The translations under genes were made by a program, and so were the position numbers. Positions 1 to 55,716 of a stretch of 55,716 bases of DNA are shown piece after piece; the stretch's first letter is position 1, and every line of letters begins with the position of its first letter. Source of the stretch: Bacteroidia bacterium (lineage in GTDB: Bacteria > Bacteroidota > Bacteroidia > Bacteroidales > Prolixibacteraceae); the NCBI GenBank assembly GCA_026391295.1, contig JAPLDS010000025.1, forward strand, positions 1-55,716, in the 5' to 3' direction. The notes beneath the pieces were generated by a model. The model was not told the DNA's origin. It saw only the letters and a list, made by a program, of their open reading frames with translations, and searched no databases.

Positions 1-1961
1 AAATCGCCTTCCTGTTTAATAATATTTAGGGTTTGTTTGGCTTTTGATATTTCCGTTTCAAGCCATTTTGCATCAATTTCTTTTTGAACTGTTTCAGGAA
101 TAACAACTTCTTCAGTAAAGTTCAAATAAGGGAAAAATGCAGAAATAGTTACTCTTTCCGATTTGTCAACTTTCAAAGTTAAATCTACATCGCTACCTTC
201 TGGTAAAAGTGATGGCAATTGTTCACCTGAAATTATAACATCGAAAACGTGTTCGTTATAAATTGCTCGTGAACCTTCTGAACCATAATCTCCTTGATAA
301 ACAGGAATTTTAATAAAGTCTGTTTTTGAGCCGGGGTTGATTTGCTTTTGAGTTTTTAATCCGTTTGCAATTCCAGTAGCTGGTGTAGTTTGGTTTTTTT
401 CAAGTCCTTTTATTGGTCGGAAAACAATTTTTCCACTTGCTTTACTCTTAATTTCAATACCAATATTGTAAGGCAAAGTTGCACTACCAACTTTTGAACC
501 TTGAATAATTGTAAAATCATTTGGTTCGCTTGGAATTAAGTCGCCTTGCTCATTGTAAACAAAAACATTAAAAGCATTTGCTTTGCCTTCGTTAAGTTTA
601 ACTTCAACCACTTCGCCTGATTCGTCTATTTGTACTTTCCCGCTTGACCAAGCCTTATCGGTTCTTACGACTTCTGCAAAGCATTTTTCAGGGATAGCAC
701 CTTTAGTTTTGTCTTTAAGTATTTTTATTGTAACAAACTCTTCATTTTCAACGGTTGTGGGTTCATAACCTAAACCAAGTTGAATTTTCGTTTTATCACG
801 TCCTTTTTCAATAATTTCGTCCGAAACATTTACGGTTGAAGCGTATAACGCTGCACCTTTTGCAACAACGGTCATTGGGTCGCAACTTGTATCAACCTTT
901 TCAGTAACCTGTTCCTTTAGCATTTTTCTCAATATGGGCGAATATGTTGGACCACCAACTAAAATTAATGCACCCAAATTGTTACCATTTAGATGGTTTC
1001 TTTTAAGTAATTCGTTACAAATAGTAATAGCTTTCTGGAAAATTGGGCTAACAGTTTTTCCCATTTCATTTTGAGAAATGGTAATATCTAATTCAAATTC
1101 ATTACCATCATCATCAGTTCCTGGTATGTCGCCTAAGTCAGATAAAATATTGTGAGTGTCTTTAAAGGATAATTGAATTTTAGCTTCTTCGGCATAGTGC
1201 TTCATTGCATCACGCAAAACTTCTCTTTTAACATCATCGTTTATAATGCTGTCGATTGAAAAGTTCTTTTGCAGATACGGGATAATTATTTCATCAACAA
1301 TAGCATAGTCAATATTTTTACCACCTAAATAATTGTCTCCTTCGGTATCAATTACTTTCATAATACCATCTTCAACCTTTAGCAATGCTGCATCAAATGT
1401 ACCACCGCCAAAGTCGAAAACCAACCAAAGACCGTCTTTGCTTGTTGAATCTAAGCCATAAGCCATTGACGCTGCAATAGGTTCTTGCAATAACTCGCAA
1501 TGCTCAAAACCTGCAAGTTTTGCGGCTCTTGAAGTTGCATCTTTTTGATTTATAGTAAATTTGGCAGGAACAGTAATAACAATTGACTTAATTTCTTCAT
1601 CGGTAATAAATGATTTCAATTTCTTTAAAACTTCTGCTGAAAGTTCTTCCGAAGTAAAGTTCTTGTTCATATTGGAACTGCTGTATGTTTTGTCAGTTCC
1701 CATTGTGCGTTTAAATTCAATGAAAGTATTTGAGCTTTCCGCTTTAAAATCTTTCATTGCTTTTAGCTTATCTGCTTTCAATGCGTTAACCGCAGCATCG
1801 CCCGCTAAAATTGATTGTTTTTTATTAAAACTGATACAAGAAGACATTGTATCTTTCAAGGTGTCCGTTTTTTTAATAATTGGTTCACCGTTTTCCATTC
1901 GTGCAATACCGGAATTTGTTGTTCCTAAATCAATTCCGTAGTCAATTTTTGTCCTTGCCAT
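1..1961 (-). CDS. Hsp70-family (DnaK-like) chaperone, 3' end outside window
   Basis: An open frame runs from ATG at 1961 to the window edge (653 codons, no stop). The N-terminus has the Hsp70 phosphate-1 motif YGIDLGTTNSG (residues 8-18). Phosphate-2 VFDFGGGTFD is at 181-190, and the adenosine motif LVGGPTYSPIL is near residue 335. A beta-rich segment near 545-620 resembles the substrate-binding domain, leaving about 150 extra residues between the ATPase domain and it; the protein is therefore larger than ordinary DnaK. The gene starts 22 bp after the GrpE-like gene. Sitting with J-like and GrpE-like genes, it is the ATPase of a self-contained chaperone set rather than the housekeeping DnaK. 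Its client is unknown. Confidence 0.9.
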   Translation of the reverse strand, partial: MARTKIDYGIDLGTTNSGIARMENGEPIIKKTDTLKDTMSSCISFNKKQSILAGDAAVNALKADKLKAMKDFKAESSNTFIEFKRTMGTDKTYSSSNMNKNFTSEELSAEVLKKLKSFITDEEIKSIVITVPAKFTINQKDATSRAAKLAGFEHCELLQEPIAASMAYGLDSTSKDGLWLVFDFGGGTFDAALLKVEDGIMKVIDTEGDNYLGGKNIDYAIVDEIIIPYLQKNFSIDSIINDDVKREVLRDAMKHYAEEAKIQLSFKDTHNILSDLGDIPGTDDDGNEFELDITISQNEMGKTVSPIFQKAITICNELLKRNHLNGNNLGALILVGGPTYSPILRKMLKEQVTEKVDTSCDPMTVVAKGAALYASTVNVSDEIIEKGRDKTKIQLGLGYEPTTVENEEFVTIKILKDKTKGAIPEKCFAEVVRTDKAWSSGKVQIDESGEVVEVKLNEGKANAFNVFVYNEQGDLIPSEPNDFTIIQGSKVGSATLPYNIGIEIKSKASGKIVFRPIKGLEKNQTTPATGIANGLKTQKQINPGSKTDFIKIPVYQGDYGSEGSRAIYNEHVFDVIISGEQLPSLLPEGSDVDLTLKVDKSERVTISAFFPYLNFTEEVVIPETVQKEIDAKWLETEISKAKQTLNIIKQEGD

Positions 1962-1983
1962 ATTCTTATTTTTTACATTTTTA

Positions 1984-2892
1984 CTATTCGCCAACGCTTA
2001 CTTCAACTTGTGCAGCCTGAATCATTACACCTTTAAAGTTAACTTGTGGTTTGATTATTCTTGTGATTACTTGTTCGCCTTGTTTTAAGTTTTCATCAGG
2101 GCGGAAATTTGCAGAAACTTTCATTCCTTGGTCATATGGTTGATTAAGCATATCAATCATTTCATACCCATTTGCTTTGAAATTATCTTGAATACGCTCC
2201 ACCGATGCCGAAAGCTGTTTCAATCCTTTGGTTTCAGAATCCATATTACTAAGGTTTTTATGAATACGAATAATTTCATCTGCTACTTTCAATGCCAATG
2301 AATGGTCAACTTCTTCTGCTTTAGCAGATGATGTTTGTCTTTCTGCATTCATCAACTGCATTTGAGTATCAAGCAATTTAATTAGTTGTCCGTCAAGTTT
2401 TATTTGCTCGTCTCTCAAGGTTTCAGAAGTCTTTTTTATTTGGTCTGATAAGCCAGTTTTCTCTTTACTCAATTGCTTTTTAAGCCAACCAAAAAGCAGA
2501 ACAGACAAAAGAGCAATGAATAAAACTGCAATAATCCAGTATAGCGTATTTTTGCCAACCTTTTCATTTAATGTTGAGAGGTCTGCACTTGCTTTTTCGC
2601 TTGTTTGTTGAATTTTAACACCTAAATTATCTGCGATTGTCTGCAAATTGTTATTTGTGTTTGCCAAATTATTTTTCAAAATATTGAGACTATCAGCGGT
2701 AGCTGATAGTTTTTTTTCAATTTGTTGAATGTTGGAATTTGCAGTGTTTAACTGTCCCGATAACTTGATATTTGCTCCTTCAAGTTTTTCGATACTAGTT
2801 TGTAATTGTTGTATTGTGTCGTTTTTAGCTTGTGCAAATGAAGCAATGCTAAAAATTCCAATAGCTGTTATAGTTAAAAGTAGTTTTCTCAT
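1984..2892 (-). CDS. Membrane-anchored coiled-coil protein with GrpE-like C-terminal domain
   Basis: The protein has 302 residues. An N-terminal signal-like segment (1-20, ending ASFAQA) is followed by a coiled coil (about 25-115) rich in Gln, Asn, Leu and Lys. One transmembrane helix (117-136, core WIIAVLFIALLSVLLFGWL) comes next, then a second coiled coil (about 140-190). The C-terminus (about 195-302) reads like a degenerate GrpE: an NGYEMIDMLNQPYDQG segment recalls GrpE's conserved G-x-x-FDP turn, and the ending IQAAQVEVSVG recalls the RPAxVxVS beta-strand. I infer a nucleotide-exchange factor for the adjacent Hsp70, tethered to the inner membrane with its N-terminal coiled coil outside. 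The start overlaps the previous gene's stop (ATGA). The GrpE assignment is by eye and needs profile or structure support. Confidence 0.7.
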   Translation of the reverse strand: MRKLLLTITAIGIFSIASFAQAKNDTIQQLQTSIEKLEGANIKLSGQLNTANSNIQQIEKKLSATADSLNILKNNLANTNNNLQTIADNLGVKIQQTSEKASADLSTLNEKVGKNTLYWIIAVLFIALLSVLLFGWLKKQLSKEKTGLSDQIKKTSETLRDEQIKLDGQLIKLLDTQMQLMNAERQTSSAKAEEVDHSLALKVADEIIRIHKNLSNMDSETKGLKQLSASVERIQDNFKANGYEMIDMLNQPYDQGMKVSANFRPDENLKQGEQVITRIIKPQVNFKGVMIQAAQVEVSVGE

Positions 2893-4610
2893 TTGATAAT
2901 TCGTATTAAGGTGTTTAAAACTGATTTTATTGATTGGTTTACAAGGTGTTTGTCTTTTAAAAGTTCAACAAGTTTTGGCGAATATTTGTAATAGATTCTG
3001 ATGAAACCACGACCAAATGCCGTTTTTGAAAGAGTGTTATCTCTAAATTTTCGTAATTCTATCACTTGTGGATGTTCATAACTACCATATGCCATAGTCG
3101 CAATGTAGCAACCTCCGCTACTGCTGCTTGAACTACTTTGTCTGTTTGCTACTTGGTTAAGCTGTGATTGAATATTTGAGATGGTTGTTTTATTTTGGTT
3201 AAATCTGTTACGAAGTTCATAAACCATATCCATACCCGACATAAGATTTATAACCTCTAAAGCAGATGAAATGGTAGTTGGAAGTGTAAATAGTTTTGTT
3301 CTGTCATATTGCAATCCGTTTTGTGCTTCATTCACAACAGAAATCAAAGCATTTAAAGCATTATTTACTACTGCACTACTTAGTTTTGAATAGAAATCAT
3401 CGGTAGAACCCAACGCAGTTTTAATGTTGATTAATTTTGGTTTGCAAGAAACAACAAGGTCTTTTGCATTAGAAATTGTGTCAGGTATGTTTTGGAAGCG
3501 TTGCAGTTTGCTTGCAACAAATTCAAGGTCTTCTTTTATTTTACTGTGTCTATTTCTTTCTTCACTATCATTTATCCACTCTTGAACATTTTCAATATTT
3601 TCATCTAAACGACTTTTTGTTTGTCCAGTTGGATTAATGGCTTTAGCCATTTTCATAACTTTCATTGCAGATTCTCCGGGGTCAAAATCATTATTCCCTT
3701 GAAGCTCATTAAAAAATTCAATAGCACATTGCAGAATTTCATTTGCCAATTTATTGGCAATCATTTGATATTGAACATTATTTGCACCCCAAACATTTTT
3801 GAGAAACACTAAATCCTCTTTTGTGTTTTTATACAATTCCTCGCCATACTCTTCGGCATCATTGGGGTTATCGTCTCTTTTTTGCTTGGTTTTTTCAATT
3901 TGATTCTCGATATTATTTATAGGTCGGTCGGTAAACTTTCCTGAAACATATTGTCGAATTTCATTAGGGAATGAATTAAAAGCACTGATTAATTGGCTTG
4001 ATTTTATTCCATTTGGTTTGTTTAGGTAAGGCTTAATGATTTGCATTACTTCATCTGCAAATTCTTTAAGAATTGTTTCTCGATTAATTGAAATGCCTTC
4101 ACCAATTACCGTTTTAATAAAACTGTCGCAAGCATCAGACATTATCAACTTACCCTTTAATTCAATAGATGCAGTAAACTTTTCGGGGTCAAATGAACCG
4201 TTATAAGTAACAATTCCAAGTTGTAGCGTCGAAAGGTTACTTATTGCAGCAAAATTTTTAACCGTTACTGTTGAATCTTTTAAAGTTTTCTCCCATATCT
4301 CGGTCGCTTTTTCAATATGACCATCTTTCAAATTGTTTAATGCAGCTTCATCAATATGTCCGCTGTTTAAAAACCAAAATAGAGCATAATGGACTTTATT
4401 TTTTGCTTGTTCTATTTTACTCGCTGCTTCTTGTACCTTTTCTGTGCTACGAACAACTTCTCCGAAAAACGGGAAGTCATAGTCAAACGCCTTAGTTTTT
4501 CCGACTTCTGCAAATCTCTTTATGGTTGCAATTTGCTTTTGCAGTTCCTTTTCGGTTGAGTTTCCAAAAAGTCCAAGCGTTCTGTAAGGATTATTTTTTA
4601 CTGCATTCAT
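2889..4610 (-). CDS. J-domain-like protein with CFI-box C-terminal domain
   Basis: The chosen start is ATG at 4610, giving MNAVKNNPYRTLGL; an in-frame TTG at 4625 would add five residues. The N-terminus NPYRTLGL followed by a helical region resembles the opening of J-domains, but no HPD tripeptide is visible. The next 80 residues (FDYDFPFFGE, ALFWFLN) match a DnaJ-like family I know beside Hsp70 genes. A long helical middle leads to a Ser-rich linker. The last ~75 residues begin GGCYIATMAYGSYEHP and continue LRKFRD and YYKYSP, the CFI-box C-terminal domain found on varied bacterial proteins. It heads the chaperone operon (J-like, GrpE-like, Hsp70), so it is probably the co-chaperone or client adaptor. 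The CFI-box function is unknown. Confidence 0.8.
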   Translation of the reverse strand: MNAVKNNPYRTLGLFGNSTEKELQKQIATIKRFAEVGKTKAFDYDFPFFGEVVRSTEKVQEAASKIEQAKNKVHYALFWFLNSGHIDEAALNNLKDGHIEKATEIWEKTLKDSTVTVKNFAAISNLSTLQLGIVTYNGSFDPEKFTASIELKGKLIMSDACDSFIKTVIGEGISINRETILKEFADEVMQIIKPYLNKPNGIKSSQLISAFNSFPNEIRQYVSGKFTDRPINNIENQIEKTKQKRDDNPNDAEEYGEELYKNTKEDLVFLKNVWGANNVQYQMIANKLANEILQCAIEFFNELQGNNDFDPGESAMKVMKMAKAINPTGQTKSRLDENIENVQEWINDSEERNRHSKIKEDLEFVASKLQRFQNIPDTISNAKDLVVSCKPKLINIKTALGSTDDFYSKLSSAVVNNALNALISVVNEAQNGLQYDRTKLFTLPTTISSALEVINLMSGMDMVYELRNRFNQNKTTISNIQSQLNQVANRQSSSSSSSGGCYIATMAYGSYEHPQVIELRKFRDNTLSKTAFGRGFIRIYYKYSPKLVELLKDKHLVNQSIKSVLNTLIRIIK

Positions 4611-4660
4611 ATCTGTTGAATTCAAAATGTTATTGTTCTTAATCGTGGGTAGGTAAAAAA

Positions 4661-4720
4661 TTGGCTCTTTTGGCTTTGCGAAGGGTCAGTTTGTGTGTCG
4701 GGCAAAGCCAAATGTGCCAA
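4661..4720. repeat. Near-perfect inverted repeat upstream of the chaperone operon
   Basis: Arms 4661-4679 and 4702-4720 are complementary at 17 of 19 positions, with a perfect inner 10 bp (TTGGCTTTGC / GCAAAGCCAA). The spacer is 22 nt. The repeat lies 51 bp upstream of the J-like start. As RNA it would form a strong hairpin in the leader of the chaperone operon; as DNA it could be an operator or a dispersed intergenic repeat. No T-tract follows on either strand, so it is not an obvious terminator. Confidence 0.65.
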
Positions 4721-4892
4721 TTGTGCGTAGGCAGAAAAACAAAAAAATGCGGGTGGGGCAAAAATTAAATCTTTCCGGGTCGGATAGTGTGTAGTCCTGT
4801 TACATTTTATGTCTGCCTGTATCGTCATTGTCATTATATTTATTCTTTCTAACGTCTGTTTATCAGGGTTGCAGTGTCTTTTTACCATTGCT

Positions 4893-5029
4893 TACAACGT
4901 GCCCGCGCTTGCTGTTCGGTGGCGGTTTTAACACACAAAACTTACCACGAAGCACTAATGTTTGCATACCTGCTTTCTTGTCCAACGAGCCACAAACCCG
5001 CCACTGACAGCAAACGCGTGTTATCGGTT
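4893..5029 (-). repeat. attC-like imperfect palindrome (cassette recombination site)
   Basis: The two ends are complementary over about 35 nt each. On the plus strand the left arm (4905-4929) reads CGCGCTTGCTGTTCGGTGGC then GGTTT, and the right arm (4994-5017) contains AAACCCGCCACTGACAGCAA. Pairing is interrupted by single mismatches and one extra base, like the extrahelical bases of attC sites. The outermost bases are AAC (4895-4897) and GTT (5020-5022), the invariant core of attC R boxes. The outer arm gttatcggtt (5020-5029) is the exact complement of aaccgataac at 9591-9600. The length fits the 57-141 bp attC range. The R boxes do not match RYYYAAC/GTTRRRY beyond the core, so this could instead be another class of folded intergenic repeat. 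Confidence 0.5.
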
Positions 5030-5048
5030 TGTTCCTTTTCTCGTCATG

Positions 5049-5417
5049 TTACTTTTTCAAAATTAATATTGTCGCAATAGTTCCAATTAGCACAAGACCA
5101 CACACTACGAATAAAAGTGTTTTCAACAGGTTTATTTCCTTGTCTTGTTTGTCTAAACGACTTGGGAAGTCAATAGTAGAAAGAGTACTTGTCAAAGTTT
5201 CTGTTGCTTTTATCAATTGCTTATGAGGGTCTAAAATTTTGCTTACATCTTCTGTAACACTTGTCAAATGTGTATTAAACGAAGTTTGTAATTGTGTTGC
5301 AGTTTTCACAGCTTGTTCAGCTACATTTTTTGATTGGGCAACATGCTCAACTGCGCTTTGCAGTTTAGATATTTCGCTATTCATTGATTTTAAATTGTCG
5401 TCTAATTCTTTAAACAT
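5049..5417 (-). CDS. Small coiled-coil protein with C-terminal membrane anchor
   Basis: The protein has 122 residues. Residues 1-98 are predicted by eye to be a long amphipathic coiled coil (KSMNSEISKLQSAVEHVAQ and similar heptads). A single hydrophobic helix (about 100-119, LLFVVCGLVLIGTIATILIL) and a KK tail follow, giving a tail-anchored topology with the coiled coil in the cytoplasm. I recognise no family. Its start overlaps the helicase stop by 8 bp, so the two are translationally coupled. It may place the helicase-nuclease at the membrane, paralleling the membrane-anchored GrpE-like protein of the next gene set. That role is inference. Confidence 0.75.
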   Translation of the reverse strand: MFKELDDNLKSMNSEISKLQSAVEHVAQSKNVAEQAVKTATQLQTSFNTHLTSVTEDVSKILDPHKQLIKATETLTSTLSTIDFPSRLDKQDKEINLLKTLLFVVCGLVLIGTIATILILKK

Positions 5418-8400
5418 ATTCTTTTAGTATTTTTTTATTAATTGTTACGAAGTGATTTAAAACTTGTTTTGACAAAACACTTTGAATGTTTTTATGATGA
5501 TTTGCTAATGAGTTTACATCTTTTTCTTTAATGCAATTCTCAACTTGATTGAGGATTTTGTCAAATTCTTCCAAAGGAAATCCATTATCAATAATGTATA
5601 TATCTTTTGTTCTGCTTAATAAAGCTGAATTATCAGTATTGTTTATCATTGTGGCTGAATAGTACTGAAGTAATGAAATTACAGGATTTTTATTATACGA
5701 TTCCAAACTCCTTCTTGCCGAATTTTCAAGCTGTCTTAATTGGTCATTATTTATTGCCTTATTGGAGAAATATTCAAATACTGAAAAATCTAACTTGCTA
5801 CCAAATTCTGTTACGTCTCTAATTTCATCAACAAATCTTGAATCAAAATAATCATTAACCGTTTGAAGGAACATTGCATTACCGATATTTTCAGCCTCTT
5901 GCTTTGATTTCCCTAAATTAGTGGCCTTAATTGTTTCTGAAATTGCTTTTTCAATTGTGTCAGTCATATTGTTTAGTGCAGTTTCTCGTTTGCTGAAAAC
6001 ATTATCATATGTAAAATCAATTAAAGTGTTGATGCTATTACGCAATGCTGTTCTTTCGCTTCCATTACGAGCATTCTGCATTAATGAAGTTACATAGTTT
6101 TCAGGGTAATATCTTCTAAAATGCGTATAAAGATTTTGATAAATTTCTTCGGCTGTTTGATTTTGACAAATTGCATTTATTGATTTCGCACCGTAATCAA
6201 TTGTATAATCTTTTACTACACCTAATATTGACAAACGGTAAATAATTTTGAACGTATCTTGTTCCTGCCTTACTTGTTTAAATAACACTTTTAAATCATT
6301 TGTTTGTTGTGCAGAAAAAGTTATTACATTACCATAAGTTCTTCTGTAATTTGTTTCAAGGTTTATTATAAAATCATTGTCACTTTGACAATAGTTTGTT
6401 GAGTTTTTGACCAAAGAATAGTCGAATAATGGATTAAAATATTGATTTAGATACTCTAAAACTTGTTGAACACCATTGTTTTCTAGGCCAATTGTAATTA
6501 CGTTTGTTTGATTAATTGGTATTTTGCTAATGATGAATTCTACGCCTTGCTTTTCAGGCGTAATATTTACATTTTGCAACCAGTCTATTAAACTTAAATT
6601 TTTTGGATTATTATTTTTAACAAATTTTGTTATTGTATTTAATAAATTTAAAGCTTCAATGTCGCTACACATATTATTTCCTTGTGTAGATATTTGCAAA
6701 TTTGAAATAAAAATAAATCCGTATTTTTGACCAAATTCAGCTCCGCTAATATAAATTCTAGTTGGGAATTCACTTGGCCAGGGTTTGCTTAATTTTATTT
6801 CCTTTCCTAAATTAGAAAAAACATCGTCTTGTGTTTGGTCTTTATTTGATGTATGAGGAAATGTAATTCGGTCTAAAAGTTCAACTGTAATGCTTTTTTC
6901 ATAATCGCCTCCTTTAAAAGAGTTAAATAAAAATGTGTCTTGAATATTTCGTGCTACCGAAACCATTTTGCCTTTTGAATTTGGCACTAATAAATTGTTA
7001 CAATGTAAAATATAACAAACTGCATTTTTTCTATCTCTTCCTGCTCGACCTGCTTCTTGATAAAAACCTTCTATTGAAATTGGATGGGTAATGTGTAAAG
7101 TAAAACGAATATTGGGCTTATCAATTCCCATTCCAAAAGCCTTAGTAGCAACTAGTAAAGTTATTTTGTTACTTTTAAAATCGTCTTGAACTTGCTCTAA
7201 TGAAGCACTATCTCCGCTTCCATAATATTCGCCAATTAAATGCGCAACATCAGGAAATTGTTGTCTTAAATAGGTTGCAATGTGTTGTACTCCGAAATTT
7301 CCCGTACCTGAATATGGGCAAAAGATAATTCCACAATTGGAATTATTTCCTTGATATTTAATGAAGTCAGAAAATGAGATTGCATTACATTCTCTCAAAT
7401 GAGGTTCAGAAATTAAATCATTTTGTAATATATTCAAAAGACCTTGTTTCTTTGCTTCAAAAACGGAATTGTAAATAGTCCAAAAATTGTTTCCTGCACC
7501 TATGTTAATTGCTGTAATGTTTTTAATTTTAAACTTTAATTCTTTTCTTTCTAACTTTTCGGGTCTGATAATATCGCTATTGTTTTGTAGACCTACTTCT
7601 CGTTGCACATCACTTAATACATCAAAAGAGGCGGTTCCTGTAAGTCCTAATGTGGGGATATTTTCGCCATTATGTCCTGAAAAACAAAATATCCTTGAAT
7701 TATCACCAAGCTTTAAATAAGCCGTTCTGAAATCGTGTCCCCATTCTGAAACACAATGAGCTTCATCTATTACGCAAAAAGCAAAATTTCTAGAATTGGC
7801 TCTTACACTTCCTATTTTAGTTCTGAAATCATTAATTACAAAGCGTTCAGGAGAAACAAAAGCAAATAAGCAATTACCATTTACAAATTTATTTGTGTTT
7901 GCTTCCTTTTCTTTGGCTGACAATGTTGAATTAATATATGTTGTAGCGTCAATGAAAACATTTTTAAGGTTTTCGTTTTGGTCTTTCATTAAAGCTTTAA
8001 TTGGGTCAACAACAATTATTAAACCTGCCTGCAGAAGTGATGCAACTTGATAAGTTAATGATTTACCAGCACCTGTAGGTAAAAGTGCAATTGGATTTCT
8101 TTTTTGTAACGCTTTTGATAATATTTCAATTTGTCCTTCTCTAAAACTTGTTTTTCTAAAAAAAGATTGCAAGAAAAAATTCAGGCTTTCAGTTCTATCA
8201 TCTTCTTTGTTTTCAGGTGCATTTTCGTATTTAATGAATTTATGAAAGTTGAAAGTTCGAGTATATTCTGTATGATGAATAGAACGAATTACAATCGTAT
8301 TTTGTACTAAACTTTGAGTTGGTCGATTTAGAAAAGTTGAATAATTTAGAATAGAAATATCTATAACTAAATCATAATTGCGAAAGTCAGAATTAGCATT

Positions 8401-9546
8401 GAAAATTTGACAGTTATTATCTGCATTGAGTTTTGCGTTAGCAAACTCAAGGGTATTAAATATTGTAATTTCCAAATTAGGCAATTGTAATTCTTCCCCA
8501 TTTTCGTTTTGCAATATTGATAAATGCTTTATCTGTAATAGCAAATCATCAATTGCAATTTTGCCACAAGGAATATCTCTTTCTATGATTGCAATATTTA
8601 GAGTTTTAGCATTAATAAAAGTCTCTCCATTTTTATTCTTTATACCACTTTTGAGGGCTTTTAAAAATGCTTTTTGCACTCTTGATATTCCGAACGGGGA
8701 AAGATATAATTGCAAATAATCCATACCAATTTCATCATAAAACAGTGGCTTTTCAATGTTTTGTTTGAAAGTTCGAATATAGGGATGTTGAAAATAAGCA
8801 CTTATTTTGTTTTTTTGAATTTCAGTCAAATTATTTACTTCATTTGTCCAAATTCTAATTGTGTCAAAATTATTTTGGTCTGCAAAAAAATCTCTTCTTT
8901 GGTCTTTTATCGATTGTGCTGGTTCTTTATGCTGTTGCCCATCAATTTCAATTACAACCCCGTTTCTAAAGCCCTCAGATTTTGGAAGTTGAATCAAAAA
9001 ATCAATATTTTGGTGCATGAATAAATCTTCTGCTTGACTTCCAACAACAGATGCCATCGTTCTTTGAAGTTGCAAGAGTTGATTTGTGTTATCTCCGAAA
9101 CGCAAAATTGAATTTATGAAAAAATCTTTTTCATATTGACTGCCTCCGTGTTCTTCCCAATTGTTGTATGTGTTTTCAGAGTTTAATTCTTGCGTTCTAC
9201 TGTCGGCAATTACCAAGCACTTTAAAAAATCAGTAGAAGCGGATTTTTTTAAGTCAAAAGAAATAGTTCCGATTTCATTTGTTTTTTCAGAAGTCAAATT
9301 GAATATACGTTCAAATTCTCTTTCTATAAATATGCTCGAAATTGTCGGAAGTCCTCTTGAAATTTGATTGTCAAGAACCGACAATATGGGATGTTCAGAT
9401 TCATTGTCAGAATTGTTAATCGTTGGATTTTGACAATAAAATTTGGATAAGTTCGTCGCTATTTCAAACCAATAGTTTTTGTCAACAGAGTTTTCAATGT
9501 TTTTTGCAACTCCTTGTAAAATATGTCCTGCGAAAAATTCTGTCAT
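5410..9546 (-). CDS. RecQ-like helicase fused to DUF559/Vsr-like PD-(D/E)XK nuclease (1378 aa)
   Basis: The middle is a RecQ-type superfamily 2 helicase. A FREGQIEIL Q-motif-like segment (468-476) precedes Walker A LLPTGAGKS (488-496), the DEAH box (594-597), motif III TGTAS (636-640), a VATKAFGMGIDKPNIRF block (799-815) and motif VI QEAGRAGRDR (830-839). Ahead of it, residues 180-235 read IDFLIQLP, then VIEIDGQQH (198-206), then QRRDFF and IRIWTNEV. This is the D...ExDGxxH...RD pattern of DUF559/Vsr-type endonucleases, with D182, E200 and D202 as candidate metal ligands. Residues 860-1378 match nothing I recognise. RecQ itself is about 600 aa, so this is a dedicated large enzyme, likely acting on foreign DNA. 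It is the first gene after the recombinase. Confidence 0.85.
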   Translation of the reverse strand: MTEFFAGHILQGVAKNIENSVDKNYWFEIATNLSKFYCQNPTINNSDNESEHPILSVLDNQISRGLPTISSIFIEREFERIFNLTSEKTNEIGTISFDLKKSASTDFLKCLVIADSRTQELNSENTYNNWEEHGGSQYEKDFFINSILRFGDNTNQLLQLQRTMASVVGSQAEDLFMHQNIDFLIQLPKSEGFRNGVVIEIDGQQHKEPAQSIKDQRRDFFADQNNFDTIRIWTNEVNNLTEIQKNKISAYFQHPYIRTFKQNIEKPLFYDEIGMDYLQLYLSPFGISRVQKAFLKALKSGIKNKNGETFINAKTLNIAIIERDIPCGKIAIDDLLLQIKHLSILQNENGEELQLPNLEITIFNTLEFANAKLNADNNCQIFNANSDFRNYDLVIDISILNYSTFLNRPTQSLVQNTIVIRSIHHTEYTRTFNFHKFIKYENAPENKEDDRTESLNFFLQSFFRKTSFREGQIEILSKALQKRNPIALLPTGAGKSLTYQVASLLQAGLIIVVDPIKALMKDQNENLKNVFIDATTYINSTLSAKEKEANTNKFVNGNCLFAFVSPERFVINDFRTKIGSVRANSRNFAFCVIDEAHCVSEWGHDFRTAYLKLGDNSRIFCFSGHNGENIPTLGLTGTASFDVLSDVQREVGLQNNSDIIRPEKLERKELKFKIKNITAINIGAGNNFWTIYNSVFEAKKQGLLNILQNDLISEPHLRECNAISFSDFIKYQGNNSNCGIIFCPYSGTGNFGVQHIATYLRQQFPDVAHLIGEYYGSGDSASLEQVQDDFKSNKITLLVATKAFGMGIDKPNIRFTLHITHPISIEGFYQEAGRAGRDRKNAVCYILHCNNLLVPNSKGKMVSVARNIQDTFLFNSFKGGDYEKSITVELLDRITFPHTSNKDQTQDDVFSNLGKEIKLSKPWPSEFPTRIYISGAEFGQKYGFIFISNLQISTQGNNMCSDIEALNLLNTITKFVKNNNPKNLSLIDWLQNVNITPEKQGVEFIISKIPINQTNVITIGLENNGVQQVLEYLNQYFNPLFDYSLVKNSTNYCQSDNDFIINLETNYRRTYGNVITFSAQQTNDLKVLFKQVRQEQDTFKIIYRLSILGVVKDYTIDYGAKSINAICQNQTAEEIYQNLYTHFRRYYPENYVTSLMQNARNGSERTALRNSINTLIDFTYDNVFSKRETALNNMTDTIEKAISETIKATNLGKSKQEAENIGNAMFLQTVNDYFDSRFVDEIRDVTEFGSKLDFSVFEYFSNKAINNDQLRQLENSARRSLESYNKNPVISLLQYYSATMINNTDNSALLSRTKDIYIIDNGFPLEEFDKILNQVENCIKEKDVNSLANHHKNIQSVLSKQVLNHFVTINKKILKEYV

Positions 9547-9697
9547 TTATTTTATTTTGAATTCATGTTGTGTAGTATGTCTCTTGGAATAACCGATAAC
9601 TCGTTTATAGGTCTGTTGAAGTCAGTTGTATGCACCATATTTAGGGTGAATAGGCCTGTAAAGGTGTCATTCTTATTTTAAGGGTGAAAGTAGTGAT
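9547..9697 (-). other. attI-like junction between recombinase and first cassette
   Basis: The motif aaccgataac (9591-9600) is the exact complement of the outer arm of the attC-like palindrome at 5020-5029, marking a plausible cassette boundary (minus strand GTT at 9600-9598). Between it and the recombinase stop are two direct copies of agggtgaa (9643-9650 and 9681-9688), spaced 38 bp apart. They resemble the accessory integrase-binding direct repeats of attI sites. The helicase start lies 45 bp beyond the boundary. The interpretation depends on the recombinase acting on this site. Confidence 0.4.
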
Positions 9698-10654
9698 TTA
9701 TTTGTACAAATCATCAAACGGAGACCTGATCTTCTGTATACTCTTCTCCGTTACATGCGTGTATATTTCGGTCGTCTTGCTGCTTCTGTGACCTAATAAT
9801 TCCTGAATATACCTTAAATCCGTACCCGACTCTAATAAATGGGTGGCATACGAATGCCGAAGCCAATGTAACGTTACCGGCTTAGATATCCTCGCCTTCC
9901 GAAGCGCTATCTTTAAAACACTCTGGATGCTTTTTTCACTATACTGCTCACCCGGATACTGCCCCTCAAATAACCAAACCCTAGGCCGGTAATACCGATA
10001 GTATTCCCTCAAAAGCTCAATTAGATTGTCGGAAATAGGCACCACCCGGTCTTTTCTCCCCTTCCCATTAATTATTAATAATAAATGTCGCTTAGAATCG
10101 ATGTGGACTGGCCTTAAATTTAATAGCTCACCTCGTCTCAACCCACAAGCATAGATTACTGTTAACATCATCCGATGCTTCATGTTTGTTGAGACCTTTA
10201 AAATTAGTCCAACTTCCTCCTTGCTCAGCACGTTCGGTAGCTTGTGCTCATGACGTGGACGATCTAAATGCTCGGTTATCAATAAGGACCCTCGGATAGT
10301 TTTGAAAAATAACTTTGCTGCATTTATTGCCTGGTTCTGGTACGAAAAACTTAGATTCCGAGGAATCATGTATGAATTAACAAATTGCCGCATGTCATTA
10401 TTCGTCGCTTCTGAACTAGTCTTTGGCTTGATAAACCTAAGAAATATTGTGATCGCCATGATATACGTCTTCACCGTAGAGTCACTATATCGCTTTTGCT
10501 CCATCCATTGCTTAAATGTTGCGATTTCCTCAATAGTGTCAAAATCTAATGAGGGCAAGGAATGTCTAACTGCTTGGTTTTTGGGTTCTTCATTTGATGA
10601 AGAATCAAGCATCGTATTAACCAATTCTTTTGACTTGATTCTCAGAGTTGCCAT
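9698..10654 (-). CDS. Tyrosine recombinase/integrase (XerC/IntI-like)
   Basis: The protein has 318 residues. A SAM-like core-binding domain (about 40-125) is followed by a catalytic domain with the full active site: R173 in GLRRGE, K198 in GKGRKD, H263-x-x-R266 in HWLRHS, H289 in LLGH and nucleophile Y298 in IYTHV. The ending VTEKSIQKIRSPFDDL resembles the IntI C-terminus (RSPLDAL). The extra helix that defines true IntI proteins, between the lysine strand and HxxR, is absent. It lies just upstream of the cassette boundary and is transcribed towards the cassettes, as in reverse integrons. It may be an unusual integron integrase or an ordinary Bacteroidetes island integrase. Confidence 0.92.
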   Translation of the reverse strand: MATLRIKSKELVNTMLDSSSNEEPKNQAVRHSLPSLDFDTIEEIATFKQWMEQKRYSDSTVKTYIMAITIFLRFIKPKTSSEATNNDMRQFVNSYMIPRNLSFSYQNQAINAAKLFFKTIRGSLLITEHLDRPRHEHKLPNVLSKEEVGLILKVSTNMKHRMMLTVIYACGLRRGELLNLRPVHIDSKRHLLLIINGKGRKDRVVPISDNLIELLREYYRYYRPRVWLFEGQYPGEQYSEKSIQSVLKIALRKARISKPVTLHWLRHSYATHLLESGTDLRYIQELLGHRSSKTTEIYTHVTEKSIQKIRSPFDDLYK

Positions 10655-11038
10655 CTATTGAAAGTTGAATTCTTGTGACCTACTCACTGAGCGGCGAACC
10701 TGATCTCAGTTAAAAATCTGTACAATAGCTAGTTGCTTAAATCTTGTTGGGCAATTGATTCCGTTGTGCTTCGACTTTTATTGTTGAGGTTTTAGTCCCT
10801 TGATTAGCTGATTACTTAAACCAATTAAATATACCACTTTAAAAACTCGAAATTCTCAAATAATAGCAAAATGATTAAATAGATGTCGAATTGACTGAAA
10901 AAAATCAAAATTGCTTACGAATTTATTTTGTGTTCAGAATATTATTCTTAATTTTGTCGTCAAGTTTAGAATTAACACACACAAAAAGCGTTGTGATTGA
11001 ACAAAATAAACTTGATTATCGTTATCTGTTAAAAAAGA
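10655..11038. other. Intergenic region between recombinase and amino-acid operon
   Basis: This is A+T-rich and has no open frame of interest. It should contain the divergent promoters for the recombinase (minus) and the branched-chain amino-acid operon (plus, start of leader at 11039). I see no convincing TAnnTTTG box at a useful distance. It may also hold the right end of the island, but no direct repeat of the recombinase-side sequence is apparent. Confidence 0.5.
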
Positions 11039-11104
11039 ATGAAAAACATACTTTCACATAACCTTCTACTCGTGGTCATCCTAATTCTCGTCTATCTCGG
11101 CTGA
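11039..11104 (+). CDS. Branched-chain amino-acid leader peptide (21 aa)
   Basis: ATG at 11039 opens a 21-codon frame ending TGA at 11102-11104. Thirteen residues are Leu, Ile or Val, and codons 9-18 (LLLVVILILV) are ten in a row. It lies 87 bp upstream of ilvD and is followed by an alternative RNA fold and a terminator, the classic arrangement of ilv/leu attenuators. Ribosome stalling on the run when charged Leu, Val or Ile tRNA is scarce would set the choice of RNA fold. The peptide itself probably has no other job. Confidence 0.85.
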   Translation: MKNILSHNLLLVVILILVYLG

Positions 11105-11172
11105 GGAAGGTTTACTATTTGTATGATGAAACATATAAAAGCCTTTCTCAAAACCGAGAAAGGCTTTTTTTT
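11061..11172 (+). promoter_or_regulatory. Transcription attenuator of the ilv-leu operon
   Basis: Four pairing segments are visible. Segment 1 (11061-11067, ACCTTCT, leader codons 8-10) pairs with segment 2 (11105-11111, GGAAGGT). Segment 2 region (11103-11110, GAGGAAGG, overlapping the leader stop codon) pairs with segment 3 (11142-11149, CCTTTCTC) with one G-U. Segment 3 also pairs with segment 4 (11156-11164), forming the terminator. A ribosome stalled in the Leu/Val/Ile run (11063-11092) would cover segment 1 and allow 2:3 antitermination. A ribosome at the stop codon would cover segment 2 and allow 3:4 termination. This predicts induction under branched-chain amino-acid starvation. Confidence 0.8.
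11141..11172 (+). terminator. Attenuator terminator hairpin
   Basis: The stem GCCTTTCTC (11141-11149) pairs with GAGAAAGGC (11156-11164) across the loop AAAACC. Eight T follow (11165-11172), and A residues upstream can extend the stem. It ends 19 nt before the ilvD ATG, so it controls the operon rather than ending one. Confidence 0.88.
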
Positions 11173-11191
11173 AAATTGAAATTTTAAGACT

Positions 11192-13010
11192 ATGAAGTTT
11201 AATCTTAGAAGCGAAACAACAACAATGGGCCGTCGAATGGCTGGGGCTCGTAGCCTCTGGAGAGCTAACGGAATGAAAGAAGAACATTTCGGGAAACCTC
11301 TGATCGCCATCGTTAACTCCTTTACGCAATTTGTACCCGGTCATGCCCATTTGCATGAGATCGGACAAATGGTGAAGGGTCTAATCGAGAAAGAGGGTTG
11401 CTTTGCAGCAGAATTTAATACCATCGCCATCGACGACGGTATCGCCATGGGTCACGATGGGATGTTATACTCGCTGCCATCACGCGACCTGATCGCCGAT
11501 AGCGTCGAATATATGATCAATGGTCATAAAGCCGATGCGATGATCTGCATCTCGAACTGCGACAAGATAACTCCGGGCATGCTGATGGCTGCCATGCGAC
11601 TCAATATCCCTTGTATCTTCGTCTCGGGTGGTCCAATGGAAGCTGGCGTAGTCGATGGTAAAAAATACGACCTTGTCGATGCAATGGTGATGGCTGCCGA
11701 TCCTTCGGTAGACGAAAAATTGCTTCTTCAAGTCGAACAAGATGCTTGTCCAACCTGTGGCTCATGCTCTGGAATGTTCACCGCTAACTCGATGAACTGC
11801 CTTACTGAAGCGTTAGGCCTTTCACTTCCCGGTAACGGAACTGTTGTGGCTACTCAAACTTTTCGAAAAAGCGGCTAAACGCTTAATCGAGATCACGGTT
11901 GACTATTATAAAAATGGGAACGAAAGTGTGTTGCCTCGTGCAATCGCTTCTCGCGCTGCATTTATGAACTCCATGACACTTGATATTGCCATGGGTGGTT
12001 CAACCAATACGGTGTTGCATATGTTGGCTGTTGCTCATGAAGCGGGTGTCGACTTTACCATGAAAGATATTGATAACTTATCGAGAAGAGTTCCTTGTAT
12101 CTGCAAGGTAGCTCCTAGCGCTCACTACCATATTCAAGATGTCAATCGCGCTGGCGGTATCATGGGTATCTTAGGTGAACTCGAAAGAGGTGGGCTACTT
12201 GATACTTCGGTGTCGCGTGTGACTGAAGGGACTCTTGGTGAGGCTATTAAAGCTTGGGATCTTCTTCGCTCTACCGCAGTGGATGATGCTAAAAATGTAT
12301 ATGGTTCGGCCCCTGGAAATATTGGTCGGAATTTAGTGATGGGTTCTCAAAATGCAATTTTTGCTGAGTTTGACCTTGATCGTGAGAAAGGGTGTATCCG
12401 TAGTGTGGAGAATGCCTATACCAAAGAGGGTGGTCTTGCTATTCTTTATGGCAATATTGCCCGTAAAGGGTGCATTGTTAAAACGGCAGGTGTCGATCCT
12501 TCGGTATTTCAGTTTAGTGGCGTAGCACGAGTTTACGAGTCGCAAGATGATGCCTGTGAAGGGATCCTTAAACGCCAAGTTAAAGCTGGAGAGGTAGTGA
12601 TCATCCGTTACGAAGGTCCGAAAGGTGGGCCAGGAATGCAGGAGATGCTTTATCCAACTTCTTATCTTAAAGCTTCTAAGCTTGATAAGGTGTGCGCGTT
12701 ACTGACCGACGGACGATTCTCTGGAGGTACTTCAGGGTTGTCAATTGGTCACGTGTCTCCTGAAGCAGCAGCTGGAGGAGAGATTGCACTAGTTCAAGAT
12801 GGCGATCGTATTGATATTGATATTTCACAACGTAAAATAGAATTAATTATCTCAGATCAAGAGCTGGAAGCACGTAAGAAAGCAGAAGAGGCGAGAGGTA
12901 AGATGGCTTATCAGCCTGCAAATAGAAATAGAATAATCAGCAAAGCCTTAAAAGCTTATGCTAGCCTTGTTGCTTCGGCAGATATGGGTGCAGTACGTAT
13001 TATAGACTAA
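11192..13010 (+). pseudogene. ilvD: Dihydroxy-acid dehydratase, broken by a frameshift
   Basis: IlvD dehydrates 2,3-dihydroxy-3-methyl(iso)valerate in valine, isoleucine and leucine synthesis. The first frame (11192-11878) runs from [20 protein letters not shown] through the Fe-S motifs [12 protein letters not shown] and [17 protein letters not shown] to [10 protein letters not shown], then meets a stop. The second frame resumes at 11859 with [17 protein letters not shown] and continues to the normal C-terminus, including [22 protein letters not shown]. Family members have six residues (pattern HANRKA) between GTVVAT and LFEKA; here only four nucleotides remain (11855-11858), implying a 14-nt deletion. 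Without it the protein would be about 611 aa, the usual length. It is either a true null in an otherwise intact operon or a sequence or assembly error. Confidence 0.9.
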
Positions 13011-13025
13011 ATAATTTCAGAAGAT

Positions 13026-14753
13026 ATGACAACAAGTGCAAACGACAAAACAACAGAGATAACTGGTTCAGAAGCGGTAATTCGTTCGCTGATCGCTGAA
13101 GGTGTAGACCTAGTTTGGGGCTATCCTGGAGGTGCGATCATGCCAATATATGATGCTTTATTTGATTATCAAGATCAGCTTCGACACGTGCTTACGCGTC
13201 ATGAGCAAGGTGCTATTCATGCCGCACAAGGGTATGCTCGTGTAACTGGCAAAGTGGGTGTATGTATGGCGACTTCTGGTCCAGGTGCAACAAACCTAGT
13301 AACCGGTATTGCTGATGCCTTGATTGATTCAACACCATTGGTTTGTATCACAGGACAGGTAATCTCAAGCTTATTGGGAACCGATGCGTTTCAAGAGTCT
13401 GATGTGATCGGTATTACTATGCCAATTACGAAGTGGAATTATCAAGTTACCTGTGCCGAAGAGATTCCTGAAGCCATTGCTAAGGCATTTCATATTGCAT
13501 CAACTGGACGACCAGGCCCAGTGCTTTTAGATATCACTAAAGATGCTCAGTTTTCAAAACTGAACTATTCTTACCAGAAATGTACCAAGATTCGTTCGTA
13601 TGTTCCTGAATATCCAGCCGACAAGATTGCCATTGCAAAGGCTGCTCAGTTGATCAACCAAGCGAAGAAACCTTTCTTGCTTTATGGTCAAGGTGTAATG
13701 CTTTCAAGCGGCGAGCAAGAATTGATAAAGTTCTTGGAGAAATCTGGTATTCCAGCCGCTGGAACATTATTAGGTTTGTCAGCTATTCCAACCGATCATC
13801 CCAACAATATGGGTATGTTGGGAATGCATGGAAACTATGGTCCGAATATTAAGACCAATGCTTGCGATGTATTGATTGCTGTCGGTATGCGTTTCGATGA
13901 CCGTGTAACGGGTAATACTCAGACTTATGCTAAACAGGCTAAGATCATTCATATTGAGATCGATCCAGCCGAAATAGATAAAAATATTAAAACCGATGTG
14001 GCTGTCATTGGTGATGCTAAGCATACGTTAGCTCTCCTTTATGATCTAGTCGAGAAGAAGCAATATCCAGAGTGGCTTGCTGAATTCAAGGCAGCTGATG
14101 AGATAGAAAACAGAAAAGTTGTGAATGCCGAATTAATGCCAACAAAGCCTGGTTTAACTATGGCTGAAGTTGTTCGCATGACTGCTGATATTACCAAGGA
14201 TAATGCAATTGTCATTACCGATGTAGGTCAAAATCAAATGGCTGCTGCTCGTTATTCTAAGTTTGTGGGTTCTCGCTCTTGGGTGACCTCTGGAGGTCTA
14301 GGAACGATGGGTTTTGGTCTTCCTGCAGCGATGGGTGCGGCGATGGGTGCACCTGACCGCGATATTGTTATCTTTACCGGCGATGGTGGAATGCAAATGA
14401 CCATTCAAGAATTGGGTACAATTGCTCAAGAAAATTTAGCTGTTAAAACAGTTGTTTTGAACAACCATTTCTTGGGAATGGTTCGTCAATGGCAAGAGCT
14501 GTTTTTCGAAAAAAGATATTCGTTTACAGAGATCTTAAGTCCTGATTTTGTTAAGGTTGCAGATGCTTATGGTATCCCTGGAGCGGTGGTTCATACCCGC
14601 GAGGAACTTGAGCCTGCCATGAGGAAGATGATCGCTCATAAAGGACCATACCTACTTGAGGTAATGATCGAGAAAGAGGATAATATCTTCCCGATGGTAC
14701 CTGCAGGAAAATCAGTTGCAGAGATCATTTTAAGCTCTGATGAGTTGAAATAA
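13026..14753 (+). CDS. ilvB: Acetolactate synthase large subunit
   Basis: The 575-aa ThDP enzyme forms acetolactate or acetohydroxybutyrate, the first common step of valine/leucine and isoleucine synthesis. It has the N-terminal pyrimidine-binding domain with the catalytic Glu in [17 protein letters not shown] (about residue 60). The central domain contains GMHGNYGPN, and the ThDP-binding [15 protein letters not shown]...VVLNN motif is near 455-485. Length and motifs are complete. It starts 15 bp after ilvD and is followed by its regulatory subunit. Confidence 0.96.
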
Positions 14754-14790
14754 GTGTTTTCGAATCAGGAATAACTAAAAAAATAGTACG

Positions 14791-15348
14791 ATGAAACAAG
14801 AATATATCATAACAGCCTATAGTGAAAACCATATTGGTTTGCTTAATCGGATTACCATTATCTTTACACGTCGTAAAGTGAATATTGAGAGTCTTACGGT
14901 GTCAGAATCGGCACTTAAAGGGATCAGTAAATTTACGATCGTTGTCAATGAAACAACCGATAAGGTCATTAATATTGTGAAGCAAATCGACAAGCAGATC
15001 GAAGTGTTGAAGGCGTTTTACAACACCAGTGATGAGATGATCTTTCAGGAGATCGCATTGTATAAGGTTTCGACTAGTGCTTTGATGGAAAGTGATCAGA
15101 TTGAGAAACTTATCCGCTCACACAATGCTCGTATTCTAGAGATCACTAAAGAATATACCGTCATTGAAAAGACAGGGCATAAAGAAGAGACGCAAGAGCT
15201 TTTCGAAGGGCTTAACTCATTTGGCGTTTTGCAATTTATCCGTTCAGGAAGAGTTGCAATCACTCGCTCTCCGATCGAACGTTTATCTGAATTCTTAAAG
15301 GAGCGCGACTCGCTTTTCGATTCTATCGAAGCGAAGAAAAATAATTAA
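14791..15348 (+). CDS. ilvN: Acetolactate synthase small (regulatory) subunit
   Basis: The 185-aa protein has an N-terminal ACT domain (residues 4-75: YIITAYSENHIGLLNRITII, RRKVNIESLTVS) and the C-terminal ALS small-subunit domain (VLQFIRSGRVAITR). It binds IlvB and confers valine feedback control in this family. It follows ilvB by 37 bp. Confidence 0.94.
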   Translation: MKQEYIITAYSENHIGLLNRITIIFTRRKVNIESLTVSESALKGISKFTIVVNETTDKVINIVKQIDKQIEVLKAFYNTSDEMIFQEIALYKVSTSALMESDQIEKLIRSHNARILEITKEYTVIEKTGHKEETQELFEGLNSFGVLQFIRSGRVAITRSPIERLSEFLKERDSLFDSIEAKKNN

Positions 15349-15391
15349 ATGACCTATTAGTAGGTTTATAAATAGATTAAAATTAGTAGTT

Positions 15392-16912
15392 ATGGATAAT
15401 AATCGTGTATTTATTTTCGATACCACCTTACGGGACGGCGAGCAGGTTCCAGGTTGTCAGTTGAATACCATCGAGAAGGTTGAAGTGGCAAAGGTCTTGG
15501 AGCAATTGGGCGTTGATGTGATTGAAGCAGGATTCCCAATCTCTAGTCCAGGTGATTTTAAGTCAGTTGTTGAAATTTCAAAGGCTGTAACTTGGCCGGT
15601 GATCTGCGCACTAACTCGTGCAGTAGAGAAAGATATTGATGTAGCTGCTGAATCCCTGAAATATGCCAAACGCGGTCGTATCCATACCGGTATTGGTACA
15701 TCGCCGTATCATATCCAATCGAAATTTAATTCGAATCCCGATGCAATTATTGAGCGTGCTATTGCTGCCGTAAAATATGCGAAGAAATATGTCGAGGATG
15801 TAGAGTTTTACGCTGAAGATGCTGGTCGTTCTGATAATGTGTATTTAGCACGTGTTGTTGAAGCCGTTATTAAAGCTGGAGCTACCGTGATAAATATTCC
15901 AGATACTACTGGTTATTGTTTACCAAGTCAATATGGTGAAAAGATCAAATTCCTAATGGAAAATGTCCCTAATATCCACAAAGCGATCCTCTCGACTCAC
16001 TGTCATAACGATTTAGGTATGGCAACTGCGAACTCTATCGCTGGGGTTATGAATGGAGCTCGTCAGGTGGAGGTAACCATCAATGGTATCGGTGAGCGTG
16101 CAGGAAATACAGCACTCGAAGAGGTTGTGATGATCCTTCGCTCTCATAAAGAGCTTGATTTACATACGAATATCAATTCAAAAAATATTTATAAAACAAG
16201 TCGACTAATCTCAAGTTTGATGAATATGCCCGTGCAGGCTAACAAGGCCATCGTTGGTCGTAATGCTTTTGCACATTCTAGTGGCATTCATCAGGATGGT
16301 GTCTTGAAAAATCGTGAGAACTACGAAATCATCGATCCAGTTGAGGTTGGAATTAGTGAGTCAACGATTGTTTTAACGGCCCGTAGTGGTCGTGCAGCAC
16401 TTAAGCATCGTCTTGAAATATTAGGTGTTAAACTTGAGAAGGAAAAGTTAGAAGAAGTTTATGCAGATTTCTTAGCTTTGGCGGACAAGAAAAAAGACAT
16501 CAAAGAGGATGATTTATTAGTCCTTGTAGGTGATCTTGGCAGGGGTGACCGTCGTATTAAACTTGATTTCCTTCAGGTAGTTACGGGCAAAAATCTTGTT
16601 CCAATGGCTACCGTTAGTCTGGATATCGCCGGAGAGAAATTCTCGGCTACTGAATCAGGAAATGGGCCAATTGACGCCTCTATAAAGGCTGTTAAGAGCA
16701 TCATTCACCGTAAAGTTACTCTGCAGGAGTTTCTAATTCAGGCGATCAACAAGGGTAGTGACGATATTGGGAAGGTGCATATGCAAGTTGAATTTGATGA
16801 CAATATTTTCAACGGATTTGGTGCCAACACCGATATTATTACCGCTTCTGTAGAGGCTTTTATTGATGCGATCAATAAAATTGGAAATGCGGAGAAAGCT
16901 GCTACTAAGTGA
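15392..16912 (+). CDS. leuA: 2-isopropylmalate synthase
   Basis: The 506-aa enzyme condenses acetyl-CoA with 2-ketoisovalerate, the committed leucine step. The HMGL-like TIM barrel begins [16 protein letters not shown] (residues 9-24). Metal ligands are in [15 protein letters not shown], and the active-site segment [16 protein letters not shown] follows. A linker ([14 protein letters not shown]) leads to the C-terminal LeuA allosteric domain (from about 380, [16 protein letters not shown]-type sequence), so leucine inhibition is expected. A paralogue lies three genes downstream. Confidence 0.95.
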
Positions 16913-16963
16913 TCAGCTAAGAATTGAAATGACATCTAAATAATAATCTTAATTATATTCATT

Positions 16964-18361
16964 TTGGAACCAAAAACACTTTTTGATAAAATCTGGGACG
17001 CCCACATTGTTAAGCAGGTGAAAGACGGACCTGATGTACTTTATATTGATAGACACTTTATCCATGAGGTAACTAGTCCAGTTGCTTTCTTAGGTTTGAA
17101 AAACCGTGGCATGAAAGTGTATAGTCCCAAAAATACCATTGCAACGCCCGACCATAACGTGCCAACGATCAATCAGCATCTTCCGATTAAAGAAGAGCTT
17201 TCGCGTGTGCAGGTTGATGCTTTAAAAGCAAATTGTGCCGCTAACGGCATCGAATTATATGGTTTAGATCATAAATATCACGGTATCGTTCATATCATTG
17301 GTCCTGAGCTTGGGATTACCCAGCCGGGCATGACCATTGTTTGTGGCGATAGTCATACCTCTACGCATGGTGCTTTTGGTAGCATCGCTTTTGGCATTGG
17401 AACAAGTGAAGTGGAGATGGTTTTTGCGAGCCAGTGTATCCTTCAGCCGAAACCTAAGAAAATGCGTATCAATGTAGAAGGTGTCTTGCAAAAAGACGTT
17501 ACTGCAAAAGATATTGCACTTTATTTTATCTCACAGATCTCTACTTCAGGTGGTACTGGTCATTTTATCGAATTTGCTGGTTCTGCAATTCGTAGCTTAT
17601 CTATGGAGGGTCGTATGACACTTTGTAATATGAGTATCGAATGTGGCGCTCGTGGTGGCATGATCGCTCCTGACGAAACAACATTTGAATACATTCATGG
17701 TCGTGAGTTTGCTCCTAAAGGTGCCGACTGGGATCAGAAATTGGCTGCTTGGAAACAGTTGAAGTCTGATGATAACGCTGTTTTTGATGCTGAATATAAT
17801 TTTAAAGCCTCTGATATTGAGCCAATGATCACCTATGGTACAAATCCAGGAATGGGTATCGGTGTGAATGGTACTATCCCTACTGGACAAGGTCTTACTG
17901 GTTCTGATCTGATTACTTTTACCAAATCATTAGAGTATATGGGTCTTAATCCAGGTGATAAGATCAAAGGTAAAAAGATCGACTATGTCTTTATCGGTAG
18001 CTGTACCAACGGACGAATTGAAGACTTTAGACTGTTTGCGAACTTTGTGAAAGGAAAGCAAAAAGCGGAGTCTGTTACGGCGTGGATCGTTCCGGGTTCT
18101 AAAAAAGTGGAGCAACAAATTAGAGAAGAAGGTATTGTTGAGATTTTGGAAGCTGCTGGATTTGCCTTACGTCAACCTGGCTGTTCAGCTTGTTTAGCCA
18201 TGAATGACGATAAAGTTCCAGAAGGTAAATATGCTGTTTCGACTTCAAATCGTAATTTTGAAGGACGACAAGGACCAGGTGCTCGCACGATGTTAGCCAG
18301 TCCATTGATGGTTGCTGCAGCAGCAATTACTGGAGTAGTCTCTGATCCAAGAGATATTTAA
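16964..18361 (+). CDS. leuC: 3-isopropylmalate dehydratase large subunit
   Basis: The 465-aa protein is an aconitase-type hydro-lyase subunit. The Fe-S cysteines lie in [13 protein letters not shown] (about residue 347) and GCSACLAMN (about 407). The motifs [16 protein letters not shown] and [21 protein letters not shown] are present. The start is TTG at 16964 ([14 protein letters not shown], the canonical N-terminus); no ATG is nearer. It partners with LeuD just downstream. If the second LeuA-like enzyme makes citramalate, LeuCD would also act in isoleucine synthesis. Confidence 0.95.
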
Positions 18362-18403
18362 GAGTTGATTTAAAGTTAATAACGATATTCAAAAATAGAA
18401 GAG

Positions 18404-18991
18404 ATGGCAATAGAAAAATTCCAGAAACTGGTCAGCAGCGTTGTTCCACTTCCAATCGAAAATGTGGACACCGACCAGATCATTCCTGCTCGCTTTTTAA
18501 AAGCAGTGGAACGTAAAGGTTTTGGAGATAATCTTTTCAGAGATTGGCGCTATAAAAAAGATGGCTCGCCAAATCCTGATTTTGTGATGAATAACGCACG
18601 CTTTAGTGGTAAAATATTAGTTGCAGGAAAAAATTTCGGCAGTGGATCAAGTCGCGAGCATGCCGCTTGGGCTGTTTATGATGCAGGATTCCGTGTAGTG
18701 GTATCTAGCTTCTTTGCTGATATTTTTAAAAGCAATGTGTTAAATAATGGCTTACTGCCTGTTCAAGTTTCAGATCAATTTTTAGCTGAAATTTTCGCAA
18801 CTGTTGAGGCCGATCCAAAAGCACAATTTGAAGTTGATTTGATTGGTCAAACAATTGTCAATCTAAAGACAAATTCAACCGAGAACTTTGAGATTAATGC
18901 CTATAAAAAAGAGTGCTTGTTGAATGGCTATGATGATATTGACTATTTAATTAGTCTGAAAGCTGAGATTGCGGCATTTAAAAAAGCTTAA
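18404..18991 (+). CDS. leuD: 3-isopropylmalate dehydratase small subunit
   Basis: This is a 195-aa swivel-domain protein. It shows the expected [14 protein letters not shown] (19-32), [18 protein letters not shown] (about 69-86) and [20 protein letters not shown]. It completes the LeuCD enzyme, which isomerises 2- to 3-isopropylmalate. Confidence 0.95.
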
Positions 18992-19009
18992 TTATTCGTA
19001 AATTCATCC

Positions 19010-20551
19010 TTGGAAACAAATACAAAGCATATGATCTATATCATGGATACTACCCTGAGGGATGGGGAACAGACCTCAGGCGTCTCCTTTTCTGAACACG
19101 AAAAGCTTAGCATCGCAAAGATTCTGCTCGAAGAGATTCGGATAGACTTTATTGAGGTGGCATCTGCTCGTGTTTCTGATGGTGAATTGAGAGGTGCTAA
19201 AAAGGTTTTAGATTGGGCCAAAGGAGCTGGATACCTTGATAGGGTTGAGATTCTTGGTTTCGTGGATGGAACAGCTTCATTGGATTGGATTCAAAAAGCA
19301 GGCGGAAAGGTGATGAACCTATTAGCCAAAGGCTCTCTGCGTCATGTTACACAACAACTAAAGAAAACTCCGGAAGAACATCTTGCAGGGATAAGAAGCT
19401 CGTTGCAGCTAGCTGAGAAAATGGGCATTCGGGTAAATATATACCTTGAAGATTGGTCAAATGGCATGCGTAATTCGCCTGAATATGTTGATTTTATGCT
19501 GGAAGGTCTGCGTAAAGAGAAACTTGGTCGAATCATGCTTCCTGATACGTTGGGTATTTTGAATCCTACAGAATCGTATACTTACTGTGCTTCAATGATT
19601 CAAAAATTTCCTGATCTAAGCTTCGATTTTCATGCCCATAACGATTACGACTTAGCTGTTGGTAATGTCGATGCTGCCATTCGTGCTGGCATTAAAACAG
19701 TACATACGACCGTTAATGGTCTTGGTGAGCGCGCTGGTAATCCACCACTTTCAAGTGTTGTGGCTTTGCTGAACGATCAATTAAAACTTCCAAATTCTAT
19801 TAACGAAGAGAAATTAAGCTTGATCAGTCGCATTGTTGAGAATTTCTCAGGGATTCGAATCTCAGGAAACAAACCTATTATTGGCGAAAATGTATTCACA
19901 CAATGTAGTGGAATCCACGCTGACGGTGATAATAAAGACAACTTATATTTTAACGATTTATTGCCAGAGCGATTTGGTCGTATTCGTAAATATGCCTTAG
20001 GTAAAACATCTGGTAAGGCTAATATTGCAAAGAATCTTGAGGATCTAGGTATTAAACTTGATCCTGAAGATCTAGTTCGTGTGACCAATAAGGTTATTGA
20101 ATTAGGCGACATGAAAGAATCGGTCACTTCAGATGATCTTCCATATATCCTTTCGGATGTGTTGAAGAACGAATCGGTTAGTGAGAAAATTAAATTGCAT
20201 AATTATACTATCCTGCACTCATTGGGCCTTCGTCCGATGGCTACTGTAGCCCTAGACTTAGATGGTCGTCTTTTCGAAGAGTCTGCTTCTGGCGATGGTC
20301 AGTACGATGCATTTATGAATGCTGTTCGTCAGATCTACCAAAATCAAGATAAGCAGTTTCCTACATTAGTCGACTATTCGGTGACTATTCCCCCTGGTGG
20401 TAGAACCGATGCTTTAGTTGAGACTTTGATTACCTGGGAGTTTGGAAGAGAGTTTAAAACCCGTGGTTTAGATCCAGATCAAACCGCCGCGGCCATTAAA
20501 GCAACGATTAAAATGCTTAATATCATTGAAAACGATAGTGCTATTTTTTAG
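19010..20551 (+). CDS. Second 2-isopropylmalate/citramalate synthase-family enzyme (LeuA2/CimA-like)
   Basis: The 513-aa protein has the same fold as Leu[16 protein letters not shown] (residues 13-27), DFHAHNDYDLAVGN with the metal-binding HxH, NGLGERAGNPPLSSVVALL, CSGIHADGD, and a C-terminal LeuA regulatory-like domain (LRPMATVALDLDG). It differs from the LeuA in this operon in its TSGVSFS segment and substrate-region residues. No threonine deaminase gene is seen, so a citramalate synthase supplying 2-ketobutyrate via LeuCD/LeuB for isoleucine is plausible. A second isopropylmalate synthase is the alternative. The start is TTG at 19010; an in-frame ATG lies at 19031. Confidence 0.85.
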   Translation: METNTKHMIYIMDTTLRDGEQTSGVSFSEHEKLSIAKILLEEIRIDFIEVASARVSDGELRGAKKVLDWAKGAGYLDRVEILGFVDGTASLDWIQKAGGKVMNLLAKGSLRHVTQQLKKTPEEHLAGIRSSLQLAEKMGIRVNIYLEDWSNGMRNSPEYVDFMLEGLRKEKLGRIMLPDTLGILNPTESYTYCASMIQKFPDLSFDFHAHNDYDLAVGNVDAAIRAGIKTVHTTVNGLGERAGNPPLSSVVALLNDQLKLPNSINEEKLSLISRIVENFSGIRISGNKPIIGENVFTQCSGIHADGDNKDNLYFNDLLPERFGRIRKYALGKTSGKANIAKNLEDLGIKLDPEDLVRVTNKVIELGDMKESVTSDDLPYILSDVLKNESVSEKIKLHNYTILHSLGLRPMATVALDLDGRLFEESASGDGQYDAFMNAVRQIYQNQDKQFPTLVDYSVTIPPGGRTDALVETLITWEFGREFKTRGLDPDQTAAAIKATIKMLNIIENDSAIF

Positions 20552-20621
20552 TGTGTTTTCAATCTAAACATAAAACCTGTATAGGTTAAAGTATAAATAG
20601 AATATAAATTTATCATAAAGA

Positions 20622-21692
20622 ATGAAGCTTAACATTGCAGTCTTACCCGGCGATGGAATCGGACCGGAGATTATGGAGCAGGCGCTACGCGTCACGAAAT
20701 TAATTTGTCAGAAGTTCGGTCATGAGTTAATTACCAAAACAGCTTTGGTAGGCGCTGTGGCAATTGATGAAGTAGGAAATCCGTATCCGGATACTACTCA
20801 TGATTTATGTATGAATTCTGATGCGGTCCTTTTTGGAGCTATCGGTCATCCTCGTTTTGACAATGACCCATCTGCAAAAGTACGTCCAGAGCAAGGTTTG
20901 CTTGCTATGCGTAAGAAATTGGGTCTTTATGCGAACATTCGTCCTGTCATAGTTTTTGATTCTTTATTAGATAAATCACCGCTTAAACTTGATCGTATTC
21001 AAGGGGTTGATTTTGTAGCAATCCGCGAGCTTACTGGAGGTATCTACTTCGGTCAGCCACAAGGTCGTTCTGAAAATGGAGACACTGCTTTCGACTCTTG
21101 CGTTTACACCCGTATGGAAGTTGAGCGTATTTTAGAGCTAGCTTTTCAGTTTGCAATGAAACGTAATAAAAGACTTACTGTAGTCGATAAGGCAAACGTA
21201 CTTGCTACCTCACGTCTATGGCGTCAGATTGCCAAAGAGATGGAACCAAAATTTCCAGAGGTGACTGTTGATTATATGTTCGTGGATAATGCGGCGATGC
21301 AGATCATTCAATGGCCTAAGAAATTTGATGTGATGGTAACTGAGAATATGTTTGGTGATATCTTGACTGATGAGGCTAGTGTGATCTCTGGATCTATGGG
21401 GCTTCTTCCATCGGCATCTATTGGTATCCACACTTCCGTATTTGAGCCTATTCATGGATCATATCCTCAGGCTGCTGGGCTGAATATTGCCAATCCTTGT
21501 GCAACAATCCTTTCTGCTGCAATGATGTTCGAATATGCCTTCTCTTTGATGGAAGAGGGTGCTTTGATTCGCAAAGCTGTTGAGGCTTCAATTGTAGCTG
21601 GTGCGGTAACAGAAGATCTAGCCGATGATAAATCAAAAGCTTTGAGCACTTCAGCCGTAGGCGACTGGATCATCGAATATTTAAGCAAATAG
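20622..21692 (+). CDS. leuB: 3-isopropylmalate dehydrogenase
   Basis: The 356-aa NAD-dependent decarboxylating dehydrogenase begins [20 protein letters not shown]. It carries [12 protein letters not shown], the catalytic Tyr/Lys regions and the adenine-binding loop [13 protein letters not shown] (about 271-283). It converts 3-isopropylmalate to 2-ketoisocaproate and, in a citramalate pathway, 3-methylmalate to 2-ketobutyrate. It follows the LeuA2/CimA-like gene by 70 bp in the same operon. Confidence 0.95.
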
Positions 21693-21735
21693 TAATTAAA
21701 ATAGCGTAAAATCAAATCCTATAAAAAATAATAAA

Positions 21736-23211
21736 ATGGCAAATTATTTCAATACCTTACCACTTCGTCTTCAATTGGCGCAACTGGGAACTTGCGAATT
21801 CATGGATAGTTCGGAGTTTACGGATGGGGTAAAAAAATTAGCAGGTAAAAAAATTGTAATCATTGGTTGTGGTGCTCAAGGCTTACACCAAGGTTTAAAC
21901 TTACGTGACTCTGGCTTAGATGTGTCTTATACTTTAAGAGCTGAAGCAATTGCAGAAAAACGTCAGTCGTTTAAAAATGCTTCTGAGAATGGATTTAAAG
22001 TTGGCACTTACGAGGAGTTAATTCCTTCAGCCGACTTGTTGATCAATCTGACTCCAGACAAACAACATACGAGTGTTATCAATGCGGTGATGCCTTTGAT
22101 GAAAAAAGGTTCTACCTTATCATATTCTCACGGATTTAACATCGTTGAAGAGGGTATGCAGATCCGTAAAGATATTACTGTAGTCATGGTAGCTCCAAAA
22201 TCACCAGGTTCTGAAGTGCGTGCTGAGTATGTTCGTGGCTTCGGTGTTCCTACATTGATTGCGGTGCATCCTGAAAACGATCCTAACGGTGATGGCTTCG
22301 AGATTGCAAAAGCTTACTGCGTAGGTACAGGTGGCGACAGAGCTGGGGTGTTGAAATCATCGTTTGTGGCTGAAGTAAAATCTGACTTGATGGGTGAGCA
22401 GACAATCCTTTGCGGTATTCTTCAGACTGGTTCAATCTTATGTTTTGATAAGATGATCGAGAAGGGTATCGATGCTGGTTATGCTTCAAAACTTGTTCAG
22501 TATGGCTGGGAAGTTGTTACCGAAGCTTTGAAACATGGTGGTATTACCAACATGATGGATCGTTTGTCGAATCCAGCTAAGATCAAAGCTTACGAACTTT
22601 CAGAAGAACTAAAAAATATCATGCGTCCTTTGTTCTGGAAACATATGGACGATATTATGTCTGGCCATTTCTCTAAAACAATGATGGAAGATTGGGCTAA
22701 CGACGATAAAAACCTTTTGACTTGGCGGGCTGCTACAGGTGAGACTGCTTTTGAGAAAACTCCTGCTGCTGACGTGAAGATCTCTGAGCAAGAATATTTC
22801 GATAATGGTACCCTAATGGTTGCCTTCGTTAAAGCTGGTGTTGAGTTAGCTTTCGAAACGATGACTGAAGCTGGTATCAAAGAAGAATCGGCTTACTATG
22901 AGTCATTGCATGAAACTCCTTTGATCGCTAACACGATTGCTCGTAAGAAATTATTCGAAATGAACCGAGTGATCTCTGATACCGCTGAGTATGGCTGTTA
23001 TTTATTTGATCACGCGGCTAAACCATTGCTTGCTGGGTTTATGAAAAATATCGATACCAATGTGATCGGTAAAAATTTCAATACTGGTATTGACGGACAT
23101 GTCGACAATAAGAGACTTATTCAAATCAATGAAGAGATTCGCTTCCACGAAGTAGAATTAATTGGCCAAGAATTGCGTGAAGCAATGGACGCCATGAAAG
23201 CGATACTCTAA
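21736..23211 (+). CDS. ilvC: Ketol-acid reductoisomerase (class II, long form)
   Basis: The 491-aa protein is a long class II KARI like that of E. coli, with a duplicated knotted domain. The dinucleotide-binding motif [20 protein letters not shown] is at about 40-59. The segments [19 protein letters not shown] and [16 protein letters not shown] (Glu metal ligands) follow. It isomerises and reduces acetolactate/acetohydroxybutyrate. It is the last gene of the operon and is followed within 20 bp by a strong terminator. Confidence 0.95.
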
Positions 23212-23228
23212 GTTTATTTCATACTCCT

Positions 23229-23270
23229 AAAAAAAGCCCTGGACATCAACTGATGTTCAGGGCTTTTTTT
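23229..23270. terminator. Bidirectional terminator between ilvC and batE
   Basis: The arm gccctg-g-acatca (23236-23248) pairs with tgatgt-t-cagggc (23251-23263) with one G-T. It is flanked by A7 (23229-23235) and T7 (23264-23270). It therefore serves both the plus-strand ilv-leu operon and the minus-strand bat operon, which converge here. Confidence 0.9.
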
Positions 23271-23307
23271 ATACCCTTGAATTTGGTTTTAAATCCTTTT
23301 AAGCTAT

Positions 23308-24081
23308 TTATATCCGAATAACAGATGTTTCCTTGATCCAGCCCTTATTGCCGTCTGGAAGGCTTACGTTGATCCATTCGCCAAGTTTATCGGTTAATTG
23401 GATGGTGACTCCTTCATGAACGATAAATAGTTCGGTTCCGGTCTCACTAGGTGACGCTTTCACATGGACGCTTCGTTCGGTTACCAGCGCTGTATTGTGA
23501 TGCGTAAGGACAGAGCTGAGATGAGATCCAAAGGCAAAGGTTAATGCGGAGATTCCAATAGATAAGATAGAAAACCAGAAAGCTAGACGCTTAGATCGGT
23601 ATGAACTAGATAATAGGAATAGTCCAAAGAGTGCTAAAAAGCTGAAAAAGGTAATTAAGCTTAGTGTTCCCCAGAAATTAATCGATTGCGAACTAATGAG
23701 CTGTTTCCACCAACGCATAAATCCAGGTTCCGGAATAGTGACGATGTTGTCTACGATCTGAGTACGCGCAAGGTCTAAGTTGTATCGAATATCTTCGTCG
23801 TTTGGTGCAAGTTTCTTGGCTCTTTCGTAATTTAAAATAGCGTAGGTGGCATTTCCAGTTTTATAATAGGCATTGCCAAGATTAAAATAAAGATCGGCCG
23901 ATTCGAAGCCTTGCGCCGTTACATATTGATATTTCTGAATGGCATTCTTGTATTTGCCTGCCGTAAAAAGCTGGTTGGCTGCGGTTATAGAATCTGTTAG
24001 GGCAGCAGACTGGCCTTTGGATACGAAACCGATTACCATCAGCACCCCAATTAGACAATATTTTTTGAGTAAGTTTTTCAT
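23308..24081 (-). CDS. batE: BatE: TPR and SH3-like membrane protein
   Basis: The 257-aa protein is the last gene of the bat (Bacteroides aerotolerance) operon. It has a signal peptide (about 1-23), TPR repeats (ANQLFTAGKYKNAIQKYQYV; DLYFNLGNAYYKTGNATYAI), two transmembrane helices (about 135-190) and a C-terminal bacterial SH3 domain (from TERSVHVKASPSETGTELF to GWIKETSV). The TPR domain is probably periplasmic. Bat proteins form an envelope complex with MoxR in this phylum, but their biochemical role is unsettled. Confidence 0.88.
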   Translation of the reverse strand: MKNLLKKYCLIGVLMVIGFVSKGQSAALTDSITAANQLFTAGKYKNAIQKYQYVTAQGFESADLYFNLGNAYYKTGNATYAILNYERAKKLAPNDEDIRYNLDLARTQIVDNIVTIPEPGFMRWWKQLISSQSINFWGTLSLITFFSFLALFGLFLLSSSYRSKRLAFWFSILSIGISALTFAFGSHLSSVLTHHNTALVTERSVHVKASPSETGTELFIVHEGVTIQLTDKLGEWINVSLPDGNKGWIKETSVIRI

Positions 24082-24115
24082 TTTACATTTTCTCTTTTCA
24101 TTATACCTTGAAATG

Positions 24116-25918
24116 TCAATTGATCTCTTTCTCCATCTGACTCATCACATCACAAGCCTCTTCATAAATCTCATGCATCTTCTGATTGGCATCTCCTGGC
24201 GCAAAACGGGCGAATTCACAGGTGTCGATGATTTGTATAAATCGAGTTACCACTTCTGAGGATGCTTTATGTTTTGAAAGCTCTGCCGCTCCCGATTCTT
24301 TGGTTAGGTCTGCAAATGGTATAGACATCTTGTCGCTAAGATAGCCCCAGAAAGCGCGTGTCACAGCTTCATAGAACTTCTCAGTAGATCCAGCTAGAAG
24401 ATGCGTGTTGGCTTCTTTAAGTCGCTTTAATGCGATCTTACTTGCTTTCTTATTCTTTACACCTGCAACATTTGCATTTTCACGAATCTGCTTTTGATAC
24501 ATCAGATAAAGTCCCAATAATCCTAAACCTCCAAGTAAGTAGATCAAGTAAAAGCTAAATGATCCAAAGAAAAGGTCCCCTTTTGCTTTTAGTTCGATGT
24601 TCCCTTGTTTGATAAAACGAATATCTTTTCCAAGATATTTAACATCTTCTTTGGATACTGTACTGCTGATATTTTTCGATTGTGATCCATCACCTTTTGC
24701 AACATGAATCTTAAATTCTTGCGACGATTTAGTCACGTATTTTCCAGCACTTGGATCGAAATAGATAAAGTCGACAGGTGGAATGGTATATTCTCCAGCA
24801 AATCGCGGTAGGAAGAGATACTCGAATGAAATATTTCCATTGACCCCTTCTGCAGTTGCATTGAAATTGCTTTGCGTCTTTGGATCGTAAACCTCAAAAT
24901 CAGCTGGCAGTTTTAGCTTAGGAGCATTTATTAGTTTGATATTCCCATTTCCGTTAACATCCAATTTTAAAGTTATCGCATCATTCTCTTTGACATTAAC
25001 TGATGTAATAGATGAGCGGAGGTCAAAGCGACCTACTGCCCCTGAGAAATCAGCAGGAGCCCCAGGTAGTGGATTGACTGTAACGGTTATTGGATCGCTG
25101 GTGACTGTAGCTTTTACGTTGGCAAAATTATCGAAGAAGTCATCGAAGAAACTTTTCGATGACTTTACTCGTTGCTGAACCACGCAGTCGATCTTGACTT
25201 TTCCTATGGTTATCGCACCGGTTTGTTGTGGGAATAGAAGTGTCTTTTTTAGGGTTCCAACATTGTAAATTTCTCCATTATAGGATTCACGTTGAAGTGA
25301 TATTTGTTGCGGTAAGGCAATGTCTTGCGACCAGAAACCTTCAAAACTTGGAAGACTAATATCTTCAAATCCGTTTAGATTAACTTTAGAATAGATCTTA
25401 ATCGTAGCCATGGCATGATCACCTTTGTATAGGCTTTTTCGATCGAGGATAAGGCGAACAAAAAGATCTGATTTAGGCACCGATCCTGGAGAGGCTGTTG
25501 GCTGTTCCGTCCCACCACCCGCAGGCTTTGCCGATCCCTTTACAACCTCGATAGTTAAGGAATTAGAGGTTGCTGTCTGACCATTAACACTTATGGTTGC
25601 TGGATTAATTGTAAATCGACCCGCATTTTTGGCTTTAAGAATAAATAGGTAGGAGAATGATACGGATTGCGAACTAACTCCATTGATAATTTGAAATGAA
25701 CTGCTTTGAGACGTCGATGGTCCCATCAGTACGTTGAAATCTGATAATTCAGGAAGTTTTAAGTTCTGTCCTTGTGCATTTAAAGTAAAGACAAGACGGA
25801 ACTGCTCGCCTAGCTCAACTATTGGAGGAGCTTCCATGGTGAAGTTCACTTGTTGCGAAAACCCACGCAGGCTTAGTAATAGAACACAAACTAATAGATA
25901 GATATTCTTTAACCTCAT
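24116..25918 (-). CDS. batD: BatD family protein
   Basis: The 600-aa protein has a signal peptide (1-21, ending RGFSQ). A large beta-rich BatD ectodomain opens with FTMEAPPIVELGEQFRLVF and contains FVRLILDRKSLYKGD. One transmembrane helix follows (about 445-470, FGSFSFYLIYLLGGLGLLGLYLM). The cytoplasmic tail (about 480-600) is helical and includes EANTHLLAGSTEKFYEAV and FWGYLSDKMSIPF. It lies between batC and batE, separated from each by tens of bases. Confidence 0.9.
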   Translation of the reverse strand: MRLKNIYLLVCVLLLSLRGFSQQVNFTMEAPPIVELGEQFRLVFTLNAQGQNLKLPELSDFNVLMGPSTSQSSSFQIINGVSSQSVSFSYLFILKAKNAGRFTINPATISVNGQTATSNSLTIEVVKGSAKPAGGGTEQPTASPGSVPKSDLFVRLILDRKSLYKGDHAMATIKIYSKVNLNGFEDISLPSFEGFWSQDIALPQQISLQRESYNGEIYNVGTLKKTLLFPQQTGAITIGKVKIDCVVQQRVKSSKSFFDDFFDNFANVKATVTSDPITVTVNPLPGAPADFSGAVGRFDLRSSITSVNVKENDAITLKLDVNGNGNIKLINAPKLKLPADFEVYDPKTQSNFNATAEGVNGNISFEYLFLPRFAGEYTIPPVDFIYFDPSAGKYVTKSSQEFKIHVAKGDGSQSKNISSTVSKEDVKYLGKDIRFIKQGNIELKAKGDLFFGSFSFYLIYLLGGLGLLGLYLMYQKQIRENANVAGVKNKKASKIALKRLKEANTHLLAGSTEKFYEAVTRAFWGYLSDKMSIPFADLTKESGAAELSKHKASSEVVTRFIQIIDTCEFARFAPGDANQKMHEIYEEACDVMSQMEKEIN

Positions 25919-25968
25919 TGTAATCTTATCGCTTTATAGGTTTCAATACTGTTCAAAAATAGTTATTC

Positions 25969-26760
25969 TTACCAGTTTTTATCAACTTTTCGCTTTTCAG
26001 CCCGTTGTGCCTGTGCTTTCTTAACCTTGTCTTGCGTCTGCTTCTCATCATTCTCTAACGCTTTTAAAATCTGCTCAGCACTCTGCTTAGAGATTTTATT
26101 CTCCTGCGGCTTCTGTTGATCTTTGTTGTCCTGGTCTTTATTCTGATCCTTATTGTCTTTATCCTTGTCCTTGTCCTTGTCCTTGTCCTTGTCCTTATCT
26201 TTATCCTTGTCTTTATCCTTATCTTTATCCTTATCCTTATCCTTATCCTTGTCTTTATCTTTGTCCTTATCTTTCTTTTTTTGTTTTTTGTCTTTCTTTT
26301 TCATTTTCATGGCATAAGCCAGATTGTATTTAGTCTCAGGATCACTAGGATTGATGCGGAGGGCTTTTTTATAAGCATTAATGCTAGGATCGAATTTCTT
26401 TTGTGCTAGCAATGAATTTCCCATGTTGTGATAGACCAAAGTTTTCTCCAAGGAATCTTTAGTCTTATCTAGGAGTTTTTCAAATTCGCTAGCTGCCTGT
26501 TCAGCCTTATTTTGCTTGTAAATAGAGTTAGCAAGGTTGAATTGCCAATGAAAATCTTCGGGCTTAATTTCTAATGCTCTGCGGTAAGCCACCTCTGCTT
26601 TACCAAAAGTGATGGTGTCTAATTTAGTGGTGTCTTTTAGTCCATCGTTGTAATAGCCATTTCCCTCGCGAATAAACTTGCGTTCTTTCTGGGCGAATGA
26701 GTTTAAGGCCAGCAAGCAGATCAAAACGATTAGTATATTTTTCTTCATTACCATACTCAT
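25969..26760 (-). CDS. batC: BatC: TPR protein with Lys-Asp repeat tract
   Basis: The 263-aa protein has a signal peptide (about 1-23; an alternative start is M5 at 26748). TPR repeats follow (AEVAYRRALEIKPEDFHWQF; NAYKKALRINPSDPETKYNL). Next comes a long low-complexity tract of about 20 Lys-Asp dipeptides, then Gln/Asn/Lys-rich sequence and a helical end. The tract is encoded by hexanucleotide variants (cttgtc, cttatc, tttatc on the plus strand) at 26155-26275. Replication slippage would change its length by two residues per unit without breaking the frame. The start overlaps the batB stop by 4 bp. Confidence 0.88.
   Translation of the reverse strand: MSMVMKKNILIVLICLLALNSFAQKERKFIREGNGYYNDGLKDTTKLDTITFGKAEVAYRRALEIKPEDFHWQFNLANSIYKQNKAEQAASEFEKLLDKTKDSLEKTLVYHNMGNSLLAQKKFDPSINAYKKALRINPSDPETKYNLAYAMKMKKKDKKQKKKDKDKDKDKDKDKDKDKDKDKDKDKDKDKDKDKDKDKDKDNKDQNKDQDNKDQQKPQENKISKQSAEQILKALENDEKQTQDKVKKAQAQRAEKRKVDKNW
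26155..26275. repeat. Hexanucleotide microsatellite inside batC
   Basis: About twenty 6-bp units, mostly cttgtc, cttatc or tttatc on the plus strand, encode Lys-Asp pairs on the minus strand. The synonymous variation between units indicates an old repeat with internal homogenisation. Confidence 0.85.
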
Positions 26761-27794
26761 TTTTGGTTGCCAAATAACCTGAAGTTACGAAGCCATTTAT
26801 TTCTTCGATCTAGGATTAAGAAATCGATCAATATTAAGATGAATGCCAATACAAGAAAGAGGGGAAACTGATCGTCGTATTCAGAATAATCTCTTGAATT
26901 TAATTCAGATTTCTCCATTTTCTCAATTTCATTAAATAGGTTGTTTAGGCCTACCTCTGCATTGTTTGCTCTGATGTAGGTTCCTCCACCTGCAGTGGCA
27001 ATCTGCATCAACATATTTTCGTCGAGTTTAGTAACCACTACATTGTTATCTTTATCTTTCATGAAATCTTTATTTCCTTCACCAATAGGTATTGGAGCCC
27101 CTTGAGGTAGTCCCATTCCGATGGTATGAACGATAACCTTTTTCTCTTGGGCTTGTTTTGCTGCTCCAACGGCATCATCCTCATGGTTTTCACCATCTGT
27201 GATCACAATCACAGCTTTGCTACCATTAAAGGTGGGTGTAAACGATTTCATGGCTAGTTGAATGGCCGATCCAATCGCTGTCCCTTGTACAGGGACAATA
27301 CCGGTGTTAATAGCGTCAAGGAATAACTTCGCAGATACATAATCTGTTGTTATAGGGAGCTGAACATAAGCTTGTCCAGCAAAGACAATTAATCCAAGCT
27401 TGTCGTCACGGAGTCTTTCCGTAAGCTTTGCGATAGCTCTTTTAGCCCTTTCTAAACGATTAGGCTTTATATCTTCAGCCATCATACTGTTGGAGACATC
27501 TAAAGCAATCATCAGCTCAATACCTTTTCTCTTTGAAGTGAGTAACTTAGAACCAAATTGTGGCTGAGCTAATGCGATAATAAGAAGTCCAATTGCTGCG
27601 ATCCAGATGCTAAATTTGAGTATTGGGCGACCGTTTGATACACTGGGCATCAATTGAGTAATTAAACTATGATCCCCAAATTTTCGCAATAATCGGTGTC
27701 TGTTTACTCTGGAAAGAATAAACAGCACAACAAATACTGGGATCAACAGTAAGAGGTATAAATATTCAGAATGTGCAAATCTAAATGATTCCAT
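26757..27794 (-). CDS. batB: BatB: von Willebrand factor A domain membrane protein
   Basis: The 345-aa protein has an N-terminal BatA-type membrane segment (about 8-26), a second helix (about 60-76) and a VWA domain. Its MIDAS motif is ALDVSNSMMAED (DxSxS near residue 98), with VIVITDGENHEDDA further on. A C-terminal transmembrane helix (FPLFLVLAFILILIDFLIL) follows. It is a paralogue of the preceding BatA. The two lie in tandem, as in other Bacteroidetes. Confidence 0.92.
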   Translation of the reverse strand: MESFRFAHSEYLYLLLLIPVFVVLFILSRVNRHRLLRKFGDHSLITQLMPSVSNGRPILKFSIWIAAIGLLIIALAQPQFGSKLLTSKRKGIELMIALDVSNSMMAEDIKPNRLERAKRAIAKLTERLRDDKLGLIVFAGQAYVQLPITTDYVSAKLFLDAINTGIVPVQGTAIGSAIQLAMKSFTPTFNGSKAVIVITDGENHEDDAVGAAKQAQEKKVIVHTIGMGLPQGAPIPIGEGNKDFMKDKDNNVVVTKLDENMLMQIATAGGGTYIRANNAEVGLNNLFNEIEKMEKSELNSRDYSEYDDQFPLFLVLAFILILIDFLILDRRNKWLRNFRLFGNQK

Positions 27795-27817
27795 AATTCA
27801 CAATTTTTTCTTTCTTC

Positions 27818-28810
27818 TTAAGGAATATGTCGAAAAACAACTAGTTGTAATACTAAAGCAAATAGTGCCAGAATAAGTGCAGCTAAAGCATAGCGTCGAT
27901 ACTCTTCGTTCTTTTTGCTAAATTCCTTGTTTTGAATTTTAGATCGTTCAAGGCGATCAATCTCTTTATAGACATCAGCAAGTGTCTTGTTATTTGTGGC
28001 ACGGAAATATTTACCATCGGTCAAGGTGGCTATTTCTGACAGTGTTTTCTCATCAATTTTTACCTCTACATCACGCATCTGAACTCCAAAAGGTGTCTGA
28101 ACGGGGTAGGGAGCAGTTCCGATTGTACCAACGCCAATGGTGTACACACGAATGCCAAAGGTTTTTGCAATCTCTGCTGCGGTGATTGGTGCAATCTCGC
28201 CACGGTTATTTTCACCATCAGTCAGAAGAATAATAACTCTACTTTTTGCTTCACTGTCTTTTAGTCTAGATACTGCATTAGCAAGTCCTAAGCCAATAGC
28301 AGTTCCGTCTTCAAGCATTCCACTCTGCACATCTTGCAGTAGATTAACTAGTACCGAGCGATCCGTTGTAAGTGGACATTGGGTAAAACTCTCGGCCGAG
28401 AACACAACTAATCCAATTCGATCGTAAGGTCGACCAGAGATAAATTTTGTAGCCACAGCCTTAGCCGCCTCTACTCTATTTGGTTGGAAATCACGAGCAA
28501 GCATTGAGCTTGACAAGTCAAGTGCAATCATGATATCAATACCTTCAACCGTTTGGTTTTGCCAGTTATCCGCTGATTGTGGTCTAGCTAAACAAACGAT
28601 TACCAATGATAGGACAGCTATTTGAAGTGCAAAAACTAAGTGGCGTAAAGCATGCTTCCATGTTTTTGGCGATTGCTTGAGTGATTCAATAGAGCTAATC
28701 TGTATGCTTGCCTTGGATCTTGTCTGACGAAGGATATACCATGCTATCATTGGGATTAACCCAATTAGCAGGTAGAATAGTTCGGGTTTGGCAAATGTAA
28801 TATGGTCCAT
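27818..28810 (-). CDS. batA: BatA: von Willebrand factor A domain membrane protein
   Basis: The 330-aa protein has two N-terminal membrane helices and a VWA domain with MIDAS motif ALDLSSSMLARDF (about residue 95) and VIILLTDGENNRGE. A final C-terminal helix (YALAALILALFALVLQLVVF) is present. It presumably binds protein partners through a metal ion, within the MoxR/Bat complex at the inner membrane. Confidence 0.92.
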   Translation of the reverse strand: MDHITFAKPELFYLLIGLIPMIAWYILRQTRSKASIQISSIESLKQSPKTWKHALRHLVFALQIAVLSLVIVCLARPQSADNWQNQTVEGIDIMIALDLSSSMLARDFQPNRVEAAKAVATKFISGRPYDRIGLVVFSAESFTQCPLTTDRSVLVNLLQDVQSGMLEDGTAIGLGLANAVSRLKDSEAKSRVIILLTDGENNRGEIAPITAAEIAKTFGIRVYTIGVGTIGTAPYPVQTPFGVQMRDVEVKIDEKTLSEIATLTDGKYFRATNNKTLADVYKEIDRLERSKIQNKEFSKKNEEYRRYALAALILALFALVLQLVVFRHIP

Positions 28811-28812
28811 AA

Positions 28813-29832
28813 CTAAACTTCTTTCTTGGGTTCTGCCGATTCAGTAACCTGATCTGCTATTGTTTCTGACAGTGCAGGTTCTATTTTTTCAGGAGCCGAC
28901 TCAACCGTTGTCTCTTTGACGAATAAATAGGCGTTGTTAAGCATATTGAAATTCTCATCTGGCAGCGGATTAAGCTTCGCAAATTTCACCAAGTCGGCAA
29001 GTTCTAAGATCTGCTTTAGTTCAAGGATTGATTTATTCTCAACCTTTGTTTGGAGATTCTTAAAGCCTTTCAATATCTCAGGTGTGGTTTGCTCCATTGC
29101 TGTCATGGTAAATCGCTCCTCAATATACATTCGAACGATATCGGTTAGCCTTGTATAGTACTCCTTAACTTTTTCTTGTTGCCAGAGCTGCTCGCTTTTT
29201 AGCTTGTCTAACTCTTGAATAGCTAAGATATGCGCGGGTATTTTCGGTTTTGCTGGCCGCTCAAATAGGGGTCTATTTTTATTTCTACGACTGATCGCAT
29301 AAATAACCAAAAACACGATGGCAGCCAAGAGTATAATTCCTAGTATCCAAGGCGCTATCTCCTTAAAAGTAATTGGAGCGGCGAATGGCTTCTTGATGTC
29401 AGTCGGCCCTTTTTTAAGATCTACCGGAGGAAATTTAACGTTTAAGGTTAATTCTTCACTTTTTATTGAGTCGGTAAGAGCGCCATTTACAACCTTGAAA
29501 TAATACGAAGGTATCTGATGTGCACCGCTGTCGAAACAGGTAATTAGATAGGTTTGCTTGATCTGAATGCGCGTTCCATCTAATATAGAAGTGTCAATTT
29601 TTGACCTTTTTAAGATCTCAATTTTCTGAATCGTATCTGGTAGATGAGGTATTGTTATCTTATCACCTTTTGAAAGCTCAGCTACAACAAGTAGCTTTAT
29701 TTGGTCGCCAAGCCAGATGGAGTCGCGCTCAAGAGCTGCTTTCACTCTAATCTCTTGCGCCGCAGCAAAAGAGACCGAAAGCAAAATTGCAGCTAATGCA
29801 AACGTGAAATATTTAGTTAGGATTTTGCTCAT
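28813..29832 (-). CDS. Bat operon membrane protein (DUF4381/BatD-like)
   Basis: The 339-aa protein has a signal peptide (about 1-25, ending SFAAAQE). A beta-rich ectodomain (residues 27-150, with DSIWLGDQIKLLVVAELSKG) precedes one transmembrane helix (about 160-180, PWILGIILLAAIVFLVIYAI). The cytoplasmic helical tail includes YYTRLTDIVRMYIEERF. The architecture resembles a small BatD and is the usual gene between the DUF58 gene and batA. Its start overlaps the DUF58 stop by 4 bp (ATGA). Confidence 0.8.
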   Translation of the reverse strand: MSKILTKYFTFALAAILLSVSFAAAQEIRVKAALERDSIWLGDQIKLLVVAELSKGDKITIPHLPDTIQKIEILKRSKIDTSILDGTRIQIKQTYLITCFDSGAHQIPSYYFKVVNGALTDSIKSEELTLNVKFPPVDLKKGPTDIKKPFAAPITFKEIAPWILGIILLAAIVFLVIYAISRRNKNRPLFERPAKPKIPAHILAIQELDKLKSEQLWQQEKVKEYYTRLTDIVRMYIEERFTMTAMEQTTPEILKGFKNLQTKVENKSILELKQILELADLVKFAKLNPLPDENFNMLNNAYLFVKETTVESAPEKIEPALSETIADQVTESAEPKKEV

Positions 29833-30710
29833 AACTTATGTTCTCTTTTCTTGAATAGCGAAACCAATGATTTGACATAGTCCTCACGAGTACTGATGTT
29901 TACATAGTCAATGCCGGCACGCTTAAGAACGCTGTCCAGCTGTTTGTTCCGCTCTATCCAATGTTGATTGTAAGTTTCTCTAACTTTACTATTTGAAGAG
30001 TCTACCCAGATATATTCTCCGGTTTCGGCATCTTTGAATTTGATCATTCCAACCGATGGCAGTTCCGTTTCCCTTTCATCGTAGATACGAAGACCAACCA
30101 TGTCATGCTTGTTATTTGCAATTGATAGGGCCTGATCCATCGCTTCTGGCTTGTCCATTAAGTCAGAGATGATAAAGGCTGTTACTCGGCGCTTCATGGC
30201 ATTGGTGAGATAGCGTAATGCAACGGAGATGTCCGTTTTGCGAGATACTGGTTCAAACTCTATTAGCTCACGAATAATACGCAAGGTATGTGTTCTTCCC
30301 TTCTGAGGTGGGATGAATTTTTCAACCCGATCAGAAAAAAATAGTACGCCAATCTTATCGTTGTTCGAAATAGCTGAGAAGGAGAGGATCGCAGAAAGTT
30401 CAACGATAACGTTTTTTTTCGTCCGTTCAACAGTTCCAAAATCACGCGAGCCGCTAACGTCGACTAGCAACATCACCGTTAGTTCACGTTCTTCTTCAAA
30501 TATTTTGATAAATGGATGACCATAGCGAGCCGTGACATTCCAATCAATATTTCGGATGTCATCCCCAAACTGATATTCGCGTACTTCGCTAAATGCCATA
30601 CCGCGCCCTTTAAAAGCACTGTGATATTCGCCTGCGAAAATATTACGGGATAGCCCTTTGGTCTTTATCTCAATTTTTCGAACTTTTTTTAATAGTTCCG
30701 ATGCTTCCAC
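29829..30710 (-). CDS. DUF58 domain protein of the bat operon
   Basis: The 293-aa soluble protein has the DUF58 signature YQFGDDIRNIDWNVTARYGHPFIKIFEEERE (given here only as the conserved blocks GDDIRNIDWN and ARYG). A VWA-like fold follows, with MLLVDVSGSRDFG and AFIISDLMD. DUF58 genes nearly always follow moxR; the protein is a likely adaptor for the MoxR ATPase. It is 77 bp downstream of moxR. Confidence 0.9.
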   Translation of the reverse strand: MEASELLKKVRKIEIKTKGLSRNIFAGEYHSAFKGRGMAFSEVREYQFGDDIRNIDWNVTARYGHPFIKIFEEERELTVMLLVDVSGSRDFGTVERTKKNVIVELSAILSFSAISNNDKIGVLFFSDRVEKFIPPQKGRTHTLRIIRELIEFEPVSRKTDISVALRYLTNAMKRRVTAFIISDLMDKPEAMDQALSIANNKHDMVGLRIYDERETELPSVGMIKFKDAETGEYIWVDSSNSKVRETYNQHWIERNKQLDSVLKRAGIDYVNISTREDYVKSLVSLFKKREHKL

Positions 30711-30787
30711 TTTTCTTTTTTAATGAATCGTTAATCAATAAGAATACTTGTCAGTAAATCAAGATAATATTCTAGGTGATTCTTCCA

Positions 30788-31783
30788 CTAAGGGACTTCA
30801 ATGGTGTTTAGTATTTCGCTGATGATGTCTTCGGAAGTGAGATTGTTCGCTTCAGCTTCATAGCTTAGCCCAATACGATGTCTTAAAACATCATGACACA
30901 CTGCTCTGATATCCTCAGGAATAACGTACCCACGCCTTTTAATAAAGGCATACGCTTTCGCGGCTTGAGCTAGACTTATTGAAGCACGCGGTGAAGCACC
31001 ATACGTGATCATCTCCGCAAATTGAGTTAGTCCGGCAGCTGCAGGTTCACGCGTCGCAAATACGATATCTACAATATATTTCTGAATCTTCTCGTCCATA
31101 TAGACCTCTTTGACGATTTCTCGTGCCCGAATGATGTCTTTAGGCTTTAAGACCTTTGCCGCTTTCGGAAAGTCTTTTAAAAGATTCATCTTAATAATCA
31201 ATTGCTCTTCGTCCTTTTTTGGGTAATTCAAGACCACCTTAAGCATAAAACGGTCAACTTGAGCTTCTGGTAAGCGATAGGTTCCCTCTTGTTCAATCGG
31301 GTTCTGTGTCGCCATAACTAAGAACGGGTTTTCTAATGGGTAGGTTTGTGATCCAATAGTCACTTGTCGTTCTTGCATCGCCTCAAGCAGAGCCGATTGA
31401 ACCTTTGCTGGTGCACGGTTTATCTCATCCGCTAATACAAAATTGGTAAAAATAGGCCCTTTACGAACTACGAATTCCTCGTTTTTCTGACTGTAAATCA
31501 AAGTTCCAAGTAAATCGGCAGGTAAAAGGTCGGGGGTGAATTGTATTCGAGCAAATTTTGCATCAATGGTATTTGCAAGTGTGTTGATGGCGAGCGTTTT
31601 AGCTAGTCCTGGCACACCTTCTAAAAGGATGTGGCCATCGGAAAGCAAGCCGATCAATAAACTTTCAACCAGGTGCTTCTGCCCGATAATTACCTTATTC
31701 ATCTCCATGGAGATAAGGTCTACAAATGAACTTTCTTGTTGAATACGTTCGTTAAGTTCTCTAATGTCCATTGTTTGATTCAT
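30788..31783 (-). CDS. moxR: MoxR-family AAA+ ATPase
   Basis: The 331-aa protein has Walker A in LEGVPGLAKTLAINTLA (about 54-70), Walker B/ADEINRAPAKVQSALLEAMQE (about 117-136), sensor 1 in VMATQNPIEQEGTYRLPEAQVDRF and a C-terminal lid domain (GASPRASISLAQAAKAYAF). MoxR proteins are chaperone-like ATPases working with VWA proteins, here encoded just downstream. It is the first gene of the bat operon. Confidence 0.94.
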   Translation of the reverse strand: MNQTMDIRELNERIQQESSFVDLISMEMNKVIIGQKHLVESLLIGLLSDGHILLEGVPGLAKTLAINTLANTIDAKFARIQFTPDLLPADLLGTLIYSQKNEEFVVRKGPIFTNFVLADEINRAPAKVQSALLEAMQERQVTIGSQTYPLENPFLVMATQNPIEQEGTYRLPEAQVDRFMLKVVLNYPKKDEEQLIIKMNLLKDFPKAAKVLKPKDIIRAREIVKEVYMDEKIQKYIVDIVFATREPAAAGLTQFAEMITYGASPRASISLAQAAKAYAFIKRRGYVIPEDIRAVCHDVLRHRIGLSYEAEANNLTSEDIISEILNTIEVP

Positions 31784-32150
31784 AATCCAAAAGATAATTA
31801 ATTTTTATTCGTTAAAACGGATACGAAAATAACATTTTGTATTGTTCAAAAAATCATTTTTTGATTAAAAAATGTTAAGTCAAGTGTAAGATTAGTGGTC
31901 TGGGAAGATAAATATAGCTTTAAATCCCATATATACCTGTTTTTGATGTCTGGTAATTATTAAAATAGTAAAATTATTCTTTGATATCTTCGCATTAATG
32001 AGGATCATTTTACTGTTTTAAACGATGCGAATAGTTTTTACATCGTTCAATTAATTTAAATCCTACTTTTGTTTGGTTAAGGTTGGTCTGAGTATAACAT
32101 CTTTTAGGGCGTTATGGTTCAACCTATATTAGTTTGAAGAATTATTTTTT
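31784..32150. promoter_or_regulatory. Divergent promoter region, moxR/bat operon and truA
   Basis: This is a 367-bp A+T-rich spacer with no gene. On the plus strand TATCTTCG (31985-31992) differs by one base from the Bacteroidetes -7 box TAnnTTTG and may drive truA, with a leader of about 150 nt. On the minus strand TATTTTCG (31831-31824) is a similar one-mismatch box for moxR. Neither has a convincing -33 element. Confidence 0.35.
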
Positions 32151-32915
32151 ATGCAACGCTATTTTATTCAGCTTTCTTACGATGGGACTAATTACCACGG
32201 TTGGCAATTTCAGCCAAACGGACTCTCTGTGCAGCAAGTGCTAGAGCAAGCTTTGACCATTGTGGCACGCGAAGATATTGCTGTTACCGGTGCCGGTCGT
32301 ACAGATGCAGGCGTTCATGCAAGTTTTTTTGTGGCTCATTTTGATGCCGAAAATTCAACTCTTGATGCCGAAAAAATTACCTATAATCTAAATAGCCTTT
32401 TGCCGGCTGATGTGGCTGTGCAAAAAATATACAAGGTTTCAGAGCAGGCTCATGCTCGCTTTGATGCATTAAGTAGGAAGTATAATTATTATATTGTTAC
32501 ACATAAGAATCCATTTAAGCGTCAGTTTGCAACTAAAGAATCTCGTATTCCTGATTTAGAGTTGATGAATCAAGCAGCACAAAAATTATTCAACTATATC
32601 GATTTTACAAGCTTTAGTCGTGTGGGTACGGATGTGAAGACAAATAATTGCAAAATCATTCACGCCCAGTGGACGGAACAGCCCGATGGTTATGTTTTTA
32701 CAATTACCGCTGATCGCTTTTTGCGAAACATGGTTCGCGCGATCGTTGGAACGTTGCTTGAGGTTGGATTTAGAAAACTTACCATCGATGAGTTTTGTTC
32801 AATTATAGAAGCAAAAGATCGATCTTCGGCGGGTGCCAGCGTCCCTGCAAACGGATTATTTTTAGTAGATATTGTTTATCCTCCTGAAATGTCTCAGGGT
32901 CTAGTGCGACTCTAA
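32151..32915 (+). CDS. truA: tRNA pseudouridine(38-40) synthase TruA
   Basis: The 254-aa enzyme begins MQRYFIQLSYDGTNYHGWQF. The catalytic Asp is in GAGRTDAGVHA (about residue 53). The conserved RKYNYYI, FTSFSRVGTDVKTNNC and FLRNMVRAIVGTLLEVG are all present. It modifies the anticodon stem-loop of many tRNAs. It converges with aroE, the two stop codons being only 4 bp apart. Confidence 0.94.
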   Translation: MQRYFIQLSYDGTNYHGWQFQPNGLSVQQVLEQALTIVAREDIAVTGAGRTDAGVHASFFVAHFDAENSTLDAEKITYNLNSLLPADVAVQKIYKVSEQAHARFDALSRKYNYYIVTHKNPFKRQFATKESRIPDLELMNQAAQKLFNYIDFTSFSRVGTDVKTNNCKIIHAQWTEQPDGYVFTITADRFLRNMVRAIVGTLLEVGFRKLTIDEFCSIIEAKDRSSAGASVPANGLFLVDIVYPPEMSQGLVRL

Positions 32916-32919
32916 AATT

Positions 32920-33666
32920 CTACTTATTCCAGATATCCCAAGCTGCAAGAGCTTGAAGGTGCAGCATTTCCAATCCGTTTTTTGTAGTCGAACCACGTTC
33001 GATACCCTGCTTAAGAAAAGCTGTAACTTCTGGATTGTACACCAAATCAAACAATAGATGATTCGAGTTGATATAGGCATAGGGGATCTCTGGGCTCTCT
33101 TCGACTTTTGGATAAGTGCCTATCGGTGAAGTGTTCACAATGATGCTAAAGTGACTTAGTGTTTGTTCGTCTAAGCTGGAATAGCTAATCTCATTGTTCG
33201 ATTTCGGACTGCGCGACACCAATTGGGTTTCGATGCCTAAATTGTTAAGCGCTTTTACGATTGCTTTTGAAGCTCCTCCAGTACCTAAAACCAGTCCGTT
33301 TTTTTGGTGCTCTTGTAAGATTGGCCGAATCGATTCCTGGAATCCATGGATGTCGGTGTTGTACCCATGTAATGAATAGGAAGAGCCGTTTCGAACTATT
33401 TTAACTGTATTCACAGCTTTAATCTCTTTTGCTGCATCTGAGATCTCATCCAAATAGGGGATGATCTGCTCTTTATAGGGGATTGTAATATTGAAACCCT
33501 CTAAGTTTGGATTTGCAACTATCAATCCGGGTAAGTCGGTAATAGAAGGGATTTCGAAATTTAGATATTCGGCATCAAGATTTTCGTTTGCGAATTTTTC
33601 AGTGAAAAATCTTCTCGAAAAGGAGTGTGTAAGCGGATAGCCAATAAGTCCGAATGTACGTTTCAT
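32920..33666 (-). CDS. aroE: Shikimate dehydrogenase
   Basis: It reduces 3-dehydroshikimate to shikimate in aromatic amino-acid synthesis. The chosen start is ATG at 33666, giving MKRTFGLIGYPLTHSFS, the canonical N-terminus (248 aa). An upstream in-frame start at 33708 would overlap the preceding gene. Motifs: FNITIPYKEQ with the catalytic Lys, AVNTVK, the NADP-binding LGTGGASKAIVKALNNLG, and NTSPIGTYP. Confidence 0.92.
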   Translation of the reverse strand: MKRTFGLIGYPLTHSFSRRFFTEKFANENLDAEYLNFEIPSITDLPGLIVANPNLEGFNITIPYKEQIIPYLDEISDAAKEIKAVNTVKIVRNGSSYSLHGYNTDIHGFQESIRPILQEHQKNGLVLGTGGASKAIVKALNNLGIETQLVSRSPKSNNEISYSSLDEQTLSHFSIIVNTSPIGTYPKVEESPEIPYAYINSNHLLFDLVYNPEVTAFLKQGIERGSTTKNGLEMLHLQALAAWDIWNK

Positions 33667-33694
33667 AGGTTTTAAGTTATTGGCCAGAGTAAGC

Positions 33695-35113
33695 TTAGAT
33701 TTGATCATTGATCAGCTTTATAATCCAACGTTTGGATTGAAGCTGAGGGAAATCAAGAAGCATATCTTTATGCAGGAGGTAATTTAGGGACAAGGCAGCT
33801 TTAAAATAGCTCTTCGCCAGTTGCAGATTCTTATTTTCGGCAAGATAACCTGAAAGCTTATATAGAAGTTGAGCATTGCCACTAATAGTTTTCTCAGCTT
33901 CAAACAAGGTTTGAATTGCAAGATCTGTTTGGTCGTAATGGTAGAAGAAATCGGCTAATGCAAGCCAGAAATCACCATTGGATTCTTCTATTTCTACCGA
34001 TTTGCGAAAGGCAATAAGAGCGTCTTCATAATGATCAAGGGCAGCATTTACTTTTCCAAATGCATTCCAGAAATCGGCACAGCTATTGTCAAGTTTAATA
34101 GCTTTTTTGAGGAAAACTAGGCTTTCGGCTAGGTTCTCTTCAACCATTAACACCACACCTGCTCCATACCAGGCATCGGCATTCTTGGAATCTAGCTGTA
34201 TGGCTTGTTTGTAAAATTGATATGATTTTGAATACTCTGCAAGTTGGAAATAACATTCCGCCACATAAACCTTCGCGTCCGAAGAGTTTTTGTCGAATCG
34301 TAAATATTCAAAATAGTAGGTTAAGGCTTCTGAATAGCGCTCTAATGTCGAAAGCGTATTGGCTTTGTTAAAGAGTGCTGAAGCATAGTTTTCATCAATG
34401 GCTAAAGCAAAGTCATAAGCCTCAATGGCTTTATGGTATTCTTCGCGCCTTGTATAGATAATGCCAAGATTGTACCAGGCCGATTCAGCAAAAGGATCAA
34501 CATCGAGATATTCATTGTAAAGACGGATGCTTTTCTCGTCGTCGCCCAGTTTGTCGTAGCAGAAAGCTAAATCATACAACACGCTATCGTTTTTCGAATT
34601 CTCAGCGTATGCTTTTTCTAAGAAATAGGTCGCTTTGGTATAGTCCGTTTGTTGAACATACCCTGCACCAATGTTATATAATAAGTCATCGCGATCTTCA
34701 AACGAAAATTTTTCCGCTTTTTGATAGCACGCGTATGCTTTATTCGAATCACCTTGAATGCTATAGCAATTGCCAAGCATCAGAAGAAGTTCTGGATTTG
34801 AGTTCTCAATCTTTACAAGCATCAGAAGTAACTCGAGAGCCTTTTCGGTCTTTAATTGACCAATAAGTACTTGAGCTTTTTTAACTTTCACCATCAATGA
34901 GTGAGGGTGCTGCGAGATGGCTATTTCGCAGGCTTGCAGCGCATTGGTGAGTTGGTTTTTTTCAATATAGTGGTCTGCGATATGCTCAAAATCAGCCACG
35001 TCAAAGAATCCCATCTGTTCTTCAGATAGCATCTCCTTGTAACGTTTAACGACTCCGGCAAATTCCTTACTTTCGGAATTCTCTCTTGCCCCTTCCCACA
35101 TCGACATATTCAA
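33695..35113 (-). CDS. Tetratricopeptide repeat protein (472 aa)
   Basis: This is almost entirely TPR units from about residue 50 onward, for example AWYNLGIIYTRREEYHKAIE, ALFNKANTLSTLERYSEALT, AWYGAGVVLMVEENLAESLV and FWNAFGKVNAALDHYEDALI, roughly eleven in all. No signal peptide is evident, so it is probably a cytoplasmic scaffold. It commonly sits beside aroE in this phylum. The specific function is unknown. Confidence 0.85.
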   Translation of the reverse strand: MNMSMWEGARENSESKEFAGVVKRYKEMLSEEQMGFFDVADFEHIADHYIEKNQLTNALQACEIAISQHPHSLMVKVKKAQVLIGQLKTEKALELLLMLVKIENSNPELLLMLGNCYSIQGDSNKAYACYQKAEKFSFEDRDDLLYNIGAGYVQQTDYTKATYFLEKAYAENSKNDSVLYDLAFCYDKLGDDEKSIRLYNEYLDVDPFAESAWYNLGIIYTRREEYHKAIEAYDFALAIDENYASALFNKANTLSTLERYSEALTYYFEYLRFDKNSSDAKVYVAECYFQLAEYSKSYQFYKQAIQLDSKNADAWYGAGVVLMVEENLAESLVFLKKAIKLDNSCADFWNAFGKVNAALDHYEDALIAFRKSVEIEESNGDFWLALADFFYHYDQTDLAIQTLFEAEKTISGNAQLLYKLSGYLAENKNLQLAKSYFKAALSLNYLLHKDMLLDFPQLQSKRWIIKLINDQI

Positions 35114-35145
35114 TCTATTTAATGATACAAAGATAATAATTCGAG

Positions 35146-36699
35146 CTATACTGGTTGATGCTCGTGACGTAAAAGATCATTTATCGTTTTAACTGGATTA
35201 AAGGTGATAATTGGAACCTCCACAAACAGGGTGATCCAGTCGGCCATGGCCCCGTTCCATAGTCCAGGAAGTTCTTGTGCCTTAAGCGTTTTGCCATCTT
35301 TCGACTTGATTGAAATAAACCCAGTTTCAGGATCTCTATAGGTCATTAAATCGAATTTATCTCCTCTGTAATCCCGTACGCCACAGATAAGATCAACTGG
35401 ATTAAAATGGGTTGCTTGACTTAGAATCAGCTTTTGTGAGGAGTTGTTTGGATCGATCTGACTGCTTTCTACCACCTGTAGGGAGGTTGATCCATCGCTA
35501 TTCTCAGCCCAGAATGGACCTCCTCCAGGTTCGCCTTCATTTTTTACCATGCCACAGACCCTGATGGGTCGGTTTAGTTTTTGAACTAAAAATGTGGCTA
35601 GGCTAGAGGGGCTGTTTTCTGTCTGAATTGGACAGCTGATATTTAATTCCTCCGTTGCAAATATTTTAATTTCTTGAAGTTCTTCTTGAGAATAGTTTTT
35701 TAAATCTAAGACTTTTAAGTAGTTAAAGATCCGTTTTTGATATTCAACCAATCGTATTGTTAAGCCCATTTTTGAAAGCGTAGTCTCTTCTTTAAGTCGG
35801 TCAGGGACTACGTTGTCGATATTTTTAATAAATAGAATGTCTCCATCTACGTCGTTCAGATTATCTAATAAGGCCCCATGGCCTGCTGGTCTGAATAATA
35901 GCTTGTTGTCATTCAACCGAAATGGTTGGTTGTCTTGATCTACCGCAATGGTATCGGTATATGGTTTTTGTTCTGAAAAAGTTATATCGTAATTTACACC
36001 GTATCTGGTCTCGAGTTCTAGTTTTTTCTCTTCGATTTTTTGCTTGAAGAGCTTAAGATGCTCCGGCGAGACGGTAAAGTGAAGTTTTACTTGACTGTTT
36101 TTATCAGCACTATACAAGGCTCCTTCAACCATGTGTTCCTCTACTGGCGTGCGTGCTCCTTCTAGATAATTATGAAAATCTAGCAGTCCTTTAGGTAAGA
36201 ACCCATAGTTAAGGCCACGCTCGGAAAGCAACATATCGAGAATCTCCACATATTTTAATCTCCCATTTTGCATAAGCTCTCCATTTAAGGCTGCAATCAG
36301 TTTTTTGTAAAAAGCAAACTTAGAAAGTTGATCAAAAAATAGATTAACATTCTTGAACTGCTCTTCCTGCAATAGATCGTAGGCTTTGTTATTTGTGTCA
36401 GCTAGCTCTGAGAAAGCGAATAAAATTTGAAACATTCGACTGGCGGCTCCAGAGGCTGGTACGAATTTAACTGGCTTAAGACCTGCTTCGATTAAGTGCA
36501 TATATTGAGCAATTGTTTCGCTGCTTTTCTTTGTCTCAAGCTTAATGATTCCATCTCCTATTGTCGCTGCTCTTAGCACTTTCAGATAAGGAAAACCTTT
36601 CTTGAAATAGGTCAGTTGCTGCTCTACATCAGCAAGATGACTTCCTCTTGAGGCAATTTGTATTTGATCGTCGGATGTAAGCATGGTGTGGTGGTTCAT
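35146..36699 (-). CDS. DUF4301 family protein
   Basis: The 517-aa protein is recognised by VKFVPASGAASRMFQILFAF, FRPAGHGALLDNLNDVDGD and RPIRVCGMVKNEGEPGGGPFW. DUF4301 is a Bacteroidetes-specific family without an assigned reaction. The phosphate-loop-like PASGAASRM and the NDVDGDILFIKNIDN segment suggest a nucleotidyltransferase-like fold, which is inference only. It is 32 bp upstream of the TPR gene. Confidence 0.85.
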   Translation of the reverse strand: MNHHTMLTSDDQIQIASRGSHLADVEQQLTYFKKGFPYLKVLRAATIGDGIIKLETKKSSETIAQYMHLIEAGLKPVKFVPASGAASRMFQILFAFSELADTNNKAYDLLQEEQFKNVNLFFDQLSKFAFYKKLIAALNGELMQNGRLKYVEILDMLLSERGLNYGFLPKGLLDFHNYLEGARTPVEEHMVEGALYSADKNSQVKLHFTVSPEHLKLFKQKIEEKKLELETRYGVNYDITFSEQKPYTDTIAVDQDNQPFRLNDNKLLFRPAGHGALLDNLNDVDGDILFIKNIDNVVPDRLKEETTLSKMGLTIRLVEYQKRIFNYLKVLDLKNYSQEELQEIKIFATEELNISCPIQTENSPSSLATFLVQKLNRPIRVCGMVKNEGEPGGGPFWAENSDGSTSLQVVESSQIDPNNSSQKLILSQATHFNPVDLICGVRDYRGDKFDLMTYRDPETGFISIKSKDGKTLKAQELPGLWNGAMADWITLFVEVPIITFNPVKTINDLLRHEHQPV

Positions 36700-36809
36700 A
36701 TAAGGATAAAATTATATAAAATACCAGATAGTTGTAGGGTTGATTTTCAATTAAGAGGTCTCAATTATCAACAAAAAGTTAACAGAACTCCAATAGATAA
36801 GCATGTATC

Positions 36810-38048
36810 TTACTTGAGGTACAAATTAGAGTCGCCAAAGCTCAGAAAGCGATAGTTATAGGCTAGGGCATGCTGATAGATTTTTTTCCAGTCGTCACCT
36901 AAAAATGCAGCAATTAATAATAAAAGAGTGCTTTGTGGTTGGTGAAAATTGGTGATCATCCCACTTATGATGTTGAAGGTGTAACCTGGTGCTATTATAA
37001 TTTGTGTGGAGCAGTTTAGATTTTTTAGGCGGTTCGTTTGCAAGTAATTCAGTAGAGCCTGAAGTGCGTCTCTCGAAGTCGGACGTTGAACGTCGTTTTG
37101 ATACGCATCCCATTGCTGAACATTCAGCTCTTCTATTTTGATTTGTGGGTTGCTTAGGATCATGCATCCCAGGAAATAAAGACTCTCAAGAGTTCTCACG
37201 GCAGTGGTGCCAACAGCAATAATTGGACCTGAGTAAGTTATAAGCTCAACAATAAACTCTTTTGAGATCGTGAATTGTTCAGCATGCATCGTATGGCCGC
37301 CTATTGTATCGGCTTTTACTGGTTGAAAAGTGCCAGCTCCAACATGAAGCGTGATCTCTCTGCAGTTTATTCCTGTATTTTTTAAGGCTTCAAAAATTGA
37401 AGGTGTGAAATGAAGTCCAGCTGTTGGTGCGGCAACAGAGCCTTTTACTTTGGCGTACACAGTTTGATATCTTGTGATATCCTCCTCTTCTGTTTCTCTA
37501 TTTAAATAGGGAGGGATCGGTAGGTTGCCTGTATATTCTAAGATTTGTCCAAAGGTAACTTCTGGATTATTCCATTGAAACTCTATTTTGAAGGCATTGT
37601 TGGGTAGTGATTGTATTTTTCTTGCGCTAAAAGAGAAGTCTGATCCATCATGATGAACACGCTGAACTAAGATCTCATCTTTCCATCTTTTTAAGTTTCC
37701 AACTAAGCATTTCCATCGACACGATTGATTTTGTGAAAACGATAGTGCATAGTCATTGGGGGTTATTGGCTCCAGACAAAAAAGCTCAATCTTTGCTCCT
37801 GTCGATTTATTAAAAAATAGGCGTGCATTAATAACCTGTGTGTTATTAAAGACCAACATCGCATTTTTAGGCAGCAGTTCAGGAAGATTTTGGAAATTGT
37901 GATCCTCAATAGTTCCATTTTTCCAGGATAATAGTTTTGAGTCATCTCTGTTTTTAAGTCCATAGATAGCTATGTTTTCTTCCGGAAGGGTGTAATTGTA
38001 ATCTTGAGTGGAGATATTATAAACTTGATCCATGGAATGCTTTATCAT
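36810..38048 (-). CDS. queA: S-adenosylmethionine:tRNA ribosyltransferase-isomerase
   Basis: The 412-aa enzyme makes epoxyqueuosine in tRNA by transferring the ribosyl moiety of SAM. Conserved blocks: LPEENIAIYGLKNRDDSKLL, MLVFNNTQVINARLF, APTAGLHFTPSIFEALKNTG, LHVGAGTFQPVKADTIGGH and TNFHQPQSTLLLLIAAFLG. The start is taken at 38048; an ATG at 38033 (MDQVYNIST) is an alternative. It lies next to the RNase P RNA gene on the same strand. Confidence 0.94.
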   Translation of the reverse strand: MIKHSMDQVYNISTQDYNYTLPEENIAIYGLKNRDDSKLLSWKNGTIEDHNFQNLPELLPKNAMLVFNNTQVINARLFFNKSTGAKIELFCLEPITPNDYALSFSQNQSCRWKCLVGNLKRWKDEILVQRVHHDGSDFSFSARKIQSLPNNAFKIEFQWNNPEVTFGQILEYTGNLPIPPYLNRETEEEDITRYQTVYAKVKGSVAAPTAGLHFTPSIFEALKNTGINCREITLHVGAGTFQPVKADTIGGHTMHAEQFTISKEFIVELITYSGPIIAVGTTAVRTLESLYFLGCMILSNPQIKIEELNVQQWDAYQNDVQRPTSRDALQALLNYLQTNRLKNLNCSTQIIIAPGYTFNIISGMITNFHQPQSTLLLLIAAFLGDDWKKIYQHALAYNYRFLSFGDSNLYLK

Positions 38049-38110
38049 AAAATTTAGCCAAAAACAGAGGTGACAAGTCTAAATCATTTGTGCTCTAACA
38101 GGTAAAAAAA

Positions 38111-38490
38111 TCGCAGGCCTGTAAGCCGGGTTCTGTTTTTCATTCTATCATTTATCTAGTACTATTGTCACCAATAGTCTCATGCAGCCTACCCCTTATG
38201 ACTCTTAATCAACTTGCGTTGAATAAAACCAGGGCGGGCAGCCCTGTGTTCCGAGGAACTCATAATATATTTGGCCTTACAATCCATGAGGCGTACGGCT
38301 AATTATGTTGCCATAACTACCGGTAGGCTCTTACCCTGCCTTTTCACCCTTATCCGTCAGCTGACGGACGGTTATTTTCTGTTACACTACTGCGAACTTA
38401 CACCCGCCTTCTCGTTAAGAAGCATGGCGCCCTGTATTGCCCGGACTTTCCTCCCCGATAAATCGAGGCGATAGAACAGCCTGCGAAGCT
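38111..38490 (-). ncRNA. rnpB: RNase P RNA (class A)
   Basis: On the minus strand, GAGGAAAGTCCGGGC (38453-38439) is the 5' universally conserved P4-side segment. ACAGAACCCGGCTTACAGGCC lies at 38136-38116 as the 3' partner (quoted as the two halves ACAGAACCCGG and CTTACAGGCC). The ends GCAGGCTGT and GCCTGCGA pair as P1. The length of about 380 nt is typical. A T7 run after the 3' end would terminate transcription. The minus-strand box TAAATTTG (38499-38492), a match to TAnnTTTG, abuts the 5' end and fits the -7 promoter element. The RNA processes tRNA 5' ends. Confidence 0.95.
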
Positions 38491-38589
38491 GCAAATTTAC
38501 GAAATGAAATCAGATTTATTTTGACTATCGTCTAGTTTATTTTGGTTTTACAGGATGAGCCTCCTAAATAATTTGCTTAACTTAGCCGA

Positions 38590-41500
38590 TTGGTAATTAT
38601 ACCGAATACCAAACCTCGCTTCGTTTGGTGTTTAAAACAGAACTTAATCCTCGTGGGACAAAAATTTATCGTTGCAGTTTCGGAACATCGGCTATTTGGC
38701 TACCTAATTTTGCCATATCTAGCAGATGAAGATGCTGGAAGTAAATATCTCTCCATCACTAAGCGTCTGCGTGCTCATGATTTATTAGATCTTGGCAATG
38801 CATTTACCGTACCACAGATCGAGCTTGTTCGCTTGACTGAAAAGTATGCCGATGAAAACCTTGCCAAGAAATACAATCCGAAAGGGACCTTAAATGATTT
38901 CTATAAAAATATCAAGTCTGAAATTTTTACGAAAAAGCTCCTTCCCTTTATTGATGAGGTTATGGCTCAGTGCTTGGAGCTGTTAAAGAATGATCATATT
39001 CCTGTTTACTTTAAACGGGCCAAATACAACAATATCTATGAAGATGATCTGATAGAGTTGTGTTATGAAGACACAAAAGCAGTTTATAACTTTCATAAGC
39101 TAGATCAGGAAACTCGATATTTTTTAACAATTCGCAATGGGCAAAAGCAGATATCACTGCTTCATCAGTCAATGGTAATTCTTGTGAATGAGCCATGTCG
39201 AGTCCTATACAATAATAAGCTTTATTTCTTTGACGATATCTCGGGAACTAAAATGTCTCCATTTTTCGAGAAGGAATATATCAGTATTCCACGTTCAGTG
39301 GAGGTGAAGTATTATAATTCATTTATTCTAAACGCAATTAAAAATCACGAGATTAGTTATTCGGGATTTGAAATTGTAGATGGTTCTGCTCGTAAAGAGG
39401 TTATTCTTTCTGTCGAAATTGACTCGCAAGGGTTTCCTGTTTTTATTCCACTTTTTAAATATAACGATCAGCTTATCCCTGCTGGTGATGAAGGGACTAA
39501 GATTGCTGCATTTTCGGTTTATCAAGATTCTTATCTCTTTAATCGATCCGAAAAGGATACGGTATGGGAAGCTCAGGTGATTAGCGATCTGCAAAACATT
39601 GGTTTGTCGGGATCTTTACCGGCTCTTTATTTAGCTAATTTGGAAGAGTCGAAAATGCAGACTATTTACAATGCCGTTAACTGGATTTCAAAAAACTCAA
39701 AAGCGCTGAATCGTCTTGGCATTGAGGTGATTCAGGATAAATTAGATCATGTTTATTTTATAGGTAATCAGTCAATTGAGCTGGCAATTGATCATCAAAA
39801 TGATTGGTTTGATGTGAATGCGATGGTTGTCTTTGGTAGTTTTAAGATTCCATTTGTTCGGCTTCGTAAAAATATCTTAGGTCATATTCGAGAGTTTAAG
39901 CTGCCCGATGGAAGTGTCGCTATTCTCCCTGTGGAGTGGTTTACTAAATATCAAGCCATATTTAGTTATGGGAAGGTGGGAGATAATACGATTCGATTGC
40001 AGAATTATCATTATATGCTCGTTGATGAGGTTGTTGAGGGTTCAGTTACGAAGCGTAATGATGAACTTCTGCGCTCAGCAAAATCACCTATTGTGCGGCA
40101 AGATAAACCTATTGGATTAATAGCTTCGCTTAGGAGTTATCAGCAAGATGGCTTCGATTGGCTCTCTCATTTGCATAAAAATAATCTTGGTGGTTGCTTA
40201 GCAGACGACATGGGACTAGGTAAAACTATTCAAGCATTGGCATTGTTGCTAAAATTCAAAAAGGAGTCGACTGACTTTGATATTCCATTTCAACCTGAAA
40301 CAGGTCAGCTCTCTTTATTCGGAGCAGAAGGGACAGGTCAAGAAAAGCCGCAGCCCGCTTCTTTGATCGTCTTACCCGTTTCGTTGGTGCATAATTGGGA
40401 ACGTGAGATTCAAAAATTTGCTCCATCACTACGGACGTATGTTTATAGCGGAGCCAGGCGTCGAGAGAAGAATGTTCTAAATCAATTATTGCTGAATTTC
40501 GATTTGGTTTTAACTACTTATGGTACAGTTAGAAACGATGCGGACAAGTTAGCCCAGTATGAATTCTTTTATTTGATTCTAGACGAAAGTCAGACAATTA
40601 AAAATAGCGAGTCGAAGACTTATAAATCGATTATGAGCATCCGTTCGCAGCATCGAATAGTCTTAACTGGTACCCCAATCGAAAATTCATTATCTGATCT
40701 TTGGGCACAGATGAATTTTTTAAATAGAGGACTGTTAGGGAGTAAAAATCATTTCAAGGAAACTTTTATTCTGCCCATAGAACGGGATAATTTGCCGGAG
40801 CCTCGGGAGCATTTGCATAAGTTGATTGCACCGTTTATGCTTCGTCGAACTAAAGAGCAGGTAGCAAAAGATTTGCCCTCATTGACAGAGGAGACCATTC
40901 TTGTCGAAATGCCAGCCGAGCAGTTGGCCTTGTATGAAACTGAAAAGTCGGCTATTCGAAACGCCCTTTTAGAAAACTATCAGCCAGATGGATTAACACA
41001 ATCTGCTTTTTATGTCTTGCAAGCTTTAACCCGTCTTCGACAAATTGCCATCCATCCGAAATTAATCGATCGGACGTTTGAATTCGAGTCTGGAAAATTT
41101 AATGAGATTATATCGATGTTGTCAATTCTTGTGGCGGAGAACCATAAAATATTGGTTTTCTCTTCATTTGTAAAATCGCTCAAGCTTTTTGCAGCTGAAT
41201 TTACAAGGCAGCATTGGGAGTATAGCATCCTTACTGGTCAGACTGACGATCGGAAGGAGGTAATTGATGATTTTCAGGGAGATGTGAATAAGAAAATCTT
41301 CTTGATCTCTTTAAAAGCTGGGGGAGTAGGGTTGAATCTTACCGCAGCTGATTATATTTTCATCACCGATCCATGGTGGAATCCTGCTGCAGAGATGCAG
41401 GCGATCAGTCGCGCTCATCGAATAGGCCAGGATAAGAAGGTTTTTGTGTACCGTTTTATCGCTGAGAATTCTATTGAACAGAAGATTCAAAAGCTTCAAG

Positions 41501-41592
41501 AGCGAAAATCAAAACTAGCGAATGAGTTTGTTTTAGCTAATGATCCTTTGAAATCTATATCAAGCGCGGAAGTGCTTGAGCTTTTTGATTAA
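38590..41592 (+). CDS. SNF2-family DEAD/DEAH helicase (1000 aa)
   Basis: The start is TTG at 38590; an in-frame stop lies at 38578 and the first internal ATG is more than 120 codons in. The N-terminal half (1-480) has no recognised domain. The SNF2 motor (about 510-980) has DDMGLGKTIQALALLL, motif II DESQTIKN (DESQ rather than DEAH/DEAQ), LTGTPIENSLSDLWAQMNFL, SLKAGGVGLNLTAADYIFI and ISRAHRIGQDKKVFVYRFI. SNF2-like proteins translocate on double-stranded DNA or remodel bound proteins such as RNA polymerase. Its substrate here is unknown. It is a regular chromosomal gene in this phylum. Confidence 0.9.
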   Translation: MVIIPNTKPRFVWCLKQNLILVGQKFIVAVSEHRLFGYLILPYLADEDAGSKYLSITKRLRAHDLLDLGNAFTVPQIELVRLTEKYADENLAKKYNPKGTLNDFYKNIKSEIFTKKLLPFIDEVMAQCLELLKNDHIPVYFKRAKYNNIYEDDLIELCYEDTKAVYNFHKLDQETRYFLTIRNGQKQISLLHQSMVILVNEPCRVLYNNKLYFFDDISGTKMSPFFEKEYISIPRSVEVKYYNSFILNAIKNHEISYSGFEIVDGSARKEVILSVEIDSQGFPVFIPLFKYNDQLIPAGDEGTKIAAFSVYQDSYLFNRSEKDTVWEAQVISDLQNIGLSGSLPALYLANLEESKMQTIYNAVNWISKNSKALNRLGIEVIQDKLDHVYFIGNQSIELAIDHQNDWFDVNAMVVFGSFKIPFVRLRKNILGHIREFKLPDGSVAILPVEWFTKYQAIFSYGKVGDNTIRLQNYHYMLVDEVVEGSVTKRNDELLRSAKSPIVRQDKPIGLIASLRSYQQDGFDWLSHLHKNNLGGCLADDMGLGKTIQALALLLKFKKESTDFDIPFQPETGQLSLFGAEGTGQEKPQPASLIVLPVSLVHNWEREIQKFAPSLRTYVYSGARRREKNVLNQLLLNFDLVLTTYGTVRNDADKLAQYEFFYLILDESQTIKNSESKTYKSIMSIRSQHRIVLTGTPIENSLSDLWAQMNFLNRGLLGSKNHFKETFILPIERDNLPEPREHLHKLIAPFMLRRTKEQVAKDLPSLTEETILVEMPAEQLALYETEKSAIRNALLENYQPDGLTQSAFYVLQALTRLRQIAIHPKLIDRTFEFESGKFNEIISMLSILVAENHKILVFSSFVKSLKLFAAEFTRQHWEYSILTGQTDDRKEVIDDFQGDVNKKIFLISLKAGGVGLNLTAADYIFITDPWWNPAAEMQAISRAHRIGQDKKVFVYRFIAENSIEQKIQKLQERKSKLANEFVLANDPLKSISSAEVLELFD

Positions 41593-41597
41593 AATTG

Positions 41598-41630
41598 AAA
41601 AGGATAGAACCGGGCGGCTCTATCCTTTTA
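41598..41630 (+). terminator. Terminator after the SNF2 helicase
   Basis: The stem aaaaggataga-cc (41598-41611) pairs with gg-tctatcctttt (41616-41629) with one A/C mismatch and loop GGGC. The short T4 tail is part of the stem. It starts 6 bp after the stop codon. Confidence 0.75.
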
Positions 41631-41949
41631 CTAAAACTAACTAACCTAACTAAACCTAAACTTATGAAAAAAAATGTATTACAAAGATACAGTAGTTGTG
41701 TAGTTGTTTGCAACTATTTTGTGTTAAATAATTGTAAATAAGGTGTTTTTTTGATTTTTCAGGGGGTAAGGTTTGATTTTGGAACCTCAAGAGTTCGATT
41801 TTAAATCTCCTCTTTGATCCTGATGCCTCGTTTTTGAAGTGAAACATTTGAATTTAGGCATTTTATTGTGGAAAAAATAAATATCTTTGCCTCCTAAGTT
41901 TTTCGACTATTTATTATAATTCAATATAGAAAATTAAATCTTTGAACCA
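41631..41949 (+). promoter_or_regulatory. Spacer with CTAA repeats, tiny ORF and secDF promoter box
   Basis: A run of CTAAC/CTAAA repeats (41631-41663) leads into ATG at 41664 and a 25-codon frame (MKKNVLQRYSSC..., stop at 41739-41741). Inside it is a small hairpin tagttg-tttg-caacta (41700-41715). I see no evidence that the peptide is made. Further on, TATCTTTG (41882-41889) matches the Bacteroidetes -7 box and would give secDF a leader of about 55 nt. No other gene is visible. Confidence 0.5.
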
Positions 41950-44900
41950 ATGCAGAATAGAGGATTGATAAGGCTTTTAGCCATCTCGTTAGCTTTAGTA
42001 TGTTTTTACCAATTGTATTTCACTTTTGTGACCTACCAGGTTGAAAAGGATGCAAAAGCATATGGCATCAAACAAGCTAAGATAAAGAAAGTAGGAGCAA
42101 CAGCCTTAGAAGCTGAGGCATTTGCTGAGCGAACTGAAGCTATTTACTTAGATTCTATTGCTAGCAAGCCTGTGTATAATTTCTTGGGAATGCAGAAATA
42201 TACCTACCGTGAGGTTAATGAGTACGCGATTCCTCTTGGACTGGATTTAAAGGGTGGTATGAACGTGACCCTTGAGATCTCTGTTGTTGATTTAGTCAAG
42301 GCGATGTCAGGTTACAGCACTGATTCCACCTTTACAAAGGCAATTGCACTAGCACGGAAGAACCAATTGACCAATGGTCAAGATGATTTCGTGACGATTT
42401 TCGGCAAAGCTTTTGAGACTGTTGATCCGAATGCTAAGCTAGCAGCGATCTTTAACACCCTTGATCTTAGAGATAAAGTAAATTTTAACTCGTCAAATGC
42501 TGATGTTCTAAAAGTTATCCGTCAAGAGACTGACGCAGCAATTGATAATTCATTTCAGATCCTTCGTACTCGTATTGATCGGTTTGGTGTAGCTCAACCT
42601 AATATTCAACAACTACAAACAAAAGGACGTATCCTTGTGGAGCTTCCAGGAGTAAAAGATCCTAAACGTGTTCGTAAACTTTTACAAGGGACTGCAAATC
42701 TTGAGTTCTGGGAGACTACTGAAAATAGTGAAGTTTACCCATATCTTTTAGAAGCCAATAAACGTTTACGTGAGATAAATGAAGCAAATAAAGCTATTGA
42801 TGCTTCTAAAACTCTAGCTACTGCCCCTGTTGAAAAGAAAGATTCGCCTAAAGCGATTGACTTATTAAGCGAGGTAAAAAAAACAAGCAAAGATTCATTG
42901 TCTGCTGGTTCAACAGAAGATATTGCTAAAAATTTCCCTCTATTCTCTGTTCTTTCTCCAAGTACTTCTCGTGATGGTCAACTATACAGAGGTCCAGTAA
43001 TTGGATATGCGCATAGCAAAGATACTGCTACAGTGAGTGAGTATCTCTCTTTGCCACAAATTAAAGCTCTATTCCCTAGAACGATGTTGTTTAGGTGGGC
43101 AGCACAGCCAACTGAAAAAGAGGGTAACTTCTTCCAGTTAATTGCACTTAAAGTGACAAATCGTGATGGTCGTGCTCCACTAGATGGCGATGCTGTTGTA
43201 GATGCCCGTCAAGATTTTGGTCAAAATAAGGCCAATAGTGTTGTTGAGATGAATATGAATGCTGAGGGTGCTAAGATATGGCAACGTATGACACGCGAAA
43301 ACGTGGGTAAGAGTGTTGCTGTAGTTCTTGATAATTATGTTCAGTCATTCCCAACTGTTCAAGGCGAGATTCCAAATGGTCGTACTGAGATCTCTGGTAA
43401 TTTCAGCATAGAAGAGGCAAAGGATTTAGCGAATATGTTAAAGTCAGGTAAGATGCCTGCCTCTGCAAATATTGTTCAAGAAGAGGTCGTTGGTCCTACG
43501 TTAGGTAAAGAATCTATCCAAAGTGGAATGATCTCTTTCTTTATCGCTTTCCTTTTAGTATTGTCCTATATGATTGTATTCTACTCTCGAGGTGCAGGTC
43601 TAGCTGCTAATATGGCACTGGGCGTTAACCTTGTCTTTGTGGTAGGAATATTAGCTTGCATTGGCGCAGTATTAACACTTCCTGGTATTGCCGGTATGGT
43701 CTTAACCATTGGTATGGCGGTGGATGCAAACGTATTGATCTATGAGCGAATCGAAGAAGAGGTTCGAGCAGGCAAGGGTGTGAGACTGGCCATTAAAGAT
43801 GGTTTCTGGCATGCTTACTCTGCGATTATCGATGGTCACGTAACTTCATTGCTTACCGGTATTGTGCTTTACGTTTTTGGATCAGGACCAATTAAGGGAT
43901 TTGCTACTACATTGATTATTGGTATCGTTACCTCTTTATTTACTTCAATATTTATTACTCGTTTGATTTTCGAACGATGGTTAGATAAAGATAAAAAAAT
44001 CACCTTCATTACAGACTGGTCTAAAGAGTGGTTGCGTCATGCAAACGTTCCTTTTATTCAAAGTCGTAAGTTCTTCTACTATTTCTCAGGATCTCTAATC
44101 CTTATTTCAGTATTGTCACTAACCTTTAAAGGTTTGAATTATGGTATTGACTTCAAAGGTGGTCGTACATACGTCGTTCGTTTTGATCAAGATGTAAACG
44201 TTGAATCTGTTGTTCAATCTTTGTCTGGTGCATTTGGTAACGCTCCTGAAGTGAAAACCTACGGTGGAAACAATCAAGTTAGAATTACAACTGATTATAA
44301 GATAACCGAAAATGGTGAAAGCATTGATGCCGAAATCGAAGGATTATTATTCAAAGGATTGAAGCCTTATCTGAATTCAACTGTTTCTCAAGATAAATTT
44401 TTAACGGATTATCAGATGAGTTCTCAGAAAGTGGGACCTACGGTATCTGATGATATTAAAAGACAAGCTATATATGCTGTAATCTTTGCATTATTGATCA
44501 TCTTCCTATATATCGCTTTCCGATTTAGAAATTGGTCAATGGGTATTGGTGGTTTAGTCTCGTTAGCGCATGATGCGATCATATTATTGGGTACTTATTC
44601 GTTACTCGATGGTTATTTATCTTTCTCGCTATCGGTCGACCAATCCTTTATCGCGGCAATCTTAACGGTGCTGGGATATTCGATCAATGATACGGTGGTG
44701 GTCTATGACCGTTTACGGGAGTATTTACATATCCATCCAAAACAAGATACGTTGAAGACCTATAACGATGCAATGAATAGTACCTTGCGTCGTACCTTTA
44801 GTACCTCTCTTACTGTATTGATCGTGTTGGTGGCTATCTTCCTGTTTGGAGGAACATCTATTAAAGGATTTATCTTTGCGATGTTATTTGGTATTTTTGT

Positions 44901-44988
44901 AGGTACTTATTCTTCTGTGTTTGTTGCTACTCCAATAGCATACGATTCATTGCCTAAAAGCAAAAGAATAGAATCAGAGAAGAAATAG
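41950..44988 (+). CDS. secDF: SecD-SecF fusion protein translocase subunit
   Basis: The 1012-aa fused form is usual for Bacteroidetes. The SecD half starts with a transmembrane helix (about 6-22). It has the D1 motif IPLGLDLKGGMNVTLEI (about 93-109), the P1 head domain, and five helices around AGMVLTIGMAVDANVLIYERIEEE. The SecF half has GLNYGIDFKGGRTYVVRF (about 722) and helices including AILTVLGYSINDTVVVYDRLRE. It uses the proton motive force to pull secreted proteins across the inner membrane. A strong terminator follows. Confidence 0.95.
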   Translation: MQNRGLIRLLAISLALVCFYQLYFTFVTYQVEKDAKAYGIKQAKIKKVGATALEAEAFAERTEAIYLDSIASKPVYNFLGMQKYTYREVNEYAIPLGLDLKGGMNVTLEISVVDLVKAMSGYSTDSTFTKAIALARKNQLTNGQDDFVTIFGKAFETVDPNAKLAAIFNTLDLRDKVNFNSSNADVLKVIRQETDAAIDNSFQILRTRIDRFGVAQPNIQQLQTKGRILVELPGVKDPKRVRKLLQGTANLEFWETTENSEVYPYLLEANKRLREINEANKAIDASKTLATAPVEKKDSPKAIDLLSEVKKTSKDSLSAGSTEDIAKNFPLFSVLSPSTSRDGQLYRGPVIGYAHSKDTATVSEYLSLPQIKALFPRTMLFRWAAQPTEKEGNFFQLIALKVTNRDGRAPLDGDAVVDARQDFGQNKANSVVEMNMNAEGAKIWQRMTRENVGKSVAVVLDNYVQSFPTVQGEIPNGRTEISGNFSIEEAKDLANMLKSGKMPASANIVQEEVVGPTLGKESIQSGMISFFIAFLLVLSYMIVFYSRGAGLAANMALGVNLVFVVGILACIGAVLTLPGIAGMVLTIGMAVDANVLIYERIEEEVRAGKGVRLAIKDGFWHAYSAIIDGHVTSLLTGIVLYVFGSGPIKGFATTLIIGIVTSLFTSIFITRLIFERWLDKDKKITFITDWSKEWLRHANVPFIQSRKFFYYFSGSLILISVLSLTFKGLNYGIDFKGGRTYVVRFDQDVNVESVVQSLSGAFGNAPEVKTYGGNNQVRITTDYKITENGESIDAEIEGLLFKGLKPYLNSTVSQDKFLTDYQMSSQKVGPTVSDDIKRQAIYAVIFALLIIFLYIAFRFRNWSMGIGGLVSLAHDAIILLGTYSLLDGYLSFSLSVDQSFIAAILTVLGYSINDTVVVYDRLREYLHIHPKQDTLKTYNDAMNSTLRRTFSTSLTVLIVLVAIFLFGGTSIKGFIFAMLFGIFVGTYSSVFVATPIAYDSLPKSKRIESEKK

Positions 44989-45006
44989 GCTGATCTTAAT
45001 GGATAG

Positions 45007-45043
45007 AAAAGACCCGGCTTTTTTGAAGTCGGGTCTTTTTTTT
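45007..45043 (+). terminator. Terminator after secDF
   Basis: The stem aaaagacccg-g-ctt (45007-45020) pairs with aag-t-cgggtctttt (45026-45039) through one G-T pair, and a T-tract runs to 45043. It separates secDF from the broken tatA. Confidence 0.88.
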
Positions 45044-45083
45044 GATTCGATTAAAGTGGCTAACATTTAAGGTTGAAAAATTA

Positions 45084-45091
45084 TATCTTTG
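45084..45091 (+). promoter_or_regulatory. -7 promoter box of tatA
   Basis: TATCTTTG matches the Bacteroidetes consensus TAnnTTTG and lies 18 bp upstream of the tatA ATG (45110). The same octamer precedes secDF and mutS. A clear -33 TTTG is not seen. Confidence 0.5.
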
Positions 45092-45109
45092 TGATAAACT
45101 AATTTTAAT

Positions 45110-45356
45110 ATGGGACAGATACTTCTTTTTTTTAGTGGTGGAGAGATCATGGTTGTGGTATTTTTTGCATTTACCTGGACTAGCACGTACCGTTGGAAAA
45201 GGGATGCGTGAATTCAATAAAGCTACTGCTGACCTGAAGAATGAATTTGAAAGTCATACCTCAGATATCAAACAAGATCTTACCAAGATGACCGATAAAC
45301 TTGAAAAAGGGGTCTCGGAAACAAAAAGAAAGATCGACGAAGAGCTGAAGGACTGA
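45110..45356 (+). pseudogene. tatA: Twin-arginine translocase subunit TatA, frameshifted
   Basis: ATG at 45110 starts MGQILLFFSGGEIMVVVFFAF, the expected TatA transmembrane helix, but this frame then reads off into TWTSTY and stops soon after. The rest of TatA is in another frame from 45174: PGLARTVGKGMREFNKATAD, then a charged helical tail ending at 45356. Between the halves, family members have about eight residues (pattern LLFGSDKI) including the FG hinge. Here a single A (45173) remains, implying a deletion of about 23 nt. As written the gene cannot make TatA: the hinge is lost and the frame is shifted. A sequencing or assembly fault is the alternative. Confidence 0.82.
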
Positions 45357-45514
45357 GGAATGTTGATATTCTAATTGGATTAAAGTACTGATCGAAATAA
45401 TATGACCAACAAATTTTTCTAAACATTAACTTTAAATTCAAGACTCAAATCATAAAATGCAAATTTTAAACTTTGACTTTTGAACTTTTACTTTTTCATT
45501 CTCTTCTCTTTCTG

Positions 45515-46168
45515 ATGCTTAAAGCTGATCTACTTCTTAAATCATATGGAGACCTTAACGTATTAAAAGGGATCTCTCTTCATGTTCAAAAAGGAGAAAT
45601 TGTTTCTATTATCGGATCAAGCGGTGCAGGTAAAACAACCTTACTTCAAATTCTAGGAACCTTAAGTAAACCCGATTCTGGAAAGGTCTGGATCAACAAT
45701 AAAGAGGTCTTTGCCATGGGTGAGAAGGAACTTTCTCGCTTTCGTAATCAAGAGATCGGCTTCGTATTTCAGTTTCATCACTTGCTGCCTGAGTTTACTG
45801 CATTAGAAAATGTCTGTATCCCTGGTTATATCGCTGGAACTCCTCAGAAAGAAGTCGAAAGTCGGGCGAAAGAGCTTCTTGGTATTTTAGAGTTAAACGA
45901 CCGTTTCGATCATAAGCCATCTCAACTTTCAGGCGGGGAGAAACAACGTGTTGCCGTGGCACGTGCCTTGATCAATAACCCTTCCATTATATTGGCTGAT
46001 GAGCCATCAGGGAATCTTGATTCAAACAATCAAGAGGAACTCTATCGCCTGTTTTTTAATCTGCGTGAGAAATTTGGTCAGACCTTCATTATCGTTACTC
46101 ACGATACCCATTTTGCAGGCCTTACAGACCGGATGATCCAAATTAAAGACGGAGTTGTAGTTGGTTAG
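45515..46168 (+). CDS. lolD: LolD-type ABC transporter ATPase
   Basis: The chosen start is ATG at 45515 ([12 protein letters not shown]); a longer frame from TTG at 45473 adds an unlikely hydrophobic tail. The 217-aa ATPase has Walker [10 protein letters not shown] (about 35-43), the signature [15 protein letters not shown], Walker [13 protein letters not shown] and the H-loop VTHD. It is of the LolD/MacB/FtsE class; LolD releases lipoproteins from the inner membrane. No LolC/E permease is in the window, so the partner must be encoded elsewhere. Confidence 0.85.
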
Positions 46169-46228
46169 TCTGAATGTCCTACATGCCTCTATTTACTTTG
46201 CAATCGTGAAGCTAACGATTCGTTATTG

Positions 46229-47002
46229 CTAAATTATCCCAGAACCTAACAAAGCCGAAAACACCAATAATACGATTGAAACAAAGATTTGCAGCGTTTT
46301 AATGGTTATTTTTTTGACCAGCTTATTTCCAATATAAACCCCTAAGAAGGCACATAGAACGGCAAAAGTCAATAGTGTCATCTTTGTTGAATCAATGCTT
46401 TTAAGGGTCGTGGAGGCATATAGCGAGAGTCGTGTGATGTCAACAAGACAGGCAATAACCACTCCTGTGCCGATAAATAGTTCTTTCGATAGACCAGCTC
46501 GAATTAAAAATGAACTTCGCAAAGCACCTTGATTGCCAGATAGTCCTCCAAAGAAACCACTGAGTAACCCTCCAAGAGGCATATATTTCTTGTCGAATTG
46601 CATCCCAGATAGCTTGGGGATTAGTTCAATCAAGGAGAAGATTAACAATAGCAGGGCTATGGTGAGCTTCATAGGGGTAATTATCATGACCTTTTCATAC
46701 AACGTGTAGGTCATGATGGGACTTGAATTTGAGAGTGTATTTAAGAAATAAGCTCCAACAAAGGCTGCAATCACTGAAGGTATACCAAATCGGACAATAA
46801 TTCTCCAATCGATGTGTTGATAATAAAACCCTAACTTGATTAGATTATTTGAAAAATGGACAATTGCTGTCAGGGCAATGGCAATCTCAATCGGGAAGAA
46901 GATTCCAAAGACAGGCATCAATAGGGTGCCGAGACCAAACCCTGAAAACAGGGTTAGTCCGGCGCCTAAAAAGGTGGTTAATCCGATTAGAATATACTCC
47001 AT
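46229..47002 (-). CDS. TauE/SafE-family permease
   Basis: The 257-aa protein has about eight hydrophobic helices and the family's two repeated halves, including GFGLGTLLMPVFGIFFPIEIAIALTA-type sequence near the start and GGLLSGFFGGLSGNQGALRSSFL in the middle. Relatives export sulfite, sulfoacetate or other organic anions, but the substrate cannot be read from sequence. It lies 26 bp downstream of the TonB receptor on the same strand, which may indicate co-transcription. Confidence 0.88.
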   Translation of the reverse strand: MEYILIGLTTFLGAGLTLFSGFGLGTLLMPVFGIFFPIEIAIALTAIVHFSNNLIKLGFYYQHIDWRIIVRFGIPSVIAAFVGAYFLNTLSNSSPIMTYTLYEKVMIITPMKLTIALLLLIFSLIELIPKLSGMQFDKKYMPLGGLLSGFFGGLSGNQGALRSSFLIRAGLSKELFIGTGVVIACLVDITRLSLYASTTLKSIDSTKMTLLTFAVLCAFLGVYIGNKLVKKITIKTLQIFVSIVLLVFSALLGSGII

Positions 47003-47028
47003 CTTAACTATTTGTTATAGTCTCAAAA

Positions 47029-49440
47029 TTACATATTGAAAATTAATTTCAAACTTATATTCCTCCCCATATTGTAAACACCCATCTTGCCTGTCATAGG
47101 GTTAAGCGGACCGTATTTAAGTCGACTTAAATGACTTTGATAGGCTACGTCAGCTAAATTTTCAGCACTTAGATAAATGCTTAAAAAATCAGCTTTTTTG
47201 AAAGCTTTGACATTGGCGCCGAGGCCTGCACTCAGCAGCGTATAGGCTGGAGTTGGAGTTTCTGTTTGATAGGCTTTGAAATAATGGTCTTGTTTGAAGT
47301 AATAATCAATTCCAAATTTCAGGTATCCATTGGTTAGCGATTTCCCAATTTTCTTAAACTTTGCCTTTAATTCTCCACTGTATTTTGGAGGGGGTATGAA
47401 TGTCAGATATTTAGTGCTGTCAGGTTGATTGTTTTGAGTAGCCTGAACGAATGAAAATGAGTTCTCGATATGCAGCCAATCTAGCGGATGCGGGTGGATA
47501 TCGAAATAGATTTCTCCTCCTTTAAGCACTGAATTTCCTTGAGCAAATTTAAATGCGGGTGCCGGATCTGATGAATTTGGTATTGAATCACCACCAGCAA
47601 TATTGCTTAGTTTACGTGAATAGATATAGTTCGAGATGAAATTTACAAATGGAGTTGCTTCAAAAGTTAGGTGGTCGGTGTTTAAGAAATAGGCCACATC
47701 AATTTGATGGCTTAGCTCTGGATTTAAATTTGAGGTTCCATACTCATACCTAAAAGAACCTTCATGCTTGCCATTTGAAGCAATCTCTGCAATGTTTGGA
47801 GCTCTAAAGCCTCTAGATAAATTGATTTTAAAGGTCGATTCATGATCTGCTTGATAGGATAGTCCAATACTGCCCGAATAACTAGTGTAATTGTTGTTAA
47901 GGGCTTTAAATTTCAAGGTGTTTAAGCTCCATAATCGATTAGTTGGGGCGCCAAATGGATCCAAAATGAGTTTGTCCGCAGCAATAGTCCTAGAGTCAAC
48001 TCGAAAGCCTCCGGCCAAGATTAAATCTTTTGCGACAGTCTTCTGTCCAAATACAAACCCACCAGCATCGAATAAATGGTAAGCTGGAATTAAGAATTCT
48101 AATCCTTTATTTTTATTGCCTTGAAAAATACCATTTATTCCTAGTGAGATATCCCATCCTTTAAGCTCCGTTAGATTATACCTTAGGTTATAATTTATCG
48201 TGCTTAAATCAAAAAATAAAGCTTTGTTGTTTGGATTCATTATATCACCAAATTCTTTTCTGGTGTTATTCTGAAGTCCAATATCAAAGTTAAGTGTCCC
48301 TTTTTGAAGGATGAAGAAGTTGTTTGCCAAGAATCTAAGGTGATCAACTTGTTGATGAGGAAAGCCTATTTGATAGCCATTGAGATCATTCGCTGTTGAT
48401 GAAACAATATTAGTAGAGCCTAATCCATCAGGTGCTAGAAAGGTAAAGCGTCCAAGTTGATCTCGTTCTCCTTCGATCATATTTAAGGTGGAACTGAACG
48501 AGCTAAAATCAATATGCGTATATCCCCATTTCTTATTTAGTCCTAGAGCCAAGCTTTCGCTATGCTCTTTAAACCCAGAATTGTAAACGATGCCATCGTA
48601 CTTGTTCCGATAATTTCCGGCTAACTTATTGCTAATACGACCAAGCCATTGAAATCCATTTTTATTCCCTGCATTTGAAATGGAAGTGCCAATTAGATTA
48701 TTGTTTGTTTGGTAGTCAGTAACTAATTGTGTTTTCAATTCGTTCGCATGAGGTGCCTTAGGTGAGATGAAATTTATTACCCCTGCAATCCCATCAGATC
48801 CGTACATTAGACTGCCAGGACCCTTAACGATCTCTACTCTATCAATAGCATATTCATCGATTTCAATCCCATGCTCATCGCCCCATTGTTGTCCCTCTTG
48901 CCGAATGCCATTGTAAAGCGTGATTATTCGGTTGTAACCTAATCCTCGAATAGTTGGTTTGGAGATCCCAGCTCCTGTAGTAATCTGATTGACTCCAGGA
49001 ATATTTTTTAATGCGTCGATCAGGTTTGTCGAGCTCGATTGATTCAGCGTCTCTAGATCAACCGGTTTAATGACAATAGGACTATGTTTAAGTTCTGTCG
49101 AATGAGATACGGCAGTTACAACAACGTGATTTAACTCTGTTGTTGCTTCACTTAGCGTGAAATTTAAGATGGTATCTGTGCGAATTGAAAGTCGTTCAGT
49201 AACTCTTTTGTACCCTAAGAGGCTAACTTCAATAAGGTAGCTCCCTTTTTTGATGGGGCCGATAAGATATTCCCCATCCCTGTCTGTCGCCGTACCAGTT
49301 TTTAGATCGGTGATGTAAATGGTCGCTCCAATAAGTTTTTCTTTTGTTTGTTGATCCGTTACGATTCCGCTGAGCTTATGTTGGCCATATGTCGATTGGA
49401 ATATGCCGAATAACAATACTATAATAATTGTTTGTTTCAT
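47029..49440 (-). CDS. TonB-dependent outer-membrane receptor
   Basis: The 803-aa protein has a signal peptide (about 1-19). A carboxypeptidase-like regulatory domain (about 20-105, SGIVTDQQTKEKLIGATIYI) precedes the plug (about 115-225, IVIKPVDLETL, GVNQITTGAGISKPTIRGLGYNR, VEIVKGPGSLMYGSDGIAGVINF). A 22-strand-type barrel follows, ending NMGRNISLKLIFNM with an aromatic/hydrophobic tail. The plug segment GIRQEGQQWGDEHGIEIDEYA resembles ZnuD-like metal receptors. With the His-rich neighbour, metal uptake (zinc or copper) is a reasonable guess, not proven. Confidence 0.93.
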   Translation of the reverse strand: MKQTIIIVLLFGIFQSTYGQHKLSGIVTDQQTKEKLIGATIYITDLKTGTATDRDGEYLIGPIKKGSYLIEVSLLGYKRVTERLSIRTDTILNFTLSEATTELNHVVVTAVSHSTELKHSPIVIKPVDLETLNQSSSTNLIDALKNIPGVNQITTGAGISKPTIRGLGYNRIITLYNGIRQEGQQWGDEHGIEIDEYAIDRVEIVKGPGSLMYGSDGIAGVINFISPKAPHANELKTQLVTDYQTNNNLIGTSISNAGNKNGFQWLGRISNKLAGNYRNKYDGIVYNSGFKEHSESLALGLNKKWGYTHIDFSSFSSTLNMIEGERDQLGRFTFLAPDGLGSTNIVSSTANDLNGYQIGFPHQQVDHLRFLANNFFILQKGTLNFDIGLQNNTRKEFGDIMNPNNKALFFDLSTINYNLRYNLTELKGWDISLGINGIFQGNKNKGLEFLIPAYHLFDAGGFVFGQKTVAKDLILAGGFRVDSRTIAADKLILDPFGAPTNRLWSLNTLKFKALNNNYTSYSGSIGLSYQADHESTFKINLSRGFRAPNIAEIASNGKHEGSFRYEYGTSNLNPELSHQIDVAYFLNTDHLTFEATPFVNFISNYIYSRKLSNIAGGDSIPNSSDPAPAFKFAQGNSVLKGGEIYFDIHPHPLDWLHIENSFSFVQATQNNQPDSTKYLTFIPPPKYSGELKAKFKKIGKSLTNGYLKFGIDYYFKQDHYFKAYQTETPTPAYTLLSAGLGANVKAFKKADFLSIYLSAENLADVAYQSHLSRLKYGPLNPMTGKMGVYNMGRNISLKLIFNM

Positions 49441-49501
49441 CCTGTATTCTAAATTAAAGTTAATGATAACTTACAGGACCTTCGTCGTCCTGTAAAATAA
49501 A

Positions 49502-49921
49502 TTAAGCTAGGAGTGATGAAACGGCAGGTGGCCCTCTGTTGGCAGAGTTTCTAGTGTTAAGATTATGGGTGCTTTGGTTCTTATTTTGGTACTTTATGAC
49601 CTGCTCATTGGCAAGCCATTCAATAGTAAAGGGCTGAAAAGAGTGCGGAGTGACAATGTGGTTGTCGCATAAGACACATTTTTCTGGGGCTTTTGTGAGG
49701 TGCGTTTTGTGATTGTGATTAAGGTCTTTCTCGGCAAAGTAGATTGCTTTTTCACAGGCTGAAGCTTGCAGATAGGCAATTTGAGTCGATTTGTGATGGT
49801 GAACTAAAATAGATGGGACAAAGCTGAATAGATAAATCAGCAAGAACATGAATCCTTTTAACCCTATTTTAATATGTCGTCTCAATCTGTCGTTCTTTAT
49901 AAGATCACAAATATAGAACAA
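49502..49921 (-). CDS. Small His-rich exported protein with RGPP C-terminus
   Basis: The 139-aa protein has a hydrophobic segment (about 22-42, GFMFLLIYLFSFVPSILV) that acts as signal or anchor. It is followed by VHHHKSTQ, CEKAIYFAEKDLNHNHKTHL and a C-x-x-C motif in EKCVLCDNHIV. It ends SANRGPPAVSSLLA; a C-terminal RGPP motif is typical of small Bacteroidetes envelope proteins (HYC_CC_PP-like). His and Cys pairs suggest metal binding. It is 61 bp upstream of the TonB receptor on the same strand, probably in one operon. Confidence 0.78.
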   Translation of the reverse strand: MFYICDLIKNDRLRRHIKIGLKGFMFLLIYLFSFVPSILVHHHKSTQIAYLQASACEKAIYFAEKDLNHNHKTHLTKAPEKCVLCDNHIVTPHSFQPFTIEWLANEQVIKYQNKNQSTHNLNTRNSANRGPPAVSSLLA

Positions 49922-49945
49922 TGATCAGTATTTCGATTGAGGTTT

Positions 49946-50716
49946 CTAGAATTTCTCGAATACTCCCAATCCAAACAGTGCAAAGTCATATTTTACTGGA
50001 TCGGCAGGATCTAATAATCTTAAATTATGGTCTAATTCAGCAACTGCTTTCGCATCATTTTGAGACCGAGTAAGGAGTCCTAATTTGCGAGCAACATTCC
50101 CCGAATGGACATCAAGAGGGCAGGAGAGCTGGCTAGGAACGATGGAATTCCAGAGTCCAAAATCTACCCCGCAATTATCTTTTCTTACCATCCATCTTAA
50201 ATACATGTTAATCCGTTTTGCTGCTGAACCACTCATTGGATCAGAGATATGTTTGGCTGTCCTTACTGGATGCGGAAGGCTGAAGAACTCATTTTTGAAC
50301 ATTGAGATAGCAGTCTGAGTTGAGGCGAGCTCTAATTGCCGAGATAGAGCAACCTCTAATCCTCCTTTATTCGCATAGATATGTTTTAAAGCCTTGATAA
50401 AATAGGCACAGTCTGTTTGATTAAATGTGCGGTGCACAAACCCCTCGAGTCGTTCGAGATGGTGTGGTTTGTGATTTAAAACGAAATCATAGGGAGCATT
50501 CCCCATGAGATTCATCAGCTTTAAACCATTACTGATGATCATTTTCCGATTTCCCCAGGCTATGGTGGCCACTAAGAATCCAGAAATCTCAATATCTTCC
50601 TTTAATTGGTATTGATGAGGAATGGTTATTGGATCTGATTCAATAAATTTAGGATTGTTATATTTAACAACCATCTCATCTAAAAATTCTTTTATTTCGG
50701 GGTTAAAGCTGCTCAA
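49946..50716 (-). CDS. TIGR02757 (DUF2400) family protein
   Basis: The 256-aa protein is typical of the family: FLVATIAWGNRKMIISNGLKLM, HRTFNQTDCAYFIKAL, MYLRWMVRKDNCGVDFGLW, CPLDVHSGNVARKLGLL and the C-terminal DPADPVKYDFALFGLGV. A helix-hairpin-helix DNA-glycosylase-like fold has been suggested for the family, but the activity is not established. It is divergent from the methyltransferase gene. Confidence 0.88.
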   Translation of the reverse strand: MSSFNPEIKEFLDEMVVKYNNPKFIESDPITIPHQYQLKEDIEISGFLVATIAWGNRKMIISNGLKLMNLMGNAPYDFVLNHKPHHLERLEGFVHRTFNQTDCAYFIKALKHIYANKGGLEVALSRQLELASTQTAISMFKNEFFSLPHPVRTAKHISDPMSGSAAKRINMYLRWMVRKDNCGVDFGLWNSIVPSQLSCPLDVHSGNVARKLGLLTRSQNDAKAVAELDHNLRLLDPADPVKYDFALFGLGVFEKF

Positions 50717-50794
50717 ATTGACTTAAATTTACCAGAACAAAGTTAATTAAAGATCTAGTAGTTGGTTGAATTTCATCAACTCTAAAACAGATAT

Positions 50795-51508
50795 ATGCGA
50801 AGGAATCCTTGGTTCGAGTTTAAACAGTTTCGTGTTGAACAACATAAGTCTGCCATGAAAGTTAGTACCGATAGTGTATTAATTGGCGCATGGGCTACTA
50901 TTGGCTTAGCTCAACGGATTTTAGATGTTGGCACGGGTACTGGTGTTATTGCATTGATGATGGCTCAGCGCTCTTTAGCAACTGTTGTGGCAATTGAGAT
51001 TGAGGCGGAGGCTTCTCAGGAGGCTCGACAGAATTTTAATCAATCACCTTGGACCGAACGATTATCACTTTTAAATGATGATTTCTCGGTTTTTGCGAAT
51101 CAAAAGTCGCTGAATTTCGATTTAATTGTGAGTAATCCTCCATTTTTTGCCGATTCACTAAAATCGAAAGATAAGGCACTTGCTACTGCTCGGCACACCG
51201 ATGACTTATCGCATAAACAACTTTTGATGGGAGCTAAGAATTTGCTCGCTCCGAACGGTCTTTTAAGTGTTATATTGCCTTATACTTGTTTTAGTGATTT
51301 TAAGGAAGAGGCTAGATTAATTGGTTTTTATTTGAAACGACGGACTGTCGTCATTCCAAAGATTGGAAAGCTGCCAAAACGCGTTTTGATTGAATTAACC
51401 CTCGAGGCCTGTTACCCTGTATTAGAGGAACTTACAGTCTTAGATAGTAATGGTGATTATACTCAAGAATATAAGAGCTTAACAACGGAATTTTATCCAG
51501 CTTTTTGA
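50795..51508 (+). CDS. trmN: tRNA1(Val) (adenine(37)-N6)-methyltransferase
   Basis: The 237-aa SAM-dependent methyltransferase has FEFKQF-type N-terminal sequence, HKSAMKVSTDSVLIGAWA, the SAM motif ILDVGTGTGVIALMMAQR (about 43-60), and the N6-adenine catalytic motif IVSNPPFF (about 112-119). These match the TrmN6/YfiC family, which methylates A37 of tRNA-Val. The start lies 78 bp from the divergent TIGR02757 gene. Confidence 0.9.
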   Translation: MRRNPWFEFKQFRVEQHKSAMKVSTDSVLIGAWATIGLAQRILDVGTGTGVIALMMAQRSLATVVAIEIEAEASQEARQNFNQSPWTERLSLLNDDFSVFANQKSLNFDLIVSNPPFFADSLKSKDKALATARHTDDLSHKQLLMGAKNLLAPNGLLSVILPYTCFSDFKEEARLIGFYLKRRTVVIPKIGKLPKRVLIELTLEACYPVLEELTVLDSNGDYTQEYKSLTTEFYPAF

Positions 51509-51534
51509 TGTTATTTTACAATTAAGGATAAACA

Positions 51535-51954
51535 ATGATCTCTCAGTTTTTCTGTCATCTGAATATTTGGGCTGCCTTGTTAGCTGCCTTGGTTCGGTTA
51601 ATACTAGGAAGTTTCTGGTATTCGCCTTTGTTGTTTGGTGATAAATGGATGATCGCAAACCGATTTACTGAAAAAAGTCTCGAGAAAGGTCATTCACTGC
51701 GAATGATCGCCTTAATCTCCTTCACCCTTTCGTTTTTGGGGGCTTTGGCATTAGGACTCTTTATTACCTCCGACTCAACAGCATTTTCTGGCGCTGGCAT
51801 GGGGGCTTTGGTCGCTCTGTTTTGGATCTCAACTTCTAAGGCCAATACATGCTTATTCGAGCATCAATCGCTTCAATACTTCCTGATTCATGCCGGTTAC
51901 GATTTGGTTGGTTATGTTGCGATGGGAGCTATCCTTGGCTTTTGGCACTCCTAG
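51535..51954 (+). CDS. DUF1761 family membrane protein
   Basis: The 139-aa protein has four hydrophobic helices. The N-terminal segment NIWAALLAALVRLILGSFWYSPLLFGDKWM carries the family's WYSP...FG..W signature (parts quoted: SFWYSPLLFGDKW). The function of DUF1761 is unknown. It follows the methyltransferase by 26 bp. Confidence 0.8.
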   Translation: MISQFFCHLNIWAALLAALVRLILGSFWYSPLLFGDKWMIANRFTEKSLEKGHSLRMIALISFTLSFLGALALGLFITSDSTAFSGAGMGALVALFWISTSKANTCLFEHQSLQYFLIHAGYDLVGYVAMGAILGFWHS

Positions 51955-52041
51955 TTTTTCCATTCTTTTAGAAGTTGGGTTTTATTTGATCATCACAACA
52001 AGAATTTATTACTTTTGATTCGAAACCCAAATTTGAATTCC

Positions 52042-53217
52042 ATGAAGTTCGTATGGCTTTGCTTGATGCTCTTTCTGTTCTTTGTGCCAAAGTCTAAGGC
52101 TCTAGTTTTATCACCTGATGCGAATATTTCGTTATTAACATGCGAGACTGGTGATGAGATATATTCCTATTTCGGTCATAGTGCGGTTCGGATAAATGAT
52201 CCCAAGGCTGGTGTCGATTATGTGTTTAATTATGGGGTCTTTAGCTTTGATACTCCTAATTTTGCTTGGCGTTTTATGAAGGGAGAGACCGATTATATGA
52301 TCGCCGGACAGCGTATGAATTCTTTTCTTGAAGCCTATGTGGAGGAGAATCGAACCGTTTACGAACAAATATTAGATCTTACACCCATTGAGAAACAAGC
52401 CCTTTTCGACGCGTTGCTTGAAAACTCAAAAGTTGAAAATAGGCTTTATAGGTATCGTCATTTTTCAGATAACTGCTCGACTCGGGTTCGTGATCAGTTT
52501 GAGAAATGTGTGAACCATGCCTTGCATTATGATACTTCAAAAGATCCGAAACTGACATATAGACAACTTATAGATCAATGCGTTCCAGTAAATAGCTGGG
52601 ATGGATTTGGAATAAAAATTGGCCTTGGGATACCGACCGATGAGCAAACAACTTTTGCTCAGAAGATGTTTTTGCCTATTTATTTATTGAATAGCATGGC
52701 GAGTGCAACAGTTGAAAGAGATGGTGTCAAAAAGCTGTTTGTCCAACCTAAAACGATACTGTTTCAGGCGACTCCAAGGGTTTCGGCTTTTGATTTTACA
52801 TCGCCAGTTGTGTTTTTTATTGCTTTGTTCATACTAATACTTGGACTAACAGCTTTGGAAGTTCGTCGAAAGAGCCGTTTTGTATGGCTCGATTTTCTGC
52901 TCTTCTTCTCATTGGGATTGTGTGGTTTGTTATTGTCTTTCCTTTGTTTTGTCTCTCTGCTGGAAGCCACTGGATCAAATCTGAATCTTATCTGGGCACT
53001 TCCAACTCATTTTATCTTTGCAATTTTGTGGCTCTTCAAATCTTTACGCCCTCGTTTGTTAGGGTATTTGAAATTTACTGTTGTCAGTTCTGCTTTGTTT
53101 TTGCTTGGTATGGCCTTTTTACCCCAGACCTTTCATTGGTTGGTTATTCCAATCTGTTTGATAATCATTTTACGTTCGGGAAGTGCTCTGCTTTATCGAG
53201 ATAATATTGTCGCTTAA
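52042..53217 (+). CDS. DUF4105 (Lnb-type periplasmic) membrane protein
   Basis: The start is ATG at 52042, which opens a clean signal peptide (MKFVWLCLMLFLFFVPKSKA); a longer frame from 52015 is less likely. The ectodomain (about 25-240) has YSYFGHSAVRINDP, FNYGVFSFDTPNF and YRYRHFSDNCSTRVRDQF, the His/Cys-containing blocks of DUF4105. Five transmembrane helices follow (about 250-385). The family is common in Bacteroidetes and may be a papain-like or NlpC-like hydrolase. The substrate is unknown. Confidence 0.85.
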   Translation: MKFVWLCLMLFLFFVPKSKALVLSPDANISLLTCETGDEIYSYFGHSAVRINDPKAGVDYVFNYGVFSFDTPNFAWRFMKGETDYMIAGQRMNSFLEAYVEENRTVYEQILDLTPIEKQALFDALLENSKVENRLYRYRHFSDNCSTRVRDQFEKCVNHALHYDTSKDPKLTYRQLIDQCVPVNSWDGFGIKIGLGIPTDEQTTFAQKMFLPIYLLNSMASATVERDGVKKLFVQPKTILFQATPRVSAFDFTSPVVFFIALFILILGLTALEVRRKSRFVWLDFLLFFSLGLCGLLLSFLCFVSLLEATGSNLNLIWALPTHFIFAILWLFKSLRPRLLGYLKFTVVSSALFLLGMAFLPQTFHWLVIPICLIIILRSGSALLYRDNIVA

Positions 53218-53372
53218 TCTTGAAAGGGAGGTTGCCTTGTGTGAATTCTTTTGATTCACTTTTTCTATACACGATTTGTTGAAAACTTACGAGTTTAAGT
53301 TTCTATGAAAAGATCTTTCATAGGTTGATTGTCTTATCTTTGTTTGAATGACTCTTTTTTAATCTTTATCCC
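53218..53372 (+). promoter_or_regulatory. mutS upstream region with hairpin and -7 box
   Basis: A perfect inverted repeat ctatgaaa-agatc-tttcatag (53303-53323) lies 12 bp before TATCTTTG (53335-53342), the Bacteroidetes -7 box. It could be an operator overlapping the -33 zone or part of a weak terminator of the DUF4105 gene. The mutS start is 30 bp downstream of the box. Confidence 0.45.
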
Positions 53373-55716
53373 TTGACAACACCTCCGAATAAGTACGCCG
53401 AGACCCCATTAATGAAGCAATATTATGCGGTTAAGAATAAATATCCTGACGCTGTATTGCTTTTCAGAGTTGGTGATTTTTATGAAACGTTCGGAGAAGA
53501 TGCAATCAAAGCTTCTGGAATTTTAGGAATCACCCTGACTCGACGTGCCAATGGATCTTCAAGTTTTGTTGAACTAGCTGGCTTCCCCTATCACTCTTTA
53601 GATACTTATCTTCCAAAGCTTGTTCGGGCTGGTCAGCGTGTGGCTATTTGCGAACAACTAGAAGATCCTAAACTCACCAAAAATATCGTTAAAAGAGGGA
53701 TTACTGAATTGGTAACACCAGGGGTTTCTATTGACGATAATGTTTTAGAGCACCGCGAGAATAACTTCTTGGCTTCCGTGCATATCGATAAAACTTTGGC
53801 TGGTGTTTCATTTTTGGATATCTCGACCGGTGAATTTTTGACCGCTGAGGGATCGTTTGAATATGTCGATAAACTTTTAAGTAGTTTCCAACCTAAAGAG
53901 GTGCTCTTTCAGAAAGGAAAGGAGAAGCTTTTTGTGGAGCTTTTTGGGAGTAAGTTTTATACCTATAAATTAGATGATTGGATCTATACTGAAGATGCAG
54001 CTAATGATCGTCTTTTACGTCACTTTGAGACCGCTTCACTGAAAGGGTTTGGAGTTCAGGCGTTGCAACTGGGTATTATCTCATCTGGTGCAATCTTGCA
54101 CTACCTCGATTTTACACAGCATTCACAAATACAGCACATAAGCGCTTTGTCGCGAATTGAGGAAGATCGATATGTCTGGCTTGATCGCTTTACCGTTCGT
54201 AATCTTGAACTCTTCCATACCCTAAACGAAGGGGCCAAAACTCTTGTGCAAGTTATCGATAAGACGATTAGTCCGATGGGTTCTCGTCTTTTGAAACGAT
54301 GGGTTGCATTGCCATTAAAAGATATTCAGCGGATTAATGATCGGCTAGAGGTGGTTCAGGAATTTTCTGACAATGCAGATTTAAAACTTTCTATCGAAGA
54401 GCAGCTTCATCATATCGGTGATCTGGAGCGAATTATCTCAAAGGCCGCTGTTGGACGCGTGAACCCTCGAGAGGTTGTGCAGCTGAAAGTTGCGCTTTGT
54501 GCCATAGAGCCTATTAAAGAGATTTGTACAGGCTCAAAAAATAAAGTCTTAAATAGATTGGGTGAGCAACTTAATTTATGTCAGACTATTCGAGATCGAA
54601 TCGAACATGAGCTTTTTAATGATCCTCCGATGCTGATCTCGAAAGGACATGTTATTGCTCAGGGTGTTTCTTCGGAGCTCGATGAATTGCGCGACCTGGC
54701 TTTTACGGGTAAAGATTACCTGCAGAAGATGCAAGAGCGTGAGATCGCCTCGACAGGTATCAGTTCGTTAAAAATAGCTTTTAATAATGTCTTTGGGTAC
54801 TACATCGAAGTGCGGAATATGCACAAAGATAAAGTTCCAGAGCACTGGATACGAAAGCAAACACTGGTCAATGCCGAGCGCTATATCACCGAGGAACTCA
54901 AGGATTATGAATCAAAGATCTTGGGTGCAGAGGAGAAAATATTGGCCATTGAGATTCGCTTGTTTAATGAACTCGTATCAGCGTTAACCGAATATATCTT
55001 AGCCATACAGCTAAATGCTAATCTTTTGGCTCAGGTTGATTGCTTATTGTCATTTGCTTCTGTGGCTAAGAGTAATCATTACAAGAGACCACTTTTGGAC
55101 GAGTCGCAAGTAATCGATATTAAGGGTGGTCGTCATCCAGTTATTGAGCAATCACTTCCTATTGGTGAAAAATACATTACCAACGATGTTTACTTGGATA
55201 ATGAAGAGCAACAGATCATTATCATTACAGGGCCAAATATGGCAGGAAAGTCTGCTTTGTTAAGACAGACGGCCTTAATCGTTTTAATGGCTCAAATGGG
55301 CTCTTTTGTCCCTGCGGAAGCTGCTTCGATTGGTTATGTCGATAAGATTTTCACTCGAGTTGGAGCCTCGGACAATATTTCGCAAGGTGAGTCTACCTTT
55401 ATGGTTGAGATGAATGAGGCAGCAAGCATCTTGAATAATATGTCGGATCGCAGTTTGATCCTTCTAGATGAACTTGGTAGGGGGACGAGTACCTATGATG
55501 GCATATCAATTGCTTGGTCGATTGTGGAATATATTCATGAATACCCAAAAGGGAAAGCTAAGACTTTATTTGCAACCCATTATCATGAATTAAACGAGAT
55601 GGAGAAGTCGTTCTCTAGGGTTCGAAACTTTAATGTTACGATTAAAGAGGTAGGGAACAAGGTTATTTTCTTACGCAAGTTAGTTCCTGGCGGAAGCAAT
55701 CATAGTTTTGGTATTC
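53373..55716 (+). CDS. mutS: DNA mismatch repair protein MutS, 3' end outside window
   Basis: The frame opens with TTG at 53373 ([17 protein letters not shown]); an in-frame stop at 53349 rules out longer starts, and the next ATG (53412) would truncate the conserved N-terminus. The mismatch-reading motif is [19 protein letters not shown] (Phe-x-Glu, about residues 31-49). The clamp and lever regions are followed by the ATPase: Walker [15 protein letters not shown], Walker [22 protein letters not shown] and [12 protein letters not shown]. The visible 781 codons are intact and end within the family's C-terminal part ([12 protein letters not shown]), so only the last ~80-100 residues are missing. 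Confidence 0.95.

Follow-up and report, generated by a model that had tools for sequence, protein, structure and literature searches.

A chaperone-kinase operon and a helicase-nuclease pair as probable separate cargo of one mobile island in a Bacteroidia genome

Genes and features of the window

The window, that is the whole stretch of DNA analyzed here (55,716 nucleotides), is the complete contig C36 of a Bacteroidia bacterium, and its end falls within the gene for an Hsp70 protein. As the earlier note had described, genes for Hsp70, a GrpE-like protein, a J-like protein, a helicase and a small coiled-coil protein lie together on the minus strand beside a recombinase gene, all of them where that note had placed them (table 1).

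Table 1. Positions of genes, domains and sites discussed in the text
Feature	Position	Strand	Evidence or remark
Hsp70, 5' part	3..1994	-	PF00012, E=1.3e-64 over ATPase domain
Hsp70 ATPase domain	about 831-1937	-	
GrpE-like nucleotide exchange factor (putative)	1984..2892	-	Fold from AF2 model and Foldseek
GrpE-fold domain, C-terminal	~1987-2460		
TM segment of GrpE-like protein	~2503-2559		Preceded by N-terminal signal/TM and coiled coil
J-like helical-repeat protein	2889..4625	-	Likely true start ATG 4610
CFI-box, J-like C-terminus	2907-3110	-	NF041770, E=1.3e-22
attC-like palindrome (candidate site), 127 nt	4896..5022	-	AACA...CGTT; between helicase pair and chaperone operon
Small coiled-coil membrane protein	5049..5417	-	One TM segment; overlaps helicase gene
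RecQ-type helicase with N-terminal DUF559/Vsr-like PD-(D/E)XK nuclease	5410..9546	-	PF00270, PF00271, PF04480
Helicase region	about 6997-8184	-	
Nuclease region	about 8767-9066	-	
Tyrosine recombinase, XerA/integron-integrase-like	9698..10654	-	PF00589, E=6e-38

Residues D182, E200, D202 and H206 of the helicase-nuclease are invariant across nine homologues, as are its Walker A and B motifs, and no homologue was found in viral contigs. The RecQ-type core matches the PADLOC models of PsyrT and DpdF, with matches that lie within the generic RecQ core and arise from a random control protein set too. A coiled-coil reading frame follows directly 3' of the helicase gene in all eight homologous loci, and a small gene occupies the same position on plasmid pHALHY02; we take the coiled-coil protein to be a partner of the helicase and not of the chaperones.

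Between the two groups of genes lies a spacer, single-copy in the genome, with a palindrome (overlooked in the earlier note) that resembles attC sites in shape and end sequences, the two properties compared. No Rfam family matches at the palindromes, and a repeat search of positions 1-12000 returned weak short families only. An open reading frame of 88 residues (4622-4888) falls in this spacer and was rejected as a gene. Because the attC-like palindrome separates the two groups, it suggests that they are swapped cassettes. The nearby recombinase scores below the curated cut-offs of NF040815 (203 bits against 220) and of TIGR02249 (207 bits against 265), thus falling short of an integron integrase (IntI) by the latter model.

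The five-gene chaperone-kinase operon

The Hsp70 gene likely starts around position 1961, since its relatives begin with MART or MARS, and about 190 C-terminal residues are cut off by the contig end. What remains has the actin-fold ATPase domain of Hsp70/DnaK proteins, including the catalytic residues and the motifs for phosphate and adenosine; it aligns with DnaK structures across residues 18-388 (E down to 4e-48), and T26, K95, E171, D194 and T199 are conserved among 76 homologues. Searched by sequence against the PDB, the C-terminal half gave no match, to a known substrate-binding domain or otherwise. Phage records contained only generic matches to DnaK-type ATPase domains.

The GrpE identity of the second protein is supported by its predicted fold and weak by sequence alone. 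Its AF2 model (pLDDT 81.6) combines a long helix, a helical bundle and a beta-wing, and each of its twelve best Foldseek matches in the PDB is a GrpE or GrpEL1 structure (probability 0.98-1.00, E as low as 1e-5); the sequence profile of GrpE gives a sub-threshold match (PF01025, E=0.004; hhalign probability 3-4%). All 68 homologues carry at least one TM segment, and none was found in phage records.

For the third protein, which the earlier note had called a CFI-box J-like protein, the CFI-box stands, and the J-domain is reduced to a weak hhalign signal over helices I and II (probability 56%, E=1e-4, 22 columns). The HPD motif, located between J-domain helices II and III, occurs in none of its 68 homologues, and the matches to PF00226 in its own genome do not include it. 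The name J-like is therefore generous, as judged from this partial signal and the absent HPD, and a classical J-protein cycle is doubtful because of that absence. The C-terminus is CFI-like in 17 of the 68 homologues and a TM segment in 43, never both. Membrane anchors are a feature of most J-like proteins as well as of the GrpE-like ones. Its AF2 model (pLDDT 88.6) matches only helical repeats in structure searches, and searches of the PDB with sequence profiles of the GrpE-like and J-like proteins returned coiled-coil noise.

These three genes, previously regarded as a complete triad, are indeed present; they are the first three of a longer operon that runs past position 1, an extension not noticed before. 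It carries on in contig C81 of the same genome, which begins inside a kinase-AAA+ gene followed by terB; the facing ends of the two contigs are placed about 1.1 kb from each other on the nearest relative, locus L029 (Hsp70 93% identical, kinase and TerB 92% identical). The order is J-like, membrane GrpE-like, Hsp70, kinase-AAA+ and TerB. We found the operon on 80 contigs, mostly of Bacteroidota, plus one plasmid, and several Flavobacterium and Chryseobacterium isolates are among its carriers; its core genes keep the same strand and order in all 80 loci, with median gaps of 2 nt (J-like to GrpE-like), 12.5 nt (GrpE-like to Hsp70) and 8 nt (kinase to TerB), and the flanking genes differ from locus to locus. 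These genes are extra copies, the housekeeping dnaK being on contig C68 and grpE and dnaJ on C30. The earlier proposal of an island with a dedicated Hsp70/GrpE-like set is supported.

The AAA+ domain fused to the kinase is of the classical PF00004 type with lid_3, and the ATP sites of both Hsp70 and AAA+ are conserved. Kinase activity is uncertain, judging from the alignment, because, of 65 members, 39 have Glu and 19 have Asp at the catalytic-base position. The TerB profile (PF05099) recognizes 26 of the 27 members, at best with E=5.5e-6; the first member scores 21.1 bits, below the cut-off of 24.4. No nuclease, toxin or obvious killing enzyme is found among the five conserved genes.

Independence of the chaperone operon and the helicase

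The earlier note had taken the chaperones and the helicase-nuclease for a candidate defence module, whose chaperones may keep the nuclease inactive, or sense envelope or phage stress and set it free, and had proposed a survey of co-occurrence, naming independence of the two as evidence against this model. In the window the two units are adjacent and on the same strand, and pHALHY02 is one plasmid that carries both, though at least 50 kb apart. Against the model, the helicase is absent from the neighborhoods of all 80 operon loci and from anywhere in about two dozen other genomes with the operon (or its GrpE-like gene), while the best eight helicase homologues reside in loci without chaperones. 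At L029 a different gene takes the position of the helicase, which is missing from that genome altogether, and in the window a gap of about 430 nt with the palindrome separates the units. The survey thus shows chaperones and helicase to be independent, and the single module is largely refuted and extremely improbable; since the two units occur independently, it is also unlikely that the chaperones keep the nuclease inactive. Adjacency on cassette-like islands can mislead, as with the helicase pair here, a unit of its own that can be tested by itself.

We consider it probable, instead, that the island is mobile and carries two unrelated cargo units, the helicase-nuclease pair and the cut-off front of the chaperone-kinase operon, which would be neighbors because both are cassettes gathered by the same island. 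The helicase-nuclease with its membrane partner probably attacks invading DNA on its own.

Possible roles of the operon and comparison with known systems

The defence-type context claimed earlier is borne out by a type IV restriction enzyme downstream of the operon in its own genome (on C81) and by several relatives. The operon is inserted in BREX at L049 (BrxA-BrxB-BrxC-[operon]-PglX) and adjoined by a BREX set on pHALHY02; it lies by GajA and GajB (Gabija) at L028, type I restriction-modification (R-M) at L066 and IIG R-M at L057 and L044. A conflict role is likely, if unproven, because copies of the operon are embedded in, or adjacent to, BREX, Gabija and restriction systems. The BREX core (BrxC, PglX, PglZ) is found beside two copies only and not in the conserved operon, and the majority of the scanned flank proteins correspond to no known defence gene; by a crude control, 94 flank proteins matched 119 PADLOC families versus 33 for 89 random proteins.

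The operon might also be a mobile protein-quality-control or stress operon of the membrane, namely a non-immune Hsp70-AAA+ disaggregase with TerB that rides in islands merely as accessory DNA. Its chaperone, kinase-AAA+ and TerB parts, the absence of nuclease or toxin, the association of the TerB name with tellurite/stress resistance, the membrane anchors and the many loci without a recognized defence gene close by would fit such a role, which we nevertheless regard as rather unlikely given the patchy spread (7 of 396 genomes of the phylum; by full-length J-like match, its own genome alone among 18 of the same genus) and the copies within one BREX operon and beside another. It is improbable that the operon works for the mobile element carrying it, in stability, counter-defence or cassette handling: the plasmid copy, the recombinases close to a few copies and the attC-like palindromes are consistent with this, but most operon loci lack a recombinase homologous to that of the window, and phage records lack the GrpE-like protein.

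Under the preferred reading of two independent cargo units, the GrpE-like and J-like proteins would hold a dedicated Hsp70 at the inner membrane, where a trigger, relayed via TerB and the kinase, may turn on the AAA+ ring. Hsp70 and AAA+ would then jointly take proteins apart or sequester them in a DnaK-ClpB-like relay, the likeliest substrates being proteins of a phage or a target in the host. Counting against this explanation are the lack of a killing enzyme, the uncertain kinase, the missing HPD of the J-like protein, the unmatched C-terminal half of Hsp70 and the mostly non-defence flanks. Only tentatively do we propose a widespread anti-phage system of Bacteroidota, its effector a membrane-tethered Hsp70-AAA+ machine for protein remodelling under kinase and TerB, which could be embedded in BREX and travel as an exceptionally large integron-like cassette. 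If confirmed, it would provide immunity by unfolding or disassembling proteins, not by cutting nucleic acids, via a private membrane Hsp70 cycle, and give a function to families annotated only as CFI-box, 'septum formation initiator', Hsp70 family, AAA ATPase and TerB.

The operon has apparently remained undescribed: openly licensed papers (on the CFI-box, or on Hsp70/GrpE/TerB defence systems) yielded no description of it, and no model of PADLOC-DB 2.0.0 fits it, the Hsp70, GrpE-like and J-like proteins giving only coiled-coil noise. The helicase pair, whose RecQ-type core matches the PsyrT and DpdF models, shares the logic of helicase plus nuclease with PsyrTA, DpdF, Hna and other helicase(-nuclease) defence proteins, but has, unlike them, a DUF559 nuclease fused to the helicase and a coiled-coil partner of its own. 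The HSP70/GrpE theme of the GAP1-N2 GTPase-centred systems, which are predicted conflict systems (Kaur et al. 2020, PMC7159879), has in common with the operon a dedicated HSP70, GrpE or a GrpE-like protein, a DnaJ-domain or J-like protein and membrane-associated parts. That theme, seen mainly among actinobacteria and firmicutes, is organized around GAP1 and TRAFAC GTPases and FNIII-DnaJ fusions (PMC7159879), whereas the operon has kinase-AAA+, TerB, an HPD-less J-like protein, Bacteroidota hosts and no core GTPase; no GTPase family occurs among the genes conserved at the reference loci, and none is apparent among recurrent neighbors. CoCoNuT type III contains an Hsp70-like protein, and its extended operons may have a Ser/Thr kinase and a p97-like AAA+ (PMC11090510), thus resembling the operon in Hsp70(-like), kinase and AAA+ components; the conserved genes of the operon do not include McrB GTPase, McrC, HEPN or the vWA protein, and its Hsp70 has conserved ATP-binding residues, described as degenerate in the CoCoNuT Hsp70-like proteins (PMC11090510). 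Housekeeping DnaK-DnaJ-GrpE with ClpB offers the same set of Hsp70, J-like, GrpE-like and AAA+ ATPase components, from which the operon differs by its presumed membrane tethering, its PF00004 AAA+ with lid_3 fused to a kinase, and TerB.

The five-gene chaperone operon

The window spans the whole of contig C36, one of 81 in a 2.93-Mb assembly; its relatives lie in Bacteroidota, and its island has a GC content of 0.30-0.34 against 0.37-0.44 in the remaining window. A scan for the GrpE-like family of this island, with one genome per species, gave 103 relatives, and 80 loci were retained. Every one of the 80 has its recognised core genes on a single strand, running J-like, GrpE-like, Hsp70, kinase-AAA+ and TerB; the five genes are all present in 48, the remaining loci being without one recognised gene or ended by contig ends. 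The median gaps along this order are 2, 12.5, 110 and 8 nt, and small variable genes are inserted at the third, between Hsp70 and kinase-AAA+. In loci L046, L065 and L087 a second, divergent Hsp70 gene lies between Hsp70 and kinase.

The extension left of position 1 that the earlier note had called for is almost certainly supplied by another contig of the same genome, C81, whose sequence starts within the kinase-AAA+ gene, with TerB next. Compared with the nearest relative, locus L029, identity is 93% for the window Hsp70 and 92% for both the kinase and TerB of C81, and the ends of the two contigs map onto this locus 1.1 kb apart; almost certainly, C36 and C81 carry the two parts of a single operon. 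Of note, the GrpE-like gene of the relative is broken into two ORFs (L029:10032-10911), reflecting a sequencing indel or decay. Elsewhere in the window, the ilv-leu operon opens with an ilvD gene broken into overlapping frames (window 11192-11878 and 11844-13010) by a frameshift or assembly error. The hairpin before it (11058-11173), which matches PyrR and Thr leader in Rfam below threshold, is possibly an attenuator of that operon.

Features of the island and attC-like palindromes in the compared loci
Feature	Location	Strand
Tyrosine recombinase	window 9698-10654	minus
RecQ-type helicase with DUF559/Vsr-like nuclease, 1378 aa	window 5410-9546	minus
Coiled-coil membrane protein, 122 aa, gene overlapping that of the helicase	window 5049-5417	minus
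Gap of ~430 nt	between coiled-coil and J-like genes	
Palindrome, 127 nt	window 4896-5022, between helicase pair and chaperone operon	
J-like gene	window 2889-4610/4625	minus
GrpE-like gene	window 1984-2892	minus
Hsp70 gene	left of GrpE-like gene, running to contig end	minus
Further attC-like palindromes	L126 (C81):2343-2465; L029:4980-5138; L029:7910-8033	
Arrays of attC-like palindromes	L036:16771-18829; L087	

The helicase pair and the attC-like palindromes

The earlier note had joined the chaperones and the helicase-nuclease in one candidate defence module, a proposal that comparison across genomes does not support. The window helicase occurs in none of the 80 chaperone neighbourhoods, where a single generic helicase match was found (L074). 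Among 396 genomes of the phylum, its N-terminus is strongly matched (E<1e-15) in nine and the GrpE-like family in seven, both together in the window's own genome only. Genome-wide searches of 9 and 17 further genomes having the operon or its GrpE-like gene (some possibly counted twice, and G389 and L027 with at best a partial gene set) found the window helicase in none of them, the own genome being added to the second search as positive control. In L029 an unrelated 907-aa gene occupies the position of the helicase pair, and in the eight best helicase homologues a coiled-coil ORF lies directly 3' of the helicase without chaperones. Operon and helicase occur together on plasmid pHALHY02, but with 50 kb or more between them on the circle, and there too the helicase is immediately followed by its own small gene. 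The helicase is thus a unit separate from the chaperone operon. In other loci the helicase pair has defence neighbours: type I R-M both in L132, there alongside a DrmD-like helicase, and on Salinibacter plasmid pSR56, and a reverse transcriptase in L127. Near the homologue in L132, a 490-aa Hsp70/actin-like protein that has no PADLOC match lies beside the DrmD-like SNF2 helicase (L132:14069-18615).

The palindrome separating the two units has counterparts in other genomes, mostly of 123-127 nt with AACA...CGTT ends, which adjoin the operon or lie in nearby arrays and vary in their stems by matching changes. A scan of 1.33 Mb found 26 of them, compared with 7 when the sequence was reversed and the threshold kept, and 16 elements were examined; on C81 a weaker one, downstream of the operon and with dG -21, falls under this threshold. 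In L029, palindromes flank the 907-aa gene on both sides. These elements resemble integron attC sites; the window recombinase is a relative of integron integrases but scores under their cut-off. They suggest integron-like cassettes in Bacteroidota, as a lead and not a demonstration; one such cassette would carry the whole ~7.5-kb operon, far above the usual cassette size.

Anatomy of the operon proteins

The ATPase residues of Hsp70 are conserved across 76 members, and its C-terminal half is conserved within the family but showed no likeness to known structures when compared by sequence. The GrpE-like protein has a hydrophobic N-terminus, a coiled coil, a TM segment and a C-terminal domain, the predicted model of which has only GrpE and GrpEL1 among its twelve best structure matches; its probable assignment to GrpE comes from this match, sequence evidence being insufficient. 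The J-like protein begins with a region in which a J-domain is weakly traceable and the HPD motif is absent, followed by helical repeats. Among 68 J-like C-termini, 43 have a TM segment, 17 a CFI-like end and none both, and this mutual exclusion suggests that the CFI-box replaces the membrane anchor.

The kinase-AAA+ gene is a fusion of a protein kinase domain (PF00069, E=5e-33) with an AAA+ domain (PF00004, E=4e-34). In the former, Lys39, Glu59, Asn145 and DFG are conserved, but the position of the catalytic base is occupied by Glu (39 members) or Asp (19); in the latter, both Walker motifs (A and B) and arginine residues are conserved. Nearly all members have an [IV]GF motif at or close to the C-terminus, and many Hsp70 members finish in short similar tails; both could be docking peptides. 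The fifth gene is TerB by profile in 26 of 27 members.

Defence neighbours, possible function and precedents

The flanks of the operon differ among loci, with only small operon parts shared. In L049 the five genes and two small genes lie between BrxA, BrxB, BrxC and PglX, in that order, and a BREX set adjoins the operon on pHALHY02. Elsewhere it adjoins GajA and GajB (L028), type I R-M (L066) or type IIG R-M (L057 and L044). Downstream of the window's own operon, on C81, lies a type IV methyl-directed restriction enzyme split over two frames (L126:2886-6246; PDLC03658, E=1e-201 and 3e-32). A NUDIX-like gene is found within the same stretch, and at L126:7475-9924 there are three consecutive pairs of small genes whose sequences resemble HigB/HigA- or RelE-type toxin-antitoxins. 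In a crude comparison at E<=1e-20, 119 PADLOC families were matched by 94 flank proteins versus 33 by 89 random proteins, many of the latter matches resembling housekeeping RecQ/UvrD-type helicases.

These neighbours and the flank comparison support, short of proof, a role of the operon in conflict; the chief competing reading is a mobile operon for membrane quality control. Beyond the established features (gene set, anchors, conserved ATP sites, patchy distribution and defence company), a conflict role could work as follows. The GrpE-like and J-like partners would run a membrane-tethered Hsp70 cycle coupled to the AAA+ ring, with kinase and TerB in control, and the assembly might remodel or sequester target proteins in infection.

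PADLOC 2.0.0 models do not match the chaperone genes, and we found no description of the operon in the openly licensed literature searched. Chaperones have precedents in phage sensing by DnaJ and bNACHT25 (PMC12169576), in GAP1-N2 conflict systems that include HSP70/GrpE/DnaJ (PMC7159879) and in CoCoNuTs with Hsp70-like parts (PMC11090510), but none of these has the gene set of the operon. The operon may best be grouped with such chaperone-centred conflict systems, and there is a substantial chance of its being a new kind altogether.

Follow-up and report, generated by a model that had tools for sequence, protein, structure and literature searches.

A predicted membrane-anchored GrpE-fold protein as the likely nucleotide-exchange factor of a dedicated Hsp70 in a mobile gene module

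Bacterial GrpE is a soluble, general factor. The gene studied here, which we call T, raises the question of whether a protein with a GrpE-type exchange domain can instead be tethered to the inner membrane and serve an Hsp70 of its own. T is an intact ORF with an ATG start, encoding 302 aa on the minus strand of the window, by which we mean the whole 55,716-nucleotide stretch of DNA analysed (contig C36). From the evidence set out below, T is likely to be anchored in the membrane and to serve, by a GrpE-type fold, as nucleotide-exchange factor of the Hsp70 encoded by the adjoining gene, H; it is also likely that the module encoding both is mobile and probably acts in envelope stress or phage defence. 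The layout of T is as follows.

1984..2892, minus strand: T, proposed membrane-anchored GrpE-fold protein and feature under study (ORF, family and predicted structure)
2827..2892, minus strand: T residues 1-22, signal-like N-terminus (MRKLLLTITAIGIFSIASFAQA), with a hydrophobic segment at 4-22
2548..2826, minus strand: T residues 23-115, weakly conserved coiled coil predicted to lie in the periplasm (model, conservation and Pfam noise)
2482..2544, minus strand: T residues 117-137, transmembrane helix (Kyte-Doolittle scan)
2332..2481, minus strand: T residues 138-187, long helix, predicted counterpart of the GrpE long helix (model and Foldseek)
2173..2301, minus strand: T residues 198-240, two short helices, predicted counterpart of the GrpE four-helix-bundle pair (model)
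1987..2172, minus strand: T residues 241-302, predicted beta-wing-like domain, NGYEMI...PYDQG...IIKPQVN...QAAQVEVSVG (model, Foldseek and alignment)

The topology signature was computed across the family. Exactly one strong internal transmembrane segment was detected by Kyte-Doolittle scan in 81 of 82 members (residues 119-137 in the T of the window), and T thus departs from the solubility expected of a GrpE. In the 82 members about three Lys or Arg residues occur in the eight positions after the segment and about one before it, a positive-inside bias which argues that the C-terminal domain is cytosolic. On the other side of the membrane, the AlphaFold2 model shows a single helix over residues 2-112, and the coiled-coil region attracts coiled-coil-type noise hits from Pfam. 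This region varies between members (mean majority frequency 0.37), and the best conserved part of the protein is the C-terminal domain, residues 196-300 (0.71). The initial annotation had proposed a periplasmic coiled coil, an inner-membrane tether and a cytosolic C-terminal domain; the conserved layout, the charge bias and the model helix support this arrangement.

T belongs to a conserved module of several genes, a context that the initial annotation did not mention, although the Hsp70 partner that it had envisaged is present in the form of H, encoded directly downstream of T at 74 of about 77 judgeable loci. When GTDB genomes were scanned once with an alignment of five sequences, 101 relatives were returned, 80 of which were kept; relatives occur at about 100 loci, mostly in Bacteroidota, and the few from other phyla are all from MAGs, where contamination is possible. 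Searching with the single T sequence gave matches at E<=0.001 in 9 of 296 genomes of the phylum, of which only about five match beyond the coiled coil. Gene-by-gene comparison revealed the order J-T-H-K at nearly all T loci, followed by TerB at about half and DUF6804 at about a third. The median gaps (J-T -1 bp, T-H 19 bp and H-K 8 bp) are typical of an operon. Moreover, the pairwise identities of T and H show the best correlation of any gene pair (r=0.89 versus 0.70-0.79). At three loci (L079, L092 and L096) T has no H nearby; the orphans at L079:9001-9900 and L096:8488-9591 might be relics, or might rely on the housekeeping DnaK.

In the window, T lies in a minus-strand cluster of a helicase, a 122-aa protein, J, T and H that runs into the contig end.

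3..1961, minus strand: H, Hsp70 of the DnaK type, truncated at the contig edge with 653 aa encoded (PF00012 E 1.3e-64)
2889..4625, minus strand: J, J-like partner of 578 aa, probably starting at the ATG at 4610 (HPD-less J-like fold, TPR-like helices and a C-terminal CFI-box)
4368..4610, minus strand: residues 1-81 of the J model, predicted to fold like a J-domain (VIA-align and Foldseek)
2907..3110, minus strand: CFI-box-CTERM domain of J (NF041770 E 1.3e-22)
5049..5417, minus strand: small coiled-coil protein of 122 aa with a C-terminal transmembrane helix, outside the conserved module
5410..9546, minus strand: RecQ-like helicase of 1378 aa with a DUF559-like N-terminal region, island cargo
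9698..10654, minus strand: tyrosine integrase at the island border (PF00589 E 6e-38, GC step at ~10 kb)

Contig C81 of the same genome opens inside K, at residue 167, and carries TerB and DUF6804 after it; the window therefore seems to contain the leading half of an operon of six genes, the join of C36 to C81 not being part of the assembly. No homologue of the 122-aa protein was found at the other T loci compared. The helicase was likewise rejected as a module member, since just one of the 84 loci has a homologue.

K combines a kinase-like domain, in whose consensus HNE replaces HRD, with an AAA+ ATPase of the Cdc48/Vps4 type; this unusual fusion (for example L010:13699-15513) is possibly a pseudokinase. 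A further gene, lipoprotein-like with a lipobox-type start, occurs in or beside the module at nine loci, mostly directly after H. Its product (L022:12503-13177, L052:12449-13126 and seven other loci) is about 225 aa long, with an SCES start, a charged coiled coil and a conserved YYGKGWNP domain; no Pfam family matches the protein over its cut-off. A phosphatase between H and K, guessed from gene size, was discarded, the ORFs there being lipoprotein-like or unrelated.

The module resides on a low-GC, integrase-flanked, defence-rich island. GC content is 30-34% up to about 10 kb of the window and 40-44% beyond; no tRNA was found at the border. Beside this border an ilvD-like dihydroxy-acid dehydratase is present as two overlapping ORFs (11192-11878 and 11844-13010), which points to a frameshift, either genuine or introduced by assembly. 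On C81 the island continues with a NUDIX gene, a PLD/ResIII helicase and a split-off DUF3427/S24 ORF. Elsewhere, at L102:7475-9924, three consecutive HigB/HigA-type-like toxin-antitoxin pairs lie downstream of the island genes. T was found in 1 of 18 genomes of the genus and 9 of 198 of the order, and the host genome encodes a separate canonical GrpE (on C30) as well as its own DnaK. Given these resident copies, the presence in a single genome of the genus and the low GC content, the module is not housekeeping. A further copy of T is carried by plasmid pHALHY02 of Haliscomenobacter hydrossis, where brxL and pglZ follow the module and a SIR2 gene lies about 6.7 kb upstream. In the viral contigs and phage genomes searched no relative of T was found, and T is therefore not a phage gene in these collections.

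Proteins neighbouring the module matched 268 PADLOC model families at 1e-10, compared with 18 for a control set of similar size drawn from four further genomes in the phylum; since the models overlap heavily, these figures express enrichment and are not a count of systems. The helicase at 5410-9546 is itself matched by the PADLOC DpdF and PsyrT models (E 5e-78 to 2e-63) and probably represents an island defence gene distinct from the module. Defence-rich surroundings of this kind make an anti-phage role for the module plausible. A serious competitor, to which we give somewhat less than an even chance, is that the module performs envelope protein quality control, helping secretion or outer-membrane assembly, and has no part in defence. 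Membrane anchors throughout the module, the lipoprotein-like gene at nine loci and the resemblance to DjlA, through which DnaK is connected to the Rcs response to envelope stress (PMC11709261), are all in keeping with such a role. It fits less well with the patchy, mobile distribution, with brxL and pglZ adjoining the plasmid copy and with the PADLOC enrichment among the neighbours.

H has the features of a DnaK-type Hsp70. It carries an Hsp70 ATPase domain at residues 9-375, its best PDB matches are bacterial DnaKs, including the DnaK of the GrpE complex 4ani, and DLGTTNS is present in 72 of 72 H proteins, in a DnaK-type ATPase domain. H, cut by the contig end, scores 231.5 bits against the DnaK equivalog cut-off of 822.55. 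It is 61% identical to the plasmid homologue, in which, at full length, the Pfam HSP70 match spans only residues 8-403 of 841. By its PDB matches H falls within the DnaK group, and the putative partner of T is accordingly of the DnaK type. The neighbouring J protein also resembles a chaperone component. With model residues 1-81, the best eight rows from VIA-align were J-domains or J-type chains (Z 7.2-6.5), and the first Foldseek match was the CbpA J-domain, at an E of only 1.0. Mean pLDDT over the N-terminal 145 residues is 90, and we assign the predicted J-domain fold with moderate confidence.

The HPD motif is found in 0 of 80 J proteins. R167, N170 and T173 of DnaK, which published work implicates in the contact with the J-domain and its HPD, correspond to E, Q and I in the H of the window, and the R167 site is occupied by E in 53, Q in 12 and R in 2 of 73 H relatives, whereas all three residues are retained in the housekeeping DnaK of this genome. 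Loss of HPD from J together with loss of the contact residues from H suggests, at the level of sequence, that the J-Hsp70 contact has been rewired. J also appears in two forms: 46 of 80 J proteins have a transmembrane segment and 27 a CFI box, none having both, and the two are swapped even between close relatives, in 60 pairs of loci with 65-97% identity between their T proteins. The CFI box may thus be an unrecognised membrane anchor of J; a search of mainly open-access literature found no paper describing it as such.

The resemblance of T to GrpE is clearest in the predicted structure. In the AlphaFold2 model, analysed with DSSP, the C-terminal region follows the GrpE order of elements: a long helix (138-187), continuous with the transmembrane helix, two helices (198-215 and 224-240) and six strands between 243 and 301, with pLDDT of 86-92 across 201-300. 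When the model was compared with 350,542 PDB chains using Foldseek, the first 12 matches were all GrpE or GrpEL1 (E 2.1e-5 to 9.6e-3), and the next was an unrelated chain at E 0.079. The matches include the GrpE-DnaK complexes 1dkg, 4ani and 8gb3 and the GrpEL1-mortalin complex 9bls, and TM-scores by target length are 0.37-0.50; the large rmsd values probably reflect the pose of the long helix. VIA-align superposed T on GrpE with Z ~8 over 145-157 residues at an rmsd of 20-25 A. BAG, STAT and other helical bundles reached Z ~10 over fewer residues, ranking above GrpE, so the helical part of T alone is not GrpE-specific. VIA-align itself warns about helical bundles, so we gave this ranking no weight, and our assignment rests on Foldseek and the beta-wing. 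The GrpE-like fold proposed for this domain by the initial annotation is therefore what the predicted model displays, with long helix, bundle pair and six-strand wing.

Sequence comparison gave a fainter signal. T scores 17.2 bits against Pfam GrpE (PF01025), under the gathering cut-off of 25.8, and no T-like protein from 22 T-bearing genomes passes that cut-off; nevertheless GrpE is the commonest Pfam match among 40 T members (10 of 40, best E 4.6e-6). Alignment of the T domain with GrpE by hhalign gave E-values of 0.0036-0.0082 at a probability of only 5-9%. An HMM of the T domain placed GrpEs at ranks 1 to 4 against about 1000 decoys, and its best GrpE matches all share one register, which reaches the C-terminus of both families; the beta-wing-like domain is matched in it to the final 66 residues of GrpE. 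In the reverse test an HMM built from the GrpEs of 13 relatives failed to separate T proteins from decoys, and pairwise alignment with the genome's own GrpE was unconvincing (10 of 500 shuffles score as well). No GrpE was among the matches listed in a PDB sequence-profile search with the T domain, the best rows of which were coiled coils and BAG1 (E 0.3-0.8, not significant). A PROSITE-type GrpE pattern was dropped when it missed all 13 true GrpEs. Overall, the GrpE echo in T exceeds chance, and the sequence evidence for T as a GrpE is only borderline; because of this, T is by its predicted structure a remote GrpE-fold protein and not a canonical GrpE.

This distance from GrpE is one reason to consider that T docks or inhibits Hsp70 at the membrane without exchanging nucleotide, and the canonical J-domain contact lost from both J and H might mean that the whole cycle has been rewired. 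We consider this improbable, since the beta-wing-bearing domain is the part of T under the best conservation and the DLGTTNS-bearing ATPase domain of H likely runs an ATP cycle that needs resetting. Convergence, by which the helices and sheet of T, perhaps a BAG-like or generic adaptor, resemble GrpE without shared descent or function, could account for the weak sequence similarity and for the bundles that outrank GrpE on the helices (BAG domains are Hsp70 exchange factors too), yet it is very improbable in the face of the solely GrpE-type leading Foldseek matches, a sequence register reaching both C-termini and a T gene placed between J-like and Hsp70 genes.

If T is an exchange factor for H, as we favour, the polypeptide would lead from a coiled coil in the periplasm through one inner-membrane helix straight into a GrpE-type long helix, ending in the four-helix-bundle pair and beta-wing. 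The GrpE beta-wing opens the Hsp70 ATPase domain, and we infer that T similarly binds H and promotes ADP release. By analogy with GrpE, T would dimerise and bear its exchange domain on a helix continuous with the transmembrane helix. Since the long helix pair of E. coli GrpE is a thermosensor, the long helix of T would be a natural site for a periplasmic signal, for which the initial annotation put forward phage adsorption or DNA injection as candidates, and the tether could control activity. J, by its transmembrane helix or putatively its CFI box, would join T in docking the dedicated H at the inner membrane, with K and TerB perhaps completing the machine and acting on released or captured clients. 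The operon would then constitute a mobile accessory module, probably for envelope stress or phage defence. That something happening in the periplasm, for instance a phage attacking the envelope, acts via a helix pair extending from the periplasmic coiled coil to the GrpE-like long helix and switches exchange on a dedicated, HPD-independent Hsp70 machine, making the module a mobile anti-phage system, is a tentative extension that we think rather unlikely in this full form.

An entire chaperone machine thus seems to be anchored at the cell envelope. If this holds, a type I membrane GrpE-fold protein, its own Hsp70 and an HPD-less J protein would show that bacteria can relocate the entire Hsp70 cycle to the envelope in rewired form. 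The module bears on two questions: whether an Hsp70 machine is able to operate in the absence of the HPD-R167 contact, and whether control of exchange can act across a membrane. Present in a few per cent of the Bacteroidota genomes sampled, it is frequent enough for study in flavobacteria that are in culture. Annotation at present conceals it, T on the plasmid being named 'septum formation initiator'.

In the mainly open-access literature searched, no description of a membrane-anchored GrpE, or of the T operon in defence, was found. T shares with GrpE the predicted long helix, two short helices and six-strand beta-wing, and its gene lies beside Hsp70 and J-like genes; it adds a signal-like N-terminus, a periplasmic coiled coil and a transmembrane helix. 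In the best reading T is GrpE-like in action, yet it scores below the GrpE family cut-off and is differently located. That Hsp70/J chaperones can feed phage sensing is illustrated by bNACHT25 with DnaJ, which differs in using host DnaJ and DnaK and no dedicated or membrane-bound exchange factor (PMC12169576). Accessory HSP70-GrpE-DnaJ sets also occur in predicted conflict loci, with HSP70, GrpE and DnaJ fusions in GAP1-N2 GTPase-centred systems; these are mainly actinobacterial or firmicute, and the parts of that account consulted include no membrane-anchored GrpE and no such kinase-AAA+ protein (Kaur et al. 2020, PMC7159879). By analogy, the closest precedent for the mechanism proposed for T would be DjlA, a membrane-anchored DnaK co-chaperone of E. 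coli whose induction of Rcs needs DnaK and GrpE (PMC11709261). With its transmembrane helix, TerB-like domain and J-domain, DjlA couples cytosolic Hsp70 to the inner membrane, TerB included; it differs in that the J-protein is anchored and the housekeeping DnaK and GrpE are used, whereas the T module would anchor the exchange factor and supply a dedicated Hsp70.
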